A stretch of 64,000 nucleotides of DNA from a virus: IMG/VR virus record IMGVR_UViG_3300032675_000001, positions 1 to 64,000 of that record; one strand, 5' to 3'. A program made the translations under genes and the position numbers. Of this stretch, positions 1 to 64,000 are shown piece after piece (position 1 is the stretch's first letter; each line of letters opens with the position of its first letter). The notes beneath the pieces were generated by a model. The model worked only from the letters and a program-made list of their open reading frames with translations. It had not been told where the DNA came from and did not search any database.

Positions 1-1060
1 CATTTCCAGTGACGTTTGCGCCTGTAATAGAGCTAAGTGCTGCACCATTACCGAAGTGATTTGCAGTGACATTAGCACCAGAAATGTTACCTGTTACTGC
101 AAGTGAAGTCAAAGTGCCAACTGATGTGATGTTTGGTTGAGCAGCAGTTGTTAGATTTCCCGATACTGACGTAAATACTGCATTGTTTCCACCAATGTTA
201 CCTACATTGGCATTACCTGTTGCATTTAAAGTTCCAGATACATTTGCACCAGTAGCCGTGACTATTAATACGTTTGCTGTGCCACTTACTGAAACTCCAA
301 CATTTCCATTCGCAGTATTGATGTTAACATTGGAAGTGCCATTAGCAATTGTTGGTCCTGTTACTGCAAGAACTCCAGTTAACTGTGAACCATTACCGAT
401 GAAATAATTTGCTTTGATATTTCCTGCATTGGCATAGATGTTTCCAGAATTGGTTATCGTGTTACTCACGACATTGTTTGCACCAACTGTTCCTGAGTTT
501 GCATATATGTTTCCAGCAGTATTAAAATTGCTTCCAGATACATTACCTGTTGCGGCTATTACATAAGTGCCTAAATTGCCTACATTAGCATTACCCGTAA
601 CAGCCAATGATCCTGTTGTGGTTAAGTTTCCACCAGAAATATTTCCAGTTACAGATGCAATATTACCAATGAGACCGTTGGCTGTCACGTTTCCGGTAGT
701 GGCATTCACGTTGCCAGAAACGGTGATATTAGTTACTCCGGTGATATTTGCAGGAAGGTCAATATATAAAACTTGAGTTGCCTGTGTAATGGCAGCATAT
801 GATGCACCATTGGAACCGGCACCTATACTCAATGTGCTTGTTTGAAACTGCACTTCCGAAATGTTGGCATTGATTATTACATTGCCAGTAGGATTGTTTA
901 CAGTAATTCCCGACCCAGCATTAACGGTGAGAACAGCCTGAGACTGTAATCCAGAAAACAGTTCTGTAAAGTTCGTCTGAACTTTTTGGAATGCTGTTCT
1001 GATTGCATCTGCGCTCGAATCGTTAGGAAATGAACCGAAGTCAATATTCTGTTGTGCCAT
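1..1060 (-). CDS. tail fibre / repetitive virion protein (partial, C-terminus off window)
   Basis: The reading frame starts at 1060 (MAQQNIDFGSFPNDSS) and stays open to the left edge, so about 353 residues are visible. After an N-terminal segment (residues 1-40, AIRTAFQKVQTNFTEL) the protein is a run of Asn/Gly/Thr/Val-rich beta-type repeats such as VTGNANVGNLG and SVTGNISG. Such repeats are typical of fibre and surface proteins of T4-like environmental phages. A late promoter motif lies 22 bp upstream of the ATG. Its repeats resemble those of the 22958-25027 gene, with which it shares an identical 29-bp DNA stretch. Which fibre part it forms cannot be said. Confidence 0.75.
   Translation of the reverse strand, partial: MAQQNIDFGSFPNDSSADAIRTAFQKVQTNFTELFSGLQSQAVLTVNAGSGITVNNPTGNVIINANISEVQFQTSTLSIGAGSNGASYAAITQATQVLYIDLPANITGVTNITVSGNVNATTGNVTANGLIGNIASVTGNISGGNLTTTGSLAVTGNANVGNLGTYVIAATGNVSGSNFNTAGNIYANSGTVGANNVVSNTITNSGNIYANAGNIKANYFIGNGSQLTGVLAVTGPTIANGTSNVNINTANGNVGVSVSGTANVLIVTATGANVSGTLNATGNANVGNIGGNNAVFTSVSGNLTTAAQPNITSVGTLTSLAVTGNISGANVTANHFGNGAALSSITGANVTGN
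24..52. repeat. 29-bp identical repeat shared by two fibre genes
   Basis: Positions 24-52 are identical to 23622-23650. Both encode the minus-strand repeat GNGAALSSITGA in two different fibre-like genes. It probably reflects duplication of, or recombination between, fibre repeats. Confidence 0.8.
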
Positions 1061-1082
1061 GTTTCTAAATCACCTTATGTTG

Positions 1083-1090
1083 TATTTATC
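1083..1090 (-). promoter_or_regulatory. T4-like late promoter motif GATAAATA
   Basis: GATAAATA on the minus strand, 22 bp before the fibre start at 1060. It matches the T4 late -10 element TATAAATA except for the first base. The same motif precedes many virion genes here. Confidence 0.65.
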
Positions 1091-1114
1091 ATTATTGGCA
1101 AGAACGCTAGCCTC

Positions 1115-1151
1115 CAAAAAAATAGCCGGGAACTAGCCCGGCTATTTTTAT
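1115..1151. terminator. bidirectional rho-independent terminator
   Basis: A perfect 10-bp stem (AATAGCCGGG / CCCGGCTATT) with a 6-nt loop has T-runs on both sides, at 1146-1150 on plus and 1115-1121 read on minus. It lies just beyond the stop of the 1171-3504 gene and upstream of the fibre promoter. Confidence 0.85.
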
Positions 1152-1170
1152 TACTAGTATTATGTGGTAG

Positions 1171-3504
1171 TTACTTTCTAATACCAGCTAACTTTGCCCA
1201 ATCACTAGCTGACTCATTGATATCTTTAGTGTTTAGGTGTGAGTGCATACGATCATCTTGACCAGCAACCACTGGAATAGTAGTTTGACCAGTTGACTTA
1301 GGTTTGTTCAATCCGCCTGAGATTACCTTAGTCATGAACTCAATGTCTGCTTCCCAATCTTCATCATTGTTTCTGCGAGCATTATTGGCCCATTCGTCTA
1401 GCTTGTTATCTGGCTTATTATCAAACGGATTGCCATTGTTCTTCATCTTGTCTTTGATTTCTTGTTGATGATAACCATTTACACCTTCTTCTAGATCATC
1501 TTCTTCATCTAGTTCTTTGCTGGTGTCATACCATTGTTTACCATAGTCTGGCTCATCTTCTTCATCTTCGCCATCTTCGTCGTAGTATGGGCCGCTCTTT
1601 TTGCGCTTGAAATGCTCGTCCCAAGCTTTTTGAGTATCTGGATGAACTGCTTCATCTACCTCTTCATTTTCTTGTGGACCGTTTTCTTCTTTCTGTGAAG
1701 CGTCATAACCGGCTGCTGCATTATTTGCTGCACTGTTGCCCTTTGTAGCATTCTGTGAGTTTGCTGCACCATTGTCTGAAGGGTTCTGTGGCTGTGCAGG
1801 AGATTGTCCTTGCTGTGGTTCTCCCTCATCTTCTGCCATTTCATATGACATCTGATCTTCTGACTCAACTTCGTCAAGCTTGCCTTCATCACATTCACAT
1901 TCAGATTCTGGCATACCGCAGTTTTCACATTCTGCTTCTTCACCTTCGCCAGCATCATCACCATCATGTTGAATACCAGATAGCTTCTTCATCAAACCAA
2001 GCATACCGTCATTGTCATCTACAACTTCAATATCGCCCGGTGTGTTTACTTCACTTGAAGGAGCTTGAATGCTGAAACCTCTTGGTTCATCACTAAGTTC
2101 TTCGTGACCACCTTCTCCACCGAAAATGCCCAAACCAGCTTGACGAACTAGAGCAAGAACTTGGTCTGCTTCTGCGTCAGTGGCGCTGATGTTTACAGAA
2201 TCGGGTGCGCCCTGCTGTCCCTTGGAAACAGAAACAGTTAATCCCTCAGTAAGTGACTTCTTTGAAGACTTTTTACTTTCGTTAATTTGCTTACCTTCAT
2301 TGATGAGGTTTTCAAGTTCACGATCCCATGCTTCAAACGCGAAATCCTCTTCGCCAAGATGTGAATCATAATGAGAAGTATCAGTAAATGATTTTCCGCC
2401 CACTGTGAACTTGCCACCGTGTGGTGTTCTTGCGAGGCCAGCAGTGAAAGCATTACCTTCATCCATCTCACCAGTATAAGGATCACGTGCAGCTTGATCT
2501 GCCATGCCGTGTGTAGTTGCTGGCATGTGAGGAGTTGCCATACCATAGCATTCGTCCATCATACCATAGCATTCATCAAGACCTTCTTTATAACCTTCAT
2601 GATATGCTCTGCATTCTTCCATGTCTTCATAGTTCTTACCGGCATAAGAGTGGCCTTTAAGTCCATGTGATTTACCCTCAAGACGGGCTGCTCTGATACG
2701 GTTACTCATATTTTCCTTCACTGCCTTTTTCTTATCTGCTGCGGCCTTTTTCATTGATTCTTTCTTGTCGCCGTCTTTGTCTAAATCTAGGAAGTCTGGC
2801 TTAGCTTTTTTAGCTTCAAGAGTAGTTCTACTTCTACCTGCTCCTAATGCTGCACCATAAGTATCAACTCCTGATGCTGATGGAATATCGCCTTCTTTGA
2901 CACCCTTCTTCCAGGCGCCCTTTGCACGAATAGCAAAGTTAAGTTCCTGCTGCTTAGTATATTCAGGTGAACCCTTTTTGTGAGGACCTGACTTGTGAAG
3001 TGCTGCAAGTTGCTTTTCCAACTCAGCCTTGGTTTTACCTTTGAACATTCCCTTCTTAGAAGGATTCAATTCAGTGTCTCCGCCCCACTTTTCGTCAAGC
3101 TCTTCTTCTTGGACAGCCTGAGTTGAACTTGTCTGCATAGTTGCACCGCCCTGCTGTGCTTGGTTGCCCTGTTGCTTTTGTTGTCCCTGCATTGGCTGCT
3201 GTTGAGTCATGACAACCTGAACATCTTGTGGATCAAGATTTGAAAGCATTTTTGAAACTGCTGGATTTTGACTAGTTACAACACCCATTCCTGCTTTTTT
3301 ATTTGTTGGGTCTAGAACTGGAAGTGGTTTTTGTCCCGGAGCCATTGCTTCATCCAACTGTCTGAACATATCTTTCAAAGACATATTCTTTGGTTCAACC
3401 TTTACTGGCTGAGCAGGAGCAGATTCCTTGAGAATCTTTTTCTTAGGTGGGGCTTTTGGAGCAGAAGCTTCTAACTGGCTCATCTTTTTCAACAAGTCTT
3501 TCAT
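1171..3504 (-). CDS. large low-complexity virion-associated protein
   Basis: 777 residues, not recognised as a named T4 protein. It has a Lys/Pro/Ala-rich N-terminus, a Gln-rich stretch near residues 100-130, a Met/Tyr/Glu/Cys-rich stretch near 265-330 (repeats such as DECYGMMDECYGM) and a very acidic region. A short C-terminal block ends in WAKLAGIRK, a motif similar to the RLAGI and RNAGI motifs in the proteins at 59161 and 60406. It follows the 3508-4134 gene by 3 bp and ends at a terminator. Acidic, low-complexity composition and position among capsid/tail genes suggest a head-internal or scaffold-like protein; this is inference. Confidence 0.6.
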   Translation of the reverse strand: MKDLLKKMSQLEASAPKAPPKKKILKESAPAQPVKVEPKNMSLKDMFRQLDEAMAPGQKPLPVLDPTNKKAGMGVVTSQNPAVSKMLSNLDPQDVQVVMTQQQPMQGQQKQQGNQAQQGGATMQTSSTQAVQEEELDEKWGGDTELNPSKKGMFKGKTKAELEKQLAALHKSGPHKKGSPEYTKQQELNFAIRAKGAWKKGVKEGDIPSASGVDTYGAALGAGRSRTTLEAKKAKPDFLDLDKDGDKKESMKKAAADKKKAVKENMSNRIRAARLEGKSHGLKGHSYAGKNYEDMEECRAYHEGYKEGLDECYGMMDECYGMATPHMPATTHGMADQAARDPYTGEMDEGNAFTAGLARTPHGGKFTVGGKSFTDTSHYDSHLGEEDFAFEAWDRELENLINEGKQINESKKSSKKSLTEGLTVSVSKGQQGAPDSVNISATDAEADQVLALVRQAGLGIFGGEGGHEELSDEPRGFSIQAPSSEVNTPGDIEVVDDNDGMLGLMKKLSGIQHDGDDAGEGEEAECENCGMPESECECDEGKLDEVESEDQMSYEMAEDEGEPQQGQSPAQPQNPSDNGAANSQNATKGNSAANNAAAGYDASQKEENGPQENEEVDEAVHPDTQKAWDEHFKRKKSGPYYDEDGEDEEDEPDYGKQWYDTSKELDEEDDLEEGVNGYHQQEIKDKMKNNGNPFDNKPDNKLDEWANNARRNNDEDWEADIEFMTKVISGGLNKPKSTGQTTIPVVAGQDDRMHSHLNTKDINESASDWAKLAGIRK

Positions 3505-3507
3505 GTC

Positions 3508-4134
3508 TTATCCTTTACTTGCGCCAGTTTGTGGCTTTGCTGGTCTGGTGATGGTTGACATCGGGCTGTGAATGCCACGTGGGTCATTATCTAAATATGG
3601 CTTGAATGGATCAAACGCATCCGGAGTTCTCTTGCCATCAAATGTGTATTGAATTCTATCATCTTTGGATTGATCTTTGATGCTTTCAAGATATGAATCG
3701 CCATATGCTTTAGATGCAGCTTTCGCACCCTTTTCTTCTTCCATTTCTTCATGTGTAAGAACAGGGTTATGTCTCATCTGATTGGCATATTCATCCATTT
3801 CATCATTGATACTGTCATCATATGATGTTTTGACAACACGAACAAGATTCACGTTATACCCAAGTAACTGTGCAATCTGTTGGATCATTGGTTCAGTAGC
3901 AGGATACCTAAAGACAGCCTTGATGATAGTTACTGACTCGTTTTCCAAATTAGGAAAACCGTATGGGTCTTTCTGAATTGGAGTTGATTTTGGTTCAGAG
4001 ATTTCAACAGGATCAAACTTCTTCAAGTTGAAACGAAACATGTCAAGAAAGTTCTTATCAACGTTCCCTGCGATCTTGATAGTGTATGCATAGGTGCGGA
4101 CACTTTCTGCGATGAAATGTTTTAGGCTTTTCAT
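3508..4134 (-). CDS. virion protein with capsid-targeting-like N-terminus
   Basis: 208 residues. The start MKSLKHFIAES resembles the T4 internal-protein capsid targeting sequence (MKTYQEFIAE), which is cut by prohead protease gp21 after (I/L)-x-E. Residues 15-100 look like a compact alpha/beta domain; the remainder is polar with many Asp/Lys. A late promoter motif lies at 4162-4169. No named family recognised. It could be packaged in the head or be a structural protein. Confidence 0.6.
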   Translation of the reverse strand: MKSLKHFIAESVRTYAYTIKIAGNVDKNFLDMFRFNLKKFDPVEISEPKSTPIQKDPYGFPNLENESVTIIKAVFRYPATEPMIQQIAQLLGYNVNLVRVVKTSYDDSINDEMDEYANQMRHNPVLTHEEMEEEKGAKAASKAYGDSYLESIKDQSKDDRIQYTFDGKRTPDAFDPFKPYLDNDPRGIHSPMSTITRPAKPQTGASKG

Positions 4135-4161
4135 AGTAATCCTTGCAATAGCTTTATATTA

Positions 4162-4169
4162 TATTTATC
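4162..4169 (-). promoter_or_regulatory. T4-like late promoter motif GATAAATA
   Basis: GATAAATA on minus, 27 bp upstream of the 4134 start. It overlaps the stop of the gene at 4168-4650. The leader contains AAGGA as a possible ribosome binding site. Confidence 0.6.
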
Positions 4170-4650
4170 ATTGATCTGTATTTTTGTTGTTCAACATTTT
4201 GAGCAACTCATTGCGATCAAACGATTGTCCTTCACCGATGGGCTTAGTCTGTATCTCTTCGCTTTTAGCTTGCATTTTTTGATCAAGTTGAGCCTTTTTC
4301 AGTTGCATATCAAGCATTTTGAGTTTTTTGTTGATCTTTGCCGTTTTGGCAGTAATAGCATGACCAAGGAACCCGCTTGCTGCACTGAATATGTCTGCGC
4401 TGAATCTGGAATCAACTTGCATACCTAAATCTACTAGGTCTTTGTAGCTGGCAGTAGCTAGATCAGCCAATTCGTCCATCTCTTCGTCGGCTGCTTCCAG
4501 CCCTTTTACTTGAGGTAGCGCATTGTCAATCTTTTCCAGATTGCTTACTGCTTCTTGTGTTATTTCTCTTGCGTGTTCAAAGATTGGCTGAGTAAGATCA
4601 TCATCTTCGCTCGTTGCCAACTCAAACAGTTCTTCTAGCTTTTTATTCAT
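4168..4650 (-). CDS. probable terminase small subunit (gp16-like)
   Basis: 160 residues, alpha-helical. The layout matches T4-type small terminases: an acidic N-terminal part (residues 1-30), a central helical pair (residues 60-120, with SYKDLVDLGM and IFSAASGFLGHAITA) and a Lys-rich coiled-coil (residues 123-150), then a polar tail. In T4 the small subunit recognises concatemer DNA and stimulates gp17 ATPase. Length matches T4 gp16 (164 aa). It is next to gp4 and the tail genes, away from gp17 at 57.6 kb. The assignment rests on helix pattern and length, not a diagnostic motif. Confidence 0.5.
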   Translation of the reverse strand: MNKKLEELFELATSEDDDLTQPIFEHAREITQEAVSNLEKIDNALPQVKGLEAADEEMDELADLATASYKDLVDLGMQVDSRFSADIFSAASGFLGHAITAKTAKINKKLKMLDMQLKKAQLDQKMQAKSEEIQTKPIGEGQSFDRNELLKMLNNKNTDQ

Positions 4651-4655
4651 GTAAG

Positions 4656-4663
4656 TATTTAGT
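4656..4663 (-). promoter_or_regulatory. late promoter variant ACTAAATA, leaderless geometry
   Basis: ACTAAATA on minus, ending exactly 5 nt before the ATG at 4650. By T4 late-promoter geometry, transcription would start at the A of the ATG. There is no Shine-Dalgarno sequence. Confidence 0.5.
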
Positions 4664-5097
4664 TACTTGCGTCCATTATAGAACAAATCATCTTCAGTAA
4701 TGACACGAAAAGTCAATCCCTGAGCCTTACAATAAGCATTTGCTGCCGCCCACTTGGCATGGTTTATAGCAACAGTCATTCTGTCCTTTGCGCTTGCGGT
4801 CTTACTCTCAATGATGCTTTGTTTCTTCGGCTTGATTTCAACAACTTCAGCAAGGGTTTTGCCGTGTTTGTTCTTATACACAACGAAGAAATCAGGAATG
4901 TAGTTTGTTGGTTTGCCAGTAAACGGATGGCGATATTTAATAGCCATTGATTCACTTGCCCAATGTAACACGTTATCATTGTTGTCACAAAAGGTCATGA
5001 ATGTGAGTTCCCAGCCAGAACGATATCTAGGCTGGTGCTTTCCTATATACTTTTGTGGATTTTTTGGGGTATAAAGACCTTGTGCCCACTTAGCCAT
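4663..5097 (-). CDS. 4: head completion nuclease gp4-like protein
   Basis: 144 residues (T4 gp4 is about 150). The PD-(D/E)XK nuclease signature is visible: YRSGWE at residues 25-30, then IPDFFV and VVEIKPKK in the central half, so E, D and E-x-K are in order. In T4, gp4 acts with gp50 on packaged heads before tail joining. N-terminal WAQGLYTPKNPQKYIGK is also typical. The start MAKWAQG overlaps no neighbour; the next gene is 1 bp away. The homing endonuclease at 42759-43673 has the same YRSxWE...DF...VEVKP order, so the two nuclease domains look related. Confidence 0.85.
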   Translation of the reverse strand: MAKWAQGLYTPKNPQKYIGKHQPRYRSGWELTFMTFCDNNDNVLHWASESMAIKYRHPFTGKPTNYIPDFFVVYKNKHGKTLAEVVEIKPKKQSIIESKTASAKDRMTVAINHAKWAAANAYCKAQGLTFRVITEDDLFYNGRK

Positions 5098-5098
5098 A

Positions 5099-5452
5099 TT
5101 ACTGCACTACGTTACGCTGCACGGCCTGATTTGGAGTAGGAATACTTCCAGTCCCATATAGTGCTACTTTAGACTTAAATGTGTTTAAATAATAGCATAT
5201 TACACTATTCATCTGTAATGTGTTGTTTGATCCTTTTATGATTTGAAGAAGTTCAATAACACTAGTGCCACTTTGCTGAGCAATATTAAACAGTATTGCA
5301 GTAAAGTTATTTGCTATAGTTCTATTATTTGATGTTCCATAGAAGTATGAGTAGACGAGATCATAATCAACAGCATTTACAACACTAGAGTTATTGTAAA
5401 AACTATCATATATTAATACGGTTTGATCGGGGTTTACAGTAATAGTTGCCAT
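5099..5452 (-). CDS. small virion-associated protein, unknown
   Basis: 117 residues from the chosen start MATITVNPDQ. A longer frame to 5509 exists, but its first 19 codons lie in the 3' end of the upstream gene and have no ribosome binding site. A GATAAATA motif ends 5 nt before the chosen ATG, which supports a leaderless start there. The protein is beta/alpha with an Asn-rich C-terminal half; no family recognised. It lies between gp4 and tail proteins. Confidence 0.6.
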   Translation of the reverse strand: MATITVNPDQTVLIYDSFYNNSSVVNAVDYDLVYSYFYGTSNNRTIANNFTAILFNIAQQSGTSVIELLQIIKGSNNTLQMNSVICYYLNTFKSKVALYGTGSIPTPNQAVQRNVVQ

Positions 5453-5457
5453 ATTCT

Positions 5458-5465
5458 TATTTATC
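5458..5465 (-). promoter_or_regulatory. late promoter motif GATAAATA, leaderless geometry
   Basis: GATAAATA on minus followed by AGAAT and then ATG at 5452. The predicted transcription start is the start codon itself. Confidence 0.55.
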
Positions 5466-5480
5466 TCATGGAAATGTGAG

Positions 5481-7103
5481 TTATCCCATTGATCCATCAT
5501 TGAAATCATTCAATGCGGTGACAGGAGATGGAGGATTTGCTGCCAAATCACTTGCATTATACTGTGATCCAGCATCAGTAGTGATTGGGAATGGAGGCAC
5601 TGATGCTGATATTCCAGCTAGCTGATCTGCTGTAGTAGCATTAATAGCTATAGGTGTATTTTGAGTGGAGGCAAGCGGAGGAACCTCTGTACTAGAAATC
5701 GGTGGAATAATTGGTGTATTAAGAGAAGATAAATCCACATTTGCAACCAGCGGCGCATTATTAGCATAGATAGATGCTAGCGTGGCATTGTTTTCTGCTA
5801 ATAAGGTAGCAGTTTGATCCGTTGCAGAATAGGCATTACCGCTTTGTGTATACACTGCATCATATGCAACGGATGGTGGAGCTATATCACCATCAATGAC
5901 AGGTGCACCTGCCGTACCTGCTGGTCCAGGAGTAGATTGCGCAACAGGTGTACTAAATGGTGTATTTCTGTTGGTAGGAGCATTTCCTAGTACAGTTGAC
6001 AACATGGCCCCAATGGCATTAGGTATTGAATTATTAGATGGTGATTGGAATGCGTTGTATGCAACATTCTGCGCTTGAATGGCAGCACTAAGTTGACTTG
6101 AGCCACCGACAATAGCTTCAATCGCTCCGCCAGCAGCATTAACCAATCCACCTTGTCCAAGGGCTGCACTGTTTGATCCTTCAAGTGCAATAGGACTCAA
6201 CGTGTTATCATAGTTGGCTGGATCACCAAAACCAGTGACGATTTGGCCTGGGTCTTGCCCATCCATTGTTCCATAATTGTAGACCACAGTTTCGTAATCT
6301 ATAGTCATTTTGTTTGACATGGTGCCACCACCCTCAGCGTATGCATAGGTATCATGACTAAAGGATGTGATGATAGGATTTATTAAAGTATAAGCAGTAA
6401 ACTGGTGCTGATTAAATCCGAATACTGTAATGTTTTTGAAGAATGCTTGTCTAACACCAGTTGATGTTGTAGTTTGGCCAGTTACGAATCCCCAATCATC
6501 TTGCCCAGAAATACTAGTATTATAAATGTTTCTTGAGTTGTAATCGGCACCGCCACTTCCAGACCCTATTCCTGACAGGTTTCCAGCAGTGTTCAACAAG
6601 TTACTTATGCCGCCGCCCTGTAAAACTGAACCGGGCTTATTTGAATCATTATAGTAATATGTATAATACGCCTGCCAAAGTTTGTTTATCTGATTCGCAT
6701 TATCATCATGAAAAGTGATGTCAATAGGCTCGTACTTTATCTTTGTTTGTATGATTCTTTTTCTATTGTACTGATTAAGCTGTGTAGTATTAAAAGTGAA
6801 TGTTGGAAGTTTCACATCTTTTACCATTAACCCGTAATTCGGATTGCCTCCGCCACCCAAACTGATACCAATAGAATTTAATGATCCCTGTATCAAAGTT
6901 TGTAATGCAGATGATGATGAGGTGGCTATTGATGCATTAATGGTAAAATACGTATGAAAGAGAAATTTTAGTTTTGGTGCATTTTGATAAGAGTTTGTTC
7001 TAAAAACTCTAGAAGCATGTTGGTAGTCTCTAACATTAACACCTCCGGAAGAGGATGCTCCTCCGGAGGGGTCTTGTAGAAGATTTATGTTAAATCCCGA
7101 CAT
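5481..7103 (-). CDS. tail-tube-like / baseplate-tail virion protein
   Basis: 540 residues. After a Gly/Ser-rich start, residues 25-160 carry a block (VRDYQHASRVFRTNSYQ, LKFLFHTYF, NQYNRKRIIQTKIKYEP, NKLWQAYYTYYY) typical of tail-tube-related structural proteins in T4-like environmental phages. The second half (residues 300-540) is low-complexity Ala/Pro/Asn/Thr-rich. It is encoded just downstream of the tail tube gene. It could be a tube-initiator, tube-cap or second tube-like protein; which one cannot be settled from sequence alone. Confidence 0.6.
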   Translation of the reverse strand: MSGFNINLLQDPSGGASSSGGVNVRDYQHASRVFRTNSYQNAPKLKFLFHTYFTINASIATSSSSALQTLIQGSLNSIGISLGGGGNPNYGLMVKDVKLPTFTFNTTQLNQYNRKRIIQTKIKYEPIDITFHDDNANQINKLWQAYYTYYYNDSNKPGSVLQGGGISNLLNTAGNLSGIGSGSGGADYNSRNIYNTSISGQDDWGFVTGQTTTSTGVRQAFFKNITVFGFNQHQFTAYTLINPIITSFSHDTYAYAEGGGTMSNKMTIDYETVVYNYGTMDGQDPGQIVTGFGDPANYDNTLSPIALEGSNSAALGQGGLVNAAGGAIEAIVGGSSQLSAAIQAQNVAYNAFQSPSNNSIPNAIGAMLSTVLGNAPTNRNTPFSTPVAQSTPGPAGTAGAPVIDGDIAPPSVAYDAVYTQSGNAYSATDQTATLLAENNATLASIYANNAPLVANVDLSSLNTPIIPPISSTEVPPLASTQNTPIAINATTADQLAGISASVPPFPITTDAGSQYNASDLAANPPSPVTALNDFNDGSMG

Positions 7104-7121
7104 TCAAACTTATCTTATCTA

Positions 7122-7775
7122 TTAAGAAGTTGCAGTAGTTCCGCCGATGCCTGTTACAGAACCAGTAGAGCTATCAGAAACGCGAGTGATTGGAGTACCA
7201 ACACCGGAACCAAGTGGTGCCTGAATTGCGTTGTCAAAGCGAATAGTCAATGCGATAGTTACTACTTCGTTTGTGCCATAGTTCAATGTATTGTAGTTTG
7301 CCGTCTGCAAGAAGCAGCCATAAACTTCCCAAGTTTCAAGAACTACCGGTGCGGCAGTACCATTACCACCATCTAGAATTTCAATGTTAGTTTGGAACTT
7401 ATAGTCCTGACCAGTTGCAGCAGATGCCTGTTCAACGAAGTCAAGTTGCTTCTGTAACTGTTCACCAACAGCTTTTGAAACGCTACCGGATGCATCATCA
7501 CGAATGTTTACAGTCATTGTCTGCCATTGGTGCTTACCGGCAAGATACAGAGTTGAGTTGTAAACTGGAAGTGTGATTTCTTGGAACTGAACGTTTGGTC
7601 GTGAGCAATCAACGACTTGTTTAGTCAAATTTAAACCGCTTGATGAGCTTACGCCAAAGTTCAGGAAGTTAACTCTAAATCTGAACTGTAGTTTTGGCAT
7701 CAACAAGCCTTGGTTGCCACCAGCGTTGTCTGATGCTACCGTCATGTTGAACAATGATTGTGAGGCTGTTGCCAT
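7122..7775 (-). CDS. 19: tail tube protein gp19
   Basis: 217 residues (T4 gp19 is 163). Typical features: KLQFRFRVNFLNFG near residue 30, a central strand pattern QFQEITLPVYNSTLYLAGKH, and a C-terminal block LETWEVYGCFLQ and TIALTIRFDNA. It forms the inner tube of the contractile tail. The gene has a consensus leader: GATAAATA, then AGGAG 8 nt before the ATG. It directly follows the sheath gene, as in T4. Confidence 0.9.
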   Translation of the reverse strand: MATASQSLFNMTVASDNAGGNQGLLMPKLQFRFRVNFLNFGVSSSSGLNLTKQVVDCSRPNVQFQEITLPVYNSTLYLAGKHQWQTMTVNIRDDASGSVSKAVGEQLQKQLDFVEQASAATGQDYKFQTNIEILDGGNGTAAPVVLETWEVYGCFLQTANYNTLNYGTNEVVTIALTIRFDNAIQAPLGSGVGTPITRVSDSSTGSVTGIGGTTATS

Positions 7776-7795
7776 TTGTATTCTCCTGTTATATG

Positions 7796-7803
7796 TATTT
7801 ATC
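7796..7803 (-). promoter_or_regulatory. late promoter GATAAATA for tail tube
   Basis: GATAAATA on minus, 20 bp before the gp19 ATG. The intervening leader carries AGGAG, so this is a conventional leadered late transcript. Confidence 0.75.
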
Positions 7804-7805
7804 TT

Positions 7806-7833
7806 AATGTGAGGGTCTTGCGACCCTCACATT
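7806..7833. terminator. strong intergenic hairpin between sheath and tube genes
   Basis: A perfect 12-bp stem (AATGTGAGGGTC / GACCCTCACATT) with a 4-nt loop. A T-rich tract follows on plus; on minus only ATT follows before the gp19 promoter. On the coding (minus) strand it may act as a partial terminator or RNA-processing/stability element. Confidence 0.65.
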
Positions 7834-7842
7834 TTTATTTCA

Positions 7843-10800
7843 TTACCCGTTGTTGTTACCGAGTGTGCCGGTAGCAAGAAGACGAACTGGGATATAGATG
7901 AATTCAACAGCCTTAACTGGTTCAATAGCAACGTCTACCCAAAGTTCATTTTGATCAATTGTTGTTGGTGTATTGTTTGAGAGATCGCATACTACCAAGT
8001 AGTCATAGATACCTCTTGTTGCAACAAGATTTACCAACAGCGATTGTACCACGCCAGTGATCTGACTTCTTGTGATGGCGTCATTAGGTTCAAAGACAAA
8101 TGGTCTTGCGGCAATTGTCAACTGACGGCGCAAGTATGCAACAAGTCTTGCAACGTTGATTCTATCAAGTGATGAGTTTGATTCATAACTTGAAATGTTA
8201 CCATAGCACAACAGACCTTGACCAGTGAAGAACACGAGTGGGTTGATGTTGTTTTCATACAATGTATCACGAATACCCAAGCTAGTCTTGATAGACACAA
8301 AGTTTCCTGTTGTCTGATCAATATAACCAATGCTTGTTGCGTTATCAATGACACCACGGCGAGTACCTGCTGCCGCAAACCAAGGATAAGCAATATTATC
8401 ATTACGCAAGAATGTTCTGATCATCATGTGTGATGGTGGAACCGCAACAATATTACCGCTTAGATCGGTTGTAGTGCCTGATGGATAGAACAGACCCATG
8501 TATGTGTCACGAGTTACGCAACCCTGTAGACCTGTTGTGTCTGCACCAGCAGCATTAGTTGCCCAGTTGACAAGACTTGTTGCATCAGCAGGAAGTGTCA
8601 TTGGAGTATCACCAACGATGAAACCAGTCTGACCTCTATTATCGTTCAGTGTAACCATGTCTGGTTGCAATTCTGGATAGTTAGGGCAGGCGATCAAGTT
8701 GAAGAATGTATCTTCATCAAGGATTGCGGTGTTGGTGTTGATAGTAGCAGCCAATGCCTTGACAACCATCGCTCTCTGAGCTTGGCTACCCATATAAGGA
8801 GCACCATTTGACATATTACCCGATGCAGTTACCCAAGCAGCAGTTTGTGCAGGATATGAAGACTGTCCTGGGAAATTAGTAGTGTTGAAGTAGCTTGAAT
8901 TATACTGCTTCACATTGTAACCAGAACGTCTTGTATTGAACAGAAGCATACCAACTGGATAAAGCGAACTGCTTGGAGCATCCAAATCAAGATAGTTACT
9001 AGTCAACAATGATTGGATTGTTGGAATAGCATCGGTTGCTGGATTTGTAGTTCCATTTGTTGCCCAACGTGCATCTTGGAAGATAATACCAGATGAACTT
9101 ATGTCGTCAGTATTGTTAATCAATACCCATTGTGCAGTTTGGTTTCCGATTGGACCGGAAAGCTCCCAACGATAGATGATTGGATAATTAACAAGATCGC
9201 TAGTATCAATCCAAAGATCACCATATTGAAGTGGAGTGCCAGCATACTGAGTAGTTGGCATTGTTGCACTTACGATTGGACCATTTGGATCAGTAGCTGG
9301 TGTTCCGCTTGGAAGTGGGAAACCACTTGAATTATAAGTTACATTTCTGTATCCCTTCCAGCCAGTTGTCGTATTGACCATGATGTCAACTTGATCAACT
9401 ACTGAGTAGAACCAGTTAGTACCATTAGCAGGGGCAAGATATGGAGCACCAGTATCGGCTTCCATAGTGAATTCCTGCCAGTTTGACAACTGAACTGAAT
9501 ATGCGATAGCGCCAGTACCAGAGTAATAGCTAATTGCCGTTACAGCGCCAGCATTTACAGATTCAACTGTAACAACCAAGTCGTTTGTTGTGTTTACACC
9601 ACCAAGGCTTGCACCATGGAAAGTGACCTTATCTCCAACTGCATAACCAGAACCAGCATTGCCGAAGCTGGTTGGGTTCACGTAGTATGTTTGATAATAG
9701 TTAGTTACATTAATCTGTAGACCAGAACCAACACCAGTAGTTGATGTCTGTGTTGGAGTATAGCTTACGACTGCGAAAGGCCCTTCTTTAACGCCCTGAG
9801 TAGTTGCGATAATGAAACCAGCATCATACATTAAACCATTACTTAAACCAGTTGATGAACTTACGTCATTGACGATAATAACACCACCTTGAGTGTGTGT
9901 AAGCTGAATTGCTCCTGTTGCTGTTACTGATGCGGAAGTATAAGGAATACCTGCCGCTGCCCATGCTGTTACAAAGTCAGTTGCAGTGGTCAAAGTGCCA
10001 CTGAAAGTATACGCACTTGACAATGAGCTTGAACCAGGAATTGATACAAATACGCTTGCAGTGTAAGAAGTTCCACCAAAAGATGGAGCATTATTACTTC
10101 CAGTAATGACAGTAGGACCAGTTGCAATTCTTTCCCAATAATAAAGAGGTGCATTTGTCCATCCATTTCTTACATCTTTGTCATACCAATATTGTGTATA
10201 GATGCTTCCTGCTGGAATTACTTGACCACCGGTTGAATCAAGTGCGGCAATTGCACTCCAATCGTCAGTTGCATAACTTACCGATTGTGGAACCCATGAT
10301 GCTGTTGCAGTATTATATTGATTGATTACTGAATTCAACCCATTACCAGCAGAACCGACTTTGAACCATACTGAACCGGTTGGCATTGGTGTTGCCTGTC
10401 CTGCCTGCCATAATGGCTGCTGAGCAGAAGTTCCATATGTTGCTGATGGCTGGTAATATGTTACGCTTGGAAGGATTTGCACAGCAGTTCCAGTTCCAGT
10501 TCCAGTTCCAGTAGCAGTGAATACCGTTCCGACCGTGTTTGAACCTGCACCAATTGATGTCCAACTAGTAGTACCAACGGAAACGATCTGATAAGTGTTT
10601 CCACTAGTTACAGATGTAGCTGCTACAGTTGTGGTTTCATTGAGACCCAATGCAGCAAGCAATGTATTAGTTCCAGTAACGGTAATGTAGAATGGGTTGC
10701 TTACGTTACTAAATGCTCCACCTGTCTGGTGTGAGAAAAGTTGGAACTTGCCTCCTACTGATCCTGCATTCAAATAAGTTAAATTCAATGCATTAATAGC

Positions 10801-11610
10801 GCCTACCAGACCATTAATGTTGTTATTAGGTGAAGACGGTACTGCTACCGTGCTTGATCCCCCACCACTTAAATTGATAGTGATTGTATCACCAGCATTG
10901 AGTGTTGGATTTGAGTTTGTACCAATAACAGTTGGAATAGAAGCTAACCATTGCTGACTTCCGATAGGCTGCCAAGTGTTGTTTGCAACTTTTTGGAAGA
11001 ACATAGGAGCATTTGATGCACTTGGGTAGTTATAATTTGGAATAGCTACTACCGCATATTGTCCGATGCTACCAATGCTGCTCAAAGGAACATTTCCTGA
11101 AACCTGAGTTGGATCAGTTATTACGATTGGTGTCTGAAGAGTGAACTGACCAGTTGTTGCGTTGAACTGATAAATGCCCCAAGTAGTATTAGTAGCGTCT
11201 AGCCAGTAAGTTCCACTTGCTGGGTTTCCAACTGGACGGCCAGTTGATCCAACTAGGCTTGCCAAGTCAATATCTGCTCTCAAGCAGTATACCTGATTGG
11301 TAATACCAAGTGCGGAATAAGCAGCAAGCAAACCATACTCATTCAATTCATATCCCTGAATTGGAGTTCCGTTAGTTGTAGTATAGAAGAATGGATTACC
11401 ATAAGTGTTAACCAAGTCCTGCTGACTAGTGATCAAATAAAGCTGACCAGCATTAGCAGCAGTAGTACCAGGTGCCACAGATGTTGAATTAGGTTGTGCT
11501 TTATTCTGTGCAGTAGCAAACAGAATAAATGGGACAGAGTTTGTTGGTGCTGGCAGATATTGAGACTGGTCAATAACTGTAACTGATACACCTGGAGATA
11601 CTAGTGTCAT
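7843..11610 (-). CDS. 18: tail sheath protein gp18, greatly enlarged
   Basis: 1255 residues against 659 in T4. The N-terminus (MTLVSPGVSVTVIDQSQY, PFILFATAQN) and C-terminal 300 residues (ANIN-type DEDTFFNLIACPN, GVIDNATSIGYID, NPLVFFTGQGLLCYGN, DYLVVCDLSNNTP, VEFIYIPVRLLATG) are canonical contractile sheath. The extra length lies in the middle (roughly residues 190-850), a Ser/Thr/Gly/Asn-rich beta region probably exposed on the sheath surface. One inserted motif (WTSIGAGSNTVGTVFTATG, near 10500-10563) recurs in the surface-type protein at 20840-22252. Ribosome binding site AAGGA precedes the ATG. Confidence 0.93.
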   Translation of the reverse strand: MTLVSPGVSVTVIDQSQYLPAPTNSVPFILFATAQNKAQPNSTSVAPGTTAANAGQLYLITSQQDLVNTYGNPFFYTTTNGTPIQGYELNEYGLLAAYSALGITNQVYCLRADIDLASLVGSTGRPVGNPASGTYWLDATNTTWGIYQFNATTGQFTLQTPIVITDPTQVSGNVPLSSIGSIGQYAVVAIPNYNYPSASNAPMFFQKVANNTWQPIGSQQWLASIPTVIGTNSNPTLNAGDTITINLSGGGSSTVAVPSSPNNNINGLVGAINALNLTYLNAGSVGGKFQLFSHQTGGAFSNVSNPFYITVTGTNTLLAALGLNETTTVAATSVTSGNTYQIVSVGTTSWTSIGAGSNTVGTVFTATGTGTGTGTAVQILPSVTYYQPSATYGTSAQQPLWQAGQATPMPTGSVWFKVGSAGNGLNSVINQYNTATASWVPQSVSYATDDWSAIAALDSTGGQVIPAGSIYTQYWYDKDVRNGWTNAPLYYWERIATGPTVITGSNNAPSFGGTSYTASVFVSIPGSSSLSSAYTFSGTLTTATDFVTAWAAAGIPYTSASVTATGAIQLTHTQGGVIIVNDVSSSTGLSNGLMYDAGFIIATTQGVKEGPFAVVSYTPTQTSTTGVGSGLQINVTNYYQTYYVNPTSFGNAGSGYAVGDKVTFHGASLGGVNTTNDLVVTVESVNAGAVTAISYYSGTGAIAYSVQLSNWQEFTMEADTGAPYLAPANGTNWFYSVVDQVDIMVNTTTGWKGYRNVTYNSSGFPLPSGTPATDPNGPIVSATMPTTQYAGTPLQYGDLWIDTSDLVNYPIIYRWELSGPIGNQTAQWVLINNTDDISSSGIIFQDARWATNGTTNPATDAIPTIQSLLTSNYLDLDAPSSSLYPVGMLLFNTRRSGYNVKQYNSSYFNTTNFPGQSSYPAQTAAWVTASGNMSNGAPYMGSQAQRAMVVKALAATINTNTAILDEDTFFNLIACPNYPELQPDMVTLNDNRGQTGFIVGDTPMTLPADATSLVNWATNAAGADTTGLQGCVTRDTYMGLFYPSGTTTDLSGNIVAVPPSHMMIRTFLRNDNIAYPWFAAAGTRRGVIDNATSIGYIDQTTGNFVSIKTSLGIRDTLYENNINPLVFFTGQGLLCYGNISSYESNSSLDRINVARLVAYLRRQLTIAARPFVFEPNDAITRSQITGVVQSLLVNLVATRGIYDYLVVCDLSNNTPTTIDQNELWVDVAIEPVKAVEFIYIPVRLLATGTLGNNNG

Positions 11611-11749
11611 ATTCTTTTTTCCTTTTGTATGATTATAAGGTCTACCACCTGACCTAAAGTGTTAATCTAGGTTTCTAAATGTATTTACCAATATTTATGA
11701 TTTTTTGCTTATTAAGGTGGCCTCCGAAGGGTTTTTTGATAAGTAAAAG

Positions 11750-12094
11750 ATGAAACGACCAATATGCACTATTTGTAACAAGAATCATTGTGCTGTAAAC
11801 TATAGGCGTGACAACATCACTCACTATAGGAGTATCTGTGACGGTTGCAGAAAATCAAAATCCAAATCCAGACTTCGATTTTATTTGTGGGAGAAAGCTG
11901 GATACACAAAAAAACCCACATGTGACCTATGTGGGTTTAAGAGTGCCTATCCTAGTCAGATGACCGTGTTTCATATTGATGGTGATTTAAATAATGTATC
12001 TTTCACCAATCTCAGAAGCATATGTTTAAATTGTGTGGAGGTAGTCAAACGAAAAGCCGTCAATTGGAAAAGAGGGGATTTGATCCCAGATTGA
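11750..12094 (+). CDS. HNH endonuclease-like protein
   Basis: 114 residues with two zinc-knuckle parts. The N-terminal CTICNKNHC...CDGCRKSK region is followed by an HNH treble-clef fold: CDLCGF (residues 59-64), then FHIDGDLNN and NLRSICLNC. It is a free-standing plus-strand gene between the sheath gene and dNMP kinase, both on minus, which fits a mobile or homing nuclease. It lacks the hairpin leader shared by other endonuclease genes here. A decayed endonuclease tail lies directly downstream. Confidence 0.75.
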   Translation: MKRPICTICNKNHCAVNYRRDNITHYRSICDGCRKSKSKSRLRFYLWEKAGYTKKPTCDLCGFKSAYPSQMTVFHIDGDLNNVSFTNLRSICLNCVEVVKRKAVNWKRGDLIPD

Positions 12095-12101
12095 TAAATA
12101 A

Positions 12102-12245
12102 AAAAGAAGAAATTCACAATTGGGTGAAAAGAGTGTTAGGTACGGTAAAAAGGACCCTGTATTTGAATGCCCACATTGTCATAAGAATGTAGCGGGCATG
12201 GGCAACTTCAAACGTTGGCATAATTCAAATTGTAGATTGGCGTAA
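12102..12245 (+). pseudogene. remnant of a homing endonuclease C-terminus (zinc finger)
   Basis: The frame after a stop at 12099-12101 encodes about 47 residues without an ATG start. It ends FECPHCHKNVAGMGNFKRWH then NSNC, the same C-x2-C...H-x4-C finger that closes the intact endonucleases at 32634, 39873 and 61663. The upstream NSQLGEKSVRYGKKDP looks like a NUMOD-type linker. Its last 7 codons overlap the 3' end of dNMP kinase. GATAAATA at 12093-12100 may be a relic promoter. The nuclease domain is gone. Confidence 0.7.
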
Positions 12246-12869
12246 AATACTCTCAATTTGTTCGTGCAACTCTGTTACCGTCTTATTGTTATCTAAGTGA
12301 TAATCGTAGTCAAGACCAACGCTTGAATATTCACTAGCATGGATACCTAAATCCTGCTCAAGTTGATTCTTGTAGATGTCTTTTAGATTGAGATTGGTAG
12401 TTTGATTGTATTGGGTAGCCATATGAATCCACTCTGGTTGTTCCCCACGATGAGTTCGCATAGTGATGCCACCCGCGTTTTTAATAGCATTGAGTTCGTT
12501 AGGGAAACGACAGTCAGTGATTACTATATCTTCCTTAGTATTACGAAGCTTGTTCTGTACTGATGCAATCCAGATATCATCATGGAATGACCTGCGGGCA
12601 ACTTCTGTTCCCCACTGCTGTAGAACCCAACGAGGAGTTAGATTGGGAAGGTTGAGTCTTGCCGCCCACCATTCATCAACTTGTTCTCGCCATTCCCGGC
12701 TTGCCTTTGTTGATCCTTCAAGTAGTTCTCTATCCCAACTGAATATCGCAGCAACAGCATCCTTAAGAGATGCTGCAAAGCTCATACGCTTGAAACCGTG
12801 AAATGTGCAGAGATAGTCTGCGGCAGTATCTTTGCCGCTTCCGATAAGTCCAGTAATGCCAATAATCAT
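12225..12869 (-). CDS. 1: deoxynucleoside monophosphate kinase (gp1)
   Basis: 214 residues. Walker A GLIGSGKDT at residues 7-15, a lid-like basic segment (REWREQVDEWW), WVLQQWGTEVAR, and DCRFPNE for substrate/Mg binding. In T4 gp1 phosphorylates dNMPs for phage DNA synthesis. A near-consensus early promoter (12876-12904) sits so that transcription would start at the ATG. The 3' end is overlapped by the convergent endonuclease remnant. Confidence 0.9.
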   Translation of the reverse strand: MIIGITGLIGSGKDTAADYLCTFHGFKRMSFAASLKDAVAAIFSWDRELLEGSTKASREWREQVDEWWAARLNLPNLTPRWVLQQWGTEVARRSFHDDIWIASVQNKLRNTKEDIVITDCRFPNELNAIKNAGGITMRTHRGEQPEWIHMATQYNQTTNLNLKDIYKNQLEQDLGIHASEYSSVGLDYDYHLDNNKTVTELHEQIESILRQSTI

Positions 12870-12875
12870 TTTTGT

Positions 12876-12904
12876 AATATACTATAAAGTTAGAGGAATG
12901 TCAA
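12876..12904 (-). promoter_or_regulatory. early promoter TTGACA-17-TATATT, leaderless geometry
   Basis: TTGACA at 12899-12904, 17-bp spacer, TATATT at 12876-12881, then 6 nt to the ATG at 12869. A sigma70 start 7 nt past the -10 would be the A of ATG. No Shine-Dalgarno sequence. Confidence 0.75.
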
Positions 12905-12911
12905 GAATTAA

Positions 12912-13697
12912 TTAGCCCTGAATCCAAGTTAGTGGCTGGCTGTAGTCCACATAGTTCTTGAGGTCATTGATCAAACGCTCTTGCTCAGCTTTGGCTTCAT
13001 TCTTCATAGCAGTACCGTTAAGAGTAGTGCCTCCACCGGGACCAACAACACTTCCATACTTTTCACGTGCTTCACCAATGATCATCTTGCACTGAGCAAG
13101 CATGAAGTCACCAATCCAGATGCCAGCACCGGGGTCTTGAAGAAGTTCCCATTCTGAGCGTTGAATGTCAGCCCAAATAAGAATGCGTTCACCAGTGCCC
13201 TTGAAGTCACGAGTGATCTTCAATGCCTTTGTTACAGGATTGAAAGTATAAGTGAGATAGCCACCAAACATACGAGCGGCAAGTTCAACATAACCTGCGT
13301 AGAAGTCATATGTTGCCATACCACCGGTATAGTTATAGTTCAACAGGTAAGTGTTGAGAATGGCACTTGAAAAAGGGTCAAATGAAGATGATGATGGACC
13401 GGTTTCAAGACCTACTGTTCGTCTGAATAGTGAACGAACGTTGATAAACTCTGATGGCAAAGTGTATGTGTCAACGTTCTTTACAACCGTCATAAGAGTG
13501 TATGACTCTACGGTGGCATTCTGCGCTCGTTGACGATAAACCTTGATCGTATAGTTGTAAGCAGCCTCATAGTGCTGTGGATCAAGTTCAAGGTCAATGA
13601 TATCACCGCCTAAACGAAGACGGATGTTTTCAAAAAATGCGTCTTTTATTTGGTCAAGATCAAGACCAGTTGGTGTTGATAGAATGCTTGCAGTCAT
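12912..13697 (-). CDS. 13: neck protein gp13-like
   Basis: 261 residues. The pattern of environmental T4-like gp13 neck proteins is present: YNYTIKVYRQRAQNATVESY near residue 50, then VDTYTLPSEFINVRSLFRR, then a C-terminal GDFMLAQCKMIIGEAREKYG. It would close the filled head for tail attachment together with gp14. A late promoter and an RBS-masking inverted repeat precede it (13698-13735). Neighbours are the early MazG operon upstream and dNMP kinase downstream. Confidence 0.65.
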   Translation of the reverse strand: MTASILSTPTGLDLDQIKDAFFENIRLRLGGDIIDLELDPQHYEAAYNYTIKVYRQRAQNATVESYTLMTVVKNVDTYTLPSEFINVRSLFRRTVGLETGPSSSSFDPFSSAILNTYLLNYNYTGGMATYDFYAGYVELAARMFGGYLTYTFNPVTKALKITRDFKGTGERILIWADIQRSEWELLQDPGAGIWIGDFMLAQCKMIIGEAREKYGSVVGPGGGTTLNGTAMKNEAKAEQERLINDLKNYVDYSQPLTWIQG

Positions 13698-13735
13698 AGT
13701 CGTTTCCTCATAATGTTATTTATCAGGAAACGACT
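13698..13735 (-). promoter_or_regulatory. late promoter nested in an RBS-masking inverted repeat
   Basis: Perfect 11-bp arms at 13698-13708 and 13725-13735 (minus: AGTCGTTTCCT / AGGAAACGACT) flank GATAAATA (13717-13724). The 3' arm contains the AGGAAA ribosome binding site of gp13. Early read-through RNA from the operon at 14-16 kb would contain both arms and hide the site. Late RNA starting about 5 nt after GATAAATA lacks the 5' arm and leaves it open. T4 uses a related design for several late genes. Confidence 0.65.
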
Positions 13736-13934
13736 GACCTTTGTTCTCTTTATAAATGGTAGTGGCTAGAGAGATCATTTCTTGATCTTCTTTCGGGTAC
13801 ATCCATAGGTGGTGACTGCACCAAAAGCCACATTTGGGGCAGAGCCAATCTCCCTGACATCCGGGTTTCTCTTTGTTAGGGTGGTATTCTGCAATCAATT
13901 CGCAGTTTTCGCATACAGGAGGTCCTAGTCCCAA
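13716..13934 (-). CDS. small zinc-ribbon-like protein
   Basis: 72 residues with two Cys pairs, CENC (8-11) and CPKCGFWCSHH (32-42), suggesting a zinc-binding fold. Function unknown. Last gene of the early operon; its 3' end contains the late promoter of gp13. It overlaps the upstream gene by 10 bp. Confidence 0.65.
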   Translation of the reverse strand: MGLGPPVCENCELIAEYHPNKEKPGCQGDWLCPKCGFWCSHHLWMYPKEDQEMISLATTIYKENKGQSFPDK

Positions 13935-14155
13935 AGAAACGAATCCTCAGGCTTATGACGTTCCATCTTGCGAATGAGTGCTTCCAGACGATCCATGACT
14001 TCATCCGTCAATCCTTCACGTTCAATGGTTGCAACTTCTTTATCAATCGCAATAAGTTCGTTTCTGATGTCAGCACGACCGATATCATATCGGTTGTCAT
14101 GAAACCACTTCATCCTCTTAGAGAGTGACGCTATCCTGCTGACACGATCAGTCAT
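13925..14155 (-). CDS. small helical protein, unknown
   Basis: 76 residues, charged and predicted helical (two heptad-like stretches around residues 30-70). No family recognised. Translationally coupled between the 59-aa gene and the zinc-ribbon gene. Confidence 0.6.
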   Translation of the reverse strand: MTDRVSRIASLSKRMKWFHDNRYDIGRADIRNELIAIDKEVATIEREGLTDEVMDRLEALIRKMERHKPEDSFLWD

Positions 14156-14334
14156 TACAAATCGCCGTCTTCTTTAAGGTAATGATCAATATATGCTACA
14201 AGGAATGCCCGTTGCATAGACATGATAACATCAATTGCGCCTTCCTTACCGAAAGTTTCAATAAATCCCGGAAGGCTGCTCTTTTCAAGAACAAACGTTT
14301 CAAACACGCTTTCTGTCTGCGGTTGGCCTGCCAT
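14155..14334 (-). CDS. 59-aa protein, unknown
   Basis: Starts MAGQPQTESVFETFVLEKSS and ends LKEDGDL. The ATG overlaps the MazG stop (TAATG) and its own stop overlaps the next ATG in the same way, so it fits exactly in the operon. Function unknown. Confidence 0.65.
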   Translation of the reverse strand: MAGQPQTESVFETFVLEKSSLPGFIETFGKEGAIDVIMSMQRAFLVAYIDHYLKEDGDL

Positions 14335-14747
14335 TACAGGTCGCCTTCTTTGCGGTTTTCAGAATAGTGAGCATCAAACTTGCCACCAGGATAGCGAGCT
14401 TCCAGCTTATTCACGTTCTCTGCGATCACTTCGTTGGGATCAAGCCCAAGTGCATTACATGCATTGGTCCAATACCAAATGATATCTCCGAGTTCACGCT
14501 TCATGTGAAAAATGGTATCCTCGTTCAGTGGCTTGCCCTGAAAGAAAACCTTCTTCACGATTTCTTCAAATTCGCCACCTTCGCTACCAAGACCGATGCC
14601 AGCCGTAAGAAGCAATGGGATATTAACATTGCTGTTATTGTGCAGTCTGCGAATGTGCTCCACGAAAGTCACTACATCCTTGCTCGTGTCACTGCACACT
14701 GCGAGGACAAATTCACCGTACTTGTTTAGATCAATCTGATTAGACAT
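14334..14747 (-). CDS. MazG-like NTP pyrophosphohydrolase
   Basis: 137 residues, all-alpha NTP-PPase fold. The metal-binding pattern EGGEFEE (residues 56-62) and ELGDIIW (85-91) is intact. Phage MazG proteins hydrolyse (d)NTPs, and a role against (p)ppGpp or modified nucleotides has been proposed. It is part of the early operon started at 16017-16045, suggesting early nucleotide-pool or alarmone control. Confidence 0.85.
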   Translation of the reverse strand: MSNQIDLNKYGEFVLAVCSDTSKDVVTFVEHIRRLHNNSNVNIPLLLTAGIGLGSEGGEFEEIVKKVFFQGKPLNEDTIFHMKRELGDIIWYWTNACNALGLDPNEVIAENVNKLEARYPGGKFDAHYSENRKEGDL

Positions 14748-14759
14748 TATTTTTCCTTA

Positions 14760-15995
14760 TTAAAATGCTTTGAGAATAACCATTGACTCGTTGAAACGAC
14801 CGTTTGGAATCGTTGCAACAGCCTTGATGTCATTAAAAAACTTGCGGGCAGCAGGTTTACTACCCATGACTTCTTTTATCTGTTCTGCCGGTTTGCGAAG
14901 TGTTTTTACGCCACTTTCTTTTTTGTCAAACCCAAGCAATGTGTTGCCTTTGATAGTCAAGCACTGGCTATAGCTATCAGCAACGTAGTGATGCAGCTTG
15001 CGCTTTGCAGTGTCATACACCCAAGCTTCCTGACAGTTATGAAGTTTTGTTGGAGAAACGCTTGTCAAGTTAAGTTTAAGCGTAGGATCGTTGAAGACTT
15101 TGAGATACTTCAACTTGGATACAATCTTCTCAACAGGAACAGCCTTTTTTGGGCGAGCAACGCGAGTTGCCTGCTTGATTGCAATATATGCATTCAGGTC
15201 ATCAATGATCTGAGTAGCAAACTTGATCTTATTGTTGATCTGAGTGCGGGTATATCGTGAATAGGACTCTTTCAAGTCGGTATCTTTACCCAGCTTTGCG
15301 CCTTCATATTCAGCCTTGACGTTTTCCCAATACTTAATATACCCACCAAGGTGTTGTGGAAGAACCTTCTGCTCATTGAGAAATCCCAAGACTTTATCCC
15401 GAGTTGGAAAATCCTTGGGGCACCCAGCATTAATAAACTCATCAGTGAGACCTTCAATCTCACCGCAAGCTTCGCTGGCGCGCTCCCTCATCAGTTCTTG
15501 AATATTCACACGGCTAACAGGTTTTGGAGTTTCTTCTTTTTCCTGAATGACTTGTACTGAAGAATTTATGGCGCGGTCAATCATTTCCCTAAGATAAACA
15601 TCCAAGGGTTTAAGTTCTCCGACCGTTCCGGGAAGAGTCTTCCAATGTTCTGCCTCAGCTTTATTGAAGATCGGACAGCCAGTGTGAATCATCTTGCAGA
15701 TGATGGCTGGCCAAACACTAATGCTATTCCAACCAGAAGCCGCCTTAGCCTTCTTGATGTCAGCAGCAGAATACTTGTTTTCCTTCATCCACAACCAAAC
15801 CTCAGGAAGCAAATCTGCTTCCTGATAGTTTTCATAGTAGAAGTACTTTGCATCGTGCTTAAATTTACTAAACTGTGCACCAGTCCACTTTTCCCAACCG
15901 GTAAAGTCTGGACCAGTCATCTTTTTTCCACGACGAACCGTAGGTGCGGCTCGTGTAGTCTTTTTTGTCTTAATAAGTGAGGGGCGTTTAGCCAT
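14760..15995 (-). CDS. conserved-type phage protein, unknown
   Basis: 411 residues; basic N-terminus (KTKKTTRAAPTVRRGKK), then a mixed helical domain and a C-terminal globular part from residue 290 (CQEAWVYDTAKRKLHHYVADSY). No catalytic motif recognised. It is the first gene after the early promoter at 16017-16045, with GGAG as ribosome binding site 7 nt upstream, so it is probably expressed early. It may be nucleic-acid associated (basic, pI visibly high). Confidence 0.6.
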   Translation of the reverse strand: MAKRPSLIKTKKTTRAAPTVRRGKKMTGPDFTGWEKWTGAQFSKFKHDAKYFYYENYQEADLLPEVWLWMKENKYSAADIKKAKAASGWNSISVWPAIICKMIHTGCPIFNKAEAEHWKTLPGTVGELKPLDVYLREMIDRAINSSVQVIQEKEETPKPVSRVNIQELMRERASEACGEIEGLTDEFINAGCPKDFPTRDKVLGFLNEQKVLPQHLGGYIKYWENVKAEYEGAKLGKDTDLKESYSRYTRTQINNKIKFATQIIDDLNAYIAIKQATRVARPKKAVPVEKIVSKLKYLKVFNDPTLKLNLTSVSPTKLHNCQEAWVYDTAKRKLHHYVADSYSQCLTIKGNTLLGFDKKESGVKTLRKPAEQIKEVMGSKPAARKFFNDIKAVATIPNGRFNESMVILKAF

Positions 15996-16016
15996 TAGTA
16001 TCTCCGTTTGAAGTTA

Positions 16017-16045
16017 CTTATACTCGCAAGTCGGAATAATGTCAA
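16017..16045 (-). promoter_or_regulatory. early promoter TTGACA-17-TATAAG
   Basis: TTGACA at 16040-16045, 17 bp, TATAAG at 16017-16022, then a leader of about 16 nt with GGAG before the ATG at 15995. Confidence 0.8.
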
Positions 16046-16062
16046 TAACTTTCGTGAAGACG

Positions 16063-16413
16063 CTAAACGATCTTGATTTTACGATTCTTGTTTTGGTTGG
16101 TGAACAAGCAGACACCCTTCTTGCGAGTTATGTCAGCAGCAGCTTGAGGACTGTTATCCCACCAATCCCATAGATTGTGTTCCGTCATGCTTTCATCACA
16201 ATCCATAGCGTAAATCTCGTAGCTACGCTCTGTATTGAAGCGGGCACGGATTGTAATGGCACTAAGAAGGTCATCGAGCGGGTTCTTACCTGTAGGTTCT
16301 CCTTTAAGGATATTCCACATGTCCTGCTTGCTTTGATCTTCATATTTTGTGATCGGCACGATAGCTTCGATGCCGTGACAACTCCACATAAAGAGGTAAG
16401 CGTTAGTAGTCAT
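16063..16413 (-). CDS. small phage protein, unknown
   Basis: 116 residues from the chosen ATG (MTTNAYLFMWSCHGIE), which has GGGAG upstream; an alternative start lies 6 codons earlier. Contains a Trp-rich stretch (NLWDWWDNSP) and a basic C-terminus (KNRKIKIV). No family recognised. It follows the 72/64-aa gene and shares its early promoter. Confidence 0.6.
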   Translation of the reverse strand: MTTNAYLFMWSCHGIEAIVPITKYEDQSKQDMWNILKGEPTGKNPLDDLLSAITIRARFNTERSYEIYAMDCDESMTEHNLWDWWDNSPQAAADITRKKGVCLFTNQNKNRKIKIV

Positions 16414-16418
16414 CTTTA

Positions 16419-16613
16419 TCAAAACTCCCAAATCTTGACGCCACGACGAAGAAGTTCTTTGGCGATCAGTTTTTCCGTTTGTTCAACTTGCTTAACGAGT
16501 CTTTCACTCAGCTTCTCACGATTACATTCGGAGAGAAAAAAGAGTGTCGCTTCAAGGTCATCGGTTGCCTGAAAACGAATCGTGATAGGGGCAAACAGTT
16601 GACGGATATTCAT
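16419..16613 (-). CDS. small helical protein, unknown
   Basis: 64 residues from MNIRQLFAPITIRF, chosen because GGAG lies 7 nt upstream and a strong early promoter (16640-16668) precedes it. A long charged helix follows (SECNREKLSERLVKQVEQ). Function unknown. Confidence 0.55.
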   Translation of the reverse strand: MNIRQLFAPITIRFQATDDLEATLFFLSECNREKLSERLVKQVEQTEKLIAKELLRRGVKIWEF

Positions 16614-16639
16614 ATTCAAACTCCAATGCAGAGACAATC

Positions 16640-16668
16640 TATATACATGAACCGCAACACAGTGTCAA
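16640..16668 (-). promoter_or_regulatory. early promoter TTGACA-17-TATATA
   Basis: TTGACA at 16663-16668, 17-bp spacer, TATATA at 16640-16645. Leader with GGAG before the start at 16613. Confidence 0.8.
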
Positions 16669-16853
16669 TCTATTTTTTTGCAAAAATACTGAACCTCAAT
16701 GAACTCATTGTTTTCAACGAGATATTTGTATCTGTCACCTTGCGCTTTGCATTCTTCCATAGATTCTTGTTCTATGGCTTCGCTCCATGCGAGTTTAACT
16801 TTATGGGTACTCGGGTCCATATAGTACACAAGTATAAACAGCAAAACCTTCAT
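16665..16853 (-). CDS. small possibly membrane-attached protein
   Basis: 62 residues; N-terminus MKVLLFILVYY is hydrophobic (short signal/anchor), the rest is acidic and polar with Cys at residues 35 and 58. A TTGACA at 16947-16952 is upstream, but its -10 is poor. Function unknown. Confidence 0.45.
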   Translation of the reverse strand: MKVLLFILVYYMDPSTHKVKLAWSEAIEQESMEECKAQGDRYKYLVENNEFIEVQYFCKKID

Positions 16854-16962
16854 ACCAAACTACCTTCGTCATAACCATAACATATCCATAAGGAAAATGG
16901 TTAATTTTCATTAAACATTGCTCCCCGTATCAGAAACACCGGCCCATGTCAATCTATTTTTT

Positions 16963-16970
16963 GATAAATA
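16963..16970 (+). promoter_or_regulatory. late promoter GATAAATA, leaderless geometry
   Basis: GATAAATA followed by AGTGT and ATG at 16976. The predicted transcription start is the start codon. There is no ribosome binding site for this or the upstream in-frame ATG at 16946. Confidence 0.6.
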
Positions 16971-16975
16971 AGTGT

Positions 16976-18697
16976 ATGCCACGTTTATCACTCTGGAAAC
17001 CCAATAAGCAAAATGATTATCGTTTCTTTGACAGAACGATATCAGAACAATTAACTGTGGGAGGCACAGACCTGTATATCCACAAGTATGCTGGTGTCTC
17101 CAATCAGGGACCATCTATTGACGCCACCCAGCCTCAGTATCTGGAACCAAGTCCAACACAGATTCAAGATTTGCTGTTTTTAGAAAACCGTGATAGAATC
17201 TACGATCCAAACATCTATCGTCTTCGTGGTCACTACTCTGTTCAGAACCTTGACTTTGATCTCAGTCAGTTCGGTTTGTTCCTAAACAACGACATCATTT
17301 TTATCACTGTTCATTACAATGACATGATTGATATCATTGGGAGAAAGTTGATGGTAGGGGACGTTCTTGAACTCCCACATCTTATTGACTACAACCCATT
17401 AGACGAAACCATTCCAGTTGCACTGAAGCGTTTTATGCAAATCACTGATGCCAACTTCGCAAGTGAGGGATTTTCACAGACTTGGTTCCCGCATTTATGG
17501 CGCATTAAATGTGAACCTCTCGTCAATTCCGAAGAGTTTGCTGATATTCTTAATCAACCTATTCAACAAGACAACTATTTGGGTGATTTTGATCCATCTA
17601 AAACTTATCCTCAAGGATACACTGTGACGTATGCCGGAACCATTTACCAATCAACAGGTCCTGTTCCTGCAGGCATTACGCCACCAAATGCAGCATATTG
17701 GTCTGTTGTGCCTAATGGTAGCCTTTCTGATATTCTGTCCACCTATAACAAAAACATTGCAATCAATGACGCTAATCTTCAAGAAGCAGAACGCTTGTTA
17801 CCTAAATCAGGCTATGATAACAGCAATCTTTATGTAGTTCCAACTTACGGTGCATATCAATCGGATGGTACATTATCGGATCATCCCAATGAACCGGCAC
17901 CACCTATTGATATTATCATTAATACTACTAACACTCAGCCCATTGTAACAGGAAACGTTGTTATGATTCGCGATCCTAGATATCGTGTCCCGAGTGCTGG
18001 CATCAAGATTTCCAAAGAAGCATTACAGAGTATTTGGGACATGACGGTGGATGCTGAAGGATTATCTGACAAGATTGACAAGTTTGTTGCGGCAAATTTA
18101 TCGGTTATTGAAGTTGCACCTGAAAAAACCGCTGGTGGCTCCGGATCAGTGGAAACAACTAAACTGTTGGCTGTACAGTCATTAGGAATGGCCACAGGCC
18201 CATATGGTACTGCCGATAATACATATGCAACTGCCGATCAAGACCCTACTGCGGCTGGATTTACGGGTGACATAACCCAGCAAATGGACTATCGTGCAGA
18301 CTGTGATCCTGCTTACCAATACATTGCTCGTGCTACCCCACGATCATTTGGATATGCTGCTGGTTATCTTACCGGAGATGGTCAAGCACCAGATGGATTC
18401 CCAGTTGCTGCTGGAATTGCATTTCCTCAAAACCCACAAGTTGGTGATTATTTCTTGCGTATTGATTATCTACCACAATTGCTATTTCGTTGGGACGGAA
18501 CATTATGGGTAAGAATATCTGAAAACGTAAGAACTCAGACAGGCTTTGCCGATACGTCCAATCAGTCACAACTTTCATCATTTATTAATAACGACAATCA
18601 AATTTATGTAAATAACGATAATGCATTTGTACCTGAAAAGCAAGGTCTATCAACGATATTAAGAATTGCTCCAGATACACTTCCACCAGAAGATTGA
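16976..18697 (+). CDS. 14: neck protein gp14-like
   Basis: 573 residues from MPRLSLWKPNK, chosen because GATAAATA ends 5 nt upstream; an ATG 10 codons earlier is in frame. Blocks DYRFFDRTISEQLTVGGTDL, QDLLFLENRDRIYDPNIY and DFDLSQFGLFLNNDIIF match the neck/connector proteins called gp14 in T4-like environmental phages. Residues 210-260 contain a chitin-binding-like Y-x4-Y-x-W module (GDFDPSKTYPQGYTVTYAG). It is about twice the length of T4 gp14. First gene of a three-gene plus-strand block. Confidence 0.65.
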   Translation: MPRLSLWKPNKQNDYRFFDRTISEQLTVGGTDLYIHKYAGVSNQGPSIDATQPQYLEPSPTQIQDLLFLENRDRIYDPNIYRLRGHYSVQNLDFDLSQFGLFLNNDIIFITVHYNDMIDIIGRKLMVGDVLELPHLIDYNPLDETIPVALKRFMQITDANFASEGFSQTWFPHLWRIKCEPLVNSEEFADILNQPIQQDNYLGDFDPSKTYPQGYTVTYAGTIYQSTGPVPAGITPPNAAYWSVVPNGSLSDILSTYNKNIAINDANLQEAERLLPKSGYDNSNLYVVPTYGAYQSDGTLSDHPNEPAPPIDIIINTTNTQPIVTGNVVMIRDPRYRVPSAGIKISKEALQSIWDMTVDAEGLSDKIDKFVAANLSVIEVAPEKTAGGSGSVETTKLLAVQSLGMATGPYGTADNTYATADQDPTAAGFTGDITQQMDYRADCDPAYQYIARATPRSFGYAAGYLTGDGQAPDGFPVAAGIAFPQNPQVGDYFLRIDYLPQLLFRWDGTLWVRISENVRTQTGFADTSNQSQLSSFINNDNQIYVNNDNAFVPEKQGLSTILRIAPDTLPPED

Positions 18698-18707
18698 GAG
18701 ATAATAC

Positions 18708-20084
18708 GTGGCTGAATTTTTTTATGACGAACAGATTAGACGTTACCTTATACAGTTCGGTAAGATTTTTAGTTCTTGGAATGTAACAAAGGGAAACGAT
18801 CCTCAGGGTAATCCTATTATTGTTCGTGTTCCTATTATGTATGGGGATCAAAGTAGACAAGCAGCGACTATTATTGCCAATAACTCTGCTAGCAATCTCC
18901 CGAGTGCACCGATGATTACATATTATATCAGCGGTGTTGAGTATAACCAAAAATGGGCTACCGATCCTACTTTTATTGATAAACTCAACGTAAGACAGCG
19001 TACATATAATAGTGAAACTCAGTCCTACGAGACTACACAAGCTCAAGCATTTACTATTGAGCGACAAATGCCTGTTCCATATACTCTTCGTATCACTGTT
19101 GATTTTTGGACCACAAACTATAACCAAAAGTTGCAACTATTGGAACAGCTTGGAACACTGTTTAATCCTGCTCTTGAAATTCAAAGCACTGATAACTTTG
19201 TTGACTGGACTTCTTTGTCATCTGTATTCCAAGACGGATTGAATTTTAGTAGTAAAACTATTCCTGTTGGTGGTAACAACCCAATTGATATTATGACTTG
19301 GAAGTTTTATATGCCTATTTGGCTATCAACTCCTGCTAAGTTAAAGAAACTTGGGGTTGTAGAAAAAATCATTGCCTCAATATATCAGGGAACCGCGTTA
19401 CAAGATGTGCAAAACGAAGATTTACTGCTAGGGACGAGACAAAAGATTACCCCATATGGCTACCAAGTGTTGCTTCTTGGAAATCAACTACAGTTGCTTC
19501 CACAAAATGCAGCCCCGTATCCACCAAATGATCAGTTTGCATTACCAAGCAATCCAAATACCGATCTATATTGGACATCATTCTTGAACGTATATGGAGC
19601 AATCAGACCGGGGATTTCTCAGATTTGGCTACAGAATCCATATATGACAACTGATATAGTTGGAACTATAGTTCTTAATCCAACTGATGATAGATTTTTA
19701 ATCTATAATATTGATCCAAATACTTTGCCACAAAACACTCTTGATCCTGTGGACAGTATCATTAATCCATTAGTAACTGGACCTAACGCTGGATTGCCCG
19801 GTCCTACACCAAATAAAAGATATCTGATAGTAGAGGATATCGGGAGCGATGGTGATACTACAGTTGCTTGGGGTGGACTAGTTGCCAATGCTAATGATAT
19901 TATTCAGTATAACGCGACAACAAATAAATGGTTTGTTGCATTTAATGCTGAAGGTTCAAGCGAGGTTGAATTTGTTACCAATATGACAACAGGAGTTCAA
20001 TACCGATATGATACTGATCAAAACATATGGGTAAAATCATACGAAGGCTTTTATGAAGCTGGGAATTTCAGTATCGTTATATGA
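18708..20084 (+). CDS. 15: tail sheath stabiliser / completion protein gp15
   Basis: 458 residues (T4 gp15 is 272), GTG start. The N-terminus FFYDEQIRRYLIQFGKIFSS followed by VRVPIMYGD is the gp15 signature; the central IERQMPVPYTLRITVDFWT block also fits. In T4, gp15 caps the tail for head joining. C-terminal extension of about 190 residues is extra. The next gene overlaps by ATGA. Confidence 0.8.
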   Translation: MAEFFYDEQIRRYLIQFGKIFSSWNVTKGNDPQGNPIIVRVPIMYGDQSRQAATIIANNSASNLPSAPMITYYISGVEYNQKWATDPTFIDKLNVRQRTYNSETQSYETTQAQAFTIERQMPVPYTLRITVDFWTTNYNQKLQLLEQLGTLFNPALEIQSTDNFVDWTSLSSVFQDGLNFSSKTIPVGGNNPIDIMTWKFYMPIWLSTPAKLKKLGVVEKIIASIYQGTALQDVQNEDLLLGTRQKITPYGYQVLLLGNQLQLLPQNAAPYPPNDQFALPSNPNTDLYWTSFLNVYGAIRPGISQIWLQNPYMTTDIVGTIVLNPTDDRFLIYNIDPNTLPQNTLDPVDSIINPLVTGPNAGLPGPTPNKRYLIVEDIGSDGDTTVAWGGLVANANDIIQYNATTNKWFVAFNAEGSSEVEFVTNMTTGVQYRYDTDQNIWVKSYEGFYEAGNFSIVI

Positions 20085-20485
20085 CAAATACTGCTGCTGG
20101 TGTTTTTTTCTATAGTTCTTCCACCAATCGTTATCTATACCTACTACGTGCAGATTCACGAAGTCCTACTTGGAGTATGCCGGGAGGAGGAATAAACGCA
20201 GATGAAACTCTTTTAGAGGGGATTGCTCGTGAATGTAGGGAAGAAATGGATTTTGACATTTCTGATTTAAAACTGATACCAATTCAAAAGTTTGTTAATA
20301 ACACATTCACTTATCATACTTTTTTCTGTGCAGTCAGAGAAGAATTTATTCCAAAATTAAATGAAGAACATGTCGGGTATGCTTGGGTTGGAGAAGGACA
20401 GTATCCAAAACCACTTCATCCAGGCCTGTTTTCTACTGTCAATATTGATATTGTTACTGAGAAGTTAAATTCACTGGCAAAATAA
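20081..20485 (+). CDS. Nudix hydrolase
   Basis: 134 residues. Nudix box with G36, E42, R50-E51, E54-E55 in the correct spacing (GGINADETLLEGIARECREE); the usual Gly after EE is Asp57. It would hydrolyse a nucleoside diphosphate-linked substrate, which cannot be told from the sequence. Start overlaps the gp15 stop (ATGA), so it is probably co-translated with late genes, which is unusual for a metabolic enzyme. Confidence 0.85.
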   Translation: MTNTAAGVFFYSSSTNRYLYLLRADSRSPTWSMPGGGINADETLLEGIARECREEMDFDISDLKLIPIQKFVNNTFTYHTFFCAVREEFIPKLNEEHVGYAWVGEGQYPKPLHPGLFSTVNIDIVTEKLNSLAK

Positions 20486-20507
20486 TAGGGACCGAAGCCC
20501 CTATTAT
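20482..20507. terminator. hairpin between convergent genes
   Basis: Stem ATAATAGGG / CCCTATTAT with an 8-nt loop, between the Nudix stop and the stop of the next minus-strand gene. No long T-run; likely a bidirectional terminator. Confidence 0.55.
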
Positions 20508-20827
20508 CATAGTCCGAAAACTTTGCCTACAACATGAAATCCTAAAGCGCCAGCAAGTGCTGCACCTCCCATTACCATCCATCTCCACTTTTCTAAAGCA
20601 GTGATCTTTTCTTCAAGTTTGGTATGTGCAGTCTTGCTACTATCTTCCATTGATTTAATGGCTGTCATTGTAGCAGTCGTGCTTGCTTTAACGCTTTCAC
20701 TAACTTCCTTCAAGCCAGTTTTCAAATCGTCAACTTTTTCATTGAGATTTGAATACTGGACTCGAAGGACCGCGATTTCAGTCTCGGTCTGCTGGTTAAC
20801 CTGTTGTGCTGTTGAACGAGAGACCAT
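20507..20827 (-). CDS. coiled-coil membrane protein (XhlA-like, possible lysis or holin role)
   Basis: 106 residues. Residues 15-80 form an amphipathic coiled coil (LNEKVDDLKTGLKEVSESV, LEEKITALEKWRW), followed by a C-terminal membrane segment (MVMGGAALAGALGFHVVGKVF). This is the architecture of haemolysin XhlA-type proteins found in phage lysis modules. No endolysin is visible nearby, so a lysis role is only a suggestion. Confidence 0.55.
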   Translation of the reverse strand: MVSRSTAQQVNQQTETEIAVLRVQYSNLNEKVDDLKTGLKEVSESVKASTTATMTAIKSMEDSSKTAHTKLEEKITALEKWRWMVMGGAALAGALGFHVVGKVFGL

Positions 20828-20839
20828 GACTTATTTTCC

Positions 20840-22252
20840 TTATGCGTTGTTGATAGTGATGATAGGCATTGGCTGACCAGATACTCTTGATGTTTGACTA
20901 TCAATTGGATTGGTACCAGGATATGTATTTGCAGCATAGGCAGTACCGAATGTCGCAATGACAGTTGGGTAAGCGTTTGCAGCAATTGCAAATCCAGTTC
21001 CAGCAACGTTACCTGTTGCAGTGAAAGTAATGCCAGTCATATTGTCGCGTGCGCCAACTGATGTCCAGAGAGTATTGCCTGCGTTTGCAATAGTATACTG
21101 AGTACCGGCTACGAGTGCATTGGAATAAGTCCATGCAGTATATGCTTCTGATTGATAATCATCAAGATTGAACAAGTTCACAGTTGATGAGTTTGCGTAA
21201 GTACCTGTGATAATCATGGTGTTTGGCAACATTGCAGTATTTGCAACATTTGCAGTATAGCACTGTGATGTGAGACCAGAAGTTAATCCGATTACAAGAT
21301 ACTTGGTCTTGCCTTTTTGGCGCTGAATGAATCCAGTTTCAGGTGTTGCCTGAATGAATGCACTGTTTGAAACCGCAACTGCTGCATTTGCAGTGAATGT
21401 TATGGTATCTTGTAGAGCATTTGCAGTTACGCTTGCGTTAGATGACAATTGTACTGGTGCTCCACCAACTGATGTTGAAACAGTGAATGCAGCAGCGTTT
21501 GGAGTGGTCTTGACATAATAAACGTTGCCAGCAGTTAGCCCACCGAAGGTAGTGTCGAAAATGACAGGCGCATTTGCGATCAATGTCAATGCATTTCCTG
21601 AGGTACCGATTACGTTGCCAGTTGCGGTCGTGTTTGCAACTACAACTGCGTTATTACCTGGAGTACCAGTTACATAACCTACTGTAGTGTAGTCAGTTTG
21701 AATACCATTGATGTTTGCTACTGGGATTTGAATTACAGCACCGTTTGCTACGTTAGTAGCAAAGTTAGTATTCAATCCTGCTGCTCTTGGGCTAGTAGTT
21801 GAAGTGAAGAGAGTACCTGTACCGTTTGCACCGATTGCGACAGTTACGGAAACTTGTGAACCATATTGTGCAGTATTACCACCGACAACACCGTATGATG
21901 TTGCGTTAGTTGCAGTGTTTGATCCATTTGGATTACTGAATCCAGAATCAACCATACCAACAGTTGCTGCAATTGATTGACCAGTTGTAGTAGTTAGAGT
22001 TGGAACAGTCTGTGGCTGAACGCTAAGCTGAGTGCTTGATACCGAAAAGGTAGTTGAAGAAGCAACACTATTTACGTAGTAAGTAGTGCCAGCGACCAAC
22101 CCACCGATGTTTGCAGATACCACGAATGGCATACCTTTGGTTACGTTGGTTGCAGTTAGGTTACCAGAAGTAGTTACTAACTGAGTGGATGCAGTTGTTG
22201 CTGTAAGAGTTAGGACAGCCTGCGATTGTGCAATTTTTAGTGGACGACCCAT
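20840..22252 (-). CDS. repetitive beta-rich virion surface protein
   Basis: 470 residues with many Ala/Asn/Thr/Val repeats, starting MGRPLKIAQSQAVLTL. Contains LVAGTTYYVNSVASSTTFSVS and LTAGNVYYVKTTPNAAAFTVS modules, typical of phage surface or fibre repeats. It also has the WTSVGARDNMTGITFTATG motif shared with the sheath insertion. The TATAAATA promoter and a long structured leader precede it. Probably a head- or tail-decorating protein. Confidence 0.65.
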   Translation of the reverse strand: MGRPLKIAQSQAVLTLTATTASTQLVTTSGNLTATNVTKGMPFVVSANIGGLVAGTTYYVNSVASSTTFSVSSTQLSVQPQTVPTLTTTTGQSIAATVGMVDSGFSNPNGSNTATNATSYGVVGGNTAQYGSQVSVTVAIGANGTGTLFTSTTSPRAAGLNTNFATNVANGAVIQIPVANINGIQTDYTTVGYVTGTPGNNAVVVANTTATGNVIGTSGNALTLIANAPVIFDTTFGGLTAGNVYYVKTTPNAAAFTVSTSVGGAPVQLSSNASVTANALQDTITFTANAAVAVSNSAFIQATPETGFIQRQKGKTKYLVIGLTSGLTSQCYTANVANTAMLPNTMIITGTYANSSTVNLFNLDDYQSEAYTAWTYSNALVAGTQYTIANAGNTLWTSVGARDNMTGITFTATGNVAGTGFAIAANAYPTVIATFGTAYAANTYPGTNPIDSQTSRVSGQPMPIITINNA

Positions 22253-22342
22253 TTGTTTTTCCTTTTGTTATGCCGGGTTCTAGCCGGTACGCAGTGGGTG
22301 CTGCATAAACTCTCCGCATGAGAGTGTATGAAAGTATTTATA
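22253..22342 (-). promoter_or_regulatory. consensus late promoter TATAAATA with long structured leader
   Basis: A perfect T4 late element TATAAATA (22335-22342) is followed by a leader of about 80 nt. The leader contains a hairpin ACTCTC-ATGC-GGAGAGT, further GC-rich inverted segments, and AAGGAAA before the ATG at 22252. It is the longest clear late leader in the window. Confidence 0.65.
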
Positions 22343-22366
22343 CTTTTTGCGTAAAAATGAGGATGG

Positions 22367-22924
22367 TTACTGGCTGATGCCGCCGTTTGCTGGGTCAATA
22401 TTTACACCAGATGTTCCAGTATAAGCATAAGGCATACCCAACTCAGTGACTGAGAAAGGTGCGGCTGTTGCACCTGATACATTCAAGAATGAAATAATGT
22501 TACCTTGCCCCACATAGAAGCTACGTTCAACTGTGTTTGCTGGAATGATTTCGCTATTTGCAGTTGCAACAGCATAAGGAACACCGTATGGATTAAAAGT
22601 TGCTCCTGCCCCAGAGATTGCCACATTGGCATTTGCAGTGAGAGTTAAACTTGTGTTATTGGCTATTGATTTTACGATACCTACAGTTACTCCTGTAGCG
22701 TTTCCAATCCATGCACCAACATTTAACTGTGTAAAAAATGAAGAGCTTGATCCAGTTACAATATTGCTTGAGGTATTGGCAGTTACCGTGCCAGTTACAG
22801 CAACGTTAGGATAACTCGCTACAACTTGAATAGGCGAAGATGTAGTTGCAATTCTGACCTTATCAGTCTGAATGTTTGCAGTTGCCTGTGCCGTTGAGTT
22901 TGCTGTGTATACGTAAGATGCCAT
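22367..22924 (-). CDS. beta-rich virion surface protein
   Basis: 185 residues, Ala/Thr/Val/Asn-rich. Central repeat VTGTVTANTSSNIVTGSSSS then WIGNATGVTVGIVKSIANNT. Similar in style to the neighbours on both sides. A late motif AATAAATA and GAGGA precede the ATG. Likely structural; no named family. Confidence 0.6.
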   Translation of the reverse strand: MASYVYTANSTAQATANIQTDKVRIATTSSPIQVVASYPNVAVTGTVTANTSSNIVTGSSSSFFTQLNVGAWIGNATGVTVGIVKSIANNTSLTLTANANVAISGAGATFNPYGVPYAVATANSEIIPANTVERSFYVGQGNIISFLNVSGATAAPFSVTELGMPYAYTGTSGVNIDPANGGISQ

Positions 22925-22945
22925 TTTTGTTTATTCCTCTAAACT

Positions 22946-22953
22946 TATTTATT
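22946..22953 (-). promoter_or_regulatory. late promoter-like AATAAATA
   Basis: AATAAATA on minus, 21 bp before the ATG at 22924, followed by GAGGA. Confidence 0.5.
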
Positions 22954-22957
22954 CTTA

Positions 22958-25027
22958 TTAGTCATAAGTTGCGTTGAGTGTGTACCACTGTCCGCCCGGA
23001 GCAGTTGCATTTGTTGTGCAAATAAAATCAAGTCTTGATCCTGCTGGCTGAGCATATGCTACGTTTGCGGATTGCGAGTTAATAATACCATTACCTAATG
23101 GATACACGTTCAGTATGTTTGCTGAAGTGTTTAAGATTGTAATACGATATCCTGCAACTGCTGTAGGGAGCGACACACCATTTGCTCCAGATGATACCGT
23201 AGATACTACGTTAAAATCATTTGTCAGAGCAGTTGCTGTTCCCTGAGTTGACCCCGCTGCTGAAACCGCTCCCGCCACACTGAATATATGATGCGAAGTT
23301 GCAGATACGTTACCAACAGAAACGTTGCCAGTTACACTCAATGTAGTCAATATGCCAATAGATGTCAAATTAGTGGCAGTGGTCAAGTTCGGTTGTGAGG
23401 AAGTAGTGATTGTTCCAGCAGTTGTAGCTGATCCGGCTGTAGTTGCTGTAGTAGCACTTCCCGCACTTGTTGCATATGTTGCATTTGCCACAGGACCGCT
23501 TACATTAGAACCGGCTACTGAGTTTGCAATTGTTGCATATGCCACAGGACCACTTACATTAGAACCAGCTACTGAGTTTGCAGTTGTTGCATATGTTACT
23601 GGACCACTGACATTAGCGCCCGTAATAGAGCTAAGTGCTGCACCATTACCAAAATGATTACCCGTTATATTAGCACCAGATATATTGCCAGTTGCTATTA
23701 ATATATTGGTGCCTAGATTTCCAACATTTGCATTTCCGGAAATAGTCAACGTGGTTCCGGAATGCAAGTTTCCGTAAATATTACCGTTGGTATCTCTTAC
23801 GACGATGGTATTTGCTGCAATGGTGATTGTTGGGTTATAGCCATCCACCAAGTCAGCATTTAAATTGGCTACCTTTGTAGACGAGTTGACTGTCAATGGA
23901 GCAGTGCCATTTGCAATGTTTGAAGCAAACGAAACGGCAGAAACAACGGCAGTAGAATTTAGATTACCTACGTTTGCGTTCCCATTAACAGTTAGGATAT
24001 TATTAGCAAAATCAAATGTGAAGGTTGACGCTGATCCAAGGATACCGGCATCATTGAACTGCACTTGAGTGTTTGTTCCAGCGGCAACAGTTCCTCCCGA
24101 TCCACCACCAACCAAAGATGTTATTTGTCCACCAGTTTCATAAACACTTGCGGAAAGTCCATTTGCTGTTTGAAGGGCAAGAACTGGACCAGCCGTGCCA
24201 TTAGGATATACATTACTGGAAATCGTAATGGTTGTGCCGGTTGGTATGGAATTAATATAATATGTGGTATTATTGAGAATGCCACTAGTTGACATATTAC
24301 CAACAAACTGAACCGGTTTGTTTACTGAAAGTACGGCACTGTTTCCTACTGTTACAGTATTAACACTAGTTGTAGTATTTGATACAGTAGTATAAGCATA
24401 TGCATTATAAGAAGAAGTGTTTAATGTACTGGAAGATGCCGCAGCGTCAGTATATAGAGCAAAAGTTGTCGGAGTCAATACGTTTGCATAGTATGAATTT
24501 CCATTCAACTGAGTCATTCCTTGAGACCCAGTAATGGTTACCGCTGCACCTTTTGTTAAATTATGATTGGAAGTTGTTGTTACGACACCCGGATTTGCCT
24601 GTGTAACGTTTTCTATGAATGCAAGTAATGTTCCCTTTGGGGTCCATGAAAGATTTCCCAATCCATCAGTTTGCAAAATATAACCAATTGCACCACCACT
24701 GATGCTAACATTTGAAATATTACCAAGATTAATATTTCCACCAGCATTTCCGCCACTATTTACCCAGTTAGTCCCGTCATATGCCAATATTTCTCCTGCC
24801 GCTATAGTGACAGGATTCATGTTTAGATTTCCTATACTTCCATCAATTTGACTGAAGGCAATATTGGAATATGCGGTCAAAACTTCTACGTTTTGGTTTG
24901 GTGATGTCTTACCGATGAACAGACGGTTGTTGTCGGAAGCCCAACCGAACTCACCTTCGTCAAGTTGTGGCAGGTCTACTAGGTTGCCTGATCGTTGCTG
25001 GAGTTTCGAAATCTGTAAAATTGACAT
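22958..25027 (-). CDS. tail fibre-like protein
   Basis: 689 residues from MSILQISKLQQRSGN (a GTG five codons earlier is in frame but lies inside a hairpin). The N-terminal LPQLDEGEFGWASDNNRLFIG domain is the head of many phage fibres and recalls the RIWWNPDTNALYYSDG segment of the 59451 protein. It is followed by long beta repeats, including an exact 18-residue repeat (SVAGSNVSGPVAYATIAN). Residues 620-689 form a C-terminal domain (SRLDFICTTNATAPGGQWY). Confidence 0.7.
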   Translation of the reverse strand: MSILQISKLQQRSGNLVDLPQLDEGEFGWASDNNRLFIGKTSPNQNVEVLTAYSNIAFSQIDGSIGNLNMNPVTIAAGEILAYDGTNWVNSGGNAGGNINLGNISNVSISGGAIGYILQTDGLGNLSWTPKGTLLAFIENVTQANPGVVTTTSNHNLTKGAAVTITGSQGMTQLNGNSYYANVLTPTTFALYTDAAASSSTLNTSSYNAYAYTTVSNTTTSVNTVTVGNSAVLSVNKPVQFVGNMSTSGILNNTTYYINSIPTGTTITISSNVYPNGTAGPVLALQTANGLSASVYETGGQITSLVGGGSGGTVAAGTNTQVQFNDAGILGSASTFTFDFANNILTVNGNANVGNLNSTAVVSAVSFASNIANGTAPLTVNSSTKVANLNADLVDGYNPTITIAANTIVVRDTNGNIYGNLHSGTTLTISGNANVGNLGTNILIATGNISGANITGNHFGNGAALSSITGANVSGPVTYATTANSVAGSNVSGPVAYATIANSVAGSNVSGPVANATYATSAGSATTATTAGSATTAGTITTSSQPNLTTATNLTSIGILTTLSVTGNVSVGNVSATSHHIFSVAGAVSAAGSTQGTATALTNDFNVVSTVSSGANGVSLPTAVAGYRITILNTSANILNVYPLGNGIINSQSANVAYAQPAGSRLDFICTTNATAPGGQWYTLNATYD
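23488..23620. repeat. 54-bp tandem repeat inside fibre gene
   Basis: Two nearly identical 54-bp units (23488-23541, 23542-23595) and a partial third encode the 18-residue repeat of the fibre. In-frame copy-number change could alter fibre length. Confidence 0.8.
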
Positions 25028-25067
25028 AAGAGTATGTTTCACCCATTTGAATATACTCTTATTTATG
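25028..25067 (-). promoter_or_regulatory. late promoter CATAAATA abutting an inverted repeat at the fibre start
   Basis: CATAAATA (25060-25067) overlaps the 5' arm of an 8-bp inverted repeat (AAGAGTAT at 25053-25060, ATACTCTT at 25028-25035). The 3' arm touches the ATG at 25027. Promoter-proximal RNA would lack most of the 5' arm. Confidence 0.45.
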
Positions 25068-25086
25068 CTTTACAGAACGGAAACCT

Positions 25087-25800
25087 TTAAACAAACTGAG
25101 AGTAGTATTTCTCTAGTCTGGAATACCACATATCGGTATATTTGTCAAATTCATTACCTTCAATAATGAATTCCATATACTGTGGCTTAGTCCACACGTT
25201 ATCCAGAAGTTCTGGCTTGATGCACATAAATATTACCCCTTTGCGAATCTTTGTTCCATATACTTCATTGTGTGCTAATGCGTATGCTGAGGTCTGAACA
25301 AAGTAATCATCAATCCACTCGCGTTTCTTTATCTTGTTGGATTGTTTGTGGTCCATGATAGCTTCTGCTCCTTCATGGACGCCACATAGGTCAGTCGTTC
25401 CTGCATATACCTCTGGGAAATGTAGGGATACTTCTGTACCCCAAAACTCATCACACTTACTTAATCCATTTGTGATGATTTCGTTCGCCATTAAATGACT
25501 TTGCTGACTATATGGATTGCTTCCGGGTTCTCCGATGATATCCAATTTGATAAAGTCTTCAATCCATTTGTGCATACGAGTACCTCTACTGGCAGCTTCA
25601 TTTGTGATAGCCTGTGCCTGTTTGTGACCGACACGATTTCGCCAGTTATTTAATGCTCGTTTAGTTTCTTCTGATTTGGTTGCATCCAAGATCGTAGTTA
25701 CACTAGGAACTTTGGAACCATCTGGAGTTAGATACCGACGCGATCCGTCAACATTAACCCTCTTCATTTCTGCGTAGGGGAATTTTTGAGTTATAGCCAT
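25087..25800 (-). CDS. RecB/MGME1-like PD-(D/E)XK exonuclease
   Basis: 237 residues. Motifs in order: PSVTTILDATKS, ASRGTRMHKWIEDF, TEVSLHFPEVYAGTTDL (Asp137), AIMDHKQSN (Asp150, Lys152) and QTSAYALAHNEVYG (Q-x2-AY). This is the Cas4/RecB/mitochondrial MGME1-type nuclease core seen in many T4-like environmental phages. It probably processes single-stranded DNA ends in replication or recombination. It has a strong early promoter with leaderless geometry, unlike its late structural neighbours. Confidence 0.8.
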   Translation of the reverse strand: MAITQKFPYAEMKRVNVDGSRRYLTPDGSKVPSVTTILDATKSEETKRALNNWRNRVGHKQAQAITNEAASRGTRMHKWIEDFIKLDIIGEPGSNPYSQQSHLMANEIITNGLSKCDEFWGTEVSLHFPEVYAGTTDLCGVHEGAEAIMDHKQSNKIKKREWIDDYFVQTSAYALAHNEVYGTKIRKGVIFMCIKPELLDNVWTKPQYMEFIIEGNEFDKYTDMWYSRLEKYYSQFV

Positions 25801-25806
25801 TTGTTG

Positions 25807-25835
25807 ATTATACTATCAATATACTGAAATGTCAA
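25807..25835 (-). promoter_or_regulatory. early promoter TTGACA-17-TATAAT, leaderless geometry
   Basis: Full consensus: TTGACA (25830-25835), 17 bp, TATAAT (25807-25812), then exactly 6 nt to the ATG at 25800. No Shine-Dalgarno sequence. Confidence 0.85.
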
Positions 25836-25839
25836 TATA

Positions 25840-26172
25840 TTATTTTTTCATTGCCGATTTTGCCATATTGGCGACTGTTTTTTGGTTATCGTCCTGAGGC
25901 GCTTCGGCTGGGGCAGGCTCATGACCCTTGAAAACTACCCTATCACCTTCAATGTTACTGATAAGGGATTTCAATGGATTTACCTTAATCATGTTGTATA
26001 GATCGTTTTTGTCAAGAATAACATCATACATTTGAAAGTATTCAAGAAGATCATCAACCGAAAAGTTATCAGGATCGCCCTCACCATTATCAATATCATG
26101 CTTCAACTGGTTAGTCAAAGCAATGATTTTTGATACCTGAGCACTATCCTGATTGAACTCAAAAAGAAACAT
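25840..26172 (-). CDS. small acidic/helical protein, unknown
   Basis: 110 residues. Helical N-terminal half (NQDSAQVSKIIALTNQLKH), a Pro/Ala linker near residue 85 and a Lys-rich tail. It starts 3 bp after the stop of the 26176-26934 gene and belongs to that late unit. Function unknown. Confidence 0.6.
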   Translation of the reverse strand: MFLFEFNQDSAQVSKIIALTNQLKHDIDNGEGDPDNFSVDDLLEYFQMYDVILDKNDLYNMIKVNPLKSLISNIEGDRVVFKGHEPAPAEAPQDDNQKTVANMAKSAMKK

Positions 26173-26175
26173 CCG

Positions 26176-26934
26176 TTATCTCTTTGGGCGACCTGCGCCA
26201 CCCATTCTTGGATTTGGTTCTCTTTCTTCTGGCTTCTTTGAAGGGATATTTGGGATTGGAGGAAGTTCAGTATCAGCGTCGGAATCCATGTCCATATCCA
26301 TGTCAGCACCAAGAGCATCTTCGTCACCGGCAAGATCGGCACCCATTTCAGCACCCATATCTCCGCCGAAACCACCCATATCACCTTGACCAGTGATGCT
26401 ATTCAATGCACTCTTGAGTGTTGCCTGAGTTTCTTGAAGTGAGGCATTGAGGGATGCAAGAGCCTCAGATACTTGTGAGTTAAACTGTTCGCTTTCGTTG
26501 GCACCGATTTCAGACTGAATTGAATCTGAAAGTGCTGGGAGTTCCTTAACGAGCATGTCGCTAACTTCTTCAACCATCTTCTGTACTGAGTCAACCATAT
26601 CCTGTGCAGCAAGAATGACCTGTGATTTTTCAACTTCTTCGTTTTCAACCACAATGCGTGGCTTAGGCATAGAGTTTAAATAATCAAGACGGCTTGTGAG
26701 CGCCTGTTCCATGAACACAAGCTTCATGTGAGTTGGATTTGAGTGATTTCTGTGGAAATCATGTGACTGTCTTGATTCTTTAATCAAGCCACGCACCTTG
26801 GAAAGCATAGTGCGCGTAGTTGACTTATCCATCTTTGATGTATTGAAGTTATGCGCAAAGTTTTCCTTCAAGGCTCTGCTTGCAACGTTCTTTTTATCTA
26901 GGTCATTAAGGTTCATAGTGGTTAACTCTTCCAT
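26176..26934 (-). CDS. helical virion/scaffold-like protein, unknown
   Basis: 252 residues; an alternative start lies 6 codons downstream (MNLNDLDKKN). Long helices cover residues 15-180 (SQVILAAQDMVDSVQKMV, SEALASLNASLQETQATL). A Gly/Met/Asp-rich acidic segment follows at 190-225 (MDMDMDSDAD), then a basic tail. This composition resembles scaffold or core proteins of phage heads, but no family is recognised. Confidence 0.6.
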   Translation of the reverse strand: MEELTTMNLNDLDKKNVASRALKENFAHNFNTSKMDKSTTRTMLSKVRGLIKESRQSHDFHRNHSNPTHMKLVFMEQALTSRLDYLNSMPKPRIVVENEEVEKSQVILAAQDMVDSVQKMVEEVSDMLVKELPALSDSIQSEIGANESEQFNSQVSEALASLNASLQETQATLKSALNSITGQGDMGGFGGDMGAEMGADLAGDEDALGADMDMDMDSDADTELPPIPNIPSKKPEEREPNPRMGGAGRPKR

Positions 26935-26943
26935 GTTGTTATC

Positions 26944-26951
26944 TATTTATC
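26944..26951 (-). promoter_or_regulatory. late promoter GATAAATA
   Basis: GATAAATA on minus, 9 nt before the ATG at 26934 and 27 nt before the alternative ATG. It overlaps the stop of the upstream gene. Confidence 0.6.
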
Positions 26952-27438
26952 ATAGATATCTAAAATTTTGGTGCTCCGATTTATGGAACTTCTGTTCCTG
27001 TATCCTCTTAGAAGTATTTATATGATAACTTATTTCTTCTAACATTAAGTTCTGTTTTAAGAGGTCTTCTTCTATCTTTACCACATAAAGAAATCGTGTG
27101 GACGGTGTAGTTGAGTTCTTGAGAAGCCTTGCGTGATTTTCTATATCCATTTTGATACTACTCAGCTTCAAGTCCAGCATTACCATTCGTCTTGCTTCCT
27201 TGAATCTTCCTGCATTATGTAGAGTGCACCAAGAAGCAGCGTGTATTAAAGATGAAAACTCGTATTCCTCCACATGCTTTGGTGTAAATGCTTTGAACCC
27301 TTTAGATAATGCTGGCATGATAGTATATTTCCCAAAAAGAGAATACTTTCCCTGCTTGTCACATGTTATCAGTATGTCCTTAATATCAGATTTAAGTCCA
27401 TGCTCAAATATCTCATCAAGTTTTGCTACGTTTTTCAT
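26950..27438 (-). CDS. phage protein, unknown
   Basis: 162 residues, mostly helical and basic at the C-terminus (EEISYHINTSKRIQEQKF). The start overlaps the preceding stop by ATGA, so it is translated with the 27435-27881 gene. The two may act together. No family recognised. Confidence 0.6.
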   Translation of the reverse strand: MKNVAKLDEIFEHGLKSDIKDILITCDKQGKYSLFGKYTIMPALSKGFKAFTPKHVEEYEFSSLIHAASWCTLHNAGRFKEARRMVMLDLKLSSIKMDIENHARLLKNSTTPSTRFLYVVKIEEDLLKQNLMLEEISYHINTSKRIQEQKFHKSEHQNFRYL

Positions 27439-27881
27439 ATCACCTCAAAGTAAACGTTTTTCAACTCGTCTGATACGTCAAGGAAAGAAGGCATTTTTTC
27501 TATTTGATCCTTGCATTGTATCATTGGAACACCTTCACAATCTCTATAAAGTGATCCCAATGGAGTGATTCCATTTTCAAATACACTGCTGTGATGAATC
27601 TCAAACTCAAATCTCCAACAGTAGCTTGGTTTATCTTCTGAGTATTCGTATAAAAACCCAAATCGTGCAAAATCATCTTCTTTTATTTCCAGTCTTATGG
27701 GAAGTTTAATGACTTCCGGCTGTGAACGTAAAGAGATAACTTGTAAAAGTGTATCAAAGTTACATTGCGTATTGCGACGATGAATCCATTCTTCAATGTC
27801 ATCAACATTGGGCTTTGAACGATTCATTACACCAGTTTGAGTAATATCAAAAAGTGTATAGGCGGCGATGCGATGTGACAT
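27435..27881 (-). CDS. phage protein, unknown
   Basis: 148 residues, mixed alpha/beta (SHRIAAYTLFDITQTGV, CWRFEFEIHHSSVFENG). A TCTAAATA motif ends 5 nt before the ATG, predicting a leaderless late mRNA. Coupled to the next gene by ATGA. No family recognised. Confidence 0.6.
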   Translation of the reverse strand: MSHRIAAYTLFDITQTGVMNRSKPNVDDIEEWIHRRNTQCNFDTLLQVISLRSQPEVIKLPIRLEIKEDDFARFGFLYEYSEDKPSYCWRFEFEIHHSSVFENGITPLGSLYRDCEGVPMIQCKDQIEKMPSFLDVSDELKNVYFEVI

Positions 27882-27886
27882 ATATG

Positions 27887-27894
27887 TATTTAGA
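27887..27894 (-). promoter_or_regulatory. late promoter variant TCTAAATA, leaderless geometry
   Basis: TCTAAATA on minus, then CATAT, then ATG at 27881. Same 5-nt spacing as at 4650, 5452, 16976 and 57571. Confidence 0.5.
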
Positions 27895-27897
27895 GCA

Positions 27898-27927
27898 ACA
27901 AAAAACCCGAGGAAAAATCCTCGGGTT
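27898..27927 (-). terminator. rho-independent terminator
   Basis: Stem AACCCGAGGA / TCCTCGGGTT (27904-27927) followed on minus by TTTTTTG. It ends the transcript of the 27954-28340 gene. Confidence 0.85.
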
Positions 27928-27953
27928 TCTTATTCTTGCGATAGGTTTTAAAC

Positions 27954-28340
27954 TTAGTTGTCTGAACCTGCAATGAAAGTTGCACCTGCAGTAACAGTTG
28001 CGCCTGCTGCCCAACCTGCATTAGTTACAAGTGAAGTTGCAAGAGCAGTGTTGTTTACGGCACCTACTGGGTATGAAGCGAAAGCAAAAGTTGCGTTAGC
28101 TGTGTTACCATACTGATAGATGTAGATAGTTGAAAGCTGCTGAATAGTCTGAACACCAGCAAGAATCTGAGTGCCAGTCAAAGCGCCATTTGCAGTTGCA
28201 GTGAAGAACTCAAGCTTTGGACCCTGTGGCTGAACTGCTACGTTTGGAGTTACAGCATTGATACCTGAGTTGGTATATGCTGGGGAGTCCAAGTGCATTA
28301 CTGGAAGAAAGTCACCATTGACCTTTGTAAACTGTGCCAT
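27954..28340 (-). CDS. small beta-rich virion protein
   Basis: 128 residues, Ala/Thr/Val/Asn-rich (TATANGALTGTQILAGVQT, YIYQYGNTANATFAFASY). The composition resembles head-decoration or fibre-associated proteins. A monocistronic unit: late promoter upstream, AAGGAAA ribosome binding site, and a strong terminator. Such isolated expression suits an abundant decoration protein; this is inference. Confidence 0.6.
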   Translation of the reverse strand: MAQFTKVNGDFLPVMHLDSPAYTNSGINAVTPNVAVQPQGPKLEFFTATANGALTGTQILAGVQTIQQLSTIYIYQYGNTANATFAFASYPVGAVNNTALATSLVTNAGWAAGATVTAGATFIAGSDN

Positions 28341-28382
28341 TTTATTTTTCCTTTAAATATGTGAGCATCATGCTCATACATT

Positions 28383-28390
28383 TATTTATC
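28383..28390 (-). promoter_or_regulatory. late promoter GATAAATA
   Basis: GATAAATA on minus. The leader to the ATG at 28340 carries a GAGCAT/ATGCTC inverted repeat and AAGGAAA. Confidence 0.65.
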
Positions 28391-28417
28391 TTTTTGCACA
28401 AAAAAGGGTGTTTTAGG

Positions 28418-29563
28418 TTATTTTCCAGCAAGATTTTGTCGTGAGAATCCAAGACGATCAACAAACTTGAGTCCTTGAGCCACAAATCCTTCTTGGGATG
28501 ATCTTCCGTCCGCCAAATGACCACGAACAGGGCTTGATTCTGCTGCTTTGTTAAGCTGATTTACCACGTCCATCTTGAGATTATATAGCGCGGCCCAAAT
28601 CTTGAATGCGCCAATGATACCTTGTTTATGTTGGTTCAGGTGTTGAGCAATCTTAGCTTTCATCGCTGGTGACATTTTTCTGGCTTCCACAAAATCCATG
28701 AAATCACGTGCAAGATTTGTAAGGCTACCAGACACAATCTTTTTGTTAACAAAAACAGTAAACAACTGATTGAATGTTTTGCGTGACTGGGGCGCGGTTG
28801 TCATCAGTTCACGAACAGCCTCACCATATTGTGCCAATGCGTTTTCAGCAGCTTTCTTTAAGGTATTGTTAATCTTTAACTTTGGAGTCATTGGCATTTT
28901 GCTCGGAACAATAGCAACATTTGAAGCATTTTGTAGATTGCCAATAGAACCATCCAATGATACCGCTTGATCAGTTGTTATAGCATCAGCAGGAATGAAC
29001 TGGTGAACGGCAATTGCTGCTTCTTTACCTGCAAGAAGCTTGCCAACTTCGCTATCAGCATCAACTTCGTATGCAATACCATTTGGGTTTGCTTTGAACT
29101 TGTATACTCCACCATGATCTTCTAGTGGGTGGGCAAACAGTAAATCTCCCCAATAATACCCATTTCCAGCACGATCATCTTTTTCAAGCCCTTGCCATAA
29201 GCGGGCGATCACTTCGTGCAAATCACTGCGATCTACCCCACGCTTTGCATCATATTGCGCAAAAGCTTGTGGACTGAATACTTCGCGACCGGTGCCGTCT
29301 TTTTTATTGAACATGTGCTTATCCATGATAGAAAACTTCCCATCAGGTCCGCGTCCAAAAATCAAAGCTGGATATCCATCCCATTTGATGGTGATTGATT
29401 GTGGATTTTCTACCGTAGCAGAAATCGCATCAATAGCCCGTCTTGCACCCTGTTCATCCCCGATGAATACCAAATCCTCTGGATGCTCAAGGTGTCCTTT
29501 ACCTTCAGCAATCACAGTATTGATTGTTTCCATCTTAGTGATTAGGTCACGAATATCGGTCAT
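28418..29563 (-). CDS. phage protein with ligase-like KxDG motif
   Basis: 381 residues. Residues 57-78 read SITIKWDGYPALIFGRGPDG: KWDG fits motif I (K-x-D-G) of nucleotidyltransferases such as DNA/RNA ligases. GYYWGDLLF and NGIAYEVD downstream could be the equivalents of later motifs, but the usual distal lysines are not obvious. The C-terminal 130 residues are helical. ATGA-coupled to the 29560 gene. It may be a divergent ligase-like enzyme or an inactive derivative packaged in virions. Confidence 0.55.
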   Translation of the reverse strand: MTDIRDLITKMETINTVIAEGKGHLEHPEDLVFIGDEQGARRAIDAISATVENPQSITIKWDGYPALIFGRGPDGKFSIMDKHMFNKKDGTGREVFSPQAFAQYDAKRGVDRSDLHEVIARLWQGLEKDDRAGNGYYWGDLLFAHPLEDHGGVYKFKANPNGIAYEVDADSEVGKLLAGKEAAIAVHQFIPADAITTDQAVSLDGSIGNLQNASNVAIVPSKMPMTPKLKINNTLKKAAENALAQYGEAVRELMTTAPQSRKTFNQLFTVFVNKKIVSGSLTNLARDFMDFVEARKMSPAMKAKIAQHLNQHKQGIIGAFKIWAALYNLKMDVVNQLNKAAESSPVRGHLADGRSSQEGFVAQGLKFVDRLGFSRQNLAGK

Positions 29564-30813
29564 TTTTTACCTTGAGCTTGAGCTTGAGCCATATATTTTG
29601 CGAATAACTCTGGATTGTTCTTTTTTATTGCATCAAGTTGAGCAAATGTTTCTTTATCCGCAGATGCGTTTGGTGTGGATTGATATCCACCGGCACCAAA
29701 GTTATTGATACCAGATAAGCCTGTCTGGCTTGATCCGCCACTTTGCTTTGAAGATTTAGAAGTTGCTGGACCAGAAATAGCATATGCTGCCTTGGCAAGC
29801 TGCTTTATAGCCGCTTTACCTTTGTCTCTTCCCCAAGAATATTCTATGTTTTGGAGCAATGGAATGACTCTCTGTTTATATTTTTCCCAGTTAGTACCTT
29901 GCATATAACCCTCAAACCAGTCAAGCATATATTGTCCTATAGACATCATTTCTGCTCCATCTTCTTCTCCGGCTTCCATGATGCTTTCAAAGATTGCATT
30001 AAGACGGCGATATTCACTTTCTGATAGCCCTGCTGCCTTCATTGCAAGCTTGTCTGCTGCTGTTCTTTGAAAGCCTGGCTTTGCCGCTGCTGCTTTTCCT
30101 GCTGCCTGAACATTCTGTGCGTTAGCAATGCCCTGTCTATGTTGCTGTGCTGCTGCTACAGTCTGTTGTGCAGATGTTGGTGCTGCCTGTTTTGGAGCCT
30201 GTGCCGGGGCCGCTGGTTGTGCTGCTGGTTGTGCTGCTGGTTGTGCTGCTGGTTGTGCTGCTGGTTGTGCTGCTGGTTTTGCTTGATATCCCAATCCACC
30301 AGAAGTGATTCCCCCAGTTGCAGGGGCTGCTGTAGCTGGCTTAACCGTAGTAGTAACATTGTTAGACTTAAGGGCAGGTGCAGTTAATGGATTAGCCTGC
30401 GGCGCTGGTGGTGTCGCTTTTCTGACATTTGCTGATGTCGGGCTTCCATAGAAGTTTGCTGGCTTCTCATCAGTCGGCTCTGCTTGTGTGGGATTTTCTT
30501 CTGGTTCACCCGATGATGAATTTCCTTCTCCGCCACCTTGTGGCTGCTTGGAATGTGGCGTACCTATTTCAGCATGATAGTCCGGATTAACTATACCACT
30601 TTTCACCGCATTTCTTAAAGAGTTGGATGCATCGTTAATAAAGTCTTTGAAAAACAAATCTTGGGTAAGCTGTTCTTTAGTGCCTTTCCCAGTAAGTGCC
30701 CCTTTAATAGCTGACACTGCATGATCACCAACAAGTGCTCTTGCTGCACCGCCAATAGCATCACCTAGACCTTCGTCTAGTTGTTCTGTTTTCTTGAACT
30801 CATTGATCTTCAT
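29560..30813 (-). CDS. virion-type protein with PAAQ tandem repeats
   Basis: 417 residues. The start MKINEFKKTEQLDEGLG contains LDE|G, a possible gp21-type cleavage site. Residues 85-250 are Pro/Ala/Gln-rich, including five PAAQ units. A folded domain at residues 270-350 (YMLDWFEGYMQGTNWEKYKQ) and a Ser/Gly-rich tail follow. Probably head-internal or structural. Confidence 0.55.
   Translation of the reverse strand: MKINEFKKTEQLDEGLGDAIGGAARALVGDHAVSAIKGALTGKGTKEQLTQDLFFKDFINDASNSLRNAVKSGIVNPDYHAEIGTPHSKQPQGGGEGNSSSGEPEENPTQAEPTDEKPANFYGSPTSANVRKATPPAPQANPLTAPALKSNNVTTTVKPATAAPATGGITSGGLGYQAKPAAQPAAQPAAQPAAQPAAQPAAPAQAPKQAAPTSAQQTVAAAQQHRQGIANAQNVQAAGKAAAAKPGFQRTAADKLAMKAAGLSESEYRRLNAIFESIMEAGEEDGAEMMSIGQYMLDWFEGYMQGTNWEKYKQRVIPLLQNIEYSWGRDKGKAAIKQLAKAAYAISGPATSKSSKQSGGSSQTGLSGINNFGAGGYQSTPNASADKETFAQLDAIKKNNPELFAKYMAQAQAQGKK
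30212..30283. repeat. 12-bp tandem repeat encoding PAAQ
   Basis: Five perfect copies and one imperfect copy of a 12-bp unit (GCTGGTTGTGCT on plus) lie inside the 29560-30813 gene. In-frame, so copy number can vary without frameshift. Confidence 0.9.
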
Positions 30814-31048
30814 TTTTCTTCCTTATAGACTTTGAGAATCTTGATTGGTCCCTACCCTTGATTGCACTAAGCAGCTTTTTTTCAAGTAACTCTGCCTTTT
30901 CAGGAGAATAGTTTTTCTGCATCAACTCAATGAGATTTATTGCACTAGTTATGATGTTAGAAGCACGTGACTCAATGATATTGTTAATATCACGAGAATC
31001 GCCATACGATTGTAGTTCTTCCAATAGGCTTTTAGTTTTCTTTTGCAT
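30800..31048 (-). CDS. small helical protein, unknown
   Basis: 82 residues, charged and helical (LIELMQKNYSPEKAELLEKK), basic C-terminus. An ACTAAATA motif lies about 23 nt upstream. Overlaps the next gene by 14 bp. Function unknown. Confidence 0.55.
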   Translation of the reverse strand: MQKKTKSLLEELQSYGDSRDINNIIESRASNIITSAINLIELMQKNYSPEKAELLEKKLLSAIKGRDQSRFSKSIRKKNEDQ

Positions 31049-31091
31049 TAGTGTAGGGGTCCTATAAGAGTATTTAGTCTAAAGGTATATT

Positions 31092-32498
31092 TTATTTCTT
31101 AAGTGAGTTAAGCATTGCTTTGAGTTTCGCACCCTGTGTGTCGCCATGGACACGTTTTGACGGGTCTTCTAAAGTCTCTTGGACCAAATCATTAGTGGAA
31201 AACACTTTACTGGATTGTTTTATCTGACTCATAATCTGATTTGCACTTTGCTGTGGTTTATCACCAGAATCTGGGTCTTCGTCTGTAATACGCATCGTTT
31301 CAATGTTGTATTCTAAGTCAATCTTCTGACCAACACCAGTAGAACTACGAGATTTCATGCATTGAATCTGATACTTACCACGTTCACGCATACTTCTACT
31401 CGTGAAGATACCAAACACATAGTCGGCAGTATTGATCTTTGAAATACCACCTGCGATGTGACTATGATCAAACTCAATCTCTTCAACTGCACTACGATTT
31501 AACTGTGATGCAGTTACCATCAGAATACCCAACTCTTTCGCGAGATTGCGTAGTTCTTCCGATACATACTTGTCTTTGATAAACTGGTCATTGGGATTAA
31601 CCTTTACCGACACTGGCATAACCAAGTCAAGATAGTCAATCATCACAAAGTCAACTTTAATGCCTGTCTGAATCTGAACTTCTTTCAGGTATGCGCGGAT
31701 ATCATTGACATTGCTCTGTGCTGGTAGACCCTTGACGCGATACTGACCAGACTTCTTTGCCACCATCTTAACCTTGAGTTCCGCAGTATCCATGTCTCTG
31801 CGAATCTCTTTGGTGCTCATGCTTGTGAGCATTGCGTCGGTGCGAAGTGAAGTGAGTTCTTCTGAAAGTTCAAGGGTGATATACACGCCACTCAATCCAG
31901 CCTGTAGCCAGTTAAGTGCAATGTTCATCATAACGAGTGACTTACCCGAACCGGAACCACCCGCAAAGATATTCAACTCACCACGAGACATACCACCATA
32001 CATAACGCGGTCAAGCTGCGGCCAGCCCGTACTTACCTGACCACCAGCATTGAAGTATTTGTTGAGACGTTCTTTCGGATCGGCAAAGTAGTCTGTTCCC
32101 ATATCTCTCTGTAGAGAGATTTGAACAGCATCTTTCACCAACTTTTCTACTGGATTAAAGTCTCCCTTCTCCAATAAATCTGCCGCTTTAAGGATTGCGC
32201 GTTCAAGTTCTTTGCGTTTGGTGAATGATTCAAACTCTTCCAGAAACCAATCATAATGGCCGGAATCAAGACCTTCAATAGTTTCAATCTCAACTCCAGT
32301 TGTAGCTTTGATCTGAATAGGATCAGGCATAACACTATACTTGTTAGTGTGTTCCGCCAAAAAAGTAGCAACTGGCCTTAACGTGCGATCAAAGTTTTCT
32401 GCGTTCATGATGTTCATAACACGGGTATAAAGTTCCGCATTGGTGACCATCATTCTAAGAAACAAGGTTTGTATTTCTAAGTTATGCTCTGTTATCAA
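31092..32498 (-). CDS. 41: replicative DNA helicase gp41 (DnaB-like)
   Basis: 468 residues from a TTG start at 32498 (T4 gp41 is 475). A longer frame reaches 32597, but the promoter at 32525-32553 would begin transcription inside it, so TTG is favoured. Walker A AGGSGSGKS (residues 179-187), Walker B VDFVMIDYLDLV and a DnaB-type GISKINTADYVFGI segment. It unwinds the replication fork as a hexamer with primase gp61, encoded about 0.8 kb upstream. A homing endonuclease gene sits between the two. Confidence 0.92.
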   Translation of the reverse strand: MITEHNLEIQTLFLRMMVTNAELYTRVMNIMNAENFDRTLRPVATFLAEHTNKYSVMPDPIQIKATTGVEIETIEGLDSGHYDWFLEEFESFTKRKELERAILKAADLLEKGDFNPVEKLVKDAVQISLQRDMGTDYFADPKERLNKYFNAGGQVSTGWPQLDRVMYGGMSRGELNIFAGGSGSGKSLVMMNIALNWLQAGLSGVYITLELSEELTSLRTDAMLTSMSTKEIRRDMDTAELKVKMVAKKSGQYRVKGLPAQSNVNDIRAYLKEVQIQTGIKVDFVMIDYLDLVMPVSVKVNPNDQFIKDKYVSEELRNLAKELGILMVTASQLNRSAVEEIEFDHSHIAGGISKINTADYVFGIFTSRSMRERGKYQIQCMKSRSSTGVGQKIDLEYNIETMRITDEDPDSGDKPQQSANQIMSQIKQSSKVFSTNDLVQETLEDPSKRVHGDTQGAKLKAMLNSLKK

Positions 32499-32524
32499 GT
32501 TTTCTTCTCGCCATCTGAATCTTA

Positions 32525-32553
32525 ATCTTACACTATGTTTGTAGTAAATGCAA
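32525..32553 (-). promoter_or_regulatory. early promoter TTGCAT-17-TAAGAT for gp41
   Basis: TTGCAT (32548-32553), 17 bp, TAAGAT (32525-32530). Transcription would begin near 32518, about 20 nt before the TTG start. Confidence 0.55.
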
Positions 32554-32562
32554 TAGTATTGG

Positions 32563-32605
32563 GATAAATAAAAGCGTAGTTCACGGTGGTGGAACACCTA
32601 ACTAC
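32563..32605 (+). promoter_or_regulatory. endonuclease leader: late promoter plus 30-nt hairpin
   Basis: GATAAATA (32563-32570), 5 nt, then a hairpin 32576-32605: GTAGTT/AACTAC outer stem, CAC bulge, GGTG/CACC inner stem. It is followed by CTCTAATG and AAGGAAACATCAGCA-ATG. This is one of five related leaders; GGTG/CACC here replaces GGAA/TTCC elsewhere, a compensatory change. Confidence 0.8.
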
Positions 32606-32633
32606 TCTAATGTCATAGAAGGAAACATCAGCA

Positions 32634-33284
32634 ATGACTATTTATTCACCTACTGGTCACCGAAAGATATATGAACATCATTTCGGTTCCATCCCCAAAG
32701 ATACAACCGGGCGCTCGTATGAGATACATCACATAGATGGTGATCATTCAAATAATGACCCAACTAACCTAAAATGTGTTACCATTCAAGAACATTATGA
32801 TATCCATTATTCGCAAGGTGATTGGGCCGCATGTCTGTTGATTGCGAACCGAATGAAAGTAACAACGAAGGAAAAATCCGAGTTGAGCACTCAGGCAAAT
32901 ACTAAACGAGTAGCAGACGGTTCACATAACTTCTTAGGAAAAAATAACCCATCACACGATAGAGTAGCAAAAGGTATACATAACTTTCAAGGTGAATCTA
33001 ATCCTGCCAAGCAAAAAGTTAAATCCGGCACATATCACATGCAAGAAAAAAATAATCCATCGAAACTTCGCGTAGATGATGGTACACACAACTTCTTAGG
33101 TGAAAGCAACCCATCACATAAAAGAGTGGCAAACGGCACGCACAACTGGCAACAACCAGTTAATGAAAATCATCCAACTCAGTTTAAATGGAAGTGTCCA
33201 CATTGTGATAAAGAGGGCAAAGGCAAAAGTATGTTTAAACGGTGGCATGGTAACAAATGCGGTTCACTGCTCCAAATGTCGTAA
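32634..33284 (+). CDS. HNH homing endonuclease with tandem repeats and zinc finger
   Basis: 216 residues. The HNH domain spans residues 1-70 (RKIYEHHFG, EIHHIDGDHSNNDPTNLK, QEHYDIHYSQGDW). Five repeats of about 17 residues follow (VADGSHNF, VAKGIHNFQGESNP, VDDGTHNFLGESNPSHKR), NUMOD3-like and probably DNA-contacting. The tail is a zinc finger CPHCDKEGKGKSMFKRWHGNKC. It is antisense between gp41 and gp61 and overlaps the primase 3' end by 21 bp. Paralogs at 47842 and 61663. Confidence 0.88.
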   Translation: MTIYSPTGHRKIYEHHFGSIPKDTTGRSYEIHHIDGDHSNNDPTNLKCVTIQEHYDIHYSQGDWAACLLIANRMKVTTKEKSELSTQANTKRVADGSHNFLGKNNPSHDRVAKGIHNFQGESNPAKQKVKSGTYHMQEKNNPSKLRVDDGTHNFLGESNPSHKRVANGTHNWQQPVNENHPTQFKWKCPHCDKEGKGKSMFKRWHGNKCGSLLQMS

Positions 33285-34244
33285 TATTCGTTTTTTAGCG
33301 AGTTCTATTTTAATCTTACTGGTAGTTGCGTTTTGTAAGATTGACAAAAGCGTCGGTAGCTTACCATAGGTGCGACTCGCATCATTTACGTCTTTAACAT
33401 CAGTGTCCCAGTTTGGAATACTGACCTGAAAACCCAACTCAAGTGCTTGGTCACAGATAGTCAGTCCCGTTTTATCCTGATCGGGGACTACGATGATAGT
33501 TCTGTTTAGATTTCGCAGAATATCAATCTGTGTTTCATGTATGGTGTTAGAAGTTAATGCACACCCACCAATACTTAAAGCATCAAATATACCTTCTACT
33601 ACAATACAGCAATGTGAATCTGGCTTTTGGAGGTCATATCCAAACAAATATCCCACCTGCTGATCTTTGATATATTTCGGGGTGCGATCATCAAGATAAC
33701 GGCTTACATGACCAACAATCTTGTTTTTAAAAGTATATGGAATGATGATGCGATTGGAATTGCGACCCTCATCATTTGGCGTAACCATATATGGATAATC
33801 TTTGTAGTTCATCCCACGCTTTGTTAGATAATCAATGAACACTTGATGGGCAGGATTGTTTTCGTCAATCAGTTCTGCATTAGGAAGCAAAACTTCCTTA
33901 AACTTGATTGCCTTTTTCTTCTTGACAACTTTAGCAAGATCAAGTAAGTCTCGGTGTTTTAAACTTTCCAAGTTCCATTTAGTGACTTGAGAATCGTCAA
34001 TACCCAACCAACGCATCATTAGCTTGGTATTACCACTGAGTTGCTTCCCTAACGTGAAACCACATTTAAATCCACAGTTGAAGCAATGATATGACCAGTT
34101 AACACCTTCACTGAGTTTGACTCCACCTCTCATACGTTTGTCGGGCTTATGGCCACGATGATGGCAACAGAACGCATTAACGCTTATCCAGCCACTAACC
34201 GTGTGTTTTTTCTTTCCCGGTATTAGAGATAGGACATCAAACAT
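33264..34244 (-). CDS. 61: DNA primase gp61
   Basis: 326 residues from ATG 34244 (T4 gp61 is 342). An in-frame GTG at 34250 lies between the -10 box and this ATG, so ATG is preferred. N-terminal zinc-binding region (NAFCCHHRGHKP then CFNCGFKCGF), Toprim-type core (CCIVVEGIFDALSIGG and VVPDQDKTG). It makes RNA primers for the lagging strand with gp41. The early promoter predicts a leaderless mRNA. Confidence 0.9.
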   Translation of the reverse strand: MFDVLSLIPGKKKHTVSGWISVNAFCCHHRGHKPDKRMRGGVKLSEGVNWSYHCFNCGFKCGFTLGKQLSGNTKLMMRWLGIDDSQVTKWNLESLKHRDLLDLAKVVKKKKAIKFKEVLLPNAELIDENNPAHQVFIDYLTKRGMNYKDYPYMVTPNDEGRNSNRIIIPYTFKNKIVGHVSRYLDDRTPKYIKDQQVGYLFGYDLQKPDSHCCIVVEGIFDALSIGGCALTSNTIHETQIDILRNLNRTIIVVPDQDKTGLTICDQALELGFQVSIPNWDTDVKDVNDASRTYGKLPTLLSILQNATTSKIKIELAKKRILRHLEQ

Positions 34245-34250
34245 AAACAC

Positions 34251-34278
34251 ATTGTAACATACTTGACGTAAAAATCAA
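34251..34278 (-). promoter_or_regulatory. early promoter TTGATT-16-TACAAT, leaderless geometry
   Basis: TTGATT (34273-34278), 16 bp, TACAAT (34251-34256), then 6 nt to ATG 34244. Confidence 0.65.
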
Positions 34279-34291
34279 GTGTTATGGTAAC

Positions 34292-35080
34292 TTATCGTGA
34301 TAGAACGTTTGTGACGGCACCAGCATTACTGGTGAACATTACGCGGACATAAGGATGGTATCCTTTAATCACATATCCAAAAGTATCAGTTACATTTGAA
34401 TATACTGTGTTTGTGATTGGATACCAGTCAGCATCTACTTGACATGAACCTTGAATAGTTACGTTTCCAACATATTCATACAATGAGGTTTGAATAGTGA
34501 GGACTGGATTTTCATTTGTATTGATAACGCTAGTATAATAAATGTTGGCATTTGCGTTGCTGATTGGTTGACCATTTGAATATGTCTGATTTGTATTTGG
34601 GAATGGTTGACCGGTAGGAATGGTGACAACATTTGATGGAACAAAGTATGGGTAAACAGAGTTAACGATATTCATATCCCCACGTGCTCCAGCATTCTGG
34701 TCAACGAACACAGGATAGTTTAAGTCCCCTGATGGGAAAATGAGAGAATAGTATGCCTTCTGTGCATCAATGTCTACGAGGTCTGCTGACGTAAGATCAA
34801 GTGTTGCAATACCGTTTGCAGGAAGTTGTAGATTAAGAGTGGAGGATAATAAAATCTGACTCCCATCATAGCTAATGATGTTACATGTGATTGCCAAACC
34901 AGTGATGTCAACAGGCTTCTGTTCTTGATTCAGAAACTGGAACTGAATCTGGTTGTCAACTCCTTTGTTTAATGTTAGTGGTTTTGCATACTGTGGCATA
35001 TAGACCCTCGGTGAAAATCCTGTTTGTATGATAACATATTGCCTCTGAGTATATACAAAGACTGAAGTTGCATAAGACAT
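34292..35080 (-). CDS. beta-rich structural protein
   Basis: 262 residues. The N-terminal 120 residues look like an immunoglobulin-like baseplate/fibre domain (QFQFLNQEQKPVDITGLAI, YYSLIFPSGDLNYPVFVD). The C-terminal 80 residues contain QGSCQVDADWYPIT and a final VRVMFTSNAGAVTNVLSR, typical of virion spike or fibre-associated proteins. A late-type ACTAAATA lies about 30 nt upstream. Confidence 0.6.
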   Translation of the reverse strand: MSYATSVFVYTQRQYVIIQTGFSPRVYMPQYAKPLTLNKGVDNQIQFQFLNQEQKPVDITGLAITCNIISYDGSQILLSSTLNLQLPANGIATLDLTSADLVDIDAQKAYYSLIFPSGDLNYPVFVDQNAGARGDMNIVNSVYPYFVPSNVVTIPTGQPFPNTNQTYSNGQPISNANANIYYTSVINTNENPVLTIQTSLYEYVGNVTIQGSCQVDADWYPITNTVYSNVTDTFGYVIKGYHPYVRVMFTSNAGAVTNVLSR

Positions 35081-35169
35081 ATTATACTGTTACCCTTTTC
35101 ATCCAGTATTTAGTCTTTGAAATATGAAAATATTAAGTTTTGGATCACCAAACTAAATATACAAAGTAT

Positions 35170-35550
35170 ATGGATAGCAACGACTTTTTCAGTAAATTGA
35201 GCGAAAATCACCCGTTTATAACGGTCTGTTCTTACGCGGGACAAGACTATGTGGGGATTATTCAAAACAGAGATGATATGGTAACGACCATATACGACTA
35301 TGGATCAATTGTAGAACCAGAGTTGAAGTCAAGATTTTTGGAGTTGGGTGATATATGGTGGTGGGAATCAAATAGAACGATTCCCATCAATCTTTTTTTG
35401 AAGCAAGATTGGAACATCTTCAAACCATATATCAAGACGTTCAATAATAAAAGTTTAGTTATACTTCATGGACCAGTGGTGAGCATTAATGATTTCTTGA
35501 AAAAGAGAACCAAAAGACGCTCAATCACCATGGTCAAACGCCTGCCCTAG
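35170..35550 (+). CDS. conserved-type phage protein, unknown
   Basis: 126 residues from MDSNDFFSKLSENHPF; an ATG 10 codons earlier lies next to a CTAAATA element and is less likely. Core VCSYAGQDYVGIIQNRDD, LELGDIWWWESNR, IPINLFLKQDW, LVILHGPVVSI. This pattern recurs in T4-like environmental phages to my knowledge, without known function. Converges on the deformylase gene with 17-bp overlap. Confidence 0.65.
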   Translation: MDSNDFFSKLSENHPFITVCSYAGQDYVGIIQNRDDMVTTIYDYGSIVEPELKSRFLELGDIWWWESNRTIPINLFLKQDWNIFKPYIKTFNNKSLVILHGPVVSINDFLKKRTKRRSITMVKRLP

Positions 35551-36037
35551 CTTTCTTCTTTTGATCTTTTGTTCTGCGTTCTTTGGCCAACTTAAAAGTT
35601 AAATCGCCAACACGCTGATCAAAGGTGATTCCGATCAAATGGTCATATTCATGTAAGAATACACGGGCTTCCATTCCAGTTATTTCTCTTTCAATGCCTT
35701 CGCCTGCTATATTTTGATACTGCACAATGCATGATACAGGACGCTTTACTTTCATGAATAAGTCAGGGAATGACAGACAACCTTCCATTCCAGACACACG
35801 ATCTTCTGACAGAGAAACAACCTTAGGATTGATGCAAGCAACCATCTTAGTAAAGTTGCCCATGATAAAGATGCGCTTGCTGATTCCGACTTGCGGTGCA
35901 GCGAGACCAACTCCACCATTGTTGATCATGAACTTCATCATTTCCTTGATGAGTTCTTCCGGTGAACCGTCAACCTCAAAGTCCCATTCTGCTGAGACTT
36001 CTGATAGTTCGGGGCTGTTTTCTTTAAGTAGTTCCAT
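35534..36037 (-). CDS. def: peptide deformylase
   Basis: 167 residues. All three motifs are intact: GVGLAAPQVG (42-51), EGCLSFP (85-91, metal ligand Cys87) and HEYDH (129-133, ligands His129 and His133, catalytic Glu130). Removes the N-formyl group from nascent proteins. Phage deformylases are known in marine T4-like phages. It is in a run of small minus-strand genes and probably expressed early. Confidence 0.93.
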   Translation of the reverse strand: MELLKENSPELSEVSAEWDFEVDGSPEELIKEMMKFMINNGGVGLAAPQVGISKRIFIMGNFTKMVACINPKVVSLSEDRVSGMEGCLSFPDLFMKVKRPVSCIVQYQNIAGEGIEREITGMEARVFLHEYDHLIGITFDQRVGDLTFKLAKERRTKDQKKKARAGV

Positions 36038-36050
36038 TGTTAATCCTTAG

Positions 36051-36242
36051 TCATTTTGCAAGCGTATGCCATAGTATATCACCTTCATTTACCCAAACGA
36101 GAATGGCATCACCTTGACGGTAAAGGTCTTCACTCAGTCCCTCACGCATTTCATCAAACGTGGTTTTTCCACCGTTAGGTATTTTTGCATGTTCCCATCT
36201 TACGGGAGGAAGCTGAAAATCAGGTGGATACTGAGAACTCAT
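36051..36242 (-). CDS. small protein, unknown
   Basis: 63 residues, mixed (PPVRWEHAKIPNGGKTTFDE, DAILVWVNEGDILWH). Start overlaps the membrane protein stop by ATGA. Function unknown. Confidence 0.6.
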   Translation of the reverse strand: MSSQYPPDFQLPPVRWEHAKIPNGGKTTFDEMREGLSEDLYRQGDAILVWVNEGDILWHTLAK

Positions 36243-36514
36243 CGTGTCAAAACTTCCATCATCTTTTTCTTGGATTCCTGATCCAATCTAGTATGATGTT
36301 CGTAACGAGAGACGATGCCCATCCCAAGAAAAAACAAACAACAAATGATTGGGAAAACTATAAATCCAAATTTGCTTGAAAGGTATATAAGCAGACCACC
36401 AAATGTGATCCCTGCCAAAGCGGCTCCAACTCCAATTGCAGCATACCCGGCAACATCTTTAATAGCCTTGCCAAGAATATACCATTTAATCACTGGTGTG
36501 TTCCTTTTCCACAT
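36239..36514 (-). CDS. small membrane protein, two transmembrane segments
   Basis: 91 residues. Membrane segments near residues 22-46 (AGYAAIGVGAALAGITFGGLL) and 50-68 (FGFIVFPIICCLFFLGMGI), then a charged tail. Its start lies 29 bp inside the preceding 55-aa gene. Function unknown; inner-membrane location is likely. Confidence 0.6.
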   Translation of the reverse strand: MWKRNTPVIKWYILGKAIKDVAGYAAIGVGAALAGITFGGLLIYLSSKFGFIVFPIICCLFFLGMGIVSRYEHHTRLDQESKKKMMEVLTR

Positions 36515-36653
36515 TGTGTTTCAACCATTCTCTGCAAATCATGATAAACTCATCGCGTTGCCAAGCAATCTTTTCGTGACTCAGTTCAACATAATCATTT
36601 GCAATGAAACGAATCAACTGTTCAGCGGTCAGTTGTCTAGTATATTTGCTCAT
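36486..36653 (-). CDS. 55-aa protein, unknown
   Basis: Starts MSKYTRQLTAEQLIRF and ends NVEKEHTSD. Start overlaps the stop of the 36650 gene (ATGA). Helical, with AEQLIRFIANDYVELSHEKI. Function unknown. Confidence 0.6.
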   Translation of the reverse strand: MSKYTRQLTAEQLIRFIANDYVELSHEKIAWQRDEFIMICREWLKHNVEKEHTSD

Positions 36654-36982
36654 TCGTCACGTTCCTTCAACTTCTTCTTTAAAGCTTCGTTTTCTCGCTT
36701 GATCTTGGAAATCTTGTATTGAGACCAGCTAAGTTCATCATACTTTTTCATGATAGCTGAAATCTCGTCTACATTGATTTCGCGCAATTCGTCACCATCT
36801 GGAGTGATGAATAAGGTGTTGGCATCCCAATCAAACCCAAGATAAATGTTCTTGACCGGAACGGTGCTGCGAGGACCTATTTGACCAACACGGAATACAG
36901 GAATAGCCACCTGTACTTCTTCTGGATATCGGTGCCTAGACACGATATTATCAATCACTGTTTTGAGTTCAACTAGGTTCAC
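36650..36982 (-). CDS. small phage protein, unknown
   Basis: 110 residues. N-terminal helix, central beta part (EEVQVAIPVFRVGQIG, IYLGFDWDANTLFITPDGD) and a C-terminal basic coiled coil (KISKIKRENEALKKKLKE). No family recognised. Confidence 0.6.
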   Translation of the reverse strand: MNLVELKTVIDNIVSRHRYPEEVQVAIPVFRVGQIGPRSTVPVKNIYLGFDWDANTLFITPDGDELREINVDEISAIMKKYDELSWSQYKISKIKRENEALKKKLKERDE

Positions 36983-36987
36983 TTGTT

Positions 36988-37563
36988 CTAATATCCCTGT
37001 TCAGACAATATATTGGCGTGTATAACAACTAATTGTGCATAAGATATCGCATGACTACGTTTATATGCGTATCCAGTATCGTCTTTGTCCCAAACTGTTT
37101 TACTAACCTCTTTCCAAGTCTTGCCCAATAGATGTCGCTTTGCGGGGCGAATCGCTGCAAGAAACATGGCAAGACGAGGAATAGAGTCAATCGGCTCAGG
37201 CATCCTCTGAATGAAGTCGTAACTGTTGTTTAGGTGAATCAACTGTTCCACGAAAGAACGATCTTTCAGTTTAGTCCAGTCTGGATCACGCATCAACTCA
37301 ACAAGATGCTCTTCACTCTTCACATAGTTATACACATGAACGTTAAGTAAGTCAAGCTTAAAGTAGCCGCGTTTCTCAGCTTCCTTGTAATCAAGTGCAG
37401 CCATGTCATACACAGGATCATAGGGAATCTCGGTAATGTGGACTCCAGTATTATGATTACGAATCGGATTTACCTTTCGCATTGACGCAGGAATATGGTT
37501 GATCAGTGCTAGAATTTGGTCACGATCACCCAAATCAATGTCTACGTCAGAATCAATAATCAT
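36988..37563 (-). CDS. DnaE-derived mini protein (DNA polymerase III alpha-like)
   Basis: 191 residues. MIIDSDVDIDLGDRDQIL resembles the catalytic PDFDIDF...RD region of bacterial C-family polymerases. NTGVHITEIPYDP resembles HAAGVVIS, FKLDLLNVHVY resembles K-x-DFLGL, and residues 164-175 (GYAYKRSHAISY) resemble the DnaE GYGFNKSHAAAY block. All are collapsed into a fifth of the normal size, so full polymerase activity is unlikely. It lies in the early small-gene cluster. Possible roles are a host-polymerase decoy or a specialised nucleotidyl protein. Confidence 0.6.
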   Translation of the reverse strand: MIIDSDVDIDLGDRDQILALINHIPASMRKVNPIRNHNTGVHITEIPYDPVYDMAALDYKEAEKRGYFKLDLLNVHVYNYVKSEEHLVELMRDPDWTKLKDRSFVEQLIHLNNSYDFIQRMPEPIDSIPRLAMFLAAIRPAKRHLLGKTWKEVSKTVWDKDDTGYAYKRSHAISYAQLVVIHANILSEQGY

Positions 37564-37564
37564 A

Positions 37565-37852
37565 TTATTCCCATTTCAATAGAAAGTAAGTATACAACTT
37601 TTCGTCTACTACTTCAAACTTATCGGTGATTCTTCCATCAATCATATTCATTTTGATGCCATAGTTCTTTTCTACGTATTCTTCAAACTCGTAAGCATCA
37701 AACTGACCTTGAAGCTGGTCCAAAGTTGCCATATACTCAACCCGAATCTTCTTTAATGTTCCCCAGTAGTCCCAACGCTTCTTTCGAAACTCAATGTCGG
37801 GATCATCCGGGTCATAGTCTTCAAGGCCGTTACCTAGTGGAACTTTAACCAT
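37565..37852 (-). CDS. small protein of a tandem family, unknown
   Basis: 95 residues; acidic N-terminus (YDPDDPDIEFRKKRW) and C-terminus VVDEKLYTYFLLKWE. The Phe-x-Leu-x-Trp ending recurs in the genes at 38124 and 38359. Overlaps the next gene by TAATG. Function unknown. Confidence 0.6.
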   Translation of the reverse strand: MVKVPLGNGLEDYDPDDPDIEFRKKRWDYWGTLKKIRVEYMATLDQLQGQFDAYEFEEYVEKNYGIKMNMIDGRITDKFEVVDEKLYTYFLLKWE

Positions 37853-38148
37853 TATTCACACAACTTCCAATGAGTGTATGTCTGTTCTTTCATGACAATA
37901 TATCCTGCAACTTTGTACCATGGACCCTGATGTTTCGGTGGACCATATTGTTCCCCGCACCATTTTTCCAGATTAGGTGTAGAATAGATACGATAAAACA
38001 ACACATCTTCCCATTCGTTTATAGTATAGTTCCATACCTTTTTATTGGAAGGCGCAAATGGTGATAAGTTGCGGTCGCCATGATGAACGATATAGCTTTG
38101 ATCTTCGTTGACGAATGGGACTCTTATCCCCATGTTAGATTGAACCAT
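37852..38148 (-). CDS. small protein, unknown
   Basis: 98 residues, Tyr/Trp-rich (EWEDVLFYRIYSTPNLEKWC, GYIVMKEQTYTHWKLC). Start lies 25 bp inside the 38124 gene. Function unknown. Confidence 0.6.
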   Translation of the reverse strand: MVQSNMGIRVPFVNEDQSYIVHHGDRNLSPFAPSNKKVWNYTINEWEDVLFYRIYSTPNLEKWCGEQYGPPKHQGPWYKVAGYIVMKEQTYTHWKLCE

Positions 38149-38357
38149 ACGTAATCTTTCTGATATCTAAACTTGACATCCATCGTGTCACCCTGATATA
38201 TCCAGCGACAGTGACGTTCATGCATATCAATGTGTTCTTTGAGCCAACGTAGAACATCGGCATATTTCTTGATAGTACCATTAATATTCACTGATACTTC
38301 ATACCATCCCGGGTTGGTGTTTTCCCACCCACGTTCTCGGTCATAATGATCTAACAT
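38124..38357 (-). CDS. small protein of a tandem family, unknown
   Basis: 77 residues. WYEVSVNINGTIKKYADVLR then WLKEHIDMH, ending KFRYQKDYVWFNLTWG. Shares the C-terminal aromatic pattern with the 38359 and 37565 products. Function unknown. Confidence 0.6.
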   Translation of the reverse strand: MLDHYDRERGWENTNPGWYEVSVNINGTIKKYADVLRWLKEHIDMHERHCRWIYQGDTMDVKFRYQKDYVWFNLTWG

Positions 38358-38358
38358 A

Positions 38359-38577
38359 TCATAACCATCTCAGAGAAAACAGCATTGCAGATTTTTCGTT
38401 GTCAAAATAAAATGTTTTAATCGCAACATGCTCACTTCTAACCGGATACATTTCTTGAAAGTTGCAATATGTACCAAGAAAACCATCACAGTTGCGAAGT
38501 GCCCATTGTTCTAAATCCCCATCATCAACAAATCTATTTTGATAATCCATGTTGACTAGGACGATTCTGTTATCCAT
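38359..38577 (-). CDS. small protein of a tandem family, unknown
   Basis: 72 residues. DDGDLEQWALRNCDG and C-terminal FYFDNEKSAMLFSLRWL. The ATG overlaps the upstream stop (TAATG). Function unknown. Confidence 0.6.
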   Translation of the reverse strand: MDNRIVLVNMDYQNRFVDDGDLEQWALRNCDGFLGTYCNFQEMYPVRSEHVAIKTFYFDNEKSAMLFSLRWL

Positions 38578-39305
38578 CAGTAGCCTCCTGCTGCCAAGAG
38601 TTGCTTGACTTGAGATACCATTTCTGGATCACGCTTGAACTTTACTGCCCATTGCTCAGGATTGATATACTCCAGAATATATTTCTGTTGCACTTCATCC
38701 AATCCTTCCAGAAAGGCTATGCCACTCTCACTATGGAACAGCATCCACGGGCTAATCTTACCGTTTGTGACTGCTTGTGCGAGGCGATTGCGGTTTACGT
38801 AACGCAAGCAATCTTTGGTTTGTACACCTGCTTCTTTAGCAAGATCAATCGTAGTTTCAATGCTACGTGCCACTGCATCAAGAGGGTCTTCATCTTTGAG
38901 ATATTGAACTAAGAACATATTGTAGTTCACGTCACTACACCAGTTGTCAATCTTGATCTTATTATCAAGAAGCCAATCAGCATATCTATTTACGTTCAAT
39001 GCCTTGATATTAACACAATAATGACCAAACTTTACAAAAGCAATATAGTATGCAGACTTTGCAAAGTCCAAATATGTGAGACTTTTCTTAGCGGTATTCT
39101 TTTTATAGAAACGAATCCAAGACTGGAAACCGATACGATTTCCAGCCAAATCACGGTCTTGCCACCTACGCTTACTTTCGCACAGGTGTTTTACCATCGT
39201 GGTTTCCTTTTGAAAACTACGATTGCAAAACTCACACTGAAACTCTGGCTTAGTTTCCGAGAGCTTCTTCGTAGTTTTTGATATCTTGATCCGTGATAAG
39301 TTCAC
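38577..39305 (-). CDS. C2H2-type zinc-finger phage protein, unknown
   Basis: 242 residues, GTG start lying 56 bp inside the preceding gene. Residues 23-42 (QCEFCNRSFQKETTMVKHLC) form a classic C-x2-C...H-x3-C finger, followed by a long helical body (AYYIAFVKFGHYCVNIKALN, WCSDVNYNMFLVQYLKDE). The finger suggests nucleic-acid binding; the body matches no family I recognise. The exact start is uncertain because of the overlap. Confidence 0.6.
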   Translation of the reverse strand: MNLSRIKISKTTKKLSETKPEFQCEFCNRSFQKETTMVKHLCESKRRWQDRDLAGNRIGFQSWIRFYKKNTAKKSLTYLDFAKSAYYIAFVKFGHYCVNIKALNVNRYADWLLDNKIKIDNWCSDVNYNMFLVQYLKDEDPLDAVARSIETTIDLAKEAGVQTKDCLRYVNRNRLAQAVTNGKISPWMLFHSESGIAFLEGLDEVQQKYILEYINPEQWAVKFKRDPEMVSQVKQLLAAGGY

Positions 39306-39837
39306 TTAATAACTCTATTTCATCATATTTAATGGTTGGAAACTTATCTGAAAGATACATCTTTATCTTGTGATTGTCAACATAAACATTACTCAAAAGT
39401 TCAATGTCGCTATCACTATAAGATGGGTATATTTTTTTAAAATACTCCTTAATATCTTTGGATTTTGGAGACTCGTGCAGTTTACTCACTCGGTCTTTGA
39501 TGTGCGGAATCCACTGGTGGAATTGTTTGCCTATGCCCGGTGCAGCAGCACAAAGCATCAGCCATACCAAATCCGGATGTTTCTGTATATTCTCATTAAA
39601 TAGATACATATTAGCATGATATTCAGTGCTTTGTAAGTAATATGACTGGATATCTTTATTGCCTTTGATGGCGCTCATCCATTGTACCAGCATATAGAAA
39701 CTAATACTTTTTTTCTGGGATTCATTGAGGTTTTTATAATAATTATAATCTTTGCGATCTAGTGCAGCCAATACATCAAACAAGTTGACTGTTTGGTTTT
39801 CTAGTTGGTGTTCTACTGGTAAATTTTTCTTTGACAT
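39250..39837 (-). CDS. helical protein, possibly clamp-loader small subunit-like
   Basis: 195 residues, all helical. LFDVLAALDRKDYNYYKNL, then FYMLVQWMSAIKGN, then YLFNENIQKHPDLVWLML, ending in a two-fold helical repeat (YFKKIYPSYSDSDIELLSNV and YLSDKFPTIKYDEIELLSEL). Length and helix pattern recall T4 gp62 (187 aa), but no diagnostic motif is present and no gp44 is visible in this window. Early promoter with leaderless geometry, followed by a GIY-YIG endonuclease gene just upstream. Confidence 0.55.
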   Translation of the reverse strand: MSKKNLPVEHQLENQTVNLFDVLAALDRKDYNYYKNLNESQKKSISFYMLVQWMSAIKGNKDIQSYYLQSTEYHANMYLFNENIQKHPDLVWLMLCAAAPGIGKQFHQWIPHIKDRVSKLHESPKSKDIKEYFKKIYPSYSDSDIELLSNVYVDNHKIKMYLSDKFPTIKYDEIELLSELITDQDIKNYEEALGN

Positions 39838-39843
39838 TTTTAT

Positions 39844-39872
39844 ATAATATCACACTGATTGGGTTCTGTCAA
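39844..39872 (-). promoter_or_regulatory. early promoter TTGACA-17-TATTAT, leaderless geometry
   Basis: TTGACA (39867-39872), 17 bp, TATTAT (39844-39849), 6 nt, ATG at 39837. Directly abuts the stop of the endonuclease gene at 39873. Confidence 0.8.
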
Positions 39873-40571
39873 CTATTTTGGTTTCTGTTTGCACTTATCA
39901 CCATGATACTTACTGAAGTTTGGCTTGCCTACCATTTTATCACAGTAAATACAAGTTACTCGGATTGTATTTGGGTTCGGGATATTACGAGCAATGCGGG
40001 TAGCTTTTTGTTTTTGTATACTCTCGTCTGTGCGTTTATCGGTCCCGTTCTGTCTTCTAGTATCCCATCGTTTTGCGTTGCTTTCAGGCGTGTTTGGATT
40101 CATAGTTCCGTTACGTTTTCTAGATTCAAGCTGTTTGACAACCCGTTCTGGTGTTTGGGTATTAATGGTTCCATTCTTCCGGCGAGATTTTATTAAACTG
40201 GCAGTATGTTCCGGTGTCCTATCGTATGATCCGTTTTCTTTTCTAATAGTCACTGCCTTTTTGATTGTCTCTTCCGTGTGTTCTATGCCTTCGCCTGATT
40301 CTGGAATTAGATTAGCCCATGTCTTGTGTCCGAATTCGTCCCGTTCATACACTACATTCCATAACTCACTGTAGTATAATCCCCAGTGACGAAGTTCATC
40401 ATTAGTCTGACATTCCTTGAGTATTTCCGTAGTAACATCATATCCGTGTTTTCTAAGGTGCGGTTTCCATAGGTCACCTGACCCTTTGTATTTGTAGGGG
40501 TCTTGCGAGGTTTTTCCAAGGTATTTAAACCCTGTTTTGTTATGGGTCTTCTTATACAAATAAATAGTCAT
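39873..40571 (-). CDS. GIY-YIG homing endonuclease with tandem repeats and zinc finger
   Basis: 232 residues. The GIY-YIG domain covers residues 1-95: YLYKKTHNKTGFKYLGKT (Y-L-Y...Y-L-G), GSGDLWKPHLRKHGYDV, a Glu near residue 90. Four basic repeats follow (RRKNGTINTQTPE, RKRNGTMNPNTPE, RRQNGTDKRTDE). The C-terminal finger is CIYCDKMVGKPNFSKYHGDKC, like those of the HNH genes here. Unlike the other four leader-bearing genes it is on minus. Leader hairpin at 40598-40627. Confidence 0.87.
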   Translation of the reverse strand: MTIYLYKKTHNKTGFKYLGKTSQDPYKYKGSGDLWKPHLRKHGYDVTTEILKECQTNDELRHWGLYYSELWNVVYERDEFGHKTWANLIPESGEGIEHTEETIKKAVTIRKENGSYDRTPEHTASLIKSRRKNGTINTQTPERVVKQLESRKRNGTMNPNTPESNAKRWDTRRQNGTDKRTDESIQKQKATRIARNIPNPNTIRVTCIYCDKMVGKPNFSKYHGDKCKQKPK

Positions 40572-40597
40572 AGCTGATGCTCCTTCTAAGCGTTAGT

Positions 40598-40647
40598 GTA
40601 GTTGGGAATTGGCGTTCCGTGAGCTACATCAGATATGACTATTTATC
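40598..40647 (-). promoter_or_regulatory. endonuclease leader: late promoter plus 30-nt hairpin
   Basis: GATAAATA at 40640-40647 (minus), 12 nt, then a hairpin 40598-40627: GTAGCT/AACTAC outer stem (one mismatch), CAC bulge, GGAA/TTCC inner stem. It is followed by CACTAACGCT and AAGGAGCATCAGCT before ATG. Same element as at the four plus-strand endonucleases. Confidence 0.78.
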
Positions 40648-40689
40648 CCAAACCACATCTTTATTCTATTAAAGGGGTCTCTTTAGCCA

Positions 40690-40971
40690 TTAGATTGCCT
40701 GTGGGTTTTGATAAATCATATTCTTGCCATCATAAGAAATAACAAAGACAGACACATCCATATCACTATTGTACCATTTATTCAAGCATTCATTGTATGC
40801 TTTCTTAATCGCAGCATCAAGATCACAATTTGGAATCGTTAAATCTTCCAGCTTGAATGGCTGTTTGAGGATTTCTGTACCCCCTGCTGTACGTCGAAGA
40901 ACGTGAAAGTAGAAGTTTGGCTTATACCCTACTGGTTCTACATTGATACGAGCGACTTTGATATCACTCAT
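40690..40971 (-). CDS. small phage protein, unknown
   Basis: 93 residues, alpha/beta (VARINVEPVGYKPNFYFHVL, CDLDAAIKKAYNECLNKWY, VSVFVISYDGKN). ATGA overlap with the preceding gene. Function unknown. Confidence 0.6.
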   Translation of the reverse strand: MSDIKVARINVEPVGYKPNFYFHVLRRTAGGTEILKQPFKLEDLTIPNCDLDAAIKKAYNECLNKWYNSDMDVSVFVISYDGKNMIYQNPQAI

Positions 40972-41267
40972 CGCTTAAGCGCCTCATAGGTGATGATATG
41001 TGCTAATGCCTGCCCCAAATCTTCATCCTTCGGAATAACATGCAGGGAAGTGGATGAACGATCATTCGCAACATCATAGTAAGTTACTTCCACAACTGTT
41101 CCACCATTAGCATTGTATGTACGAAATGAAGTACTTGGTGAGTTTAAATCGCGTGATATGGAATTCCTGCGAGAATAGTTAACATCCGGCATCAAAACTG
41201 GTTCATTTTGCACCTTTTCCCATGCTTTGCGAGATTGCTTTAGAAACCAATTGTCAAACCACTTCAC
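40968..41267 (-). CDS. small phage protein, unknown
   Basis: 99 residues, GTG start overlapping the TGA of the 42-aa gene. N-terminus KWFDNWFLKQSRKAWE and C-terminal TYYDVANDRSSTSLHVIPKD. The pattern recurs in T4-like environmental phages to my knowledge; no function known. Confidence 0.6.
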   Translation of the reverse strand: MKWFDNWFLKQSRKAWEKVQNEPVLMPDVNYSRRNSISRDLNSPSTSFRTYNANGGTVVEVTYYDVANDRSSTSLHVIPKDEDLGQALAHIITYEALKR

Positions 41268-41392
41268 TTCTTTTTCCCTCTCTTAGTTGGAATAGAGATT
41301 TCAATATTTGGATACAAAGTGCGAATAACACCCATAATATCAGAATCCTGATTACGCTTCTGAAACTCTTTGATTGACGATTCCTTAATCAT
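41264..41392 (-). CDS. 42-aa basic protein, unknown
   Basis: MIKESSIKEFQKRNQDSDIM... ending IPTKRGKKK. GGAG lies 6 nt upstream of the ATG; its stop overlaps the next GTG. Fills the gap between neighbours exactly. Function unknown. Confidence 0.55.
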   Translation of the reverse strand: MIKESSIKEFQKRNQDSDIMGVIRTLYPNIEISIPTKRGKKK

Positions 41393-41401
41393 ATTTTCTC
41401 C

Positions 41402-41905
41402 TTAAAAAGCCAACGAATAATCTACTACTTCACAGTTACGGCTGATTTCTTTGACGAAATAAACGCATCTTGGTTTTTCTCCGTCATCAATAGGCACACA
41501 TAAAAACTGCCCATTACGAAGTCTTGGTGCGAACCAAGTTACATCTGGATATATGTCTAATATTTCAATAGGTAAGAATGAAGGCGAGAACGATGTTAAT
41601 GGATTAAACTCAAATGCATGAAACCCTCTATCGTTTAAGCTAGAAAGGGGCAGAGTCTCCAAATCGCCATGTTCCTGTTCTCCGATTAGCACTTGCCAAT
41701 CAACAGGCATCTTGATCGTTTTATCAGCAATCTTTAGTACGAGTGCTGGAGAGTTAAATGATTCCAGAAAGATCAATGGTATGAAATGATAATCAACGTT
41801 AGATGGTGTTGAGTTGTCAAGTATTGCGAAACGCATATCATCTATTTCTTCTGGAAGCTGCTCAAGATTGAAGAATGTGTTTTCTTCTAATGTTAATATT
41901 CTCAT
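41402..41905 (-). CDS. phage protein, unknown
   Basis: 167 residues, mixed alpha/beta with many hydrophobic turns (FIPLIFLESFNSPALVLKIA, SFSPSFLPIEILDIYPDVTW, RCVYFVKEISRN). No family recognised. Strong early promoter with leaderless geometry, so early expression is likely. First gene of the operon reading to 40.7 kb. Confidence 0.6.
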   Translation of the reverse strand: MRILTLEENTFFNLEQLPEEIDDMRFAILDNSTPSNVDYHFIPLIFLESFNSPALVLKIADKTIKMPVDWQVLIGEQEHGDLETLPLSSLNDRGFHAFEFNPLTSFSPSFLPIEILDIYPDVTWFAPRLRNGQFLCVPIDDGEKPRCVYFVKEISRNCEVVDYSLAF

Positions 41906-41911
41906 GATGTT

Positions 41912-41940
41912 ATTGTATCAAATATTGTGTTGTATGTCAA
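41912..41940 (-). promoter_or_regulatory. early promoter TTGACA-17-TACAAT, leaderless geometry
   Basis: TTGACA (41935-41940), 17 bp, TACAAT (41912-41917), 6 nt, ATG at 41905. Confidence 0.8.
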
Positions 41941-41944
41941 CATG

Positions 41945-42781
41945 TTAGTAGTCCAACTTCTTTATTGTAAATGGATACTGTGCTTCCTTATAAAAAGCCT
42001 TACGTTGCGTTAGGTGTCTCTTTGCAAACTTGCAGGTACTTGTTAGGTCCCAAATCTGCACAAAATCCTTGTCTTCCGCTTTTCTTACACCACGCCCAAT
42101 GCTCTGAATAACACGAACAAACGACTTACCAGGTTCAATAAGTACCAAGTTAAAGATACGAGGAATATTGATACCGACAGCCGCAACGCCATACGTGGCG
42201 ACAATAATCTTGTCATCACTCGTGGCCACTTCATCGTATTCTTCCTTTCTTTCTGTTAGTTTAGTGTTTCCGTTGACAAACACCGCGTTGTCCAATCGGC
42301 TCACTAACTCTTTTCCTGCATTCACACGGTCTACTAGGACCAACGTGTTGCCAGTTTTATTGATTTCTTTGATTAGAGAAGCCATCTTATCTAATCGCTT
42401 TTCATCTTCTAAGAGATGTTTGAGTTCAGCCTGATAGTTGGAAAACTCCTTGTTATCTTTCATCTGAATGATGTTTACGTGGCAGTTAGCCAGAACTCCC
42501 TTATCCTGTAGTTCTTTTGCGCCAAGCTTTCCGACAACTGGACCAAGAGATACTAACAGTGATACTTGATCCATCAAATCCTTTGGAATCGTCCCTGTCA
42601 ATCCCCAACGAATAGGTATGTCAGAAAACACTCCTGTTAGCATAGTCTTAAGTACATCGGCCTTTGCCATGTGGCAGTTGGAAACTACTGCTCCATCAAC
42701 TATGTAATTATGATCATTTTCAATATGGAGATTGAACACTTCGTCGGGTTTATCAATTTCAGTTTTTCTTATTAGCTTCAT
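41945..42781 (-). CDS. uvsW: UvsW helicase C-terminal half preceded by split-intein C-fragment
   Basis: 278 residues: a 35-residue intein C-fragment, then 243 residues of helicase. The C-extein begins CHMAKADVLKTM, completing the DExH box (VDE + CH). Then RWGLTGTIPK (motif III), VDRVNAGKELV (IV), ATYGVAAVGINIPR (V) and QSIGRGVRK (VI). UvsW unwinds branched DNA and R-loops in recombination-dependent replication. Its ATG lies 23 nt inside the endonuclease gene, with AAGGAAG upstream, so it is translationally coupled. Needs trans-splicing with the 43701-44717 product for activity. Confidence 0.9.
   Translation of the reverse strand: MKLIRKTEIDKPDEVFNLHIENDHNYIVDGAVVSNCHMAKADVLKTMLTGVFSDIPIRWGLTGTIPKDLMDQVSLLVSLGPVVGKLGAKELQDKGVLANCHVNIIQMKDNKEFSNYQAELKHLLEDEKRLDKMASLIKEINKTGNTLVLVDRVNAGKELVSRLDNAVFVNGNTKLTERKEEYDEVATSDDKIIVATYGVAAVGINIPRIFNLVLIEPGKSFVRVIQSIGRGVRKAEDKDFVQIWDLTSTCKFAKRHLTQRKAFYKEAQYPFTIKKLDY
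42677..42781 (-). other. split intein C-fragment (IntC, 35 aa)
   Basis: MKLIRKTEID...VFNLHIENDHNYIVDGAVVSN: a VFNLHIENDHNYIV block (C-terminal splicing block) with the terminal Asn, followed by Cys +1 of the extein (CHM). The fragment length is typical of natural split-intein C-parts. Confidence 0.9.
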
Positions 42782-43673
42782 ATAACTTCCTTATTTTTGT
42801 TGCGGTTTTTTCATCGAATCCGGAGAGGTCAGTGGGACAGCCATTAGTCAATAGCCATTCCTGTGTCACGATAATGACTCTAAAACCATTTTGGTTAGCC
42901 CACTCGTTGAGTGCAACTATTTTTGCGTCAAATATCTCACCTTTACATAACTCCGCCGGTTTCACTTCCGCTACCTGTTTGGTTTCATAGTCAACAAAAT
43001 CAGCTATGTATATTTTTCGATTACCGTTGATAGTGTATTCCAATCTCAACGTTTCATATTCTGCATCCGGATACATATACTGAAACAACGCTTCCCAGCT
43101 TGATCTATATTTCTTTCCGTTAAATTCTGCTGCCCAATGCGTATTTCGATTGTTAGAATTTGGGGTAAAGTCTCCGGCTAATATTTTAGCTTTCATCACA
43201 TCTGACCGGTGTTGTTTATCTTGGTCAGACATTTTTACACCATGCATTCCGTTTGCTTCCCCGCTATTTGCTCGGGAGGCGATGCGGCTATCGGTGTGTT
43301 TAGTCAACCCCTTTGCCCATGAAGTTTGGAGTCCGGTCTTTCCTTTATTCCATGGCACTCCTGTATTTAAATTGCGGCTACTAAGTTCAGGATGTAGTTT
43401 ATGGACTGCTTCACCACCAATTGCGGCAAGCTTGGCCTTTATTTCCCGATCGGTTATCAATCCAGCGAGAAGCAAATCCATGTTCTTCACCCAAAGATCA
43501 GTCTTGATATTCATCACTCTCTTTTTGAACTTGCCAAACTCGGGCTGTATTAATATCTCGCCAGTTGATAATTCTAATGTTGCTTTTCCAAAATCAACTA
43601 CCCTTACCCGTTGGTCATATGTTTCTAGTCGTCCATTTAATCGGACTTTCCATTGTTCATATGTAATTTTCAT
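42759..43673 (-). CDS. PD-(D/E)XK homing endonuclease inside fractured UvsW gene
   Basis: 304 residues from MKITYEQWKV (AGGAG 5 nt upstream; an ATG 7 codons earlier sits only 3 nt after CATAAATA). N-terminal half: VKNMDLLLAGLITDREIKAK, then NUMOD-type NTGVPWNKGKTG and EANGMHGVKMSDQ. C-terminal nuclease domain: YRSSWEALFQYM, IYIADFVDYE, VAEVKPAE, then EWANQNGFRVIIVTQEW. The E...D...E-x-K order matches gp4-like nucleases. It lies between the two halves of the split intein and likely cleaves intein-free uvsW. Confidence 0.85.
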   Translation of the reverse strand: MKITYEQWKVRLNGRLETYDQRVRVVDFGKATLELSTGEILIQPEFGKFKKRVMNIKTDLWVKNMDLLLAGLITDREIKAKLAAIGGEAVHKLHPELSSRNLNTGVPWNKGKTGLQTSWAKGLTKHTDSRIASRANSGEANGMHGVKMSDQDKQHRSDVMKAKILAGDFTPNSNNRNTHWAAEFNGKKYRSSWEALFQYMYPDAEYETLRLEYTINGNRKIYIADFVDYETKQVAEVKPAELCKGEIFDAKIVALNEWANQNGFRVIIVTQEWLLTNGCPTDLSGFDEKTATKIRKLYEANKKN

Positions 43674-43700
43674 AAATACTCCTGCCTTAGCCATATGTAT

Positions 43701-44717
43701 TTATGTTTTGTTTACGATTTCGTGATTTTCAGTAAGTTCGTCTGCCCGACACCATCCTAGGTTTGTTAGAAACTTATGATTTCCGGTAACCCTAATTACA
43801 CTTCCATTATCAAATTCCATTTCATACATTTTTTCAGTGGAAGATATTGTAAGATTCCGGTGTTGTTTTACTACTGTATCTTCCTTAAAGATTCCGGACT
43901 GTTCGCAATAATTGATTATTTTATCTCCAACTTTAACGTCCTTGATTGGTAGATGCCCATTCGGGGTTAGCACTCTGGCTTCTCCATCAAAACATTCGTC
44001 AACCATCACACATACAACGTCTTCAAAAAAGAATTCGTCCATTTCTGGATCAGCATCTTCATCCTTAACCGATTTGAATAGGTTATTTAGAGATTGCCAT
44101 GTGCAAATGGTATGTGTCTTACCGTATTCTTTACGATCACCAAAGTAGACACCCACATCTAGTCCAAGATTGATGTAGTCTGCCTCTGTTTGCACCACCA
44201 GAGACTTGTTAGGGACGATTACAAGCGATCTACCATATCTTTCTATACATTGTGATAGTCCAGCAGTGATAAGCGTCTTACCGGCTCCTGTGGCAACTTC
44301 TTGCAATGCCTGTGGATTAGATAAAAAGGTGTTAATAATCTCAACCTGATAGTCTCGCAATAAGATTGGTTTTCCTTCTGCTGGATGACCCTTTGGCCAT
44401 AGTGTTTCAGCGAAGGTATCTTCTTTGATCAAATCAAATTCTAGGTCTTGACGGCTGCGATGATCTTCCAACTCAATATCATAATCATGATCTATCAAAT
44501 ATGGAATGATCTGATCTAACAGGTTGAGATATGTGCTTCCGGCTAGAGAGAAGTAACTTACTTTTCCGTTCCACCTACCAAGTCTTACGGCAGGTAAAAA
44601 TCTTGCACCTGGTTTTTCGTACTCAAACTTTTTTGTTAATGCTCTTCGGACATCTAGTTCAAGTCCTTCTATTTTTACATTAACTTCATCTTTGATTATT
44701 ATTTTTGCTTCTCTCAT
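43701..44717 (-). CDS. uvsW: UvsW helicase N-terminal half fused to split-intein N-fragment
   Basis: 338 residues: 241 residues of UvsW, then 97 residues of intein. Helicase Q-motif/dsDNA-binding region at 35-60, RDYQVEIINTFL (121-132), Walker A ATGAGKT (142-148), CTWQSLNN (Ic). It breaks at VCVMVDE (235-241), the first half of the DExH box. Joined product would be 484 aa (T4 UvsW about 500). The start overlaps the stop of the HARP-like gene (ATGA). Confidence 0.92.
   Translation of the reverse strand: MREAKIIIKDEVNVKIEGLELDVRRALTKKFEYEKPGARFLPAVRLGRWNGKVSYFSLAGSTYLNLLDQIIPYLIDHDYDIELEDHRSRQDLEFDLIKEDTFAETLWPKGHPAEGKPILLRDYQVEIINTFLSNPQALQEVATGAGKTLITAGLSQCIERYGRSLVIVPNKSLVVQTEADYINLGLDVGVYFGDRKEYGKTHTICTWQSLNNLFKSVKDEDADPEMDEFFFEDVVCVMVDECFDGEARVLTPNGHLPIKDVKVGDKIINYCEQSGIFKEDTVVKQHRNLTISSTEKMYEMEFDNGSVIRVTGNHKFLTNLGWCRADELTENHEIVNKT
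43704..43994 (-). other. split intein N-fragment (IntN, 97 aa)
   Basis: Starts with Cys1 (CFDGEARVLTPNGHLP), block A; IKDVKVGDKIIN continues it; block B is VTGNHKFLTNLGWCRADEL with the conserved His. Ends ENHEIVNKT and a stop codon, so the polypeptide is truncated where a contiguous intein would continue into an endonuclease domain. Confidence 0.9.
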
Positions 44718-45700
44718 TTTACCTCTATTGGACGTGAATCTTTGACGATGATCATCTTATCAATGCGCGTAACAGAAGGAGGATTATCATAAACGGATAC
44801 GCACATTTGCTGTTCATCATCACTTGTTGCTGTTCGGAAACCGTTGGAAATAGTTATATCGGCTTTAGTCATTGATTCCCTGATTTGTTTACCAAGCATA
44901 CCATGTGCAAGGCCCCTGCCAAACACTATTTTGCTGCAACCAAGCCCCGTGATCATAGATGCCAGTGTTTCTGCCTCAGCAGCCTCAACGTATGTCGTTT
45001 GCTCTGCAGCAAACTTTAGAAATGGATCATGGTCAACCAACACGGGATCAACCCTGATTCCAAGCTGACTAAGTTTATACAGCGTCATTGGCTCAAGATT
45101 TAGCTCCATGTCACCTATCACATCTGCAAGTACAGATGACATTGCGGCAATCATTAGTTTGCCATTGACCGATGTAAGTGTCGGATTCCAGACCTGAGCA
45201 TCATACTGCTTCAAGTCTTCCAGAATCTGGTTAATGTTTTCACAGAACTGGACCGTTGAAAAATGTTTGTACAGTTCGGTTACAGCAATTTTGAGTGCAG
45301 TTGTTCTAAACGGAGACGTATAAAGTTTACGTTCCTTGTTCCACTGAAAAGTGTTGCTGGGAATTTCCCTAAATTTGGTAATGAAAGTCTTGTTAAACGG
45401 AACACGAATAGTGATGTCATCATCTACGATGCTCACTACTGCTCCGGTATATTCTGGTGTGCTTTGAACAACCATAGACTTCCACGGAAGAGCAATGACT
45501 GTCTTCCCATCAATACCCTGCTTGGTCATCTGCTTATTATATTTAGTTACCAGACGATCAAACAAATCTGCCTGATTGGATGTAACTCTATTATCATTGT
45601 GAATCATCGTCTGCAAGTTTGCAAGAAACTTGTAGTCATATTGGCTTAGACTAATCTTCCCCTGCAGGAAAAAGTAGAGCAGTTGTTCTTTCGTTTCCAT
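44714..45700 (-). CDS. HARP-domain-like protein coupled to UvsW
   Basis: 328 residues. Residues 90-140 (DDDITIRVPFNKTFITKFRE, NTFQWNKERKLYTSPFR) resemble the HARP domain that precedes SNF2-type annealing helicases such as SMARCAL1. Helical and mixed regions follow (VEAAEAETLASMITGLGCSK). ATGA overlap with uvsW suggests a partner that directs the helicase to branched DNA; the assignment is by pattern only. Early promoter with leaderless geometry and a terminator just upstream. Confidence 0.55.
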   Translation of the reverse strand: METKEQLLYFFLQGKISLSQYDYKFLANLQTMIHNDNRVTSNQADLFDRLVTKYNKQMTKQGIDGKTVIALPWKSMVVQSTPEYTGAVVSIVDDDITIRVPFNKTFITKFREIPSNTFQWNKERKLYTSPFRTTALKIAVTELYKHFSTVQFCENINQILEDLKQYDAQVWNPTLTSVNGKLMIAAMSSVLADVIGDMELNLEPMTLYKLSQLGIRVDPVLVDHDPFLKFAAEQTTYVEAAEAETLASMITGLGCSKIVFGRGLAHGMLGKQIRESMTKADITISNGFRTATSDDEQQMCVSVYDNPPSVTRIDKMIIVKDSRPIEVK

Positions 45701-45706
45701 TGTATC

Positions 45707-45734
45707 ACTATATCATAATCTGTAGCAAAAGCAA
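45707..45734 (-). promoter_or_regulatory. early promoter TTGCTT-16-TATAGT, leaderless geometry
   Basis: TTGCTT (45729-45734), 16 bp, TATAGT (45707-45712), 6 nt, ATG at 45700. Confidence 0.55.
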
Positions 45735-45735
45735 G

Positions 45736-45764
45736 AAAAAAGGGGAAGACCTAAGCCTCCCCCT
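45736..45764 (-). terminator. rho-independent terminator
   Basis: On minus: GGGGAGG / CTTCCCC stem (one G-U pair), 7-nt loop, then TTTTTT. Ends the operon of the 57-aa and AAA-ATPase genes. Confidence 0.85.
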
Positions 45765-45799
45765 GAGTTTACCACCGAAATGGTCTGGTGGAGAGAAAT

Positions 45800-45973
45800 T
45801 TAGAGTTTTTGGCGAATACGTACTGTCTCAAAGAGTGCAATAAGGGCGATGCAAAACGCTATGTGATCCATGCTTCCCCATTGACCACTGAAAATCCTGA
45901 TGACTGCTTCCAGTACAAAAACTTGCCATATGGTCCAGAGCCACGCAATAACAAACTTAATCTCGTCTTTCAT
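45800..45973 (-). CDS. 57-aa membrane protein, two transmembrane segments
   Basis: Starts MKDEIKFVIAWLWTIWQVFV; two hydrophobic segments (residues 7-27 and 37-50, HIAFCIALIALF) around a short loop, basic end VRIRQKL. AGGGG lies 8 nt upstream of the ATG, right after the AAA-ATPase stop. The plus-strand frame over it is antisense. Likely an inner-membrane protein; function unknown. Confidence 0.65.
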   Translation of the reverse strand: MKDEIKFVIAWLWTIWQVFVLEAVIRIFSGQWGSMDHIAFCIALIALFETVRIRQKL

Positions 45974-45984
45974 TTCATTTCCCC

Positions 45985-47016
45985 TTAGCGCCGACGCATG
46001 ACAGTGGTTTCTGCCAGTGCGCGCCAGTTCTTGGGCGACACCTTCACGAGATCAGCGATCTTGAGAGCAGTACGAATAGACAGTTCACGCAACTTCGTGG
46101 AGTTCTCTTGCATGAAGTCAAGAACTTCCTGCCCTTCGTTTTCCATAAAGTTGTAGTCTCCAAACAGGCCACCATCACTATCACGGTGAACCTGCTTGAT
46201 ACGCAGCATCTTATCGCGTTCCGAGTCAATCGTCAGGTCAATAAAGTGACAACGCGATTCGAGTGCTTCAAGGTGATCTTGAAGCTTCTTGGAGCGAACA
46301 TTTTCAAACTTGAGGTTCGTAATGAAGATAGCCGAACCATTGAAGTTGAAGCTATTGGGAATACCTTCATCACGCAGCAGGCGCGAATCCGAATTCCAGC
46401 AAATACGCCGCCGCTTGCCGCTATCCAGTGCTGCCTTGAGGATGTTCAGTGACAGTTCATCAGCGAAGACGCTATCACAGTCATCAAACACCAGAACATT
46501 CTTCTTATCGCTATACTTGTAAAGCTGTGCATACAGACCCAGAGCGGTCATTGCACCCTTGACAACGTTGTGACGCAGCTTGTTTCCGGCAATCTGATCA
46601 AACATTGCAGACTTTTCAAGCTGCTGTTCAACCCCGAACGACTTGCCAACGCCCGGAGGACCCGAAACGATCATCGCACGAACATCGCCACGAATACACG
46701 CAGCGGCCATATCATCAAGAATTTGAAAACGAGAAGAGATGCGATCCATCGCTTCTTCGTCAGTCTCAGTCACCACAGGCTTTTTGCCTGCCTTCGCGAC
46801 CGGAGTATCATCAACAGGACCGTCAATGATTTCATAATGAGAAGTACTATCCACTTTAATCCTTACTTTGTTACAATCCACGGGAAACTTGTTGTCATTC
46901 AGAACGGTAATGAAAGAACCATGAACACCGTCTTGAATACCTTTGAGCATCACGAACTCCCGATTGATAACCGGCTTGCCGCGAAACTCACCATACTTTA
47001 CGATAATGTTGGTCAT
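45985..47016 (-). CDS. AAA-family ATPase
   Basis: 343 residues. N-terminal 100 residues unknown; Walker A SGPPGVGKS (118-126); Walker B NVLVFDDCDSVF; sensor-like AIFITNLKF; arginine-rich ALESRCHFIDLTID. C-terminal helical domain ending RTALKIADLVKV. It is not a gp44-type clamp loader by sequence. In phages such ATPases may remodel proteins or DNA. Ribosome binding site AGGAG is part of an inverted repeat (47022-47062). Confidence 0.75.
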   Translation of the reverse strand: MTNIIVKYGEFRGKPVINREFVMLKGIQDGVHGSFITVLNDNKFPVDCNKVRIKVDSTSHYEIIDGPVDDTPVAKAGKKPVVTETDEEAMDRISSRFQILDDMAAACIRGDVRAMIVSGPPGVGKSFGVEQQLEKSAMFDQIAGNKLRHNVVKGAMTALGLYAQLYKYSDKKNVLVFDDCDSVFADELSLNILKAALDSGKRRRICWNSDSRLLRDEGIPNSFNFNGSAIFITNLKFENVRSKKLQDHLEALESRCHFIDLTIDSERDKMLRIKQVHRDSDGGLFGDYNFMENEGQEVLDFMQENSTKLRELSIRTALKIADLVKVSPKNWRALAETTVMRRR

Positions 47017-47021
47017 AACAA

Positions 47022-47074
47022 TCTCCTGTGTGTTTGGTGAGGCAATCTCTACACACAGGAGATTATGTTGTCAA
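47022..47074 (-). promoter_or_regulatory. early promoter overlapping an RBS-masking inverted repeat
   Basis: TTGACA (47069-47074), 17 bp, TAGAGA (47046-47051). A perfect 12-bp inverted repeat: TCTCCTGTGTGT at 47051-47062 (minus, in the spacer) and ACACACAGGAGA at 47022-47033, which contains the AGGAG of the ATPase gene. RNA from this promoter lacks the 5' arm; read-through RNA from the kinase gene has both and would be masked. Confidence 0.65.
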
Positions 47075-47561
47075 GCAGAAAAACAGTAATCTTTGAAAAA
47101 CCTTCCTCTTCGGTTGGAAGGGTCAAAGACTTAACCATAGTCCCCAGTACATGCTGAGGAATAGTCTTGCCTTTACGAGAGTTTAGCCTGCGTTCCCACT
47201 CATCCTGTTCAGGAGTCGGAAACACCACTGCTTCAAACGTGTATCCATGATTCTTAAAGAAATCAATAAACCTCTTACGAGACTTTACCGACAGATTAGT
47301 GCGATCAATGATCACGCTTTCACCATTTTCTGCACACTCAGTAGCATAGTCCCACATGACCTTTTCAGCAAACCCAACGAGTTCCTTGAATCCCTGATCA
47401 TACGTGTAGCCATACTGGTGTGCTACTTCCTCAATGATCTTGTCAGTGGAAAGCACCACATCATGGCCACGCTTGAACACGTTTTCCACCCTACGCTGAG
47501 CAGTCCACGTGGACTTCCCAGAGCCAGGCACACCGACAAGAATAGTACAGGTCTTAGTCAT
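47049..47561 (-). CDS. polynucleotide 5'-kinase (RNA repair)
   Basis: 170 residues, kinase domain only (T4 Pnkp has an added 3'-phosphatase). Walker A GVPGSGKST (10-18), LSTDKIIEE, VIIDRTNLS (motif for the substrate lid) and R-rich WERRLNSRKG. It would phosphorylate 5'-OH RNA or DNA ends, for example cleaved tRNA, for the ligase at 48533. A HNH endonuclease gene and a small gene lie between the two. Overlaps the 54-aa gene stop by ATGACTAA. Confidence 0.85.
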   Translation of the reverse strand: MTKTCTILVGVPGSGKSTWTAQRRVENVFKRGHDVVLSTDKIIEEVAHQYGYTYDQGFKELVGFAEKVMWDYATECAENGESVIIDRTNLSVKSRKRFIDFFKNHGYTFEAVVFPTPEQDEWERRLNSRKGKTIPQHVLGTMVKSLTLPTEEEGFSKITVFLLDNIISCV

Positions 47562-47718
47562 CTTCTTTTTCCTTCAATAGATTGCGAGTTCGTTCCACAA
47601 TACAGTTGCCTTTGTCTTCCAAAAAATGTGCCTGACAATAGCCGTGATGATCATGATGACATGGTTCATCGTGAATGTCAAGCCATTCTTGTAGCAGTTT
47701 GGTTAATTCGTTAGTCAT
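47554..47718 (-). CDS. 54-aa His/Cys-rich protein
   Basis: MTNELTKLLQEWLDIHDEPC then HHDHHGYCQAHFLED. The Cys/His cluster at residues 20-32 may bind a metal. The next gene's ATG overlaps its 3' end; an ATG one codon earlier is also possible. Function unknown. Confidence 0.6.
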   Translation of the reverse strand: MTNELTKLLQEWLDIHDEPCHHDHHGYCQAHFLEDKGNCIVERTRNLLKEKEDD

Positions 47719-47738
47719 CATAACTACCCTTCATTGTT

Positions 47739-47767
47739 TTTATATACAAAAATAATTCATATGTCAA
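47739..47767 (-). promoter_or_regulatory. early promoter TTGACA-17-TATAAA
   Basis: TTGACA (47762-47767), 17 bp, TATAAA (47739-47744); leader of about 15 nt with GGGT before the ATG at 47718. Confidence 0.75.
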
Positions 47768-47774
47768 GAAGAGA

Positions 47775-47815
47775 GATAAATAGTCGTGAGTCGCGGAAGC
47801 CCAATTCCCACTCAC
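47775..47815 (+). promoter_or_regulatory. endonuclease leader: late promoter plus 30-nt hairpin
   Basis: GATAAATA (47775-47782), then a hairpin 47786-47815: GTGAGT/ACTCAC outer stem, CGC bulge, GGAA/TTCC inner stem. It is followed by TCTAATGCT and AAGGAGCAATCAGC-ATG. The outer stem differs from GTAGTT/AACTAC by paired substitutions in both arms. Confidence 0.82.
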
Positions 47816-47841
47816 TCTAATGCTATGAAGGAGCAATCAGC

Positions 47842-48540
47842 ATGACTACTTATTCAAAAAACAGAACACCCAGCAAAATTTATCGTAAAATTTACGAAGA
47901 TTACTATGGTCCAATCCCAATAGATGCTGATGGAAAATCCTATGAAATTCATCATATAGACGGCAATCATAAAAATAACGACCCATCTAATTTAATCGCA
48001 GTATCTGCACAAGAACATTATGATATTCATTATTCCCAAGGCGATTGGGGAGCTTGCTGGTTAATGGCAGAAAGACTGAAGTTGTCATCAAAAGAAATAT
48101 CAGAATTGGCACGATTGGCGGCGAATAGAAGAGTAGAAAATGGAACTCACAACTTCCAAGATTCGGAGTCCCAGAGAGAAAAAGCACTGAGAATGGTCCG
48201 TGAAGGGACAAATGTTTTTGTTGGCGGCGAAATTCAACGCCAACACAATAGACGCAGAGTAAATGATGGTTCACACCATTTACTCAAACGTCCCGATGGA
48301 ACAAGTCACTCATCAGATAGAGTTAATGCAGGAACCCATAATTTTCAAGACAGCAAGTCTCAGCAGGAAAGAGCATTGAAAAGGGTTAAAAATAAAACTC
48401 ACAATTTTCAAAAAAGAGAAGGATATGAACATCCTTCAACGTCCGAAAAATGGTATTGCCATACTTGCAAAAAAGAAGGAAAGAATGCGGGAAGTAGAGG
48501 TAGATACCACAAAGGACATGAGGTTACTATAATTAAATAG
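47842..48540 (+). CDS. HNH homing endonuclease with tandem repeats and zinc finger
   Basis: 232 residues. HNH core at residues 10-70 (RKIYEDYYGPIPIDADGKSY, EIHHIDGNHKNNDPSN, QEHYDIHYSQGDW). Repeats VENGTHNFQDSES, VNDGSHHLLKRP, VNAGTHNFQDSKS, VKNKTHNFQKRE follow, then a finger CHTCKKEGKNAGSRGRYHKGH (final Cys replaced by His). Antisense between kinase and RNA ligase, overlapping the ligase 3' end by 8 bp. Confidence 0.88.
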   Translation: MTTYSKNRTPSKIYRKIYEDYYGPIPIDADGKSYEIHHIDGNHKNNDPSNLIAVSAQEHYDIHYSQGDWGACWLMAERLKLSSKEISELARLAANRRVENGTHNFQDSESQREKALRMVREGTNVFVGGEIQRQHNRRRVNDGSHHLLKRPDGTSHSSDRVNAGTHNFQDSKSQQERALKRVKNKTHNFQKREGYEHPSTSEKWYCHTCKKEGKNAGSRGRYHKGHEVTIIK

Positions 48541-49768
48541 CATTAAACTTTACGTTGTGGAACCATTTGTCTCGCAGTGCTTCATACTTAGTATTGCGAG
48601 ACAAATTGTTAATAATAACACTATATATTGCATCTTTAACTTGCTCTTTAGTGCCTTCTTTATCCCACAAAGAGAACATAATAGGGCGCGTGAAGCTATC
48701 AAAGTTGGTTGCGTGATTAATTGCAAATTCTTTACGATCACCGATATACTTATCAGATTTATAAAATTGAACATCAGACCAAATTTTATTAACCCTCTGA
48801 TTGATTGCTTTGTTAAAGTCATTTTCAAACACAGTAATTGCATCGCGATCCTCTACGGGTAGATGTGCCTTAACATCATCGATGGTGTTTTCCAATATCA
48901 TTTGCACTACATTGCGATCTTGCAGGATTGCTTCCTTCGCCTTATGAATCTGGAGATACCAATGGCACTTCAACTTCAACATATGCCCATCATCAAAACG
49001 AACCACGAATCCTTCAAGGTCTTCCAGATCACGAACGTATTCAAGGAAAGCCTTCATATCAGTCTGCGGCTCGAATGCACGAACTACAGGAAGATATCCG
49101 CCCTTAAATGTAAATGCATTAACATTACCGACCATAGCATCATGTGTAAGATATCGGCCCGTGTCCATCTGGCGAATAGCAGTCAGAACAAGCTGATCTT
49201 CTTTATAATCAAGAACGATACGTTGCTTACGCGAACACCATTCAAAGATAGGCGTTAGGCCAGCCAGAAGCATTTCAACTGCAAACTCTTCATAAAGAGG
49301 ATTGTTCTTGACGAACTCCTCAACAGGCTTTGCCACATCGGTAGCACCCATCTTCGTGCCCCAGATCATCTGACCATCCACAATGAACGGTGCAATCATG
49401 GAACCATCCAGCTTCTCAAGGATCACATGAGGACGCGACAGATCAATGACATGATCCTGAGTCTCTTCACGCTCGTTCACGTTGAAGAACTTATGGAACG
49501 GACGACGAATGATGTCACCAGTCTTCGAGTCGAAGATGATACCACGACATTCACGGCGAATACGAGCATGAAGATTTTCTATTTCATAATGATCATGATT
49601 ACCACGCAAATCATTAGAAGCAATCACATCAGGAAACGTATCAGCCATCATCACATTGTAAGAAATACAAGTATAAGGACCTTTATCCGCAATAATGAAC
49701 TCGTCCCTGCCTTCGATAGCAGGGAGCACATCAGAAATATTTTTAATAATCGGGAAGGTATAATTCAT
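48533..49768 (-). CDS. rnlA: RNA ligase 1 (T4 Rnl1-like)
   Basis: 411 residues (T4 Rnl1 374). Motif I EKLDGSM with the adenylated Lys119, upstream ECRGIIFDSKTGDIIRRPFH, motif IIIa/IV FEWCSR and LEGFVVRF (251-258), motif V LKLK (264-267). Seals RNA ends; with the kinase at 47049 it forms the phage tRNA-repair pair. Early promoter at 49795-49822; GGGAG before the ATG. Confidence 0.92.
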   Translation of the reverse strand: MNYTFPIIKNISDVLPAIEGRDEFIIADKGPYTCISYNVMMADTFPDVIASNDLRGNHDHYEIENLHARIRRECRGIIFDSKTGDIIRRPFHKFFNVNEREETQDHVIDLSRPHVILEKLDGSMIAPFIVDGQMIWGTKMGATDVAKPVEEFVKNNPLYEEFAVEMLLAGLTPIFEWCSRKQRIVLDYKEDQLVLTAIRQMDTGRYLTHDAMVGNVNAFTFKGGYLPVVRAFEPQTDMKAFLEYVRDLEDLEGFVVRFDDGHMLKLKCHWYLQIHKAKEAILQDRNVVQMILENTIDDVKAHLPVEDRDAITVFENDFNKAINQRVNKIWSDVQFYKSDKYIGDRKEFAINHATNFDSFTRPIMFSLWDKEGTKEQVKDAIYSVIINNLSRNTKYEALRDKWFHNVKFNAI

Positions 49769-49794
49769 GATGTATCTCCCATTTCACTGTCACT

Positions 49795-49822
49795 GTTATA
49801 GCACATATAATGATGATGTCAA
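49795..49822 (-). promoter_or_regulatory. early promoter TTGACA-16-TATAAC
   Basis: TTGACA (49817-49822), 16 bp, TATAAC (49795-49800). Leader of about 20 nt with GGGAG before the ligase ATG. Confidence 0.75.
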
Positions 49823-49829
49823 GCAGAAA

Positions 49830-49872
49830 GATAAATAAAGTTGTAGTTCGCGGAATGGGGATTCCCAACTAC
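49830..49872 (+). promoter_or_regulatory. endonuclease leader: late promoter plus 30-nt hairpin
   Basis: GATAAATA (49830-49837), 5 nt, then a hairpin 49843-49872: GTAGTT/AACTAC outer stem, CGC bulge, GGAAT/ATTCC inner stem. It is followed by CTCTAACGCT and GAGGAGCAATCAGC-ATG. Confidence 0.82.
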
Positions 49873-49898
49873 TCTAACGCTTAAGAGGAGCAATCAGC

Positions 49899-50627
49899 AT
49901 GAATATTTATCACGCGACAAATGACCGTTCACCTTACACATATTTGATCGGATGGACAAAACATAATATATGGTATTATGGAGTAAGATATGCTAAAGGG
50001 TGTCACCCATCCGAATTCTGGATAAAATACAAAACTTCATCGAATTATGTAGCAGACTTCGTGGCGGTGCATGGTGATCCAGATATTATACAAATAAGAA
50101 AAACATTTACTAATGTTGAATCCGCCAGGCAGTGGGAAACCAAAGTACTCAAAAGATTAAAAGTAATCAAATTAGAGAAATGGCTGAATAAACATGATGG
50201 TAAGGCAGTAGACCCTGCAATCCTATCTATCACAACAGCCCGCATGAATGCGAACATGACTTCGGAAGAAAAAACTCAACGCGGAAAGAAAGGTATGGAT
50301 TCAAGATGGTCTACGGATTCTTCCCTTCGTCCAATAATAGAAATAGTTTGTCCTGTTTGCGGAACACGCATTATCACAAGGGACCCGCATATATCCACGT
50401 GCAGTAAAAAATGTGGATATATTAATAGACCATCACAAAAAAACATACCAAAACTGAAAAACAGTAAAACATATATCATTCAATATCCAGATAATACTGA
50501 ACACATTATTACAGGACTTCGTAAATTCTGCATAGAACATTGTCTCACAGAAAGAATACTATCCAGTACTCTTTCCGGTAAAAGAAACAAACAACATAAG
50601 GGATACAAAATTGTAAAGGCATTATAA
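49899..50627 (+). CDS. GIY-YIG homing endonuclease with IENR1-like tail
   Basis: 242 residues. YTYLIGW...WYYGVRYAKGCHPSEFW (residues 12-38) gives the GIY-YIG elements; R35-like and Glu (AVDP region) complete the fold. Central Cys knuckle CPVCGTRIITRDPHISTCSKKC. C-terminal helix-turn-helix module (TGLRKFCIEHCLTERILSS, SGKRNKQHKGYKI), as in I-TevI-type enzymes. Antisense to the ligase, adjacent to an HNH gene. Confidence 0.85.
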   Translation: MNIYHATNDRSPYTYLIGWTKHNIWYYGVRYAKGCHPSEFWIKYKTSSNYVADFVAVHGDPDIIQIRKTFTNVESARQWETKVLKRLKVIKLEKWLNKHDGKAVDPAILSITTARMNANMTSEEKTQRGKKGMDSRWSTDSSLRPIIEIVCPVCGTRIITRDPHISTCSKKCGYINRPSQKNIPKLKNSKTYIIQYPDNTEHIITGLRKFCIEHCLTERILSSTLSGKRNKQHKGYKIVKAL

Positions 50628-50642
50628 TTCTATTTGATCGTC

Positions 50643-51053
50643 TTACCCCTTAATTGATCCAAAGAACCGAATGATGTTTTCCATCACGGTGTCCGTGCGT
50701 TTACTGTTGCAGGAGCTACACACGAACTCACAGTTATGACAAAGAGTTGATCCATAACGATACGGAATAACGTGGTCTGCCGTTGCCTCAGGACAAAATC
50801 CATATTCGTTAATATGGAACTGAACGCCACAATCTTTACATTTGAAATCCTGCAAAGACAAAAGGTAAATTTTTCTTTGCCTATCTTTTTCGCTTTTGCT
50901 AAAAGACCTGCTACTTCTCCGAATCCTCTTAGGCGGCAGCCGACTATTGAGGAAGTTCTGCAAAGCAATATAGTTGCGGTGCATTCCTTGGGTTAGAACC
51001 AATTCGGATTTCACGGTAAACAATCTCTCTTTTGCTACATTCTCACCATACAC
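50643..51053 (-). CDS. HNH endonuclease
   Basis: 136 residues, GTG start at the position given; a downstream ATG (MHRNYIALQN) is an alternative. HNH core CKDCGVQFH, ATADHVIPYRYG, CEFVCSSCNSKR in residues 72-125. Upstream basic helix (RIRRSSRSFSKSEKDRQRK). A TTGACA at 51067-51072 precedes it, but the -10 is weak. No shared hairpin leader. Confidence 0.75.
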   Translation of the reverse strand: MYGENVAKERLFTVKSELVLTQGMHRNYIALQNFLNSRLPPKRIRRSSRSFSKSEKDRQRKIYLLSLQDFKCKDCGVQFHINEYGFCPEATADHVIPYRYGSTLCHNCEFVCSSCNSKRTDTVMENIIRFFGSIKG

Positions 51054-51068
51054 GATTCTGGAATAGTG

Positions 51069-51269
51069 TCAAGAGTGGATTTGGATATCTTTGAGATGCG
51101 GAGCGATCTGCTTGGCAGAATATTGCACCTCGTTGATTTCAAAGAACCAACGACCAGACTCTTCTCGTTTCAGTTTCAGTGCTTCACCTTCACGAAATGG
51201 CGAGATGCCCCAAGTCCAAGGCCGACCCGTTTGAAGCTCAAATACTCCACCTGAAATCTTCGTGATCAT
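51069..51269 (-). CDS. small phage protein, unknown
   Basis: 66 residues, beta-rich (GGVFELQTGRPWTWGISPFR, GRWFFEINEVQYSA). GGGAG precedes the ATG. Same operon as the 51282 gene. Function unknown. Confidence 0.6.
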   Translation of the reverse strand: MITKISGGVFELQTGRPWTWGISPFREGEALKLKREESGRWFFEINEVQYSAKQIAPHLKDIQIHS

Positions 51270-51281
51270 AGCAAATCTCCC

Positions 51282-51566
51282 TCAACCAACCACGCTATCA
51301 ATGATATGAACCAAATCTTCGGCATACACGCCTTCATACTGTTTGGTCATGTTGATATCATAGTTACGAATCTTGAAGAAGTCAAGATCATAAAGGTCAG
51401 CGCCTTCATTATACTTGACATACACATAGCCCTTCCACTTGACCATGCCAGAAGTCTTGAACTTGAGACCGTTGCCCATATTCACATATTCTTTTGCGCC
51501 CCAAGCCCAAGTGGCACGAGGGTCAATCGTCTTAATCTGCGAAAGAATGGTTTGTGCAATGCTCAT
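51282..51566 (-). CDS. small phage protein, unknown
   Basis: 94 residues; helix then beta part (TWAWGAKEYVNMGNGLKF, MVKWKGYVYVKYNEGADLYD). GGAG lies before the ATG, after a strong early promoter. Function unknown. Confidence 0.65.
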   Translation of the reverse strand: MSIAQTILSQIKTIDPRATWAWGAKEYVNMGNGLKFKTSGMVKWKGYVYVKYNEGADLYDLDFFKIRNYDINMTKQYEGVYAEDLVHIIDSVVG

Positions 51567-51595
51567 GTCAATCTCCGTCTTCTCAGTGTGTGTTT

Positions 51596-51624
51596 GATAT
51601 ACACACCGGAAGAACGGATGTCAA
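51596..51624 (-). promoter_or_regulatory. early promoter TTGACA-17-TATATC
   Basis: TTGACA (51619-51624), 17 bp, TATATC (51596-51601). Leader of about 25 nt with GGAG before ATG 51566. Confidence 0.8.
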
Positions 51625-51637
51625 CATGTTTTTCATA

Positions 51638-52402
51638 TTATTTTATTTCCCATTTGTGCTGGGAAGAATAATACTGCAAATGGTCCTTGTAGGATTTGAT
51701 GAACTTTGCTTCTACTGAGATTGGCGTAGATGCAATGTGGGTTTCCCATAACGGAATCAATGGGTTGGCCTTCTCAACTTCAAGAACAACCTTATTCTCA
51801 TTTTCATCGCGGAACCAATATTCAAATCGTGGCTTACTCTTTTTGTTAGCATCAAGCTTCTTGATGTAAGTAAGAGTTTTCTTACCTTGTTCTTCTGTAT
51901 TGCCACCAACAATTGAATACTCAGTTCCAAAAATGTCAATCAACCCAAGATCATACTCGTAGAAATATGGGAGTTTGTATGCAATCTTGCACTGAGTATC
52001 GGTATACTGATTAGTGGTGTTAGAAAACAATGCACAAAGGCGTTCTCTGAAATCTGATAGTTTTTCACCACGCAGTTTCAGAACAATAATCTTCTGTTCG
52101 TAGTGCTTCTTGATATCAGAGGCGAGAATACGATCTTCATCAGTAATGAATGGTGCGATGATTTTTTGATCTTCACCAATGATGAGAACCTGAACCGGTT
52201 TACGTAAAGTATTCAGTTCATGATTATTTGGATCATCCTTGTACATCTGCTTGAGACGCTTGACAGTACAAGAAAGAACAATGGGGTCCTCAGTTATATC
52301 ATATGTCGCTTCATATGTTTTGATAGAAGTGCCAAAACTGCCAAAAGCAGCATCAGCAGTTATTGAGGGTAGTTGTGCTATATTGAATACATTGTTTTTC
52401 AT
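51638..52402 (-). CDS. phage protein, unknown
   Basis: 254 residues, alpha/beta (YDITEDPIVLSCTVKRLKQ, KIIVLKLRGEKLSDFRERL, YEYDLGLIDIFGTEYSIVGG). No named family recognised. It lies next to UvsY/UvsX and has its own early promoter with leaderless geometry, so a replication or recombination role is possible but not shown. Confidence 0.6.
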   Translation of the reverse strand: MKNNVFNIAQLPSITADAAFGSFGTSIKTYEATYDITEDPIVLSCTVKRLKQMYKDDPNNHELNTLRKPVQVLIIGEDQKIIAPFITDEDRILASDIKKHYEQKIIVLKLRGEKLSDFRERLCALFSNTTNQYTDTQCKIAYKLPYFYEYDLGLIDIFGTEYSIVGGNTEEQGKKTLTYIKKLDANKKSKPRFEYWFRDENENKVVLEVEKANPLIPLWETHIASTPISVEAKFIKSYKDHLQYYSSQHKWEIK

Positions 52403-52408
52403 GTTTTC

Positions 52409-52437
52409 ACTTTACATTAGTTTGAGTTAAAATACAA
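52409..52437 (-). promoter_or_regulatory. early promoter TTGTAT-17-TAAAGT, leaderless geometry
   Basis: TTGTAT (52432-52437), 17 bp, TAAAGT (52409-52414), 6 nt, ATG at 52402. Weak hexamers but the same spacing as the strong examples. Confidence 0.45.
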
Positions 52438-52445
52438 GGATAAAG

Positions 52446-52904
52446 TTATCCAATCGTGATATCTTCCATACCAGCAGTTCTGAGACGAACAATGTGTCCC
52501 AATTGCCACTGCTTAGTATCAATACCTTTCATTATGCCTAACCATTTGTTACGCAACAGAGCGACTTCGTTTATAAGAACTTCCATATCAATAACTTCAT
52601 CTTCGCCATCCGCGTATTTTTCAGCATCTCTACTGGTCAATGCTCTAGCATATCCTTCAAGATATTTCTTGAAGTGTTTTTTATGTATCTTTTTTAGTTG
52701 AATGTTTAGAAAGTTGAGAACCGCTTCAATCTCTTGAAGTTGGTTGAAGCGGAACTCTGTTATACCTGGTAGTTTAGAAATGTTCTTTTCAACATTCCCA
52801 TATACTTTTACGTCATTCTTGGCTGATAATAACTCATTTTCATAATGAGTAATAAAGTCGGGAAGGACGCTTAAATCTTGTGTGATTTGGCTATACCAAG
52901 ACAT
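52446..52904 (-). CDS. uvsY: recombination mediator UvsY
   Basis: 152 residues from MSWYSQITQDL, whose ATG overlaps the stop of the next gene (TAATG). Signature block FRFNQLQEIEAVLNFLNIQL, then SRDAEKYADGEDEVIDMEVL and DTKQWQLGHIVRL. UvsY loads UvsX onto gp32-coated DNA; both partners are encoded within 3 kb. Confidence 0.93.
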   Translation of the reverse strand: MSWYSQITQDLSVLPDFITHYENELLSAKNDVKVYGNVEKNISKLPGITEFRFNQLQEIEAVLNFLNIQLKKIHKKHFKKYLEGYARALTSRDAEKYADGEDEVIDMEVLINEVALLRNKWLGIMKGIDTKQWQLGHIVRLRTAGMEDITIG

Positions 52905-53173
52905 TACCAATCTTCATCTTCATCTTCGTGATAATCATCAAATAGATCATCAACTTGTTCATGATATAGTCCATCTTCCGGTGATTCCATGAAAAATTCA
53001 AGTGCATCCTTAATTTCTTTGTCACCACGGAAAGTATATTTGATTTCTGCAGGAGAATAGTCTTCTTCAATGAGATAGTTGACTAGCGTTTCTGCTGCTT
53101 CATCGGCAACATTACCAGAATCAAGACTTGGCTTGAGTGTCTTCCAGATTTCATTGATAAGTGCTAAACTCAT
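52904..53173 (-). CDS. small acidic protein between uvsX and uvsY
   Basis: 89 residues with a very acidic end (VDDLFDDYHEDEDEDW). Start overlaps the uvsX stop (ATGA), stop overlaps uvsY. The position suggests a recombination accessory protein; no motif recognised. Confidence 0.65.
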   Translation of the reverse strand: MSLALINEIWKTLKPSLDSGNVADEAAETLVNYLIEEDYSPAEIKYTFRGDKEIKDALEFFMESPEDGLYHEQVDDLFDDYHEDEDEDW

Positions 53174-54231
53174 TCCATCACCTCATCTTCAATGTGTTTG
53201 ATTGTCAATGGCTGCTTATTGAACTCTTCCATAATCGTATCCAAGCAACCGTCTGCATTTGCTTCCCATGCTTTGCGGAACTTTTTGATAAGGGTTCCAT
53301 CAATCTTGGTATAGACAAGTGAGTTGCCTTCCTTTTTTAGGAGTTCCATACCCTCAAACATATCAGTAAGACCAGAATATGGATTCATGCCGGTATCATA
53401 TGGAATTTTGACTTGAACGGATTCAAATGGCTTGGCATAACGGGTCTTCATGATCTTGCAGGCGGCGCGAATACCATTAACCTGACTTGTTTTGTTGCCG
53501 TCTTCGTCTTCCTTGAGCTTAAGCTTACGCATAGCTACAACGATAGATGAGGCGTAAATAAAGCCCTGACCACCTGAAATCTTGTCATCTGGATCAAACA
53601 TGTCCTGTGAAGCATAAGTATGATTTGTTGCAACAAGACCAACATTATGGCTACCGAACATGTTTACACAGTTGCGAACAAGTGCAGTTAATGCCTTTGG
53701 CTTACGACCCATATCACCCTTCAAATCACCACCTTCAAACTGATTAACATCAGTTGGAGTTAGCAACATGCCTAGTGAGTCAATGATGAATAAAACCTTA
53801 GGCTTGTCAGCATCTGATATTGCCTTGTATCCCTTCATGAACTCGCTGATAGTCTTAGCAACGTCATCAATCATTGCCATATTCAACTTGAGTAACTTAT
53901 TTTCATCAGTGCTCACACCAAGAGCATGAAGCCATGCTTCATCAAGTGCGTTTTCACTATCAATCAGAACAACAAAGATGCCTTGTTCTTGTGCATGTTT
54001 AATCAGATTGCCCGAGCAAATGTAAGACTTTCCTGCACCCGATTCGCCCGCGAATACAGTAACTTTACCAAGAGGAACACCCTTATTGAAGTCGCTGCTG
54101 ATGCGAAAATTTAATGCGTAGTTGCCTGTGCTAACCCAATCTGTTGGGTCATTAAACCCGATACTAAGACCGTCAATAGCCTTAGTGATATCTTTACGGA
54201 ACTTTGAAACGTCAAAGGGTTTCGTTGTCAA
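53170..54231 (-). CDS. uvsX: RecA-like recombinase UvsX
   Basis: 353 residues, TTG start with GGAG 7 nt upstream. Walker A AGESGAGKSY (61-70), LIDSENALDEAWL, Walker B KVLFIIDSLGML (145-156), loop L2-type ISGGQGFIYASSI. Mediates strand exchange with UvsY and gp32. No intein is present here, in contrast to uvsW. Confidence 0.95.
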   Translation of the reverse strand: MTTKPFDVSKFRKDITKAIDGLSIGFNDPTDWVSTGNYALNFRISSDFNKGVPLGKVTVFAGESGAGKSYICSGNLIKHAQEQGIFVVLIDSENALDEAWLHALGVSTDENKLLKLNMAMIDDVAKTISEFMKGYKAISDADKPKVLFIIDSLGMLLTPTDVNQFEGGDLKGDMGRKPKALTALVRNCVNMFGSHNVGLVATNHTYASQDMFDPDDKISGGQGFIYASSIVVAMRKLKLKEDEDGNKTSQVNGIRAACKIMKTRYAKPFESVQVKIPYDTGMNPYSGLTDMFEGMELLKKEGNSLVYTKIDGTLIKKFRKAWEANADGCLDTIMEEFNKQPLTIKHIEDEVME

Positions 54232-54244
54232 GTATAATCTCCTA

Positions 54245-54475
54245 TTATCGTGCGATTTGTTTTAATTTATCATTATGTGAATATTTTTCAAGCATTTCTG
54301 GATTGTTCAGTGCAAGTTGATCAATCTCGTAATCACTTGGAAAGTGTCGTAGAATGCCACGTGCGCGGTCACGAATAATGCTTGGGACTCTTGGAGTCTT
54401 ACCGGGATCACAAAGTTCTTCTAAAAGTTTCTTGCCCTGCTTTAATGATCGGTATCTATCCTCTGCGGTTGTCAT
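54245..54475 (-). CDS. small helical protein (BPSL0761-like)
   Basis: 76 residues; TTAEDRYRSLKQGKKLLEEL then RDRARGILRHFPSDYEIDQL. This pattern resembles the small BPSL0761-type family of Proteobacteria, function unknown. It lies between gp32 and UvsX. Confidence 0.6.
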   Translation of the reverse strand: MTTAEDRYRSLKQGKKLLEELCDPGKTPRVPSIIRDRARGILRHFPSDYEIDQLALNNPEMLEKYSHNDKLKQIAR

Positions 54476-54495
54476 AAGACATCTCCTTAAAGAAT

Positions 54496-54517
54496 GGGGA
54501 GGGCATGACCCCTCCCC
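54496..54517 (-). terminator. hairpin after gp32
   Basis: GGGGAGGG / CCCTCCCC stem with 6-nt loop, followed on minus by ATTCTTT. A probable weak terminator, so gp32 is over-represented in transcripts. Confidence 0.65.
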
Positions 54518-54524
54518 TGTCTAA

Positions 54525-55505
54525 TCACTTAGACTGACGTGCACGGATCATCTGCAAAATGTCCTGTGCCTTGTCGCTTGAAGTTGACTTCTGTGGAACC
54601 ACGATAGGATCAACATCAAACGGAGGTGTGTCATCTTCCGCAGGGGTAGATGCTACCGAATCCGTTTCGTTTGTGTTGGCAGGTGCCGATTGCTGTGCTG
54701 GAGTTGTACCAGCAGGAGCTTCCAATCCATAAGGACGGTAATAAGCACCCCACTTATCATTGTCGTAAGGGCGACCATCAACAGATGCTTCAAACATTTC
54801 CTTAATGATGCGAAGTTCAGCTTCGCTTGGCTTCTTAGGAAGGAAACTCTTAAGGTCAAAAAGACCATGTGCATCAATAGCTGCCAACTCTGCTTCAGTC
54901 AACGGGGTTTCCTTACGTGCATAGTTGGAAGTTGAGTAGTCTGCATAACCACCCTTGCTGGTCTTACGGATAATGAAATCCAAACCTGCATTGTAGTCAG
55001 TTGGCAGTTCGCTCATTTCAGGGTCCATCAAACCAGTCTTAATGATAGGAATGATCTGTGGGCTGATAACGAGACGGCGAATCGGATTAGGTGGGGTTAC
55101 ATCATCACCAAGAGGATTCTGACGAACGAAGCCCTGAAACAGGTAAGTACGCTTCTTCCAGTACTTGTTAGCAAGTTCCTTAAGAGAGTCATCCTTGTAC
55201 CAAGGGCGAACTTCGGCAAGAACTGGGCAGTTATCGCCATACATTTCTACGCAAGGAACCTGAACGATAATCTGCTTGCTGTCGCCACCTTTTACACCAT
55301 TGAAAGGCAGCTTGAGCATTGCTCTTTCTACCCAGAAAAATGAGTTGGTAGGATCGTTGTCAGGAAGAAAACGAACGGTTGCCGAAGAACCTTCGCTGAT
55401 GTTCCAGAACGGATAGATTGCGTTATCGGATTGAGTGTTGGGACCCTTGTTCTGTCCCTTGTCTTGTGCTGCTAAGCGAGCACGTATTTCTGCTAAACTT
55501 GCCAT
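54525..55505 (-). CDS. 32: single-stranded DNA-binding protein gp32
   Basis: 326 residues (T4 gp32 301). N-terminal LASLAEIRARLAAQD cooperativity helix, OB-type core (YPFWNISEGSSATVRFLPD, NSFFWVERAMLKLPFNG), Cys-containing VPCVEMYGDNCPVL where T4 has its zinc site, and an acidic C-terminal tail (AEDDTPPFDVDPI) for partner contacts. Coats DNA in replication, repair and recombination. Early promoter with a leader of about 80 nt. Confidence 0.93.
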   Translation of the reverse strand: MASLAEIRARLAAQDKGQNKGPNTQSDNAIYPFWNISEGSSATVRFLPDNDPTNSFFWVERAMLKLPFNGVKGGDSKQIIVQVPCVEMYGDNCPVLAEVRPWYKDDSLKELANKYWKKRTYLFQGFVRQNPLGDDVTPPNPIRRLVISPQIIPIIKTGLMDPEMSELPTDYNAGLDFIIRKTSKGGYADYSTSNYARKETPLTEAELAAIDAHGLFDLKSFLPKKPSEAELRIIKEMFEASVDGRPYDNDKWGAYYRPYGLEAPAGTTPAQQSAPANTNETDSVASTPAEDDTPPFDVDPIVVPQKSTSSDKAQDILQMIRARQSK

Positions 55506-55589
55506 TGTGTATTCTCCTTTAAAATGTGCTAAATGTTGAGCTAGGTTTGAGTTTCATGTTTTGCTGTCGGAGACAACTAACACTTTATG

Positions 55590-55618
55590 GTTATATAACA
55601 ATAACCACTTAGTGTCAA
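55590..55618 (-). promoter_or_regulatory. early promoter TTGACA-17-TATAAC for gp32
   Basis: TTGACA (55613-55618), 17 bp, TATAAC (55590-55595). The leader to ATG 55505 (about 80 nt, AAAGGAG before the start) is unusually long; T4 gp32 represses itself through a leader pseudoknot, and an equivalent structure here is possible but not demonstrated. Confidence 0.75.
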
Positions 55619-55663
55619 GATATTTAGTAATGTTTGTGGACCAAAATATGTTATTATATTGCG

Positions 55664-57571
55664 TCAGGGCCTGAAACGAACAATGTCCATCAAGCGACGA
55701 AGATCATCATATTCTTTGCTTTCGCAAGAACCGACTAGCTTTCCAACTGTCCCTTTTTTGCCGATCTTTTCGGTCGGACCAAGCTGACCTACACGCTTTT
55801 GTTCTGGTCCTAGGTCTTCGTCAAGTTCTTCGCCATCAAAGTTATCGTGAACAGAATCAACTTTATCTGATGCCAATGCGATAAGCTGTTGCTGCCAAGG
55901 CTCCAGACTTTCCTTATTGCCCATCTTTTTAACTGCTTTGGCTAAACGAACTGAATCCTTTGCCATGGTCTTGAGATTTGCAAGAGCCATACCGTTTTCT
56001 TCTTCGGTGTGACCTTCATCGTTTTCGTCAGTACGTCTTCCTATCCCAAACTTTGTTGGTCTAACAGGGTTGTTAATGATATCATCAGTGGTTTTCTTAT
56101 CGTCAAAGTTTTCTCTGCGCCACTTTTTATACTCTTCGCCTTGTTTATCTTCGCCTTCTGGAATGCCAACAGGATTGTTTGAAGTCAGACTTTCGCCATC
56201 TGCTTCTTCAATCTTATCCTTGTCTTTTCTGAACTTCTTTTTCCAAGGCTTTTCACCCTTCCAAACAACTTCTTCTTCCTCTGCAAGACCAAATGCCTTT
56301 AGATTCTTTTCTTCTGTTGATTGATTATGCTTTAGGGTTTGGGCACCCGGTGCTTCATCCAAGCCAATCGGTCTATCAAGAGTAGAAATATGATGACGTG
56401 TTACCTTGCCGTCCTTATCCTTGATGGAATATGATTCACCATTATCATGCTTTTTTACAACGGTTCCACGAAGACCTTTGTGATCTCCACTGATGACCTT
56501 TGTGCGATCACCGGGTTCCATTTCAAACTCCCAGTTCTTAAAATCTTCATCAAGTTCAAGGGTTTCATTTACAAGATTGTCTGCCCATGCAGCCAGTTCA
56601 TCAACTTCCTTGGCTTCCAATACGTTCTTATGTAAACGTGAAAGAATAGGCATTACTGATTCAATGCGTGGATCAAGGCTTGAACTCATGAACATTTCAC
56701 TGATGTCAGTTGAGCCTTCATCTTCCATTAGGGTTGGGGTCCATGATTCAAAATACATGTTGTAACCGCGATGACTGGTTAATCTATTGAGACTTTCACG
56801 TAGGTTATTATAATGACTTACGCCTTCTGCAACAAGTGCTTGGACTGACTCATTAAACTGTCCATTGCGAGTTGCGCGAACAAATCCACCCATCTTGTTA
56901 TATTCTTCGCATAGACTTTTGATATGGTTCCAACGATCATCATTAGGAACGCCACCTTCTGCGATATGGCGAGCATACACACGTGCAATACCGGGACGAG
57001 TAGTAGGAGCCAGAAAGCGTTCTCCATCTACGTTTTCAAGATAAATCTTGGCGATGTTACGATAACGCTGCTCACCTTCTTCTAGAGCACGATTGTGCTG
57101 CAACACAATCTTTACGTTTGGAACAGCATCGTTGTATGATGCTTTCTTACCCATTGGATGATAACTTTCACCAATCTTTTCTTTCATTTTTTGATGCTCT
57201 CTTTGCTTCATATCATCGCCCAAGCGATCTTTGTTTGCTAACTCAAAACTCATCTGTCTACGCTGTGCCCACTGTTTCAACATCTTTAGGAAACCAAGCC
57301 AAGTGTCATCATAATCAAGCCCCGGTGTTTCAACATCTGGGCTATCTTCCTGCTCAGAATCATAGTATACTGTGAGGTCTTGAGCGTCATCAATGCTTAT
57401 CCAGACTTTACCGTAGTCTTTGTTATCCTTCATGAAAGTAAACTCAATGACATCGGCGTCCTGTGATGCCTGAACTCGTTGATTCTTGGCACTCAGTGGC
57501 GTGGGTTTATACCCTCTCACTTTGAGAAGATCATAAAGCTTTTTGTTAAAGGATTCGTTGTCTATAGCCAT
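55664..57571 (-). CDS. large virion-associated protein with KOW-like segment
   Basis: 635 residues. N-terminal domain to residue 120 (DYGKVWISIDDAQDLTVYYD), helical middle (VYARHIAEGGVPNDDRWNHI, QALVAEGVSHYNNLRESL), a KOW/SH3-type segment near residue 350 (GDRTKVISGDHKGLRGTVV), and a long charged C-terminal part. Sites such as LVAE|G and IAE|G fit gp21-type cleavage. Next to gp17. A perfect TATAAATA promoter with leaderless geometry precedes it. Probably head-internal; inference. Confidence 0.6.
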   Translation of the reverse strand: MAIDNESFNKKLYDLLKVRGYKPTPLSAKNQRVQASQDADVIEFTFMKDNKDYGKVWISIDDAQDLTVYYDSEQEDSPDVETPGLDYDDTWLGFLKMLKQWAQRRQMSFELANKDRLGDDMKQREHQKMKEKIGESYHPMGKKASYNDAVPNVKIVLQHNRALEEGEQRYRNIAKIYLENVDGERFLAPTTRPGIARVYARHIAEGGVPNDDRWNHIKSLCEEYNKMGGFVRATRNGQFNESVQALVAEGVSHYNNLRESLNRLTSHRGYNMYFESWTPTLMEDEGSTDISEMFMSSSLDPRIESVMPILSRLHKNVLEAKEVDELAAWADNLVNETLELDEDFKNWEFEMEPGDRTKVISGDHKGLRGTVVKKHDNGESYSIKDKDGKVTRHHISTLDRPIGLDEAPGAQTLKHNQSTEEKNLKAFGLAEEEEVVWKGEKPWKKKFRKDKDKIEEADGESLTSNNPVGIPEGEDKQGEEYKKWRRENFDDKKTTDDIINNPVRPTKFGIGRRTDENDEGHTEEENGMALANLKTMAKDSVRLAKAVKKMGNKESLEPWQQQLIALASDKVDSVHDNFDGEELDEDLGPEQKRVGQLGPTEKIGKKGTVGKLVGSCESKEYDDLRRLMDIVRFRP

Positions 57572-57576
57572 AGATG

Positions 57577-57584
57577 TATTTATA
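57577..57584 (-). promoter_or_regulatory. consensus late promoter TATAAATA, leaderless geometry
   Basis: TATAAATA on minus, then CATCT, then ATG at 57571. Full T4 late consensus with the 5-nt spacing. Confidence 0.75.
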
Positions 57585-57588
57585 CTTT

Positions 57589-59136
57589 TTAGCCTAGGAT
57601 GGCATAGAATGGTAATGGCATAATAATCTCATCATGGTCACGAATATGAGATTCAAGATCACCATGATAATCAGCAAGTTGTGTCATTATGCGAACAGCA
57701 AGTAACGATGCCATAACTAAGTCATCATGATCACCTATCTTTGCTGCATAACTGCCAGCATGTGCCACAAAGGCTTTTAGTTCTGAAATCAATGGGCGAC
57801 TATTAACAGTTAGCTTTTTTGATTCAAGAAGCGTCTTGAACTTAGCACAAGCAGCCAGTTTCGGTTTCTGACTAGTGTTGAAACCTCTGCGCTTTTTTCC
57901 CGGTTCACTGAGGAATACACCTTGAATGTTTGATTCACCATATTCATTTAGTGAAATAAGAGCGGCTTCACCTATGCTGTTGTTTTCAAGTGAATAATAG
58001 ATATTATTTGGCTCACCTGTGCATTCTGCTATGTATTTGTTGATTTCCGCCAACAGCTTGATCTGATTAGGAATATCAGTCTTGTTATGCTTCCATTCAC
58101 CAATCTGAGTGGTGGTAGATGCTTCAAATATCTGAATGGCGGCAGGATCGCCACCTGTTCCCAATGATGGGTCAAGAGCAACGACATAAAGATGTCCCTT
58201 TTCTGGCTTTTTATACCAACGAACTTGTCCCATGCGTGAGATTGGCTCAATGCCTTCAAGTTGGATAAGCGTATTTGGATTAATAAGTGTTTCGTCAGCG
58301 ATGATGAATTCACAACCGATTTCACGATTGAAACGATCTTCACCTAGCTGTGCTTGCATTTCCTGTGCCCATTTATCGTCTCTTCCTGGCTGCTCTTTCC
58401 AGTGTGCACGATAGGCTCTAAATCCGTTTACGCCTACTTCTGTGGTATTTCCAAACTCATCTTCTGTCTTGTTAGCACCTTTCCAAATGAGAGCAAACTG
58501 ATCTTCGTCAGAGTTTGGTGTTGATGTGATGATTGCTTTACCACCGGTTGCCAATGTAGGAGTAATGGCAGTCCAGAACTCTGTTGCGATTGATGGTCTA
58601 ACGAACGCAAACTCGTCCAGATATAACAATGAGATAGACATACCACGACCTGTATTTTCAGTTGTGGTGGCAGAAACGATACGTGAACCATTCTCAAAGT
58701 CAATAGAACCTTTGTTATAGGTTGTTACTCCTGCTTTAATATGATCTGGGCAGTTTTCATAAGCATAACGAATACGCTGCATGATTTCTTGAGCACCTTG
58801 ATATTTGTGTGCTGCAATCAGAATAGTAGAATCCTGCACAAACATCGCATACCAAAGTAGATATCCAGCGGCTGATGTTGATTTACCAGACTGACGAGGC
58901 ATCAATGAGATTGAGTAGCGATACTTATGATAAGTTTCAATCAGTCTCTCTTGATAAGGCCAAGGGTGATAATGCATTGCACCTCTTGTTGGGTGCTGAA
59001 TCATAAAGAAGTTATCCATAAAATACAGATAACCGGTAGCTGGATCACAACACTTTAGGAAATCATCCAGTTCTTTTTGAGTTTTATATACCGTCTTTTG
59101 GTATGGTGGTTTAATTAATGTTGGTGTATTTGCCAT
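57589..59136 (-). CDS. 17: terminase large subunit gp17
   Basis: 515 residues (T4 610). Walker A MPRQSGKST (79-87), Walker B LLYLDEFAFV (170-179), coupling motif ITSTPNS (203-209), nuclease VVALDPSLGTGGD (catalytic Asp322) and GDHDDLVMA near the C-terminus. It powers headful DNA packaging. A CTAAATA element lies 8 nt before the ATG. The T4 N-terminal extension is shortened. Confidence 0.95.
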   Translation of the reverse strand: MANTPTLIKPPYQKTVYKTQKELDDFLKCCDPATGYLYFMDNFFMIQHPTRGAMHYHPWPYQERLIETYHKYRYSISLMPRQSGKSTSAAGYLLWYAMFVQDSTILIAAHKYQGAQEIMQRIRYAYENCPDHIKAGVTTYNKGSIDFENGSRIVSATTTENTGRGMSISLLYLDEFAFVRPSIATEFWTAITPTLATGGKAIITSTPNSDEDQFALIWKGANKTEDEFGNTTEVGVNGFRAYRAHWKEQPGRDDKWAQEMQAQLGEDRFNREIGCEFIIADETLINPNTLIQLEGIEPISRMGQVRWYKKPEKGHLYVVALDPSLGTGGDPAAIQIFEASTTTQIGEWKHNKTDIPNQIKLLAEINKYIAECTGEPNNIYYSLENNSIGEAALISLNEYGESNIQGVFLSEPGKKRRGFNTSQKPKLAACAKFKTLLESKKLTVNSRPLISELKAFVAHAGSYAAKIGDHDDLVMASLLAVRIMTQLADYHGDLESHIRDHDEIIMPLPFYAILG

Positions 59137-59160
59137 AGTATAATTATTTAGCTTAATATG

Positions 59161-59451
59161 CTACTTTTTTGAGAAGGGATGTTCCCCCGTAAGATGCGGT
59201 TTAGCAAACATTACTTTGAACCATTCAGGATCGCCCGGTCTGATGTTATTGTCTCGCATGTATTGAGCTTTTTGAGCGCCTGTTATTTCGTGGTTGTTGT
59301 CTAGTCTATCACCGTTTAGATCATAGTACTTGGGAATGCCAGCTAACCGCTTTAGTTCGTCTACTGACATATCTTTTTCTTCAGGAGGAGTAAACTCAGT
59401 GAACCCTTGGTAAGCGTTCATTAGCTTAGCTTGTTTGAATGGATCAAACAT
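59161..59451 (-). CDS. small virion-type protein
   Basis: 96 residues; DELKRLAGIPKYYDLNGDRL carries the LAGI motif also seen in the 1171 and (variant) 60406 products. Start overlaps the preceding stop (TAATG). Probably structural. Confidence 0.55.
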   Translation of the reverse strand: MFDPFKQAKLMNAYQGFTEFTPPEEKDMSVDELKRLAGIPKYYDLNGDRLDNNHEITGAQKAQYMRDNNIRPGDPEWFKVMFAKPHLTGEHPFSKK

Positions 59452-60395
59452 TAATATCCGCCTGTTAATGGACTACGCTTCCAAGTATTTGTAGCAGTAC
59501 ATACATAGATATAGTTTGCATCCCAACATATTTGTCCGGGTGTTCCGGTGGCGTTAGATGCTTTAGTTGTTTGCGGTGCTTTCAATAAGCCTGTGATAGT
59601 GATGTTGTTGGCACCGATATTACCTGCGTAATCTTTTAACTGAGGGCCATATTTAAACTGACTGCCATCGTAAGTTACGATGTTGCCTTGACCATCAGTT
59701 GATCCTACTGAGCTTACATAGAATCCACCATTTACTGATAGTGTAGCACTGCCATTAAATGCGATATTACCATCAGTTCTTAATTCAATGATATCATTCT
59801 GATTGCTGTCCTGTACTAGTACATTGCCGGGTGTAGTTAATGTATTAGAGTCATCAAATGTCCAACTGTTGTCTGAACCAGCTACAGTTATAGTAACATT
59901 AGCATTTGTATCTAATGTTAATGTAGTGTTGCCATTAATTAAGTTTGATTGTAATCCTGTAGCACCGTTGACTTCTAAAACTCCGTCATGAACTGTTAGT
60001 CCCGCAATGTTTGCTGTATTTGCTGAGTCCGTGATATAGATAGTACCAGGCCCTAACCACAAGTTAGCCCAACGATGTGTTTCGTCACCTAAGAAATAAA
60101 TATTATCTGCGGCGGGTGATACATTAGCAGTGATTAATGTATTATCAATAAATGTCAGATTTGCTGAAGCACCAAATAAGTTGCCGCCTGCGTTGAATTG
60201 TACTGCGCCGACCGATCCGGCTGGCGCGCCATTGCCCGCAAGCCCAATTGGAAGCCCGCCCGGAGTGCTACCATCGCTGTAGTATAACGCATTAGTATCT
60301 GGATTCCACCAAATGCGACCCGTTTCACCTACATAGTTGGCCGAGTTAGCGTTATTGTCTCTACTCGTAAATACTTTTTGAATAAAACCACTCAA
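59451..60395 (-). CDS. fibre-like virion protein
   Basis: 314 residues. N-terminal GRIWWNPDTNALYYSDG resembles phage fibre heads; GAVQFNAGGNLFGASANLTF, LGDETHRWANLWLGPGTIYI and the C-terminal TPGQICWDANYIYVCTATNTW (fibre end motif) support a fibre or spike. GGAG precedes the ATG. Confidence 0.7.
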   Translation of the reverse strand: MSGFIQKVFTSRDNNANSANYVGETGRIWWNPDTNALYYSDGSTPGGLPIGLAGNGAPAGSVGAVQFNAGGNLFGASANLTFIDNTLITANVSPAADNIYFLGDETHRWANLWLGPGTIYITDSANTANIAGLTVHDGVLEVNGATGLQSNLINGNTTLTLDTNANVTITVAGSDNSWTFDDSNTLTTPGNVLVQDSNQNDIIELRTDGNIAFNGSATLSVNGGFYVSSVGSTDGQGNIVTYDGSQFKYGPQLKDYAGNIGANNITITGLLKAPQTTKASNATGTPGQICWDANYIYVCTATNTWKRSPLTGGY

Positions 60396-60405
60396 GGTAA
60401 TCTCC

Positions 60406-60753
60406 TTAAACGTCTAGTGGTTCGTCATCACCCAATGCGTCTAGTACGACTGGATTGATACCTGCGTTACGTTTAATTGCAGCAAGTTCATTGTAGTGAT
60501 GAACTTCATCTTCTGATTCTTCTTCGGTGTCATAGATATTATCGACGCCAGTTGCTTTTTTGAGAAGTTCAAGTTTCATCTGCAACGGCGGAACAAAGAT
60601 ATCATCAGGTGCATGTGCAAGACCATTGTCATCACCGCATCCACAATCTTCACCGCCTTCAGATTCATAATCTGCGCCAGTTGCTGGGTGCATTCCGCCC
60701 TCTTTGGCATCAAGCATGTCTGCTAATCCACGTAATATTTCACTTGGTCTCAT
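60406..60753 (-). CDS. acidic virion-type protein
   Basis: 115 residues. MRPSEILRGLADMLDAKEGG start, Cys-rich acidic segment ESEGGEDCGCGDDNG, then HHYNELAAIKRNAGINPVVL, a variant of the LAGI motif. Late promoter CATAAATA and GGAG precede it. Possibly scaffold or head-internal. Confidence 0.55.
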   Translation of the reverse strand: MRPSEILRGLADMLDAKEGGMHPATGADYESEGGEDCGCGDDNGLAHAPDDIFVPPLQMKLELLKKATGVDNIYDTEEESEDEVHHYNELAAIKRNAGINPVVLDALGDDEPLDV

Positions 60754-60771
60754 AGTAAACTCCGTATGTTG

Positions 60772-60779
60772 TATTTATG
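60772..60779 (-). promoter_or_regulatory. late promoter CATAAATA
   Basis: CATAAATA on minus, about 18 nt before ATG 60753, with GGAG in the leader. Confidence 0.6.
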
Positions 60780-60793
60780 CTTTACATAACAAA

Positions 60794-60814
60794 TCACCCG
60801 CAAAACGCGGGTGA
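60794..60814 (-). terminator. hairpin after methyltransferase gene
   Basis: TCACCCGC / GCGGGTGA 8-bp stem with a 5-nt loop, followed on minus by TTTG. Probable terminator. Confidence 0.7.
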
Positions 60815-60839
60815 CTGTTCAATCAAATTTAAAAGGTGC

Positions 60840-61529
60840 TCACTTGATATCTAGTGGACGAGCCTTAGTTGCGACGATGCAGAAATATTTCTCTTTGACT
60901 GTCTTCTGTCCTTCTTCTCCATGTGACAGATTAACATCAAACTCAAGATTGTTAAACTTATCAATGTTGAAGCCGGTACGAATAAGAAGGGCGGCCAACT
61001 GATTAGCGCCGAAAACGCTATAATGATTTGGATTGTATTCGTGACCGCGTTCACAATCTGGTGCTGGAACTTCAATATAAATCTTTGAGCCTTGTTTCAA
61101 TACGCGATTGTATTCCATTAATGTGAAAATAGGATATGGTGAATGTTCAAGTGATTGGCGAGCAAAGATGAAATCTACAGATTCGTCATAATATCCCTCT
61201 TTCTGAGGCAAGAATGACATATCATACTTTTTAATAGTATGACCATTTGCTTCACAAATCTTGATATCTTCTGGACTCAAAGAAATTCCAACAAGATCGG
61301 TATAGCCACGGTCTTTCATTTCATCTAAGAAGTATCCTACGCCACATCCTATATCAAGAATCTTGGAATCCTTTGGGAGTTCCATAGGGTCAATATAAGT
61401 TTCTACTACCTGAGTGGTCAACTTCTTGTGGAAGTCGCTTTCCCCCTCATCATAGATGTGGCAATTAACTAGCCACTCATAGTAAAATTTAAGTTTAACA
61501 GCGTCAAAAACTTGGTTTATATCAATCAT
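60840..61529 (-). CDS. SAM-dependent methyltransferase
   Basis: 229 residues from MIDINQVFDAVKLKF (AGGA 5 nt upstream; a longer frame reaches 61625 across an endonuclease promoter). Class I fold: motif I ILDIGCGVGYF (57-67), LVGISLSPEDI, DFIFARQSLEHSP and a C-terminal VKEKYFCIVATKAR. The substrate cannot be told; it may modify sugars or lipids in the virion or host envelope. Confidence 0.75.
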   Translation of the reverse strand: MIDINQVFDAVKLKFYYEWLVNCHIYDEGESDFHKKLTTQVVETYIDPMELPKDSKILDIGCGVGYFLDEMKDRGYTDLVGISLSPEDIKICEANGHTIKKYDMSFLPQKEGYYDESVDFIFARQSLEHSPYPIFTLMEYNRVLKQGSKIYIEVPAPDCERGHEYNPNHYSVFGANQLAALLIRTGFNIDKFNNLEFDVNLSHGEEGQKTVKEKYFCIVATKARPLDIK

Positions 61530-61593
61530 TTGTAATCCTGTATAAGTTATAAAATTACTTATGCTATGTTCAATCGTTAAATTTTTATTTGAT

Positions 61594-61636
61594 GATAAAT
61601 AAAAGTGTAGTTCGCGGGCGTCCACTCCCCAACTAC
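61594..61636 (+). promoter_or_regulatory. endonuclease leader: late promoter plus 30-nt hairpin
   Basis: GATAAATA (61594-61601), 5 nt, then a hairpin 61607-61636: GTAGTT/AACTAC outer stem, CGC bulge, GGG/CCC inner stem. It is followed by CTCTAATGCT and AAAGGAGCGATCAGC-ATG. Confidence 0.82.
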
Positions 61637-61662
61637 TCTAATGCTATAAAGGAGCGATCAGC

Positions 61663-62262
61663 ATGTCTATTTATCGTAAAATATACGAACAGAATTTTGG
61701 ACCTATTCCAAAAGAGCCAAACGGAAGAACTTATGAAATTCACCATATTGATGGCAATCATGATAACAATGACCCTATAAATCTCAAGGCTGTAACAATC
61801 CAAGAACACTATGATATTCATTATTCACAGCAAGATTGGGGAGCTTGTCTATTAATAGGTAAGCGTCTCAATCTTTCTCCTGAAGAAATTTCTAGCATAT
61901 CAAGTAGAAATGCAAAAAAACAAATTGAGAACGGAACGCATCCTTTTCTTAATCCTGAAGTTGGTCGTAAAAGCATTATTAATGGAACGCACAATTTTTT
62001 CGGTGGTAGTATACAAAGTAAAAGCAATCAACGTAGACTAGCAAATGGTTCGCATCATTTATTAAGAGAAAATAGCCCACAAATACAAAATAAAACGCAT
62101 CATTTTTTCGGAGGTGATGTTCAGCGAAATAACAATTTTACGAGATTGGCAAATGGGACTCATCCATCGCAGACTGTTTGGAAATGTGAACATTGCGGCA
62201 AAACTGGACGAGGCAAAACTAATTATAATAGATATCACGGCGATTCGTGTAAAAATATTTAA
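61663..62262 (+). CDS. HNH homing endonuclease with tandem repeats and zinc finger
   Basis: 199 residues. HNH core RKIYEQNFGPIPKEPNGRTY, EIHHIDGNHDNNDPINLK, QEHYDIHYSQQDW. Repeats IENGTHPFLNPE, IINGTHNFFGGS, LANGSHHLLREN, NKTHHFFGGD, LANGTHPS, then a finger CEHCGKTGRGKTNYNRYHGDSC. Antisense between the methyltransferase and the 62259 gene, overlapping the latter by 4 bp. Confidence 0.88.
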   Translation: MSIYRKIYEQNFGPIPKEPNGRTYEIHHIDGNHDNNDPINLKAVTIQEHYDIHYSQQDWGACLLIGKRLNLSPEEISSISSRNAKKQIENGTHPFLNPEVGRKSIINGTHNFFGGSIQSKSNQRRLANGSHHLLRENSPQIQNKTHHFFGGDVQRNNNFTRLANGTHPSQTVWKCEHCGKTGRGKTNYNRYHGDSCKNI

Positions 62263-62627
62263 TTATTTTTTCTGTAATCGCCAACTTTTCTTGTTGGACT
62301 TACCTTGTTGGTATCTTCGCGTTCGGTGCTTTTAGATTTTGCCCATTTGCGACCACTTTTGTCCCCTACTTGTTTTGCAGCAAAGTCAAGCATCTTTTGT
62401 TCCGCATCAGTATAGGCATGGAACATCGGATTGCCTCCGATAAAGTTTTCAGATGGAGTCGGAAACTCAGGAGCACCCGCCAAAGCAATACCCATTCTCC
62501 AATGCATATATGAGTTACCATTACTGATATTCTGGTCATCATATGTGTTCACAGCACCCATTTCATTACCGAAGGATTCTGCATCCAACTTATGACTAGA
62601 TTCAGTAATGAACTCGTGTGCTCGCAT
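62259..62627 (-). CDS. putative internal virion protein with capsid-targeting N-terminus (paralog 2)
   Basis: 122 residues, starts MRAHEFITES, like the T4 capsid targeting sequence with ITE|S as gp21-type cut site. Body shares YMHWRMGIALAGAPEFPTP and a Lys-rich NKVSPTRKVGDYRKN tail with its upstream neighbour (62627-63007). Overlap TAATG. Confidence 0.65.
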   Translation of the reverse strand: MRAHEFITESSHKLDAESFGNEMGAVNTYDDQNISNGNSYMHWRMGIALAGAPEFPTPSENFIGGNPMFHAYTDAEQKMLDFAAKQVGDKSGRKWAKSKSTEREDTNKVSPTRKVGDYRKNN

Positions 62628-63007
62628 TATTTTTTGTAGCCTTTGACTTTTCTAACTGGACTTACTGTATTAGTATTTGACATTTCTGTGCTGCGATTAT
62701 CGCTTACCTTTTTCACTTTTCCGGCACCAACAGTCTTTGCAGCAATATTGATAATTTCAAGTTCTTCATCTGTATAAGTGGAAAGAAGCGGATCACCTGC
62801 CATTGGTCCTACTGGTGGCGTGGGATAATCTGGAGCACCAGCCATCGCAATACCAAATCTCCATGCGAGATAAGGAGAACCATTTGATTTGTTGATACTC
62901 AAATCGGGCATACTGATTGCGCCCTTTATAGCATCAAGTTGCCCTGCTGCAAAATCTTTAGGTTGAACCGGGGAATCAGCCTCTGTAATGAATTCTCTTG
63001 CTCTCAT
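62627..63007 (-). CDS. putative internal virion protein with capsid-targeting N-terminus (paralog 1)
   Basis: 126 residues, starts MRAREFITEADSP; ITE|A is a gp21-type cleavage site. Body YLAWRFGIAMAGAPDYPTP and basic tail NTVSPVRKVKGYKK. Tandem duplicate of the next gene. Late promoter at 63034-63041. Likely packed with DNA in the head. Confidence 0.65.
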   Translation of the reverse strand: MRAREFITEADSPVQPKDFAAGQLDAIKGAISMPDLSINKSNGSPYLAWRFGIAMAGAPDYPTPPVGPMAGDPLLSTYTDEELEIINIAAKTVGAGKVKKVSDNRSTEMSNTNTVSPVRKVKGYKK

Positions 63008-63032
63008 ATTAATATTCTTTCAGTTGCAATAC

Positions 63033-63911
63033 TTATTTATCAGAAGTGTGCTTCATTCCGTTGGAACTGAATGGTGGTTCACCATTGGTATCCTGCCACA
63101 ATGCTCTGTTACTAAGGATTTCCACCCAACAGTTTGTTTTTGGATGGTTAAGTGCCCAGAAATCAAACGATATATGACTTGAGATTGGGCGACAATAAAA
63201 CGTCTTTTCACTTGGAATGATCATTTCCTGTGCAGTGGTTCGCATCTTTTTACGTTCTGTGCTTGTTCTCATTACATTAAGCTGCGGACTATCAACATAG
63301 ATTCGGCACATTCCATTTACCATATCATCTTCATTTTCTGAAGTCATTACTATGCCCTGTGCCTGTAACATTCTGGATTCGCTGCTTATTCGGCTGAGAG
63401 TTTGTGATTCGTCATCTGGTGTTCTCTGATAACCGGCCCACGGCAACCATACACCGTGGTTAGTTCTTGCCACAACCTCATCATGCGGAATCTTTTTGCA
63501 AACGTAATGGTATTCATCATCTCTTTTGCAAGCTTCAAGTAAAAACAGAGTATCTTGATCATAGATAATCGTGTTCCCGGTCAACTCGTTTTCTATAGCA
63601 CGTTTTGCTGCACTGGTTGCATCTTTTTGAAGCAATGCGTCTGAAATCTTTTTACCATCTGGACTATGTTTAGTGGAAGTTTTGGTAACTTCCTTTTCAT
63701 CATCCTGAACCATCAAGCTTGCACTGAGGATTGCAACCCCACTGCTATTAAATCCTTCTTTATATCCAGTAACTTTGTCACAGAACATAAGTCTTTCAAG
63801 ACCATCTTTTTGAGAAACTTCAAATCCAATTTCTGGCACATAGTTTCTATCTCGGTTTTTTACTCCGACCCAGCCTTTATCTTCAAAGTATTTGGCAATG
63901 ATAACACACAT
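63033..63911 (-). CDS. Ntn-hydrolase-like protein (C45/acyltransferase type)
   Basis: 292 residues. MCVIIAK puts a Cys at position 2, the nucleophile after Met removal in Ntn amidohydrolases (penicillin acylase/C45, NRDE type). VGVKNRDRNYVPEI supplies the usual NRD motif; RTNHGVWLPWAGYQ matches the TNHG segment. The C-terminal KTNCWVEILSNRALWQD is typical too. Substrate unknown; may act on host acyl-amides or peptides. Same late region as the paralogous internal proteins. Confidence 0.65.
   Translation of the reverse strand: MCVIIAKYFEDKGWVGVKNRDRNYVPEIGFEVSQKDGLERLMFCDKVTGYKEGFNSSGVAILSASLMVQDDEKEVTKTSTKHSPDGKKISDALLQKDATSAAKRAIENELTGNTIIYDQDTLFLLEACKRDDEYHYVCKKIPHDEVVARTNHGVWLPWAGYQRTPDDESQTLSRISSESRMLQAQGIVMTSENEDDMVNGMCRIYVDSPQLNVMRTSTERKKMRTTAQEMIIPSEKTFYCRPISSHISFDFWALNHPKTNCWVEILSNRALWQDTNGEPPFSSNGMKHTSDK
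63034..63041 (-). promoter_or_regulatory. late promoter GATAAATA
   Basis: GATAAATA on minus, 26 nt before ATG 63007; overlaps the end of the 63033-63911 gene. Confidence 0.6.
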
Positions 63912-63917
63912 TAAGTA

Positions 63918-64000
63918 TTAACTTCCTGACTGGTTAGTAGTAATGTCTCTTGAATCTTCGGTTTCCATTGCCGAGTTTGCATAACCATCAAGTGCTATAT
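63918..64000 (-). CDS. C-terminal fragment of a gene running off the right edge
   Basis: The minus frame ends LDGYANSAMETEDSRDITTN-QSGS and stops at 63918, 6 bp before the next ATG. Only about 27 codons are visible, so no function can be given. Confidence 0.5.
   Translation of the reverse strand, partial: IALDGYANSAMETEDSRDITTNQSGS

What the first reader, a model, noticed from the sequence alone, without database searches (positions are those of the whole stretch)
41945..44717. UvsW helicase fractured by a split intein with an endonuclease gene between the halves
The N-half stops at VMVDE, is followed by an intein N-fragment (Cys1, blocks A and B) and a stop. A separate endonuclease gene follows, then a gene starting with an intein C-fragment ending Asn, then CHMAKAD. 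Joining restores the DECH box, so the insertion is inside the catalytic motif. Split inteins around free-standing endonuclease genes are known from phage metagenomes (for example in gp41 and ribonucleotide reductases). I cannot confirm UvsW as a described host gene.
Basis: partly seen in the sequence, partly recalled or inferred. Interest (0 to 1): 0.9.

Follow-up and report, generated by a model that had tools for sequence, protein, structure and literature searches.

The report
Phage helicase rebuilt by split intein
A giant phage's DNA-repair helicase gene (uvsW) is broken in two by a self-splicing protein element with its own DNA-cutting gene in the middle; the arrangement is of a known kind, but this version is a widespread, mobile family that replaces one residue of the helicase's active site with its own cysteine and in one lineage has fused back into a single gene.

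Summary
On the minus strand, UvsW-N (241 aa) plus IntN (97 aa) ends at 43701, an endonuclease gene follows, then IntC (35 aa) plus UvsW-C (243 aa). The exteins join at DE|CH to a 484-aa UvsW that aligns with T4 UvsW.

It is a "fractured gene" (split intein around a free-standing homing endonuclease), a kind described in 2009. It is not unique: 143 viral-contig loci carry it at the same site, as do S16-type Salmonella phages and Proteus phage PM2, not annotated as inteins.

Added here:
(1) The cassette moves: phage pairs share inserts 97-99.8% identical while the flanking uvsW is near synonymous saturation.
(2) Shared flanks reach only 0-39 nt and always include the +1 codon. This explains why intein-bearing alleles read DECH while 76 of 78 close intein-free relatives read DEVH.
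(3) The endonuclease is NUMOD3 plus TnsA-like PD-(D/E)XK.
(4) Some cassettes lost the endonuclease; in one lineage the split intein re-fused into a contiguous one, leaving an endonuclease scar.

Trans-splicing and DNA cleavage are inferred, not tested. No paper searched reports uvsW as host, but the key 2009 paper was not readable.

The parts
43995..44717 (-). UvsW N-extein, 241 aa, ends ...VCVMVDE (first half of helicase motif II)
   Evidence: UvsW_N and ResIII above gathering; 1rif/2oca UvsW
43701..43994 (-). IntN, 97 aa plus stop: Cys1, block A, block B VTGNHK
   Evidence: TIGR01445 4.6e-9; profile of relatives matches solved inteins incl. Spl DnaX, Npu DnaB, NrdJ-1, gp41-1
43697..43705 (-). 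CATAAATAC at the IntN stop, conserved at this place in the family; resembles a T4 late promoter -10 box, function unproven
   Evidence: found in at least 34 of 46 endonuclease-bearing loci, background ATAAATA 0.24 per kb; TATAAATA not enriched in the window
42759..43673 (-). Free-standing homing-endonuclease gene, likely start ATG 43673 (ORF opens at 43694); NUMOD3 plus TnsA-like PD-(D/E)XK; residues E201, E214, D232, E243, K245 of the 311-aa ORF
42677..42781 (-). IntC, 35 aa: block F with His, block G ...VVSN; its first 23 nt overlap the end of the endonuclease gene in another frame
   Evidence: TIGR01443 1.7e-4 above cut-off
41945..42676 (-). UvsW C-extein, 243 aa plus stop, begins Cys+1 (CHMAKAD)
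   Evidence: Helicase_C; 2oca UvsW 2.4e-15, DECH over the junction

Best explanation
uvsW is interrupted inside helicase motif II by a naturally split, class-1-type intein with a separate homing-endonuclease gene between its halves. Three proteins are made from their own start sites. IntN and IntC associate, Cys1 and Cys+1 carry out thioester exchange, the terminal Asn cyclises, and a 484-aa UvsW with a DECH box is released (inferred from anatomy). The free endonuclease is inferred to cut uninvaded uvsW alleles of co-infecting phages. Repair from the invaded copy then installs IntN, endonuclease and IntC together with at most a few tens of flanking nucleotides, including the +1 Cys codon, so that a DEVH target becomes DECH and can splice. 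Movement of the cassette as a unit with short flanks is shown by sequence; the splicing chemistry and the DNA cleavage are inferred. After loss of the endonuclease the intein stays split or, in one lineage, re-fuses into one contiguous intein.
For: Complete IntN and IntC with profile support. Cys1 and VTGNHK in 61/61 non-redundant loci, N|CH in all 134 loci with a readable junction. Purifying selection on IntN, endonuclease and IntC (dN/dS 0.18, 0.15, 0). Insert younger than the flanks: window versus L014 pS 0.29-0.39 in the insert against 0.81-0.90 in the exteins; 16 pairs with extein pS > 0.6 and intein pS < 0.4, none the reverse; window versus S16 extein 25.5%, intein 59.8% identical. Shared flanks of 0-39 nt that always include the +1 codon. 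Intein presence changes at least 14 times on the extein tree; +1 Cys goes with it in 9-11 of 14 independent pairs, never the other way. Catalytic PD-(D/E)XK residues invariant in 28/28 endonucleases.
Against: No splicing, cleavage or homing assay. The penultimate residue is Ser instead of the usual His (His in only 3 of 58). Rare intein-free DECH alleles mean that some invasions may have entered pre-existing Cys alleles. The conversion footprint was seen in relatives, not in the window itself, whose nearest known insert is only 87% identical.
Confidence: 0.88

Rival explanations
1. The endonuclease merely broke uvsW; the two polypeptides work as non-covalently paired subunits and the intein pieces are dead leftovers, as in genes-in-pieces enzymes such as a phage ribonucleotide reductase split by a homing endonuclease.
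For: Such an enzyme is known (cited). The penultimate His is missing.
Against: Intein residues are invariant and under purifying selection across strongly diverged hosts. A contiguous form of the same intein at the same site lies in an open frame, which makes sense only if splicing works. The split is inside motif II.
Confidence: 0.06
2. The +1 cysteine is not carried by the element: only alleles that already had DECH can accept the intein, and DEVH alleles are immune.
For: Intein-free DECH alleles exist, and T-even phages have DECH natively.
Against: The nearest intein-free relatives of many invaded alleles, the window included, are DEVH. Recent transfers share identical flanks that include the +1 codon. 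Intein-free DECH alleles mostly cluster with intein-bearing ones, as expected of scars left by loss.
Confidence: 0.2
3. Sequencing or assembly artefact, or a group I intron with an endonuclease ORF rather than an intein.
For: Only the general possibility in metagenome assemblies.
Against: The same layout is in isolated phage genomes and in contigs of many metagenomes. Each cistron has its own RBS and start. No Rfam match.
Confidence: 0.01

Closest known systems
Fractured genes with split inteins (Dassa et al. 2009, doi 10.1093/nar/gkp095; source of gp41-1, NrdJ-1, IMPDH-1)
   Same: A conserved DNA-metabolism enzyme broken by a split intein with a free-standing endonuclease gene between the halves, in phages.
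   Different: Host gene is uvsW and the nuclease is TnsA-like PD-(D/E)XK with NUMOD3, not the Vsr-like (EDxHD) family described there. The paper was not held, so its full host-gene list could not be checked.
Salmonella phage S16 gp114/gp114.1/gp115 and Proteus phage PM2 uvsW
   Same: Identical layout, same DE|CH site, homologous IntN, endonuclease and IntC.
   Different: T-even-like phages with UvsW only about 26% identical; penultimate His present; deposited as two helicase genes plus a hypothetical protein, without mention of an intein.
Haloarchaeal MCM intein co-conversion (PMC10643990)
   Same: Invaded alleles have a nucleophile at +1 where uninvaded alleles have another residue (Ser against Pro), explained by co-conversion.
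   Different: Contiguous LAGLIDADG inteins of archaea with few such events; here a phage split intein, Cys against Val, with conversion tracts visible.
Yersinia phage phiR1-RT terminase split (g166-g168) and AceL-TerL-type split inteins
   Same: Related TnsA-like nuclease between two halves joined at a DE|C motif.
   Different: Terminase host; IntN very short (about 46 aa) with most of the intein on the C half.
T4 SegE homing endonuclease at inh/uvsW (PMC2988022)
   Same: uvsW is a known target of a free-standing homing endonuclease; GIY-YIG genes lie near uvsW here and beside it in S16.
   Different: SegE leaves uvsW intact and is not linked to an intein.

Membership tests
Fractured gene (split intein plus free-standing endonuclease) | Enzyme gene in two separate ORFs that join without loss at one site | tested here: met
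   241+243 aa against T4 UvsW
Fractured gene (split intein plus free-standing endonuclease) | IntN on the first half and IntC on the second | tested here: met
   TIGR01445 and TIGR01443 above cut-off
Fractured gene (split intein plus free-standing endonuclease) | Separate endonuclease gene between the halves | tested here: met
Fractured gene (split intein plus free-standing endonuclease) | Protein trans-splicing | not testable with these tools
   needs co-expression
Class 1 intein | Cys/Ser1, block B TxxH, C-terminal Asn, C/S/T at +1 | tested here: met
   Cys1 and VTGNHK 61/61; Asn and Cys+1 in 134 readable loci
Class 1 intein | Penultimate His in block G (usual, not universal) | tested here: not met
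   Ser in the window; Ser 41, Ala 13, His 3, Thr 1 in the family
UvsW helicase | UvsW_N plus SF2 helicase domains, closest to T4 UvsW | tested here: met
TnsA-like PD-(D/E)XK endonuclease with NUMOD3 | TnsA N-terminal fold with E...D...ExK, and NUMOD3 repeats | tested here: met
   TnsA_N in 21/28 members (best 6.1e-9) and NUMOD3 in 17/28 (best 1.8e-9), window member alone below gathering; TnsA best solved fold, prob 0.93-0.96 but E only about 0.06; residues invariant
Vsr-like / I-Bth0305I (EDxHD) homing endonucleases | Significant match to I-Bth0305I or Vsr | tested here: not met
   3r3p at E 0.57 and 1vsr at E 1.7 by fold; no PDB match by profile
Homing element | Insert transferred between alleles independently of flanking DNA | tested here: met
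Homing element | Endonuclease cleaves the intein-free allele | not testable with these tools
   needs a cleavage assay
Self-splicing intron | Covariance-model match in the insert | tested here: not met
   no Rfam match at E <= 1

The most novel reading that the evidence does not exclude
The uvsW split intein is an actively homing family whose life cycle can be read in sequence. It rewrites a catalytic-motif residue of its host (DEVH to DECH) at invasion through conversion tracts of only tens of nucleotides, leaves DECH scars when lost, sheds its endonuclease, and can revert from split to contiguous: in L310 and four further contigs a deletion at a short repeat (TCACGA) fused IntN to IntC, with the last codons of the endonuclease still recognisable out of frame.
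Probability: 0.65. Interest if true: 0.75.

Novelty: new member of a known kind. Interest (0 to 1): 0.62.

Why it matters
It adds what appears to be a new host gene, and a nuclease type other than the Vsr-like one, to fractured genes, and supplies a large natural set of diversified split inteins (Cys1, Cys+1, mostly without penultimate His). Nearly identical cassettes in strongly diverged genes show how far conversion reaches, how an intein can enter a site that lacks the nucleophile it needs, and that a split intein can become contiguous again. Isolated phages (S16, PM2) carry it, so splicing and homing can be tested directly.

Tried and rejected
Single-sequence structure prediction of UvsW-N plus IntN gave pLDDT 37 and was ignored. 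TATAAATA as a phage-wide late promoter: not enriched in the window (3 found, 3.5 expected), so the conserved CATAAATAC at the IntN stop is reported without a function. Averaged identity against distance from the junction in intein/intein-free pairs showed no clear conversion tract, probably because those pairs are too old; recent intein/intein pairs do show it. Profile search of the endonuclease against the PDB found nothing at E <= 1. A scan of bacterial and archaeal genomes with the IntN profile found only remote inteins, 28-37% identical over most of the fragment. The ungapped comparison of the N-extein of window and L014 is invalid beyond the nearest bin because of an indel; codon-aligned values are. 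Dassa et al. 2009 is not held.

Full report
1. Observation. The region was read on the minus strand. ORF 44717-43701 encodes 241 aa of UvsW up to VMVDE, then CFDGEARVLTPNG... (97 aa) and a stop. ORF 43694-42759 encodes a 311-aa protein; many homologues start at its eighth residue, where AGGAG precedes ATG 43673. ORF 42781-41945 encodes MKLIRKTEIDKPDEVFNLHIENDHNYIVDGAVVSN followed by CHMAKAD... The endonuclease and IntC genes overlap by 23 nt, and each cistron has its own ribosome-binding site. Profiles: TIGR01445 4.6e-9 and TIGR01443 1.7e-4; UvsW_N, ResIII and Helicase_C. T4 UvsW is the best PDB relative of both halves and its DECH lies over the junction. No RNA family matches. The window belongs to a 360,683-base virus record, so a jumbo phage by size.

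2. The family. The same layout and site occur in Salmonella phage S16 (gp114, gp114.1, gp115), other S16-type phages and Proteus phage PM2, annotated as two helicase genes and a hypothetical protein. PHROG families already hold these fragments without calling them inteins (phrog_16259, phrog_9690, phrog_22417). Two scans of viral contigs gave 130 and 114 IntN relatives; 143 fetched loci with an IntN after DE were parsed, 61 non-redundant. Cys1 and VTGNHK are present in 61/61. N|CH was found in all 134 loci where a relaxed pattern, free at +1, could read the junction; nine were not read. The penultimate residue is Ser 41, Ala 13, His 3, Thr 1. In 51 loci with long exteins the state is: endonuclease present 36, absent but still split 8, fragment 3, contiguous intein 3, IntN-endonuclease fusion 1.

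3. Mobility. Window against S16: exteins 25.5%, intein 59.8% identical. Window against L014: codon-aligned pS 0.90 and 0.81 in the exteins but 0.35 (IntN), 0.39 (endonuclease) and 0.29 (IntC) in the insert, with dN/dS 0.18, 0.15 and 0. Among 1176 pairs, 16 have extein pS > 0.6 with intein pS < 0.4 and none the reverse. The most recent pairs show the event itself. L050/L053: 1312-nt inserts 99.6% identical, then 31 nt upstream and 5 nt downstream shared before divergence. L025/L031: 99.8%, 18 and 17 nt. L083/L089: identical intein, 30 and 23 nt, with the endonuclease deleted in one of the two. L068/L074: 97.2%, 39 and 14 nt. L091/L312: 98.4%, 0 and 26 nt. The +1 codon is inside every shared tract. 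That a nuclease starts these events is inferred from its conservation (five motif residues invariant in 28/28) and from what is known of homing elements.

4. The +1 residue. Of 80 close uvsW relatives fetched by extein similarity, 76 are intein-free DEVH, 1 DEAH, 1 DETH, 1 carried the intein and 1 was unreadable. A collection-wide DNA pattern for DECHMAK found intein-free DECH uvsW in only about 15 loci. On an extein tree built without the +1 column, intein presence needs 17 changes (14 forced by starred branches), and intein alleles lie beside DEVH alleles repeatedly, the window included. In 14 independent pairs, +1 goes to Cys with the intein in 9-11 and never the other way. Ser-for-Pro co-conversion at +1 has been reported for a haloarchaeal MCM intein (PMC10643990), so the principle is known; here the tracts that would carry it are visible. 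For some lineages, entry into an allele that already had Cys remains possible.

5. Loss and re-fusion. Endonuclease-less inteins keep the last codons of the endonuclease in another frame (L017, L020, L081, L090). In L310, and identically in L311, L313, L314 and L315, IntN and IntC form one 139-aa intein in a continuous ORF. The joining DNA closely matches the 3' end of the endonuclease gene of the relative L312 and meets IntN at a TCACGA sequence. This contiguous form is therefore derived from the split one. L322 and L347 are also contiguous but without a clear scar, so their direction is open.

6. The endonuclease. Family members match NUMOD3 (17/28, best 1.8e-9) and TnsA-like N (21/28, best 6.1e-9). 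The predicted model (pLDDT 82.5) is closest to TnsA among solved structures (prob 0.93-0.96, E about 0.06-0.1), with the I-TevI DNA-binding domain and I-Bth0305I further down. Close predicted viral structures include a 'Nuclease associated modular domain 3' protein, the PM2 homologue and TnsA-N proteins, more weakly head-completion nucleases. The invariant residues are of the PD-(D/E)XK kind, not EDxHD.

7. Novelty. The arrangement is known (Dassa et al. 2009, cited in the papers; the paper itself is not held; that its nucleases are Vsr-like is from my own knowledge). No held paper joins uvsW with a split intein, and the papers naming both uvsW and inteins that were opened do not describe this. 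I call it a new member of a known kind, with host gene and nuclease type probably new, and with the +1 rewriting, the short conversion tracts and the re-fusion as the parts most likely to surprise a specialist.

Noticed in passing
L165 (own genome 202500-210500): 766-2475, 2509-3447, 3444-4532; outside the window: A second fractured gene in the same phage: nrdA split after ...YQSNLC by an IntN, then an HNH-like endonuclease gene, then an IntC gene (MLVHN|CEILLPT). NrdA is a known host of such inteins.
   Followed up: partly
L008 (Streptococcus phage vB_SagM-GXN1) 2253-5214: Terminase-like gene apparently in three pieces: an ORF that begins with an IntC (VVSHN|CALMDEIEF) and ends with a second IntN (NS|CLVEDT) carrying an in-frame endonuclease-like tail, then an ORF beginning with a second IntC (VVHN|SKDISD). 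It would need two trans-splicing events.
   Followed up: no
L006 (Yersinia phage phiR1-RT) 2420-5269: Large terminase split at DE|C by a short IntN and a long IntC, with a nuclease related to the uvsW one between them; similar nucleases sit at terminase genes of many T-even phages.
   Followed up: partly
L004 (Vibrio phage K391) 3093-5795: A different SF2 helicase carries a contiguous intein at the same DE|CH motif position (QDE|CFPAG ... VVHN|CHHV), so motif II of SF2 helicases may be a recurrent intein site.
   Followed up: no
L035, from 5001: IntN reads in frame into the endonuclease as one ORF (419 aa), a natural IntN-endonuclease fusion, with IntC still separate.
   Followed up: partly
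39873-40571 (-): A GIY-YIG-like homing endonuclease gene about 1.4 kb downstream of uvsW; S16 has a GIY-YIG gene directly before uvsW, and T4 SegE targets uvsW.
   Followed up: no
42759-43694 (-), nuclease domain: The nuclease domain also resembles phage head-completion proteins (phrog_218, 5.9e-12 for the phiR1-RT homologue; BFVD hits), hinting at descent from a head-completion nuclease.
   Followed up: no
43697-43705 (-): CATAAATAC at the IntN stop is kept across the family although its position relative to the stop varies; possibly a promoter of the endonuclease gene.
   Followed up: partly
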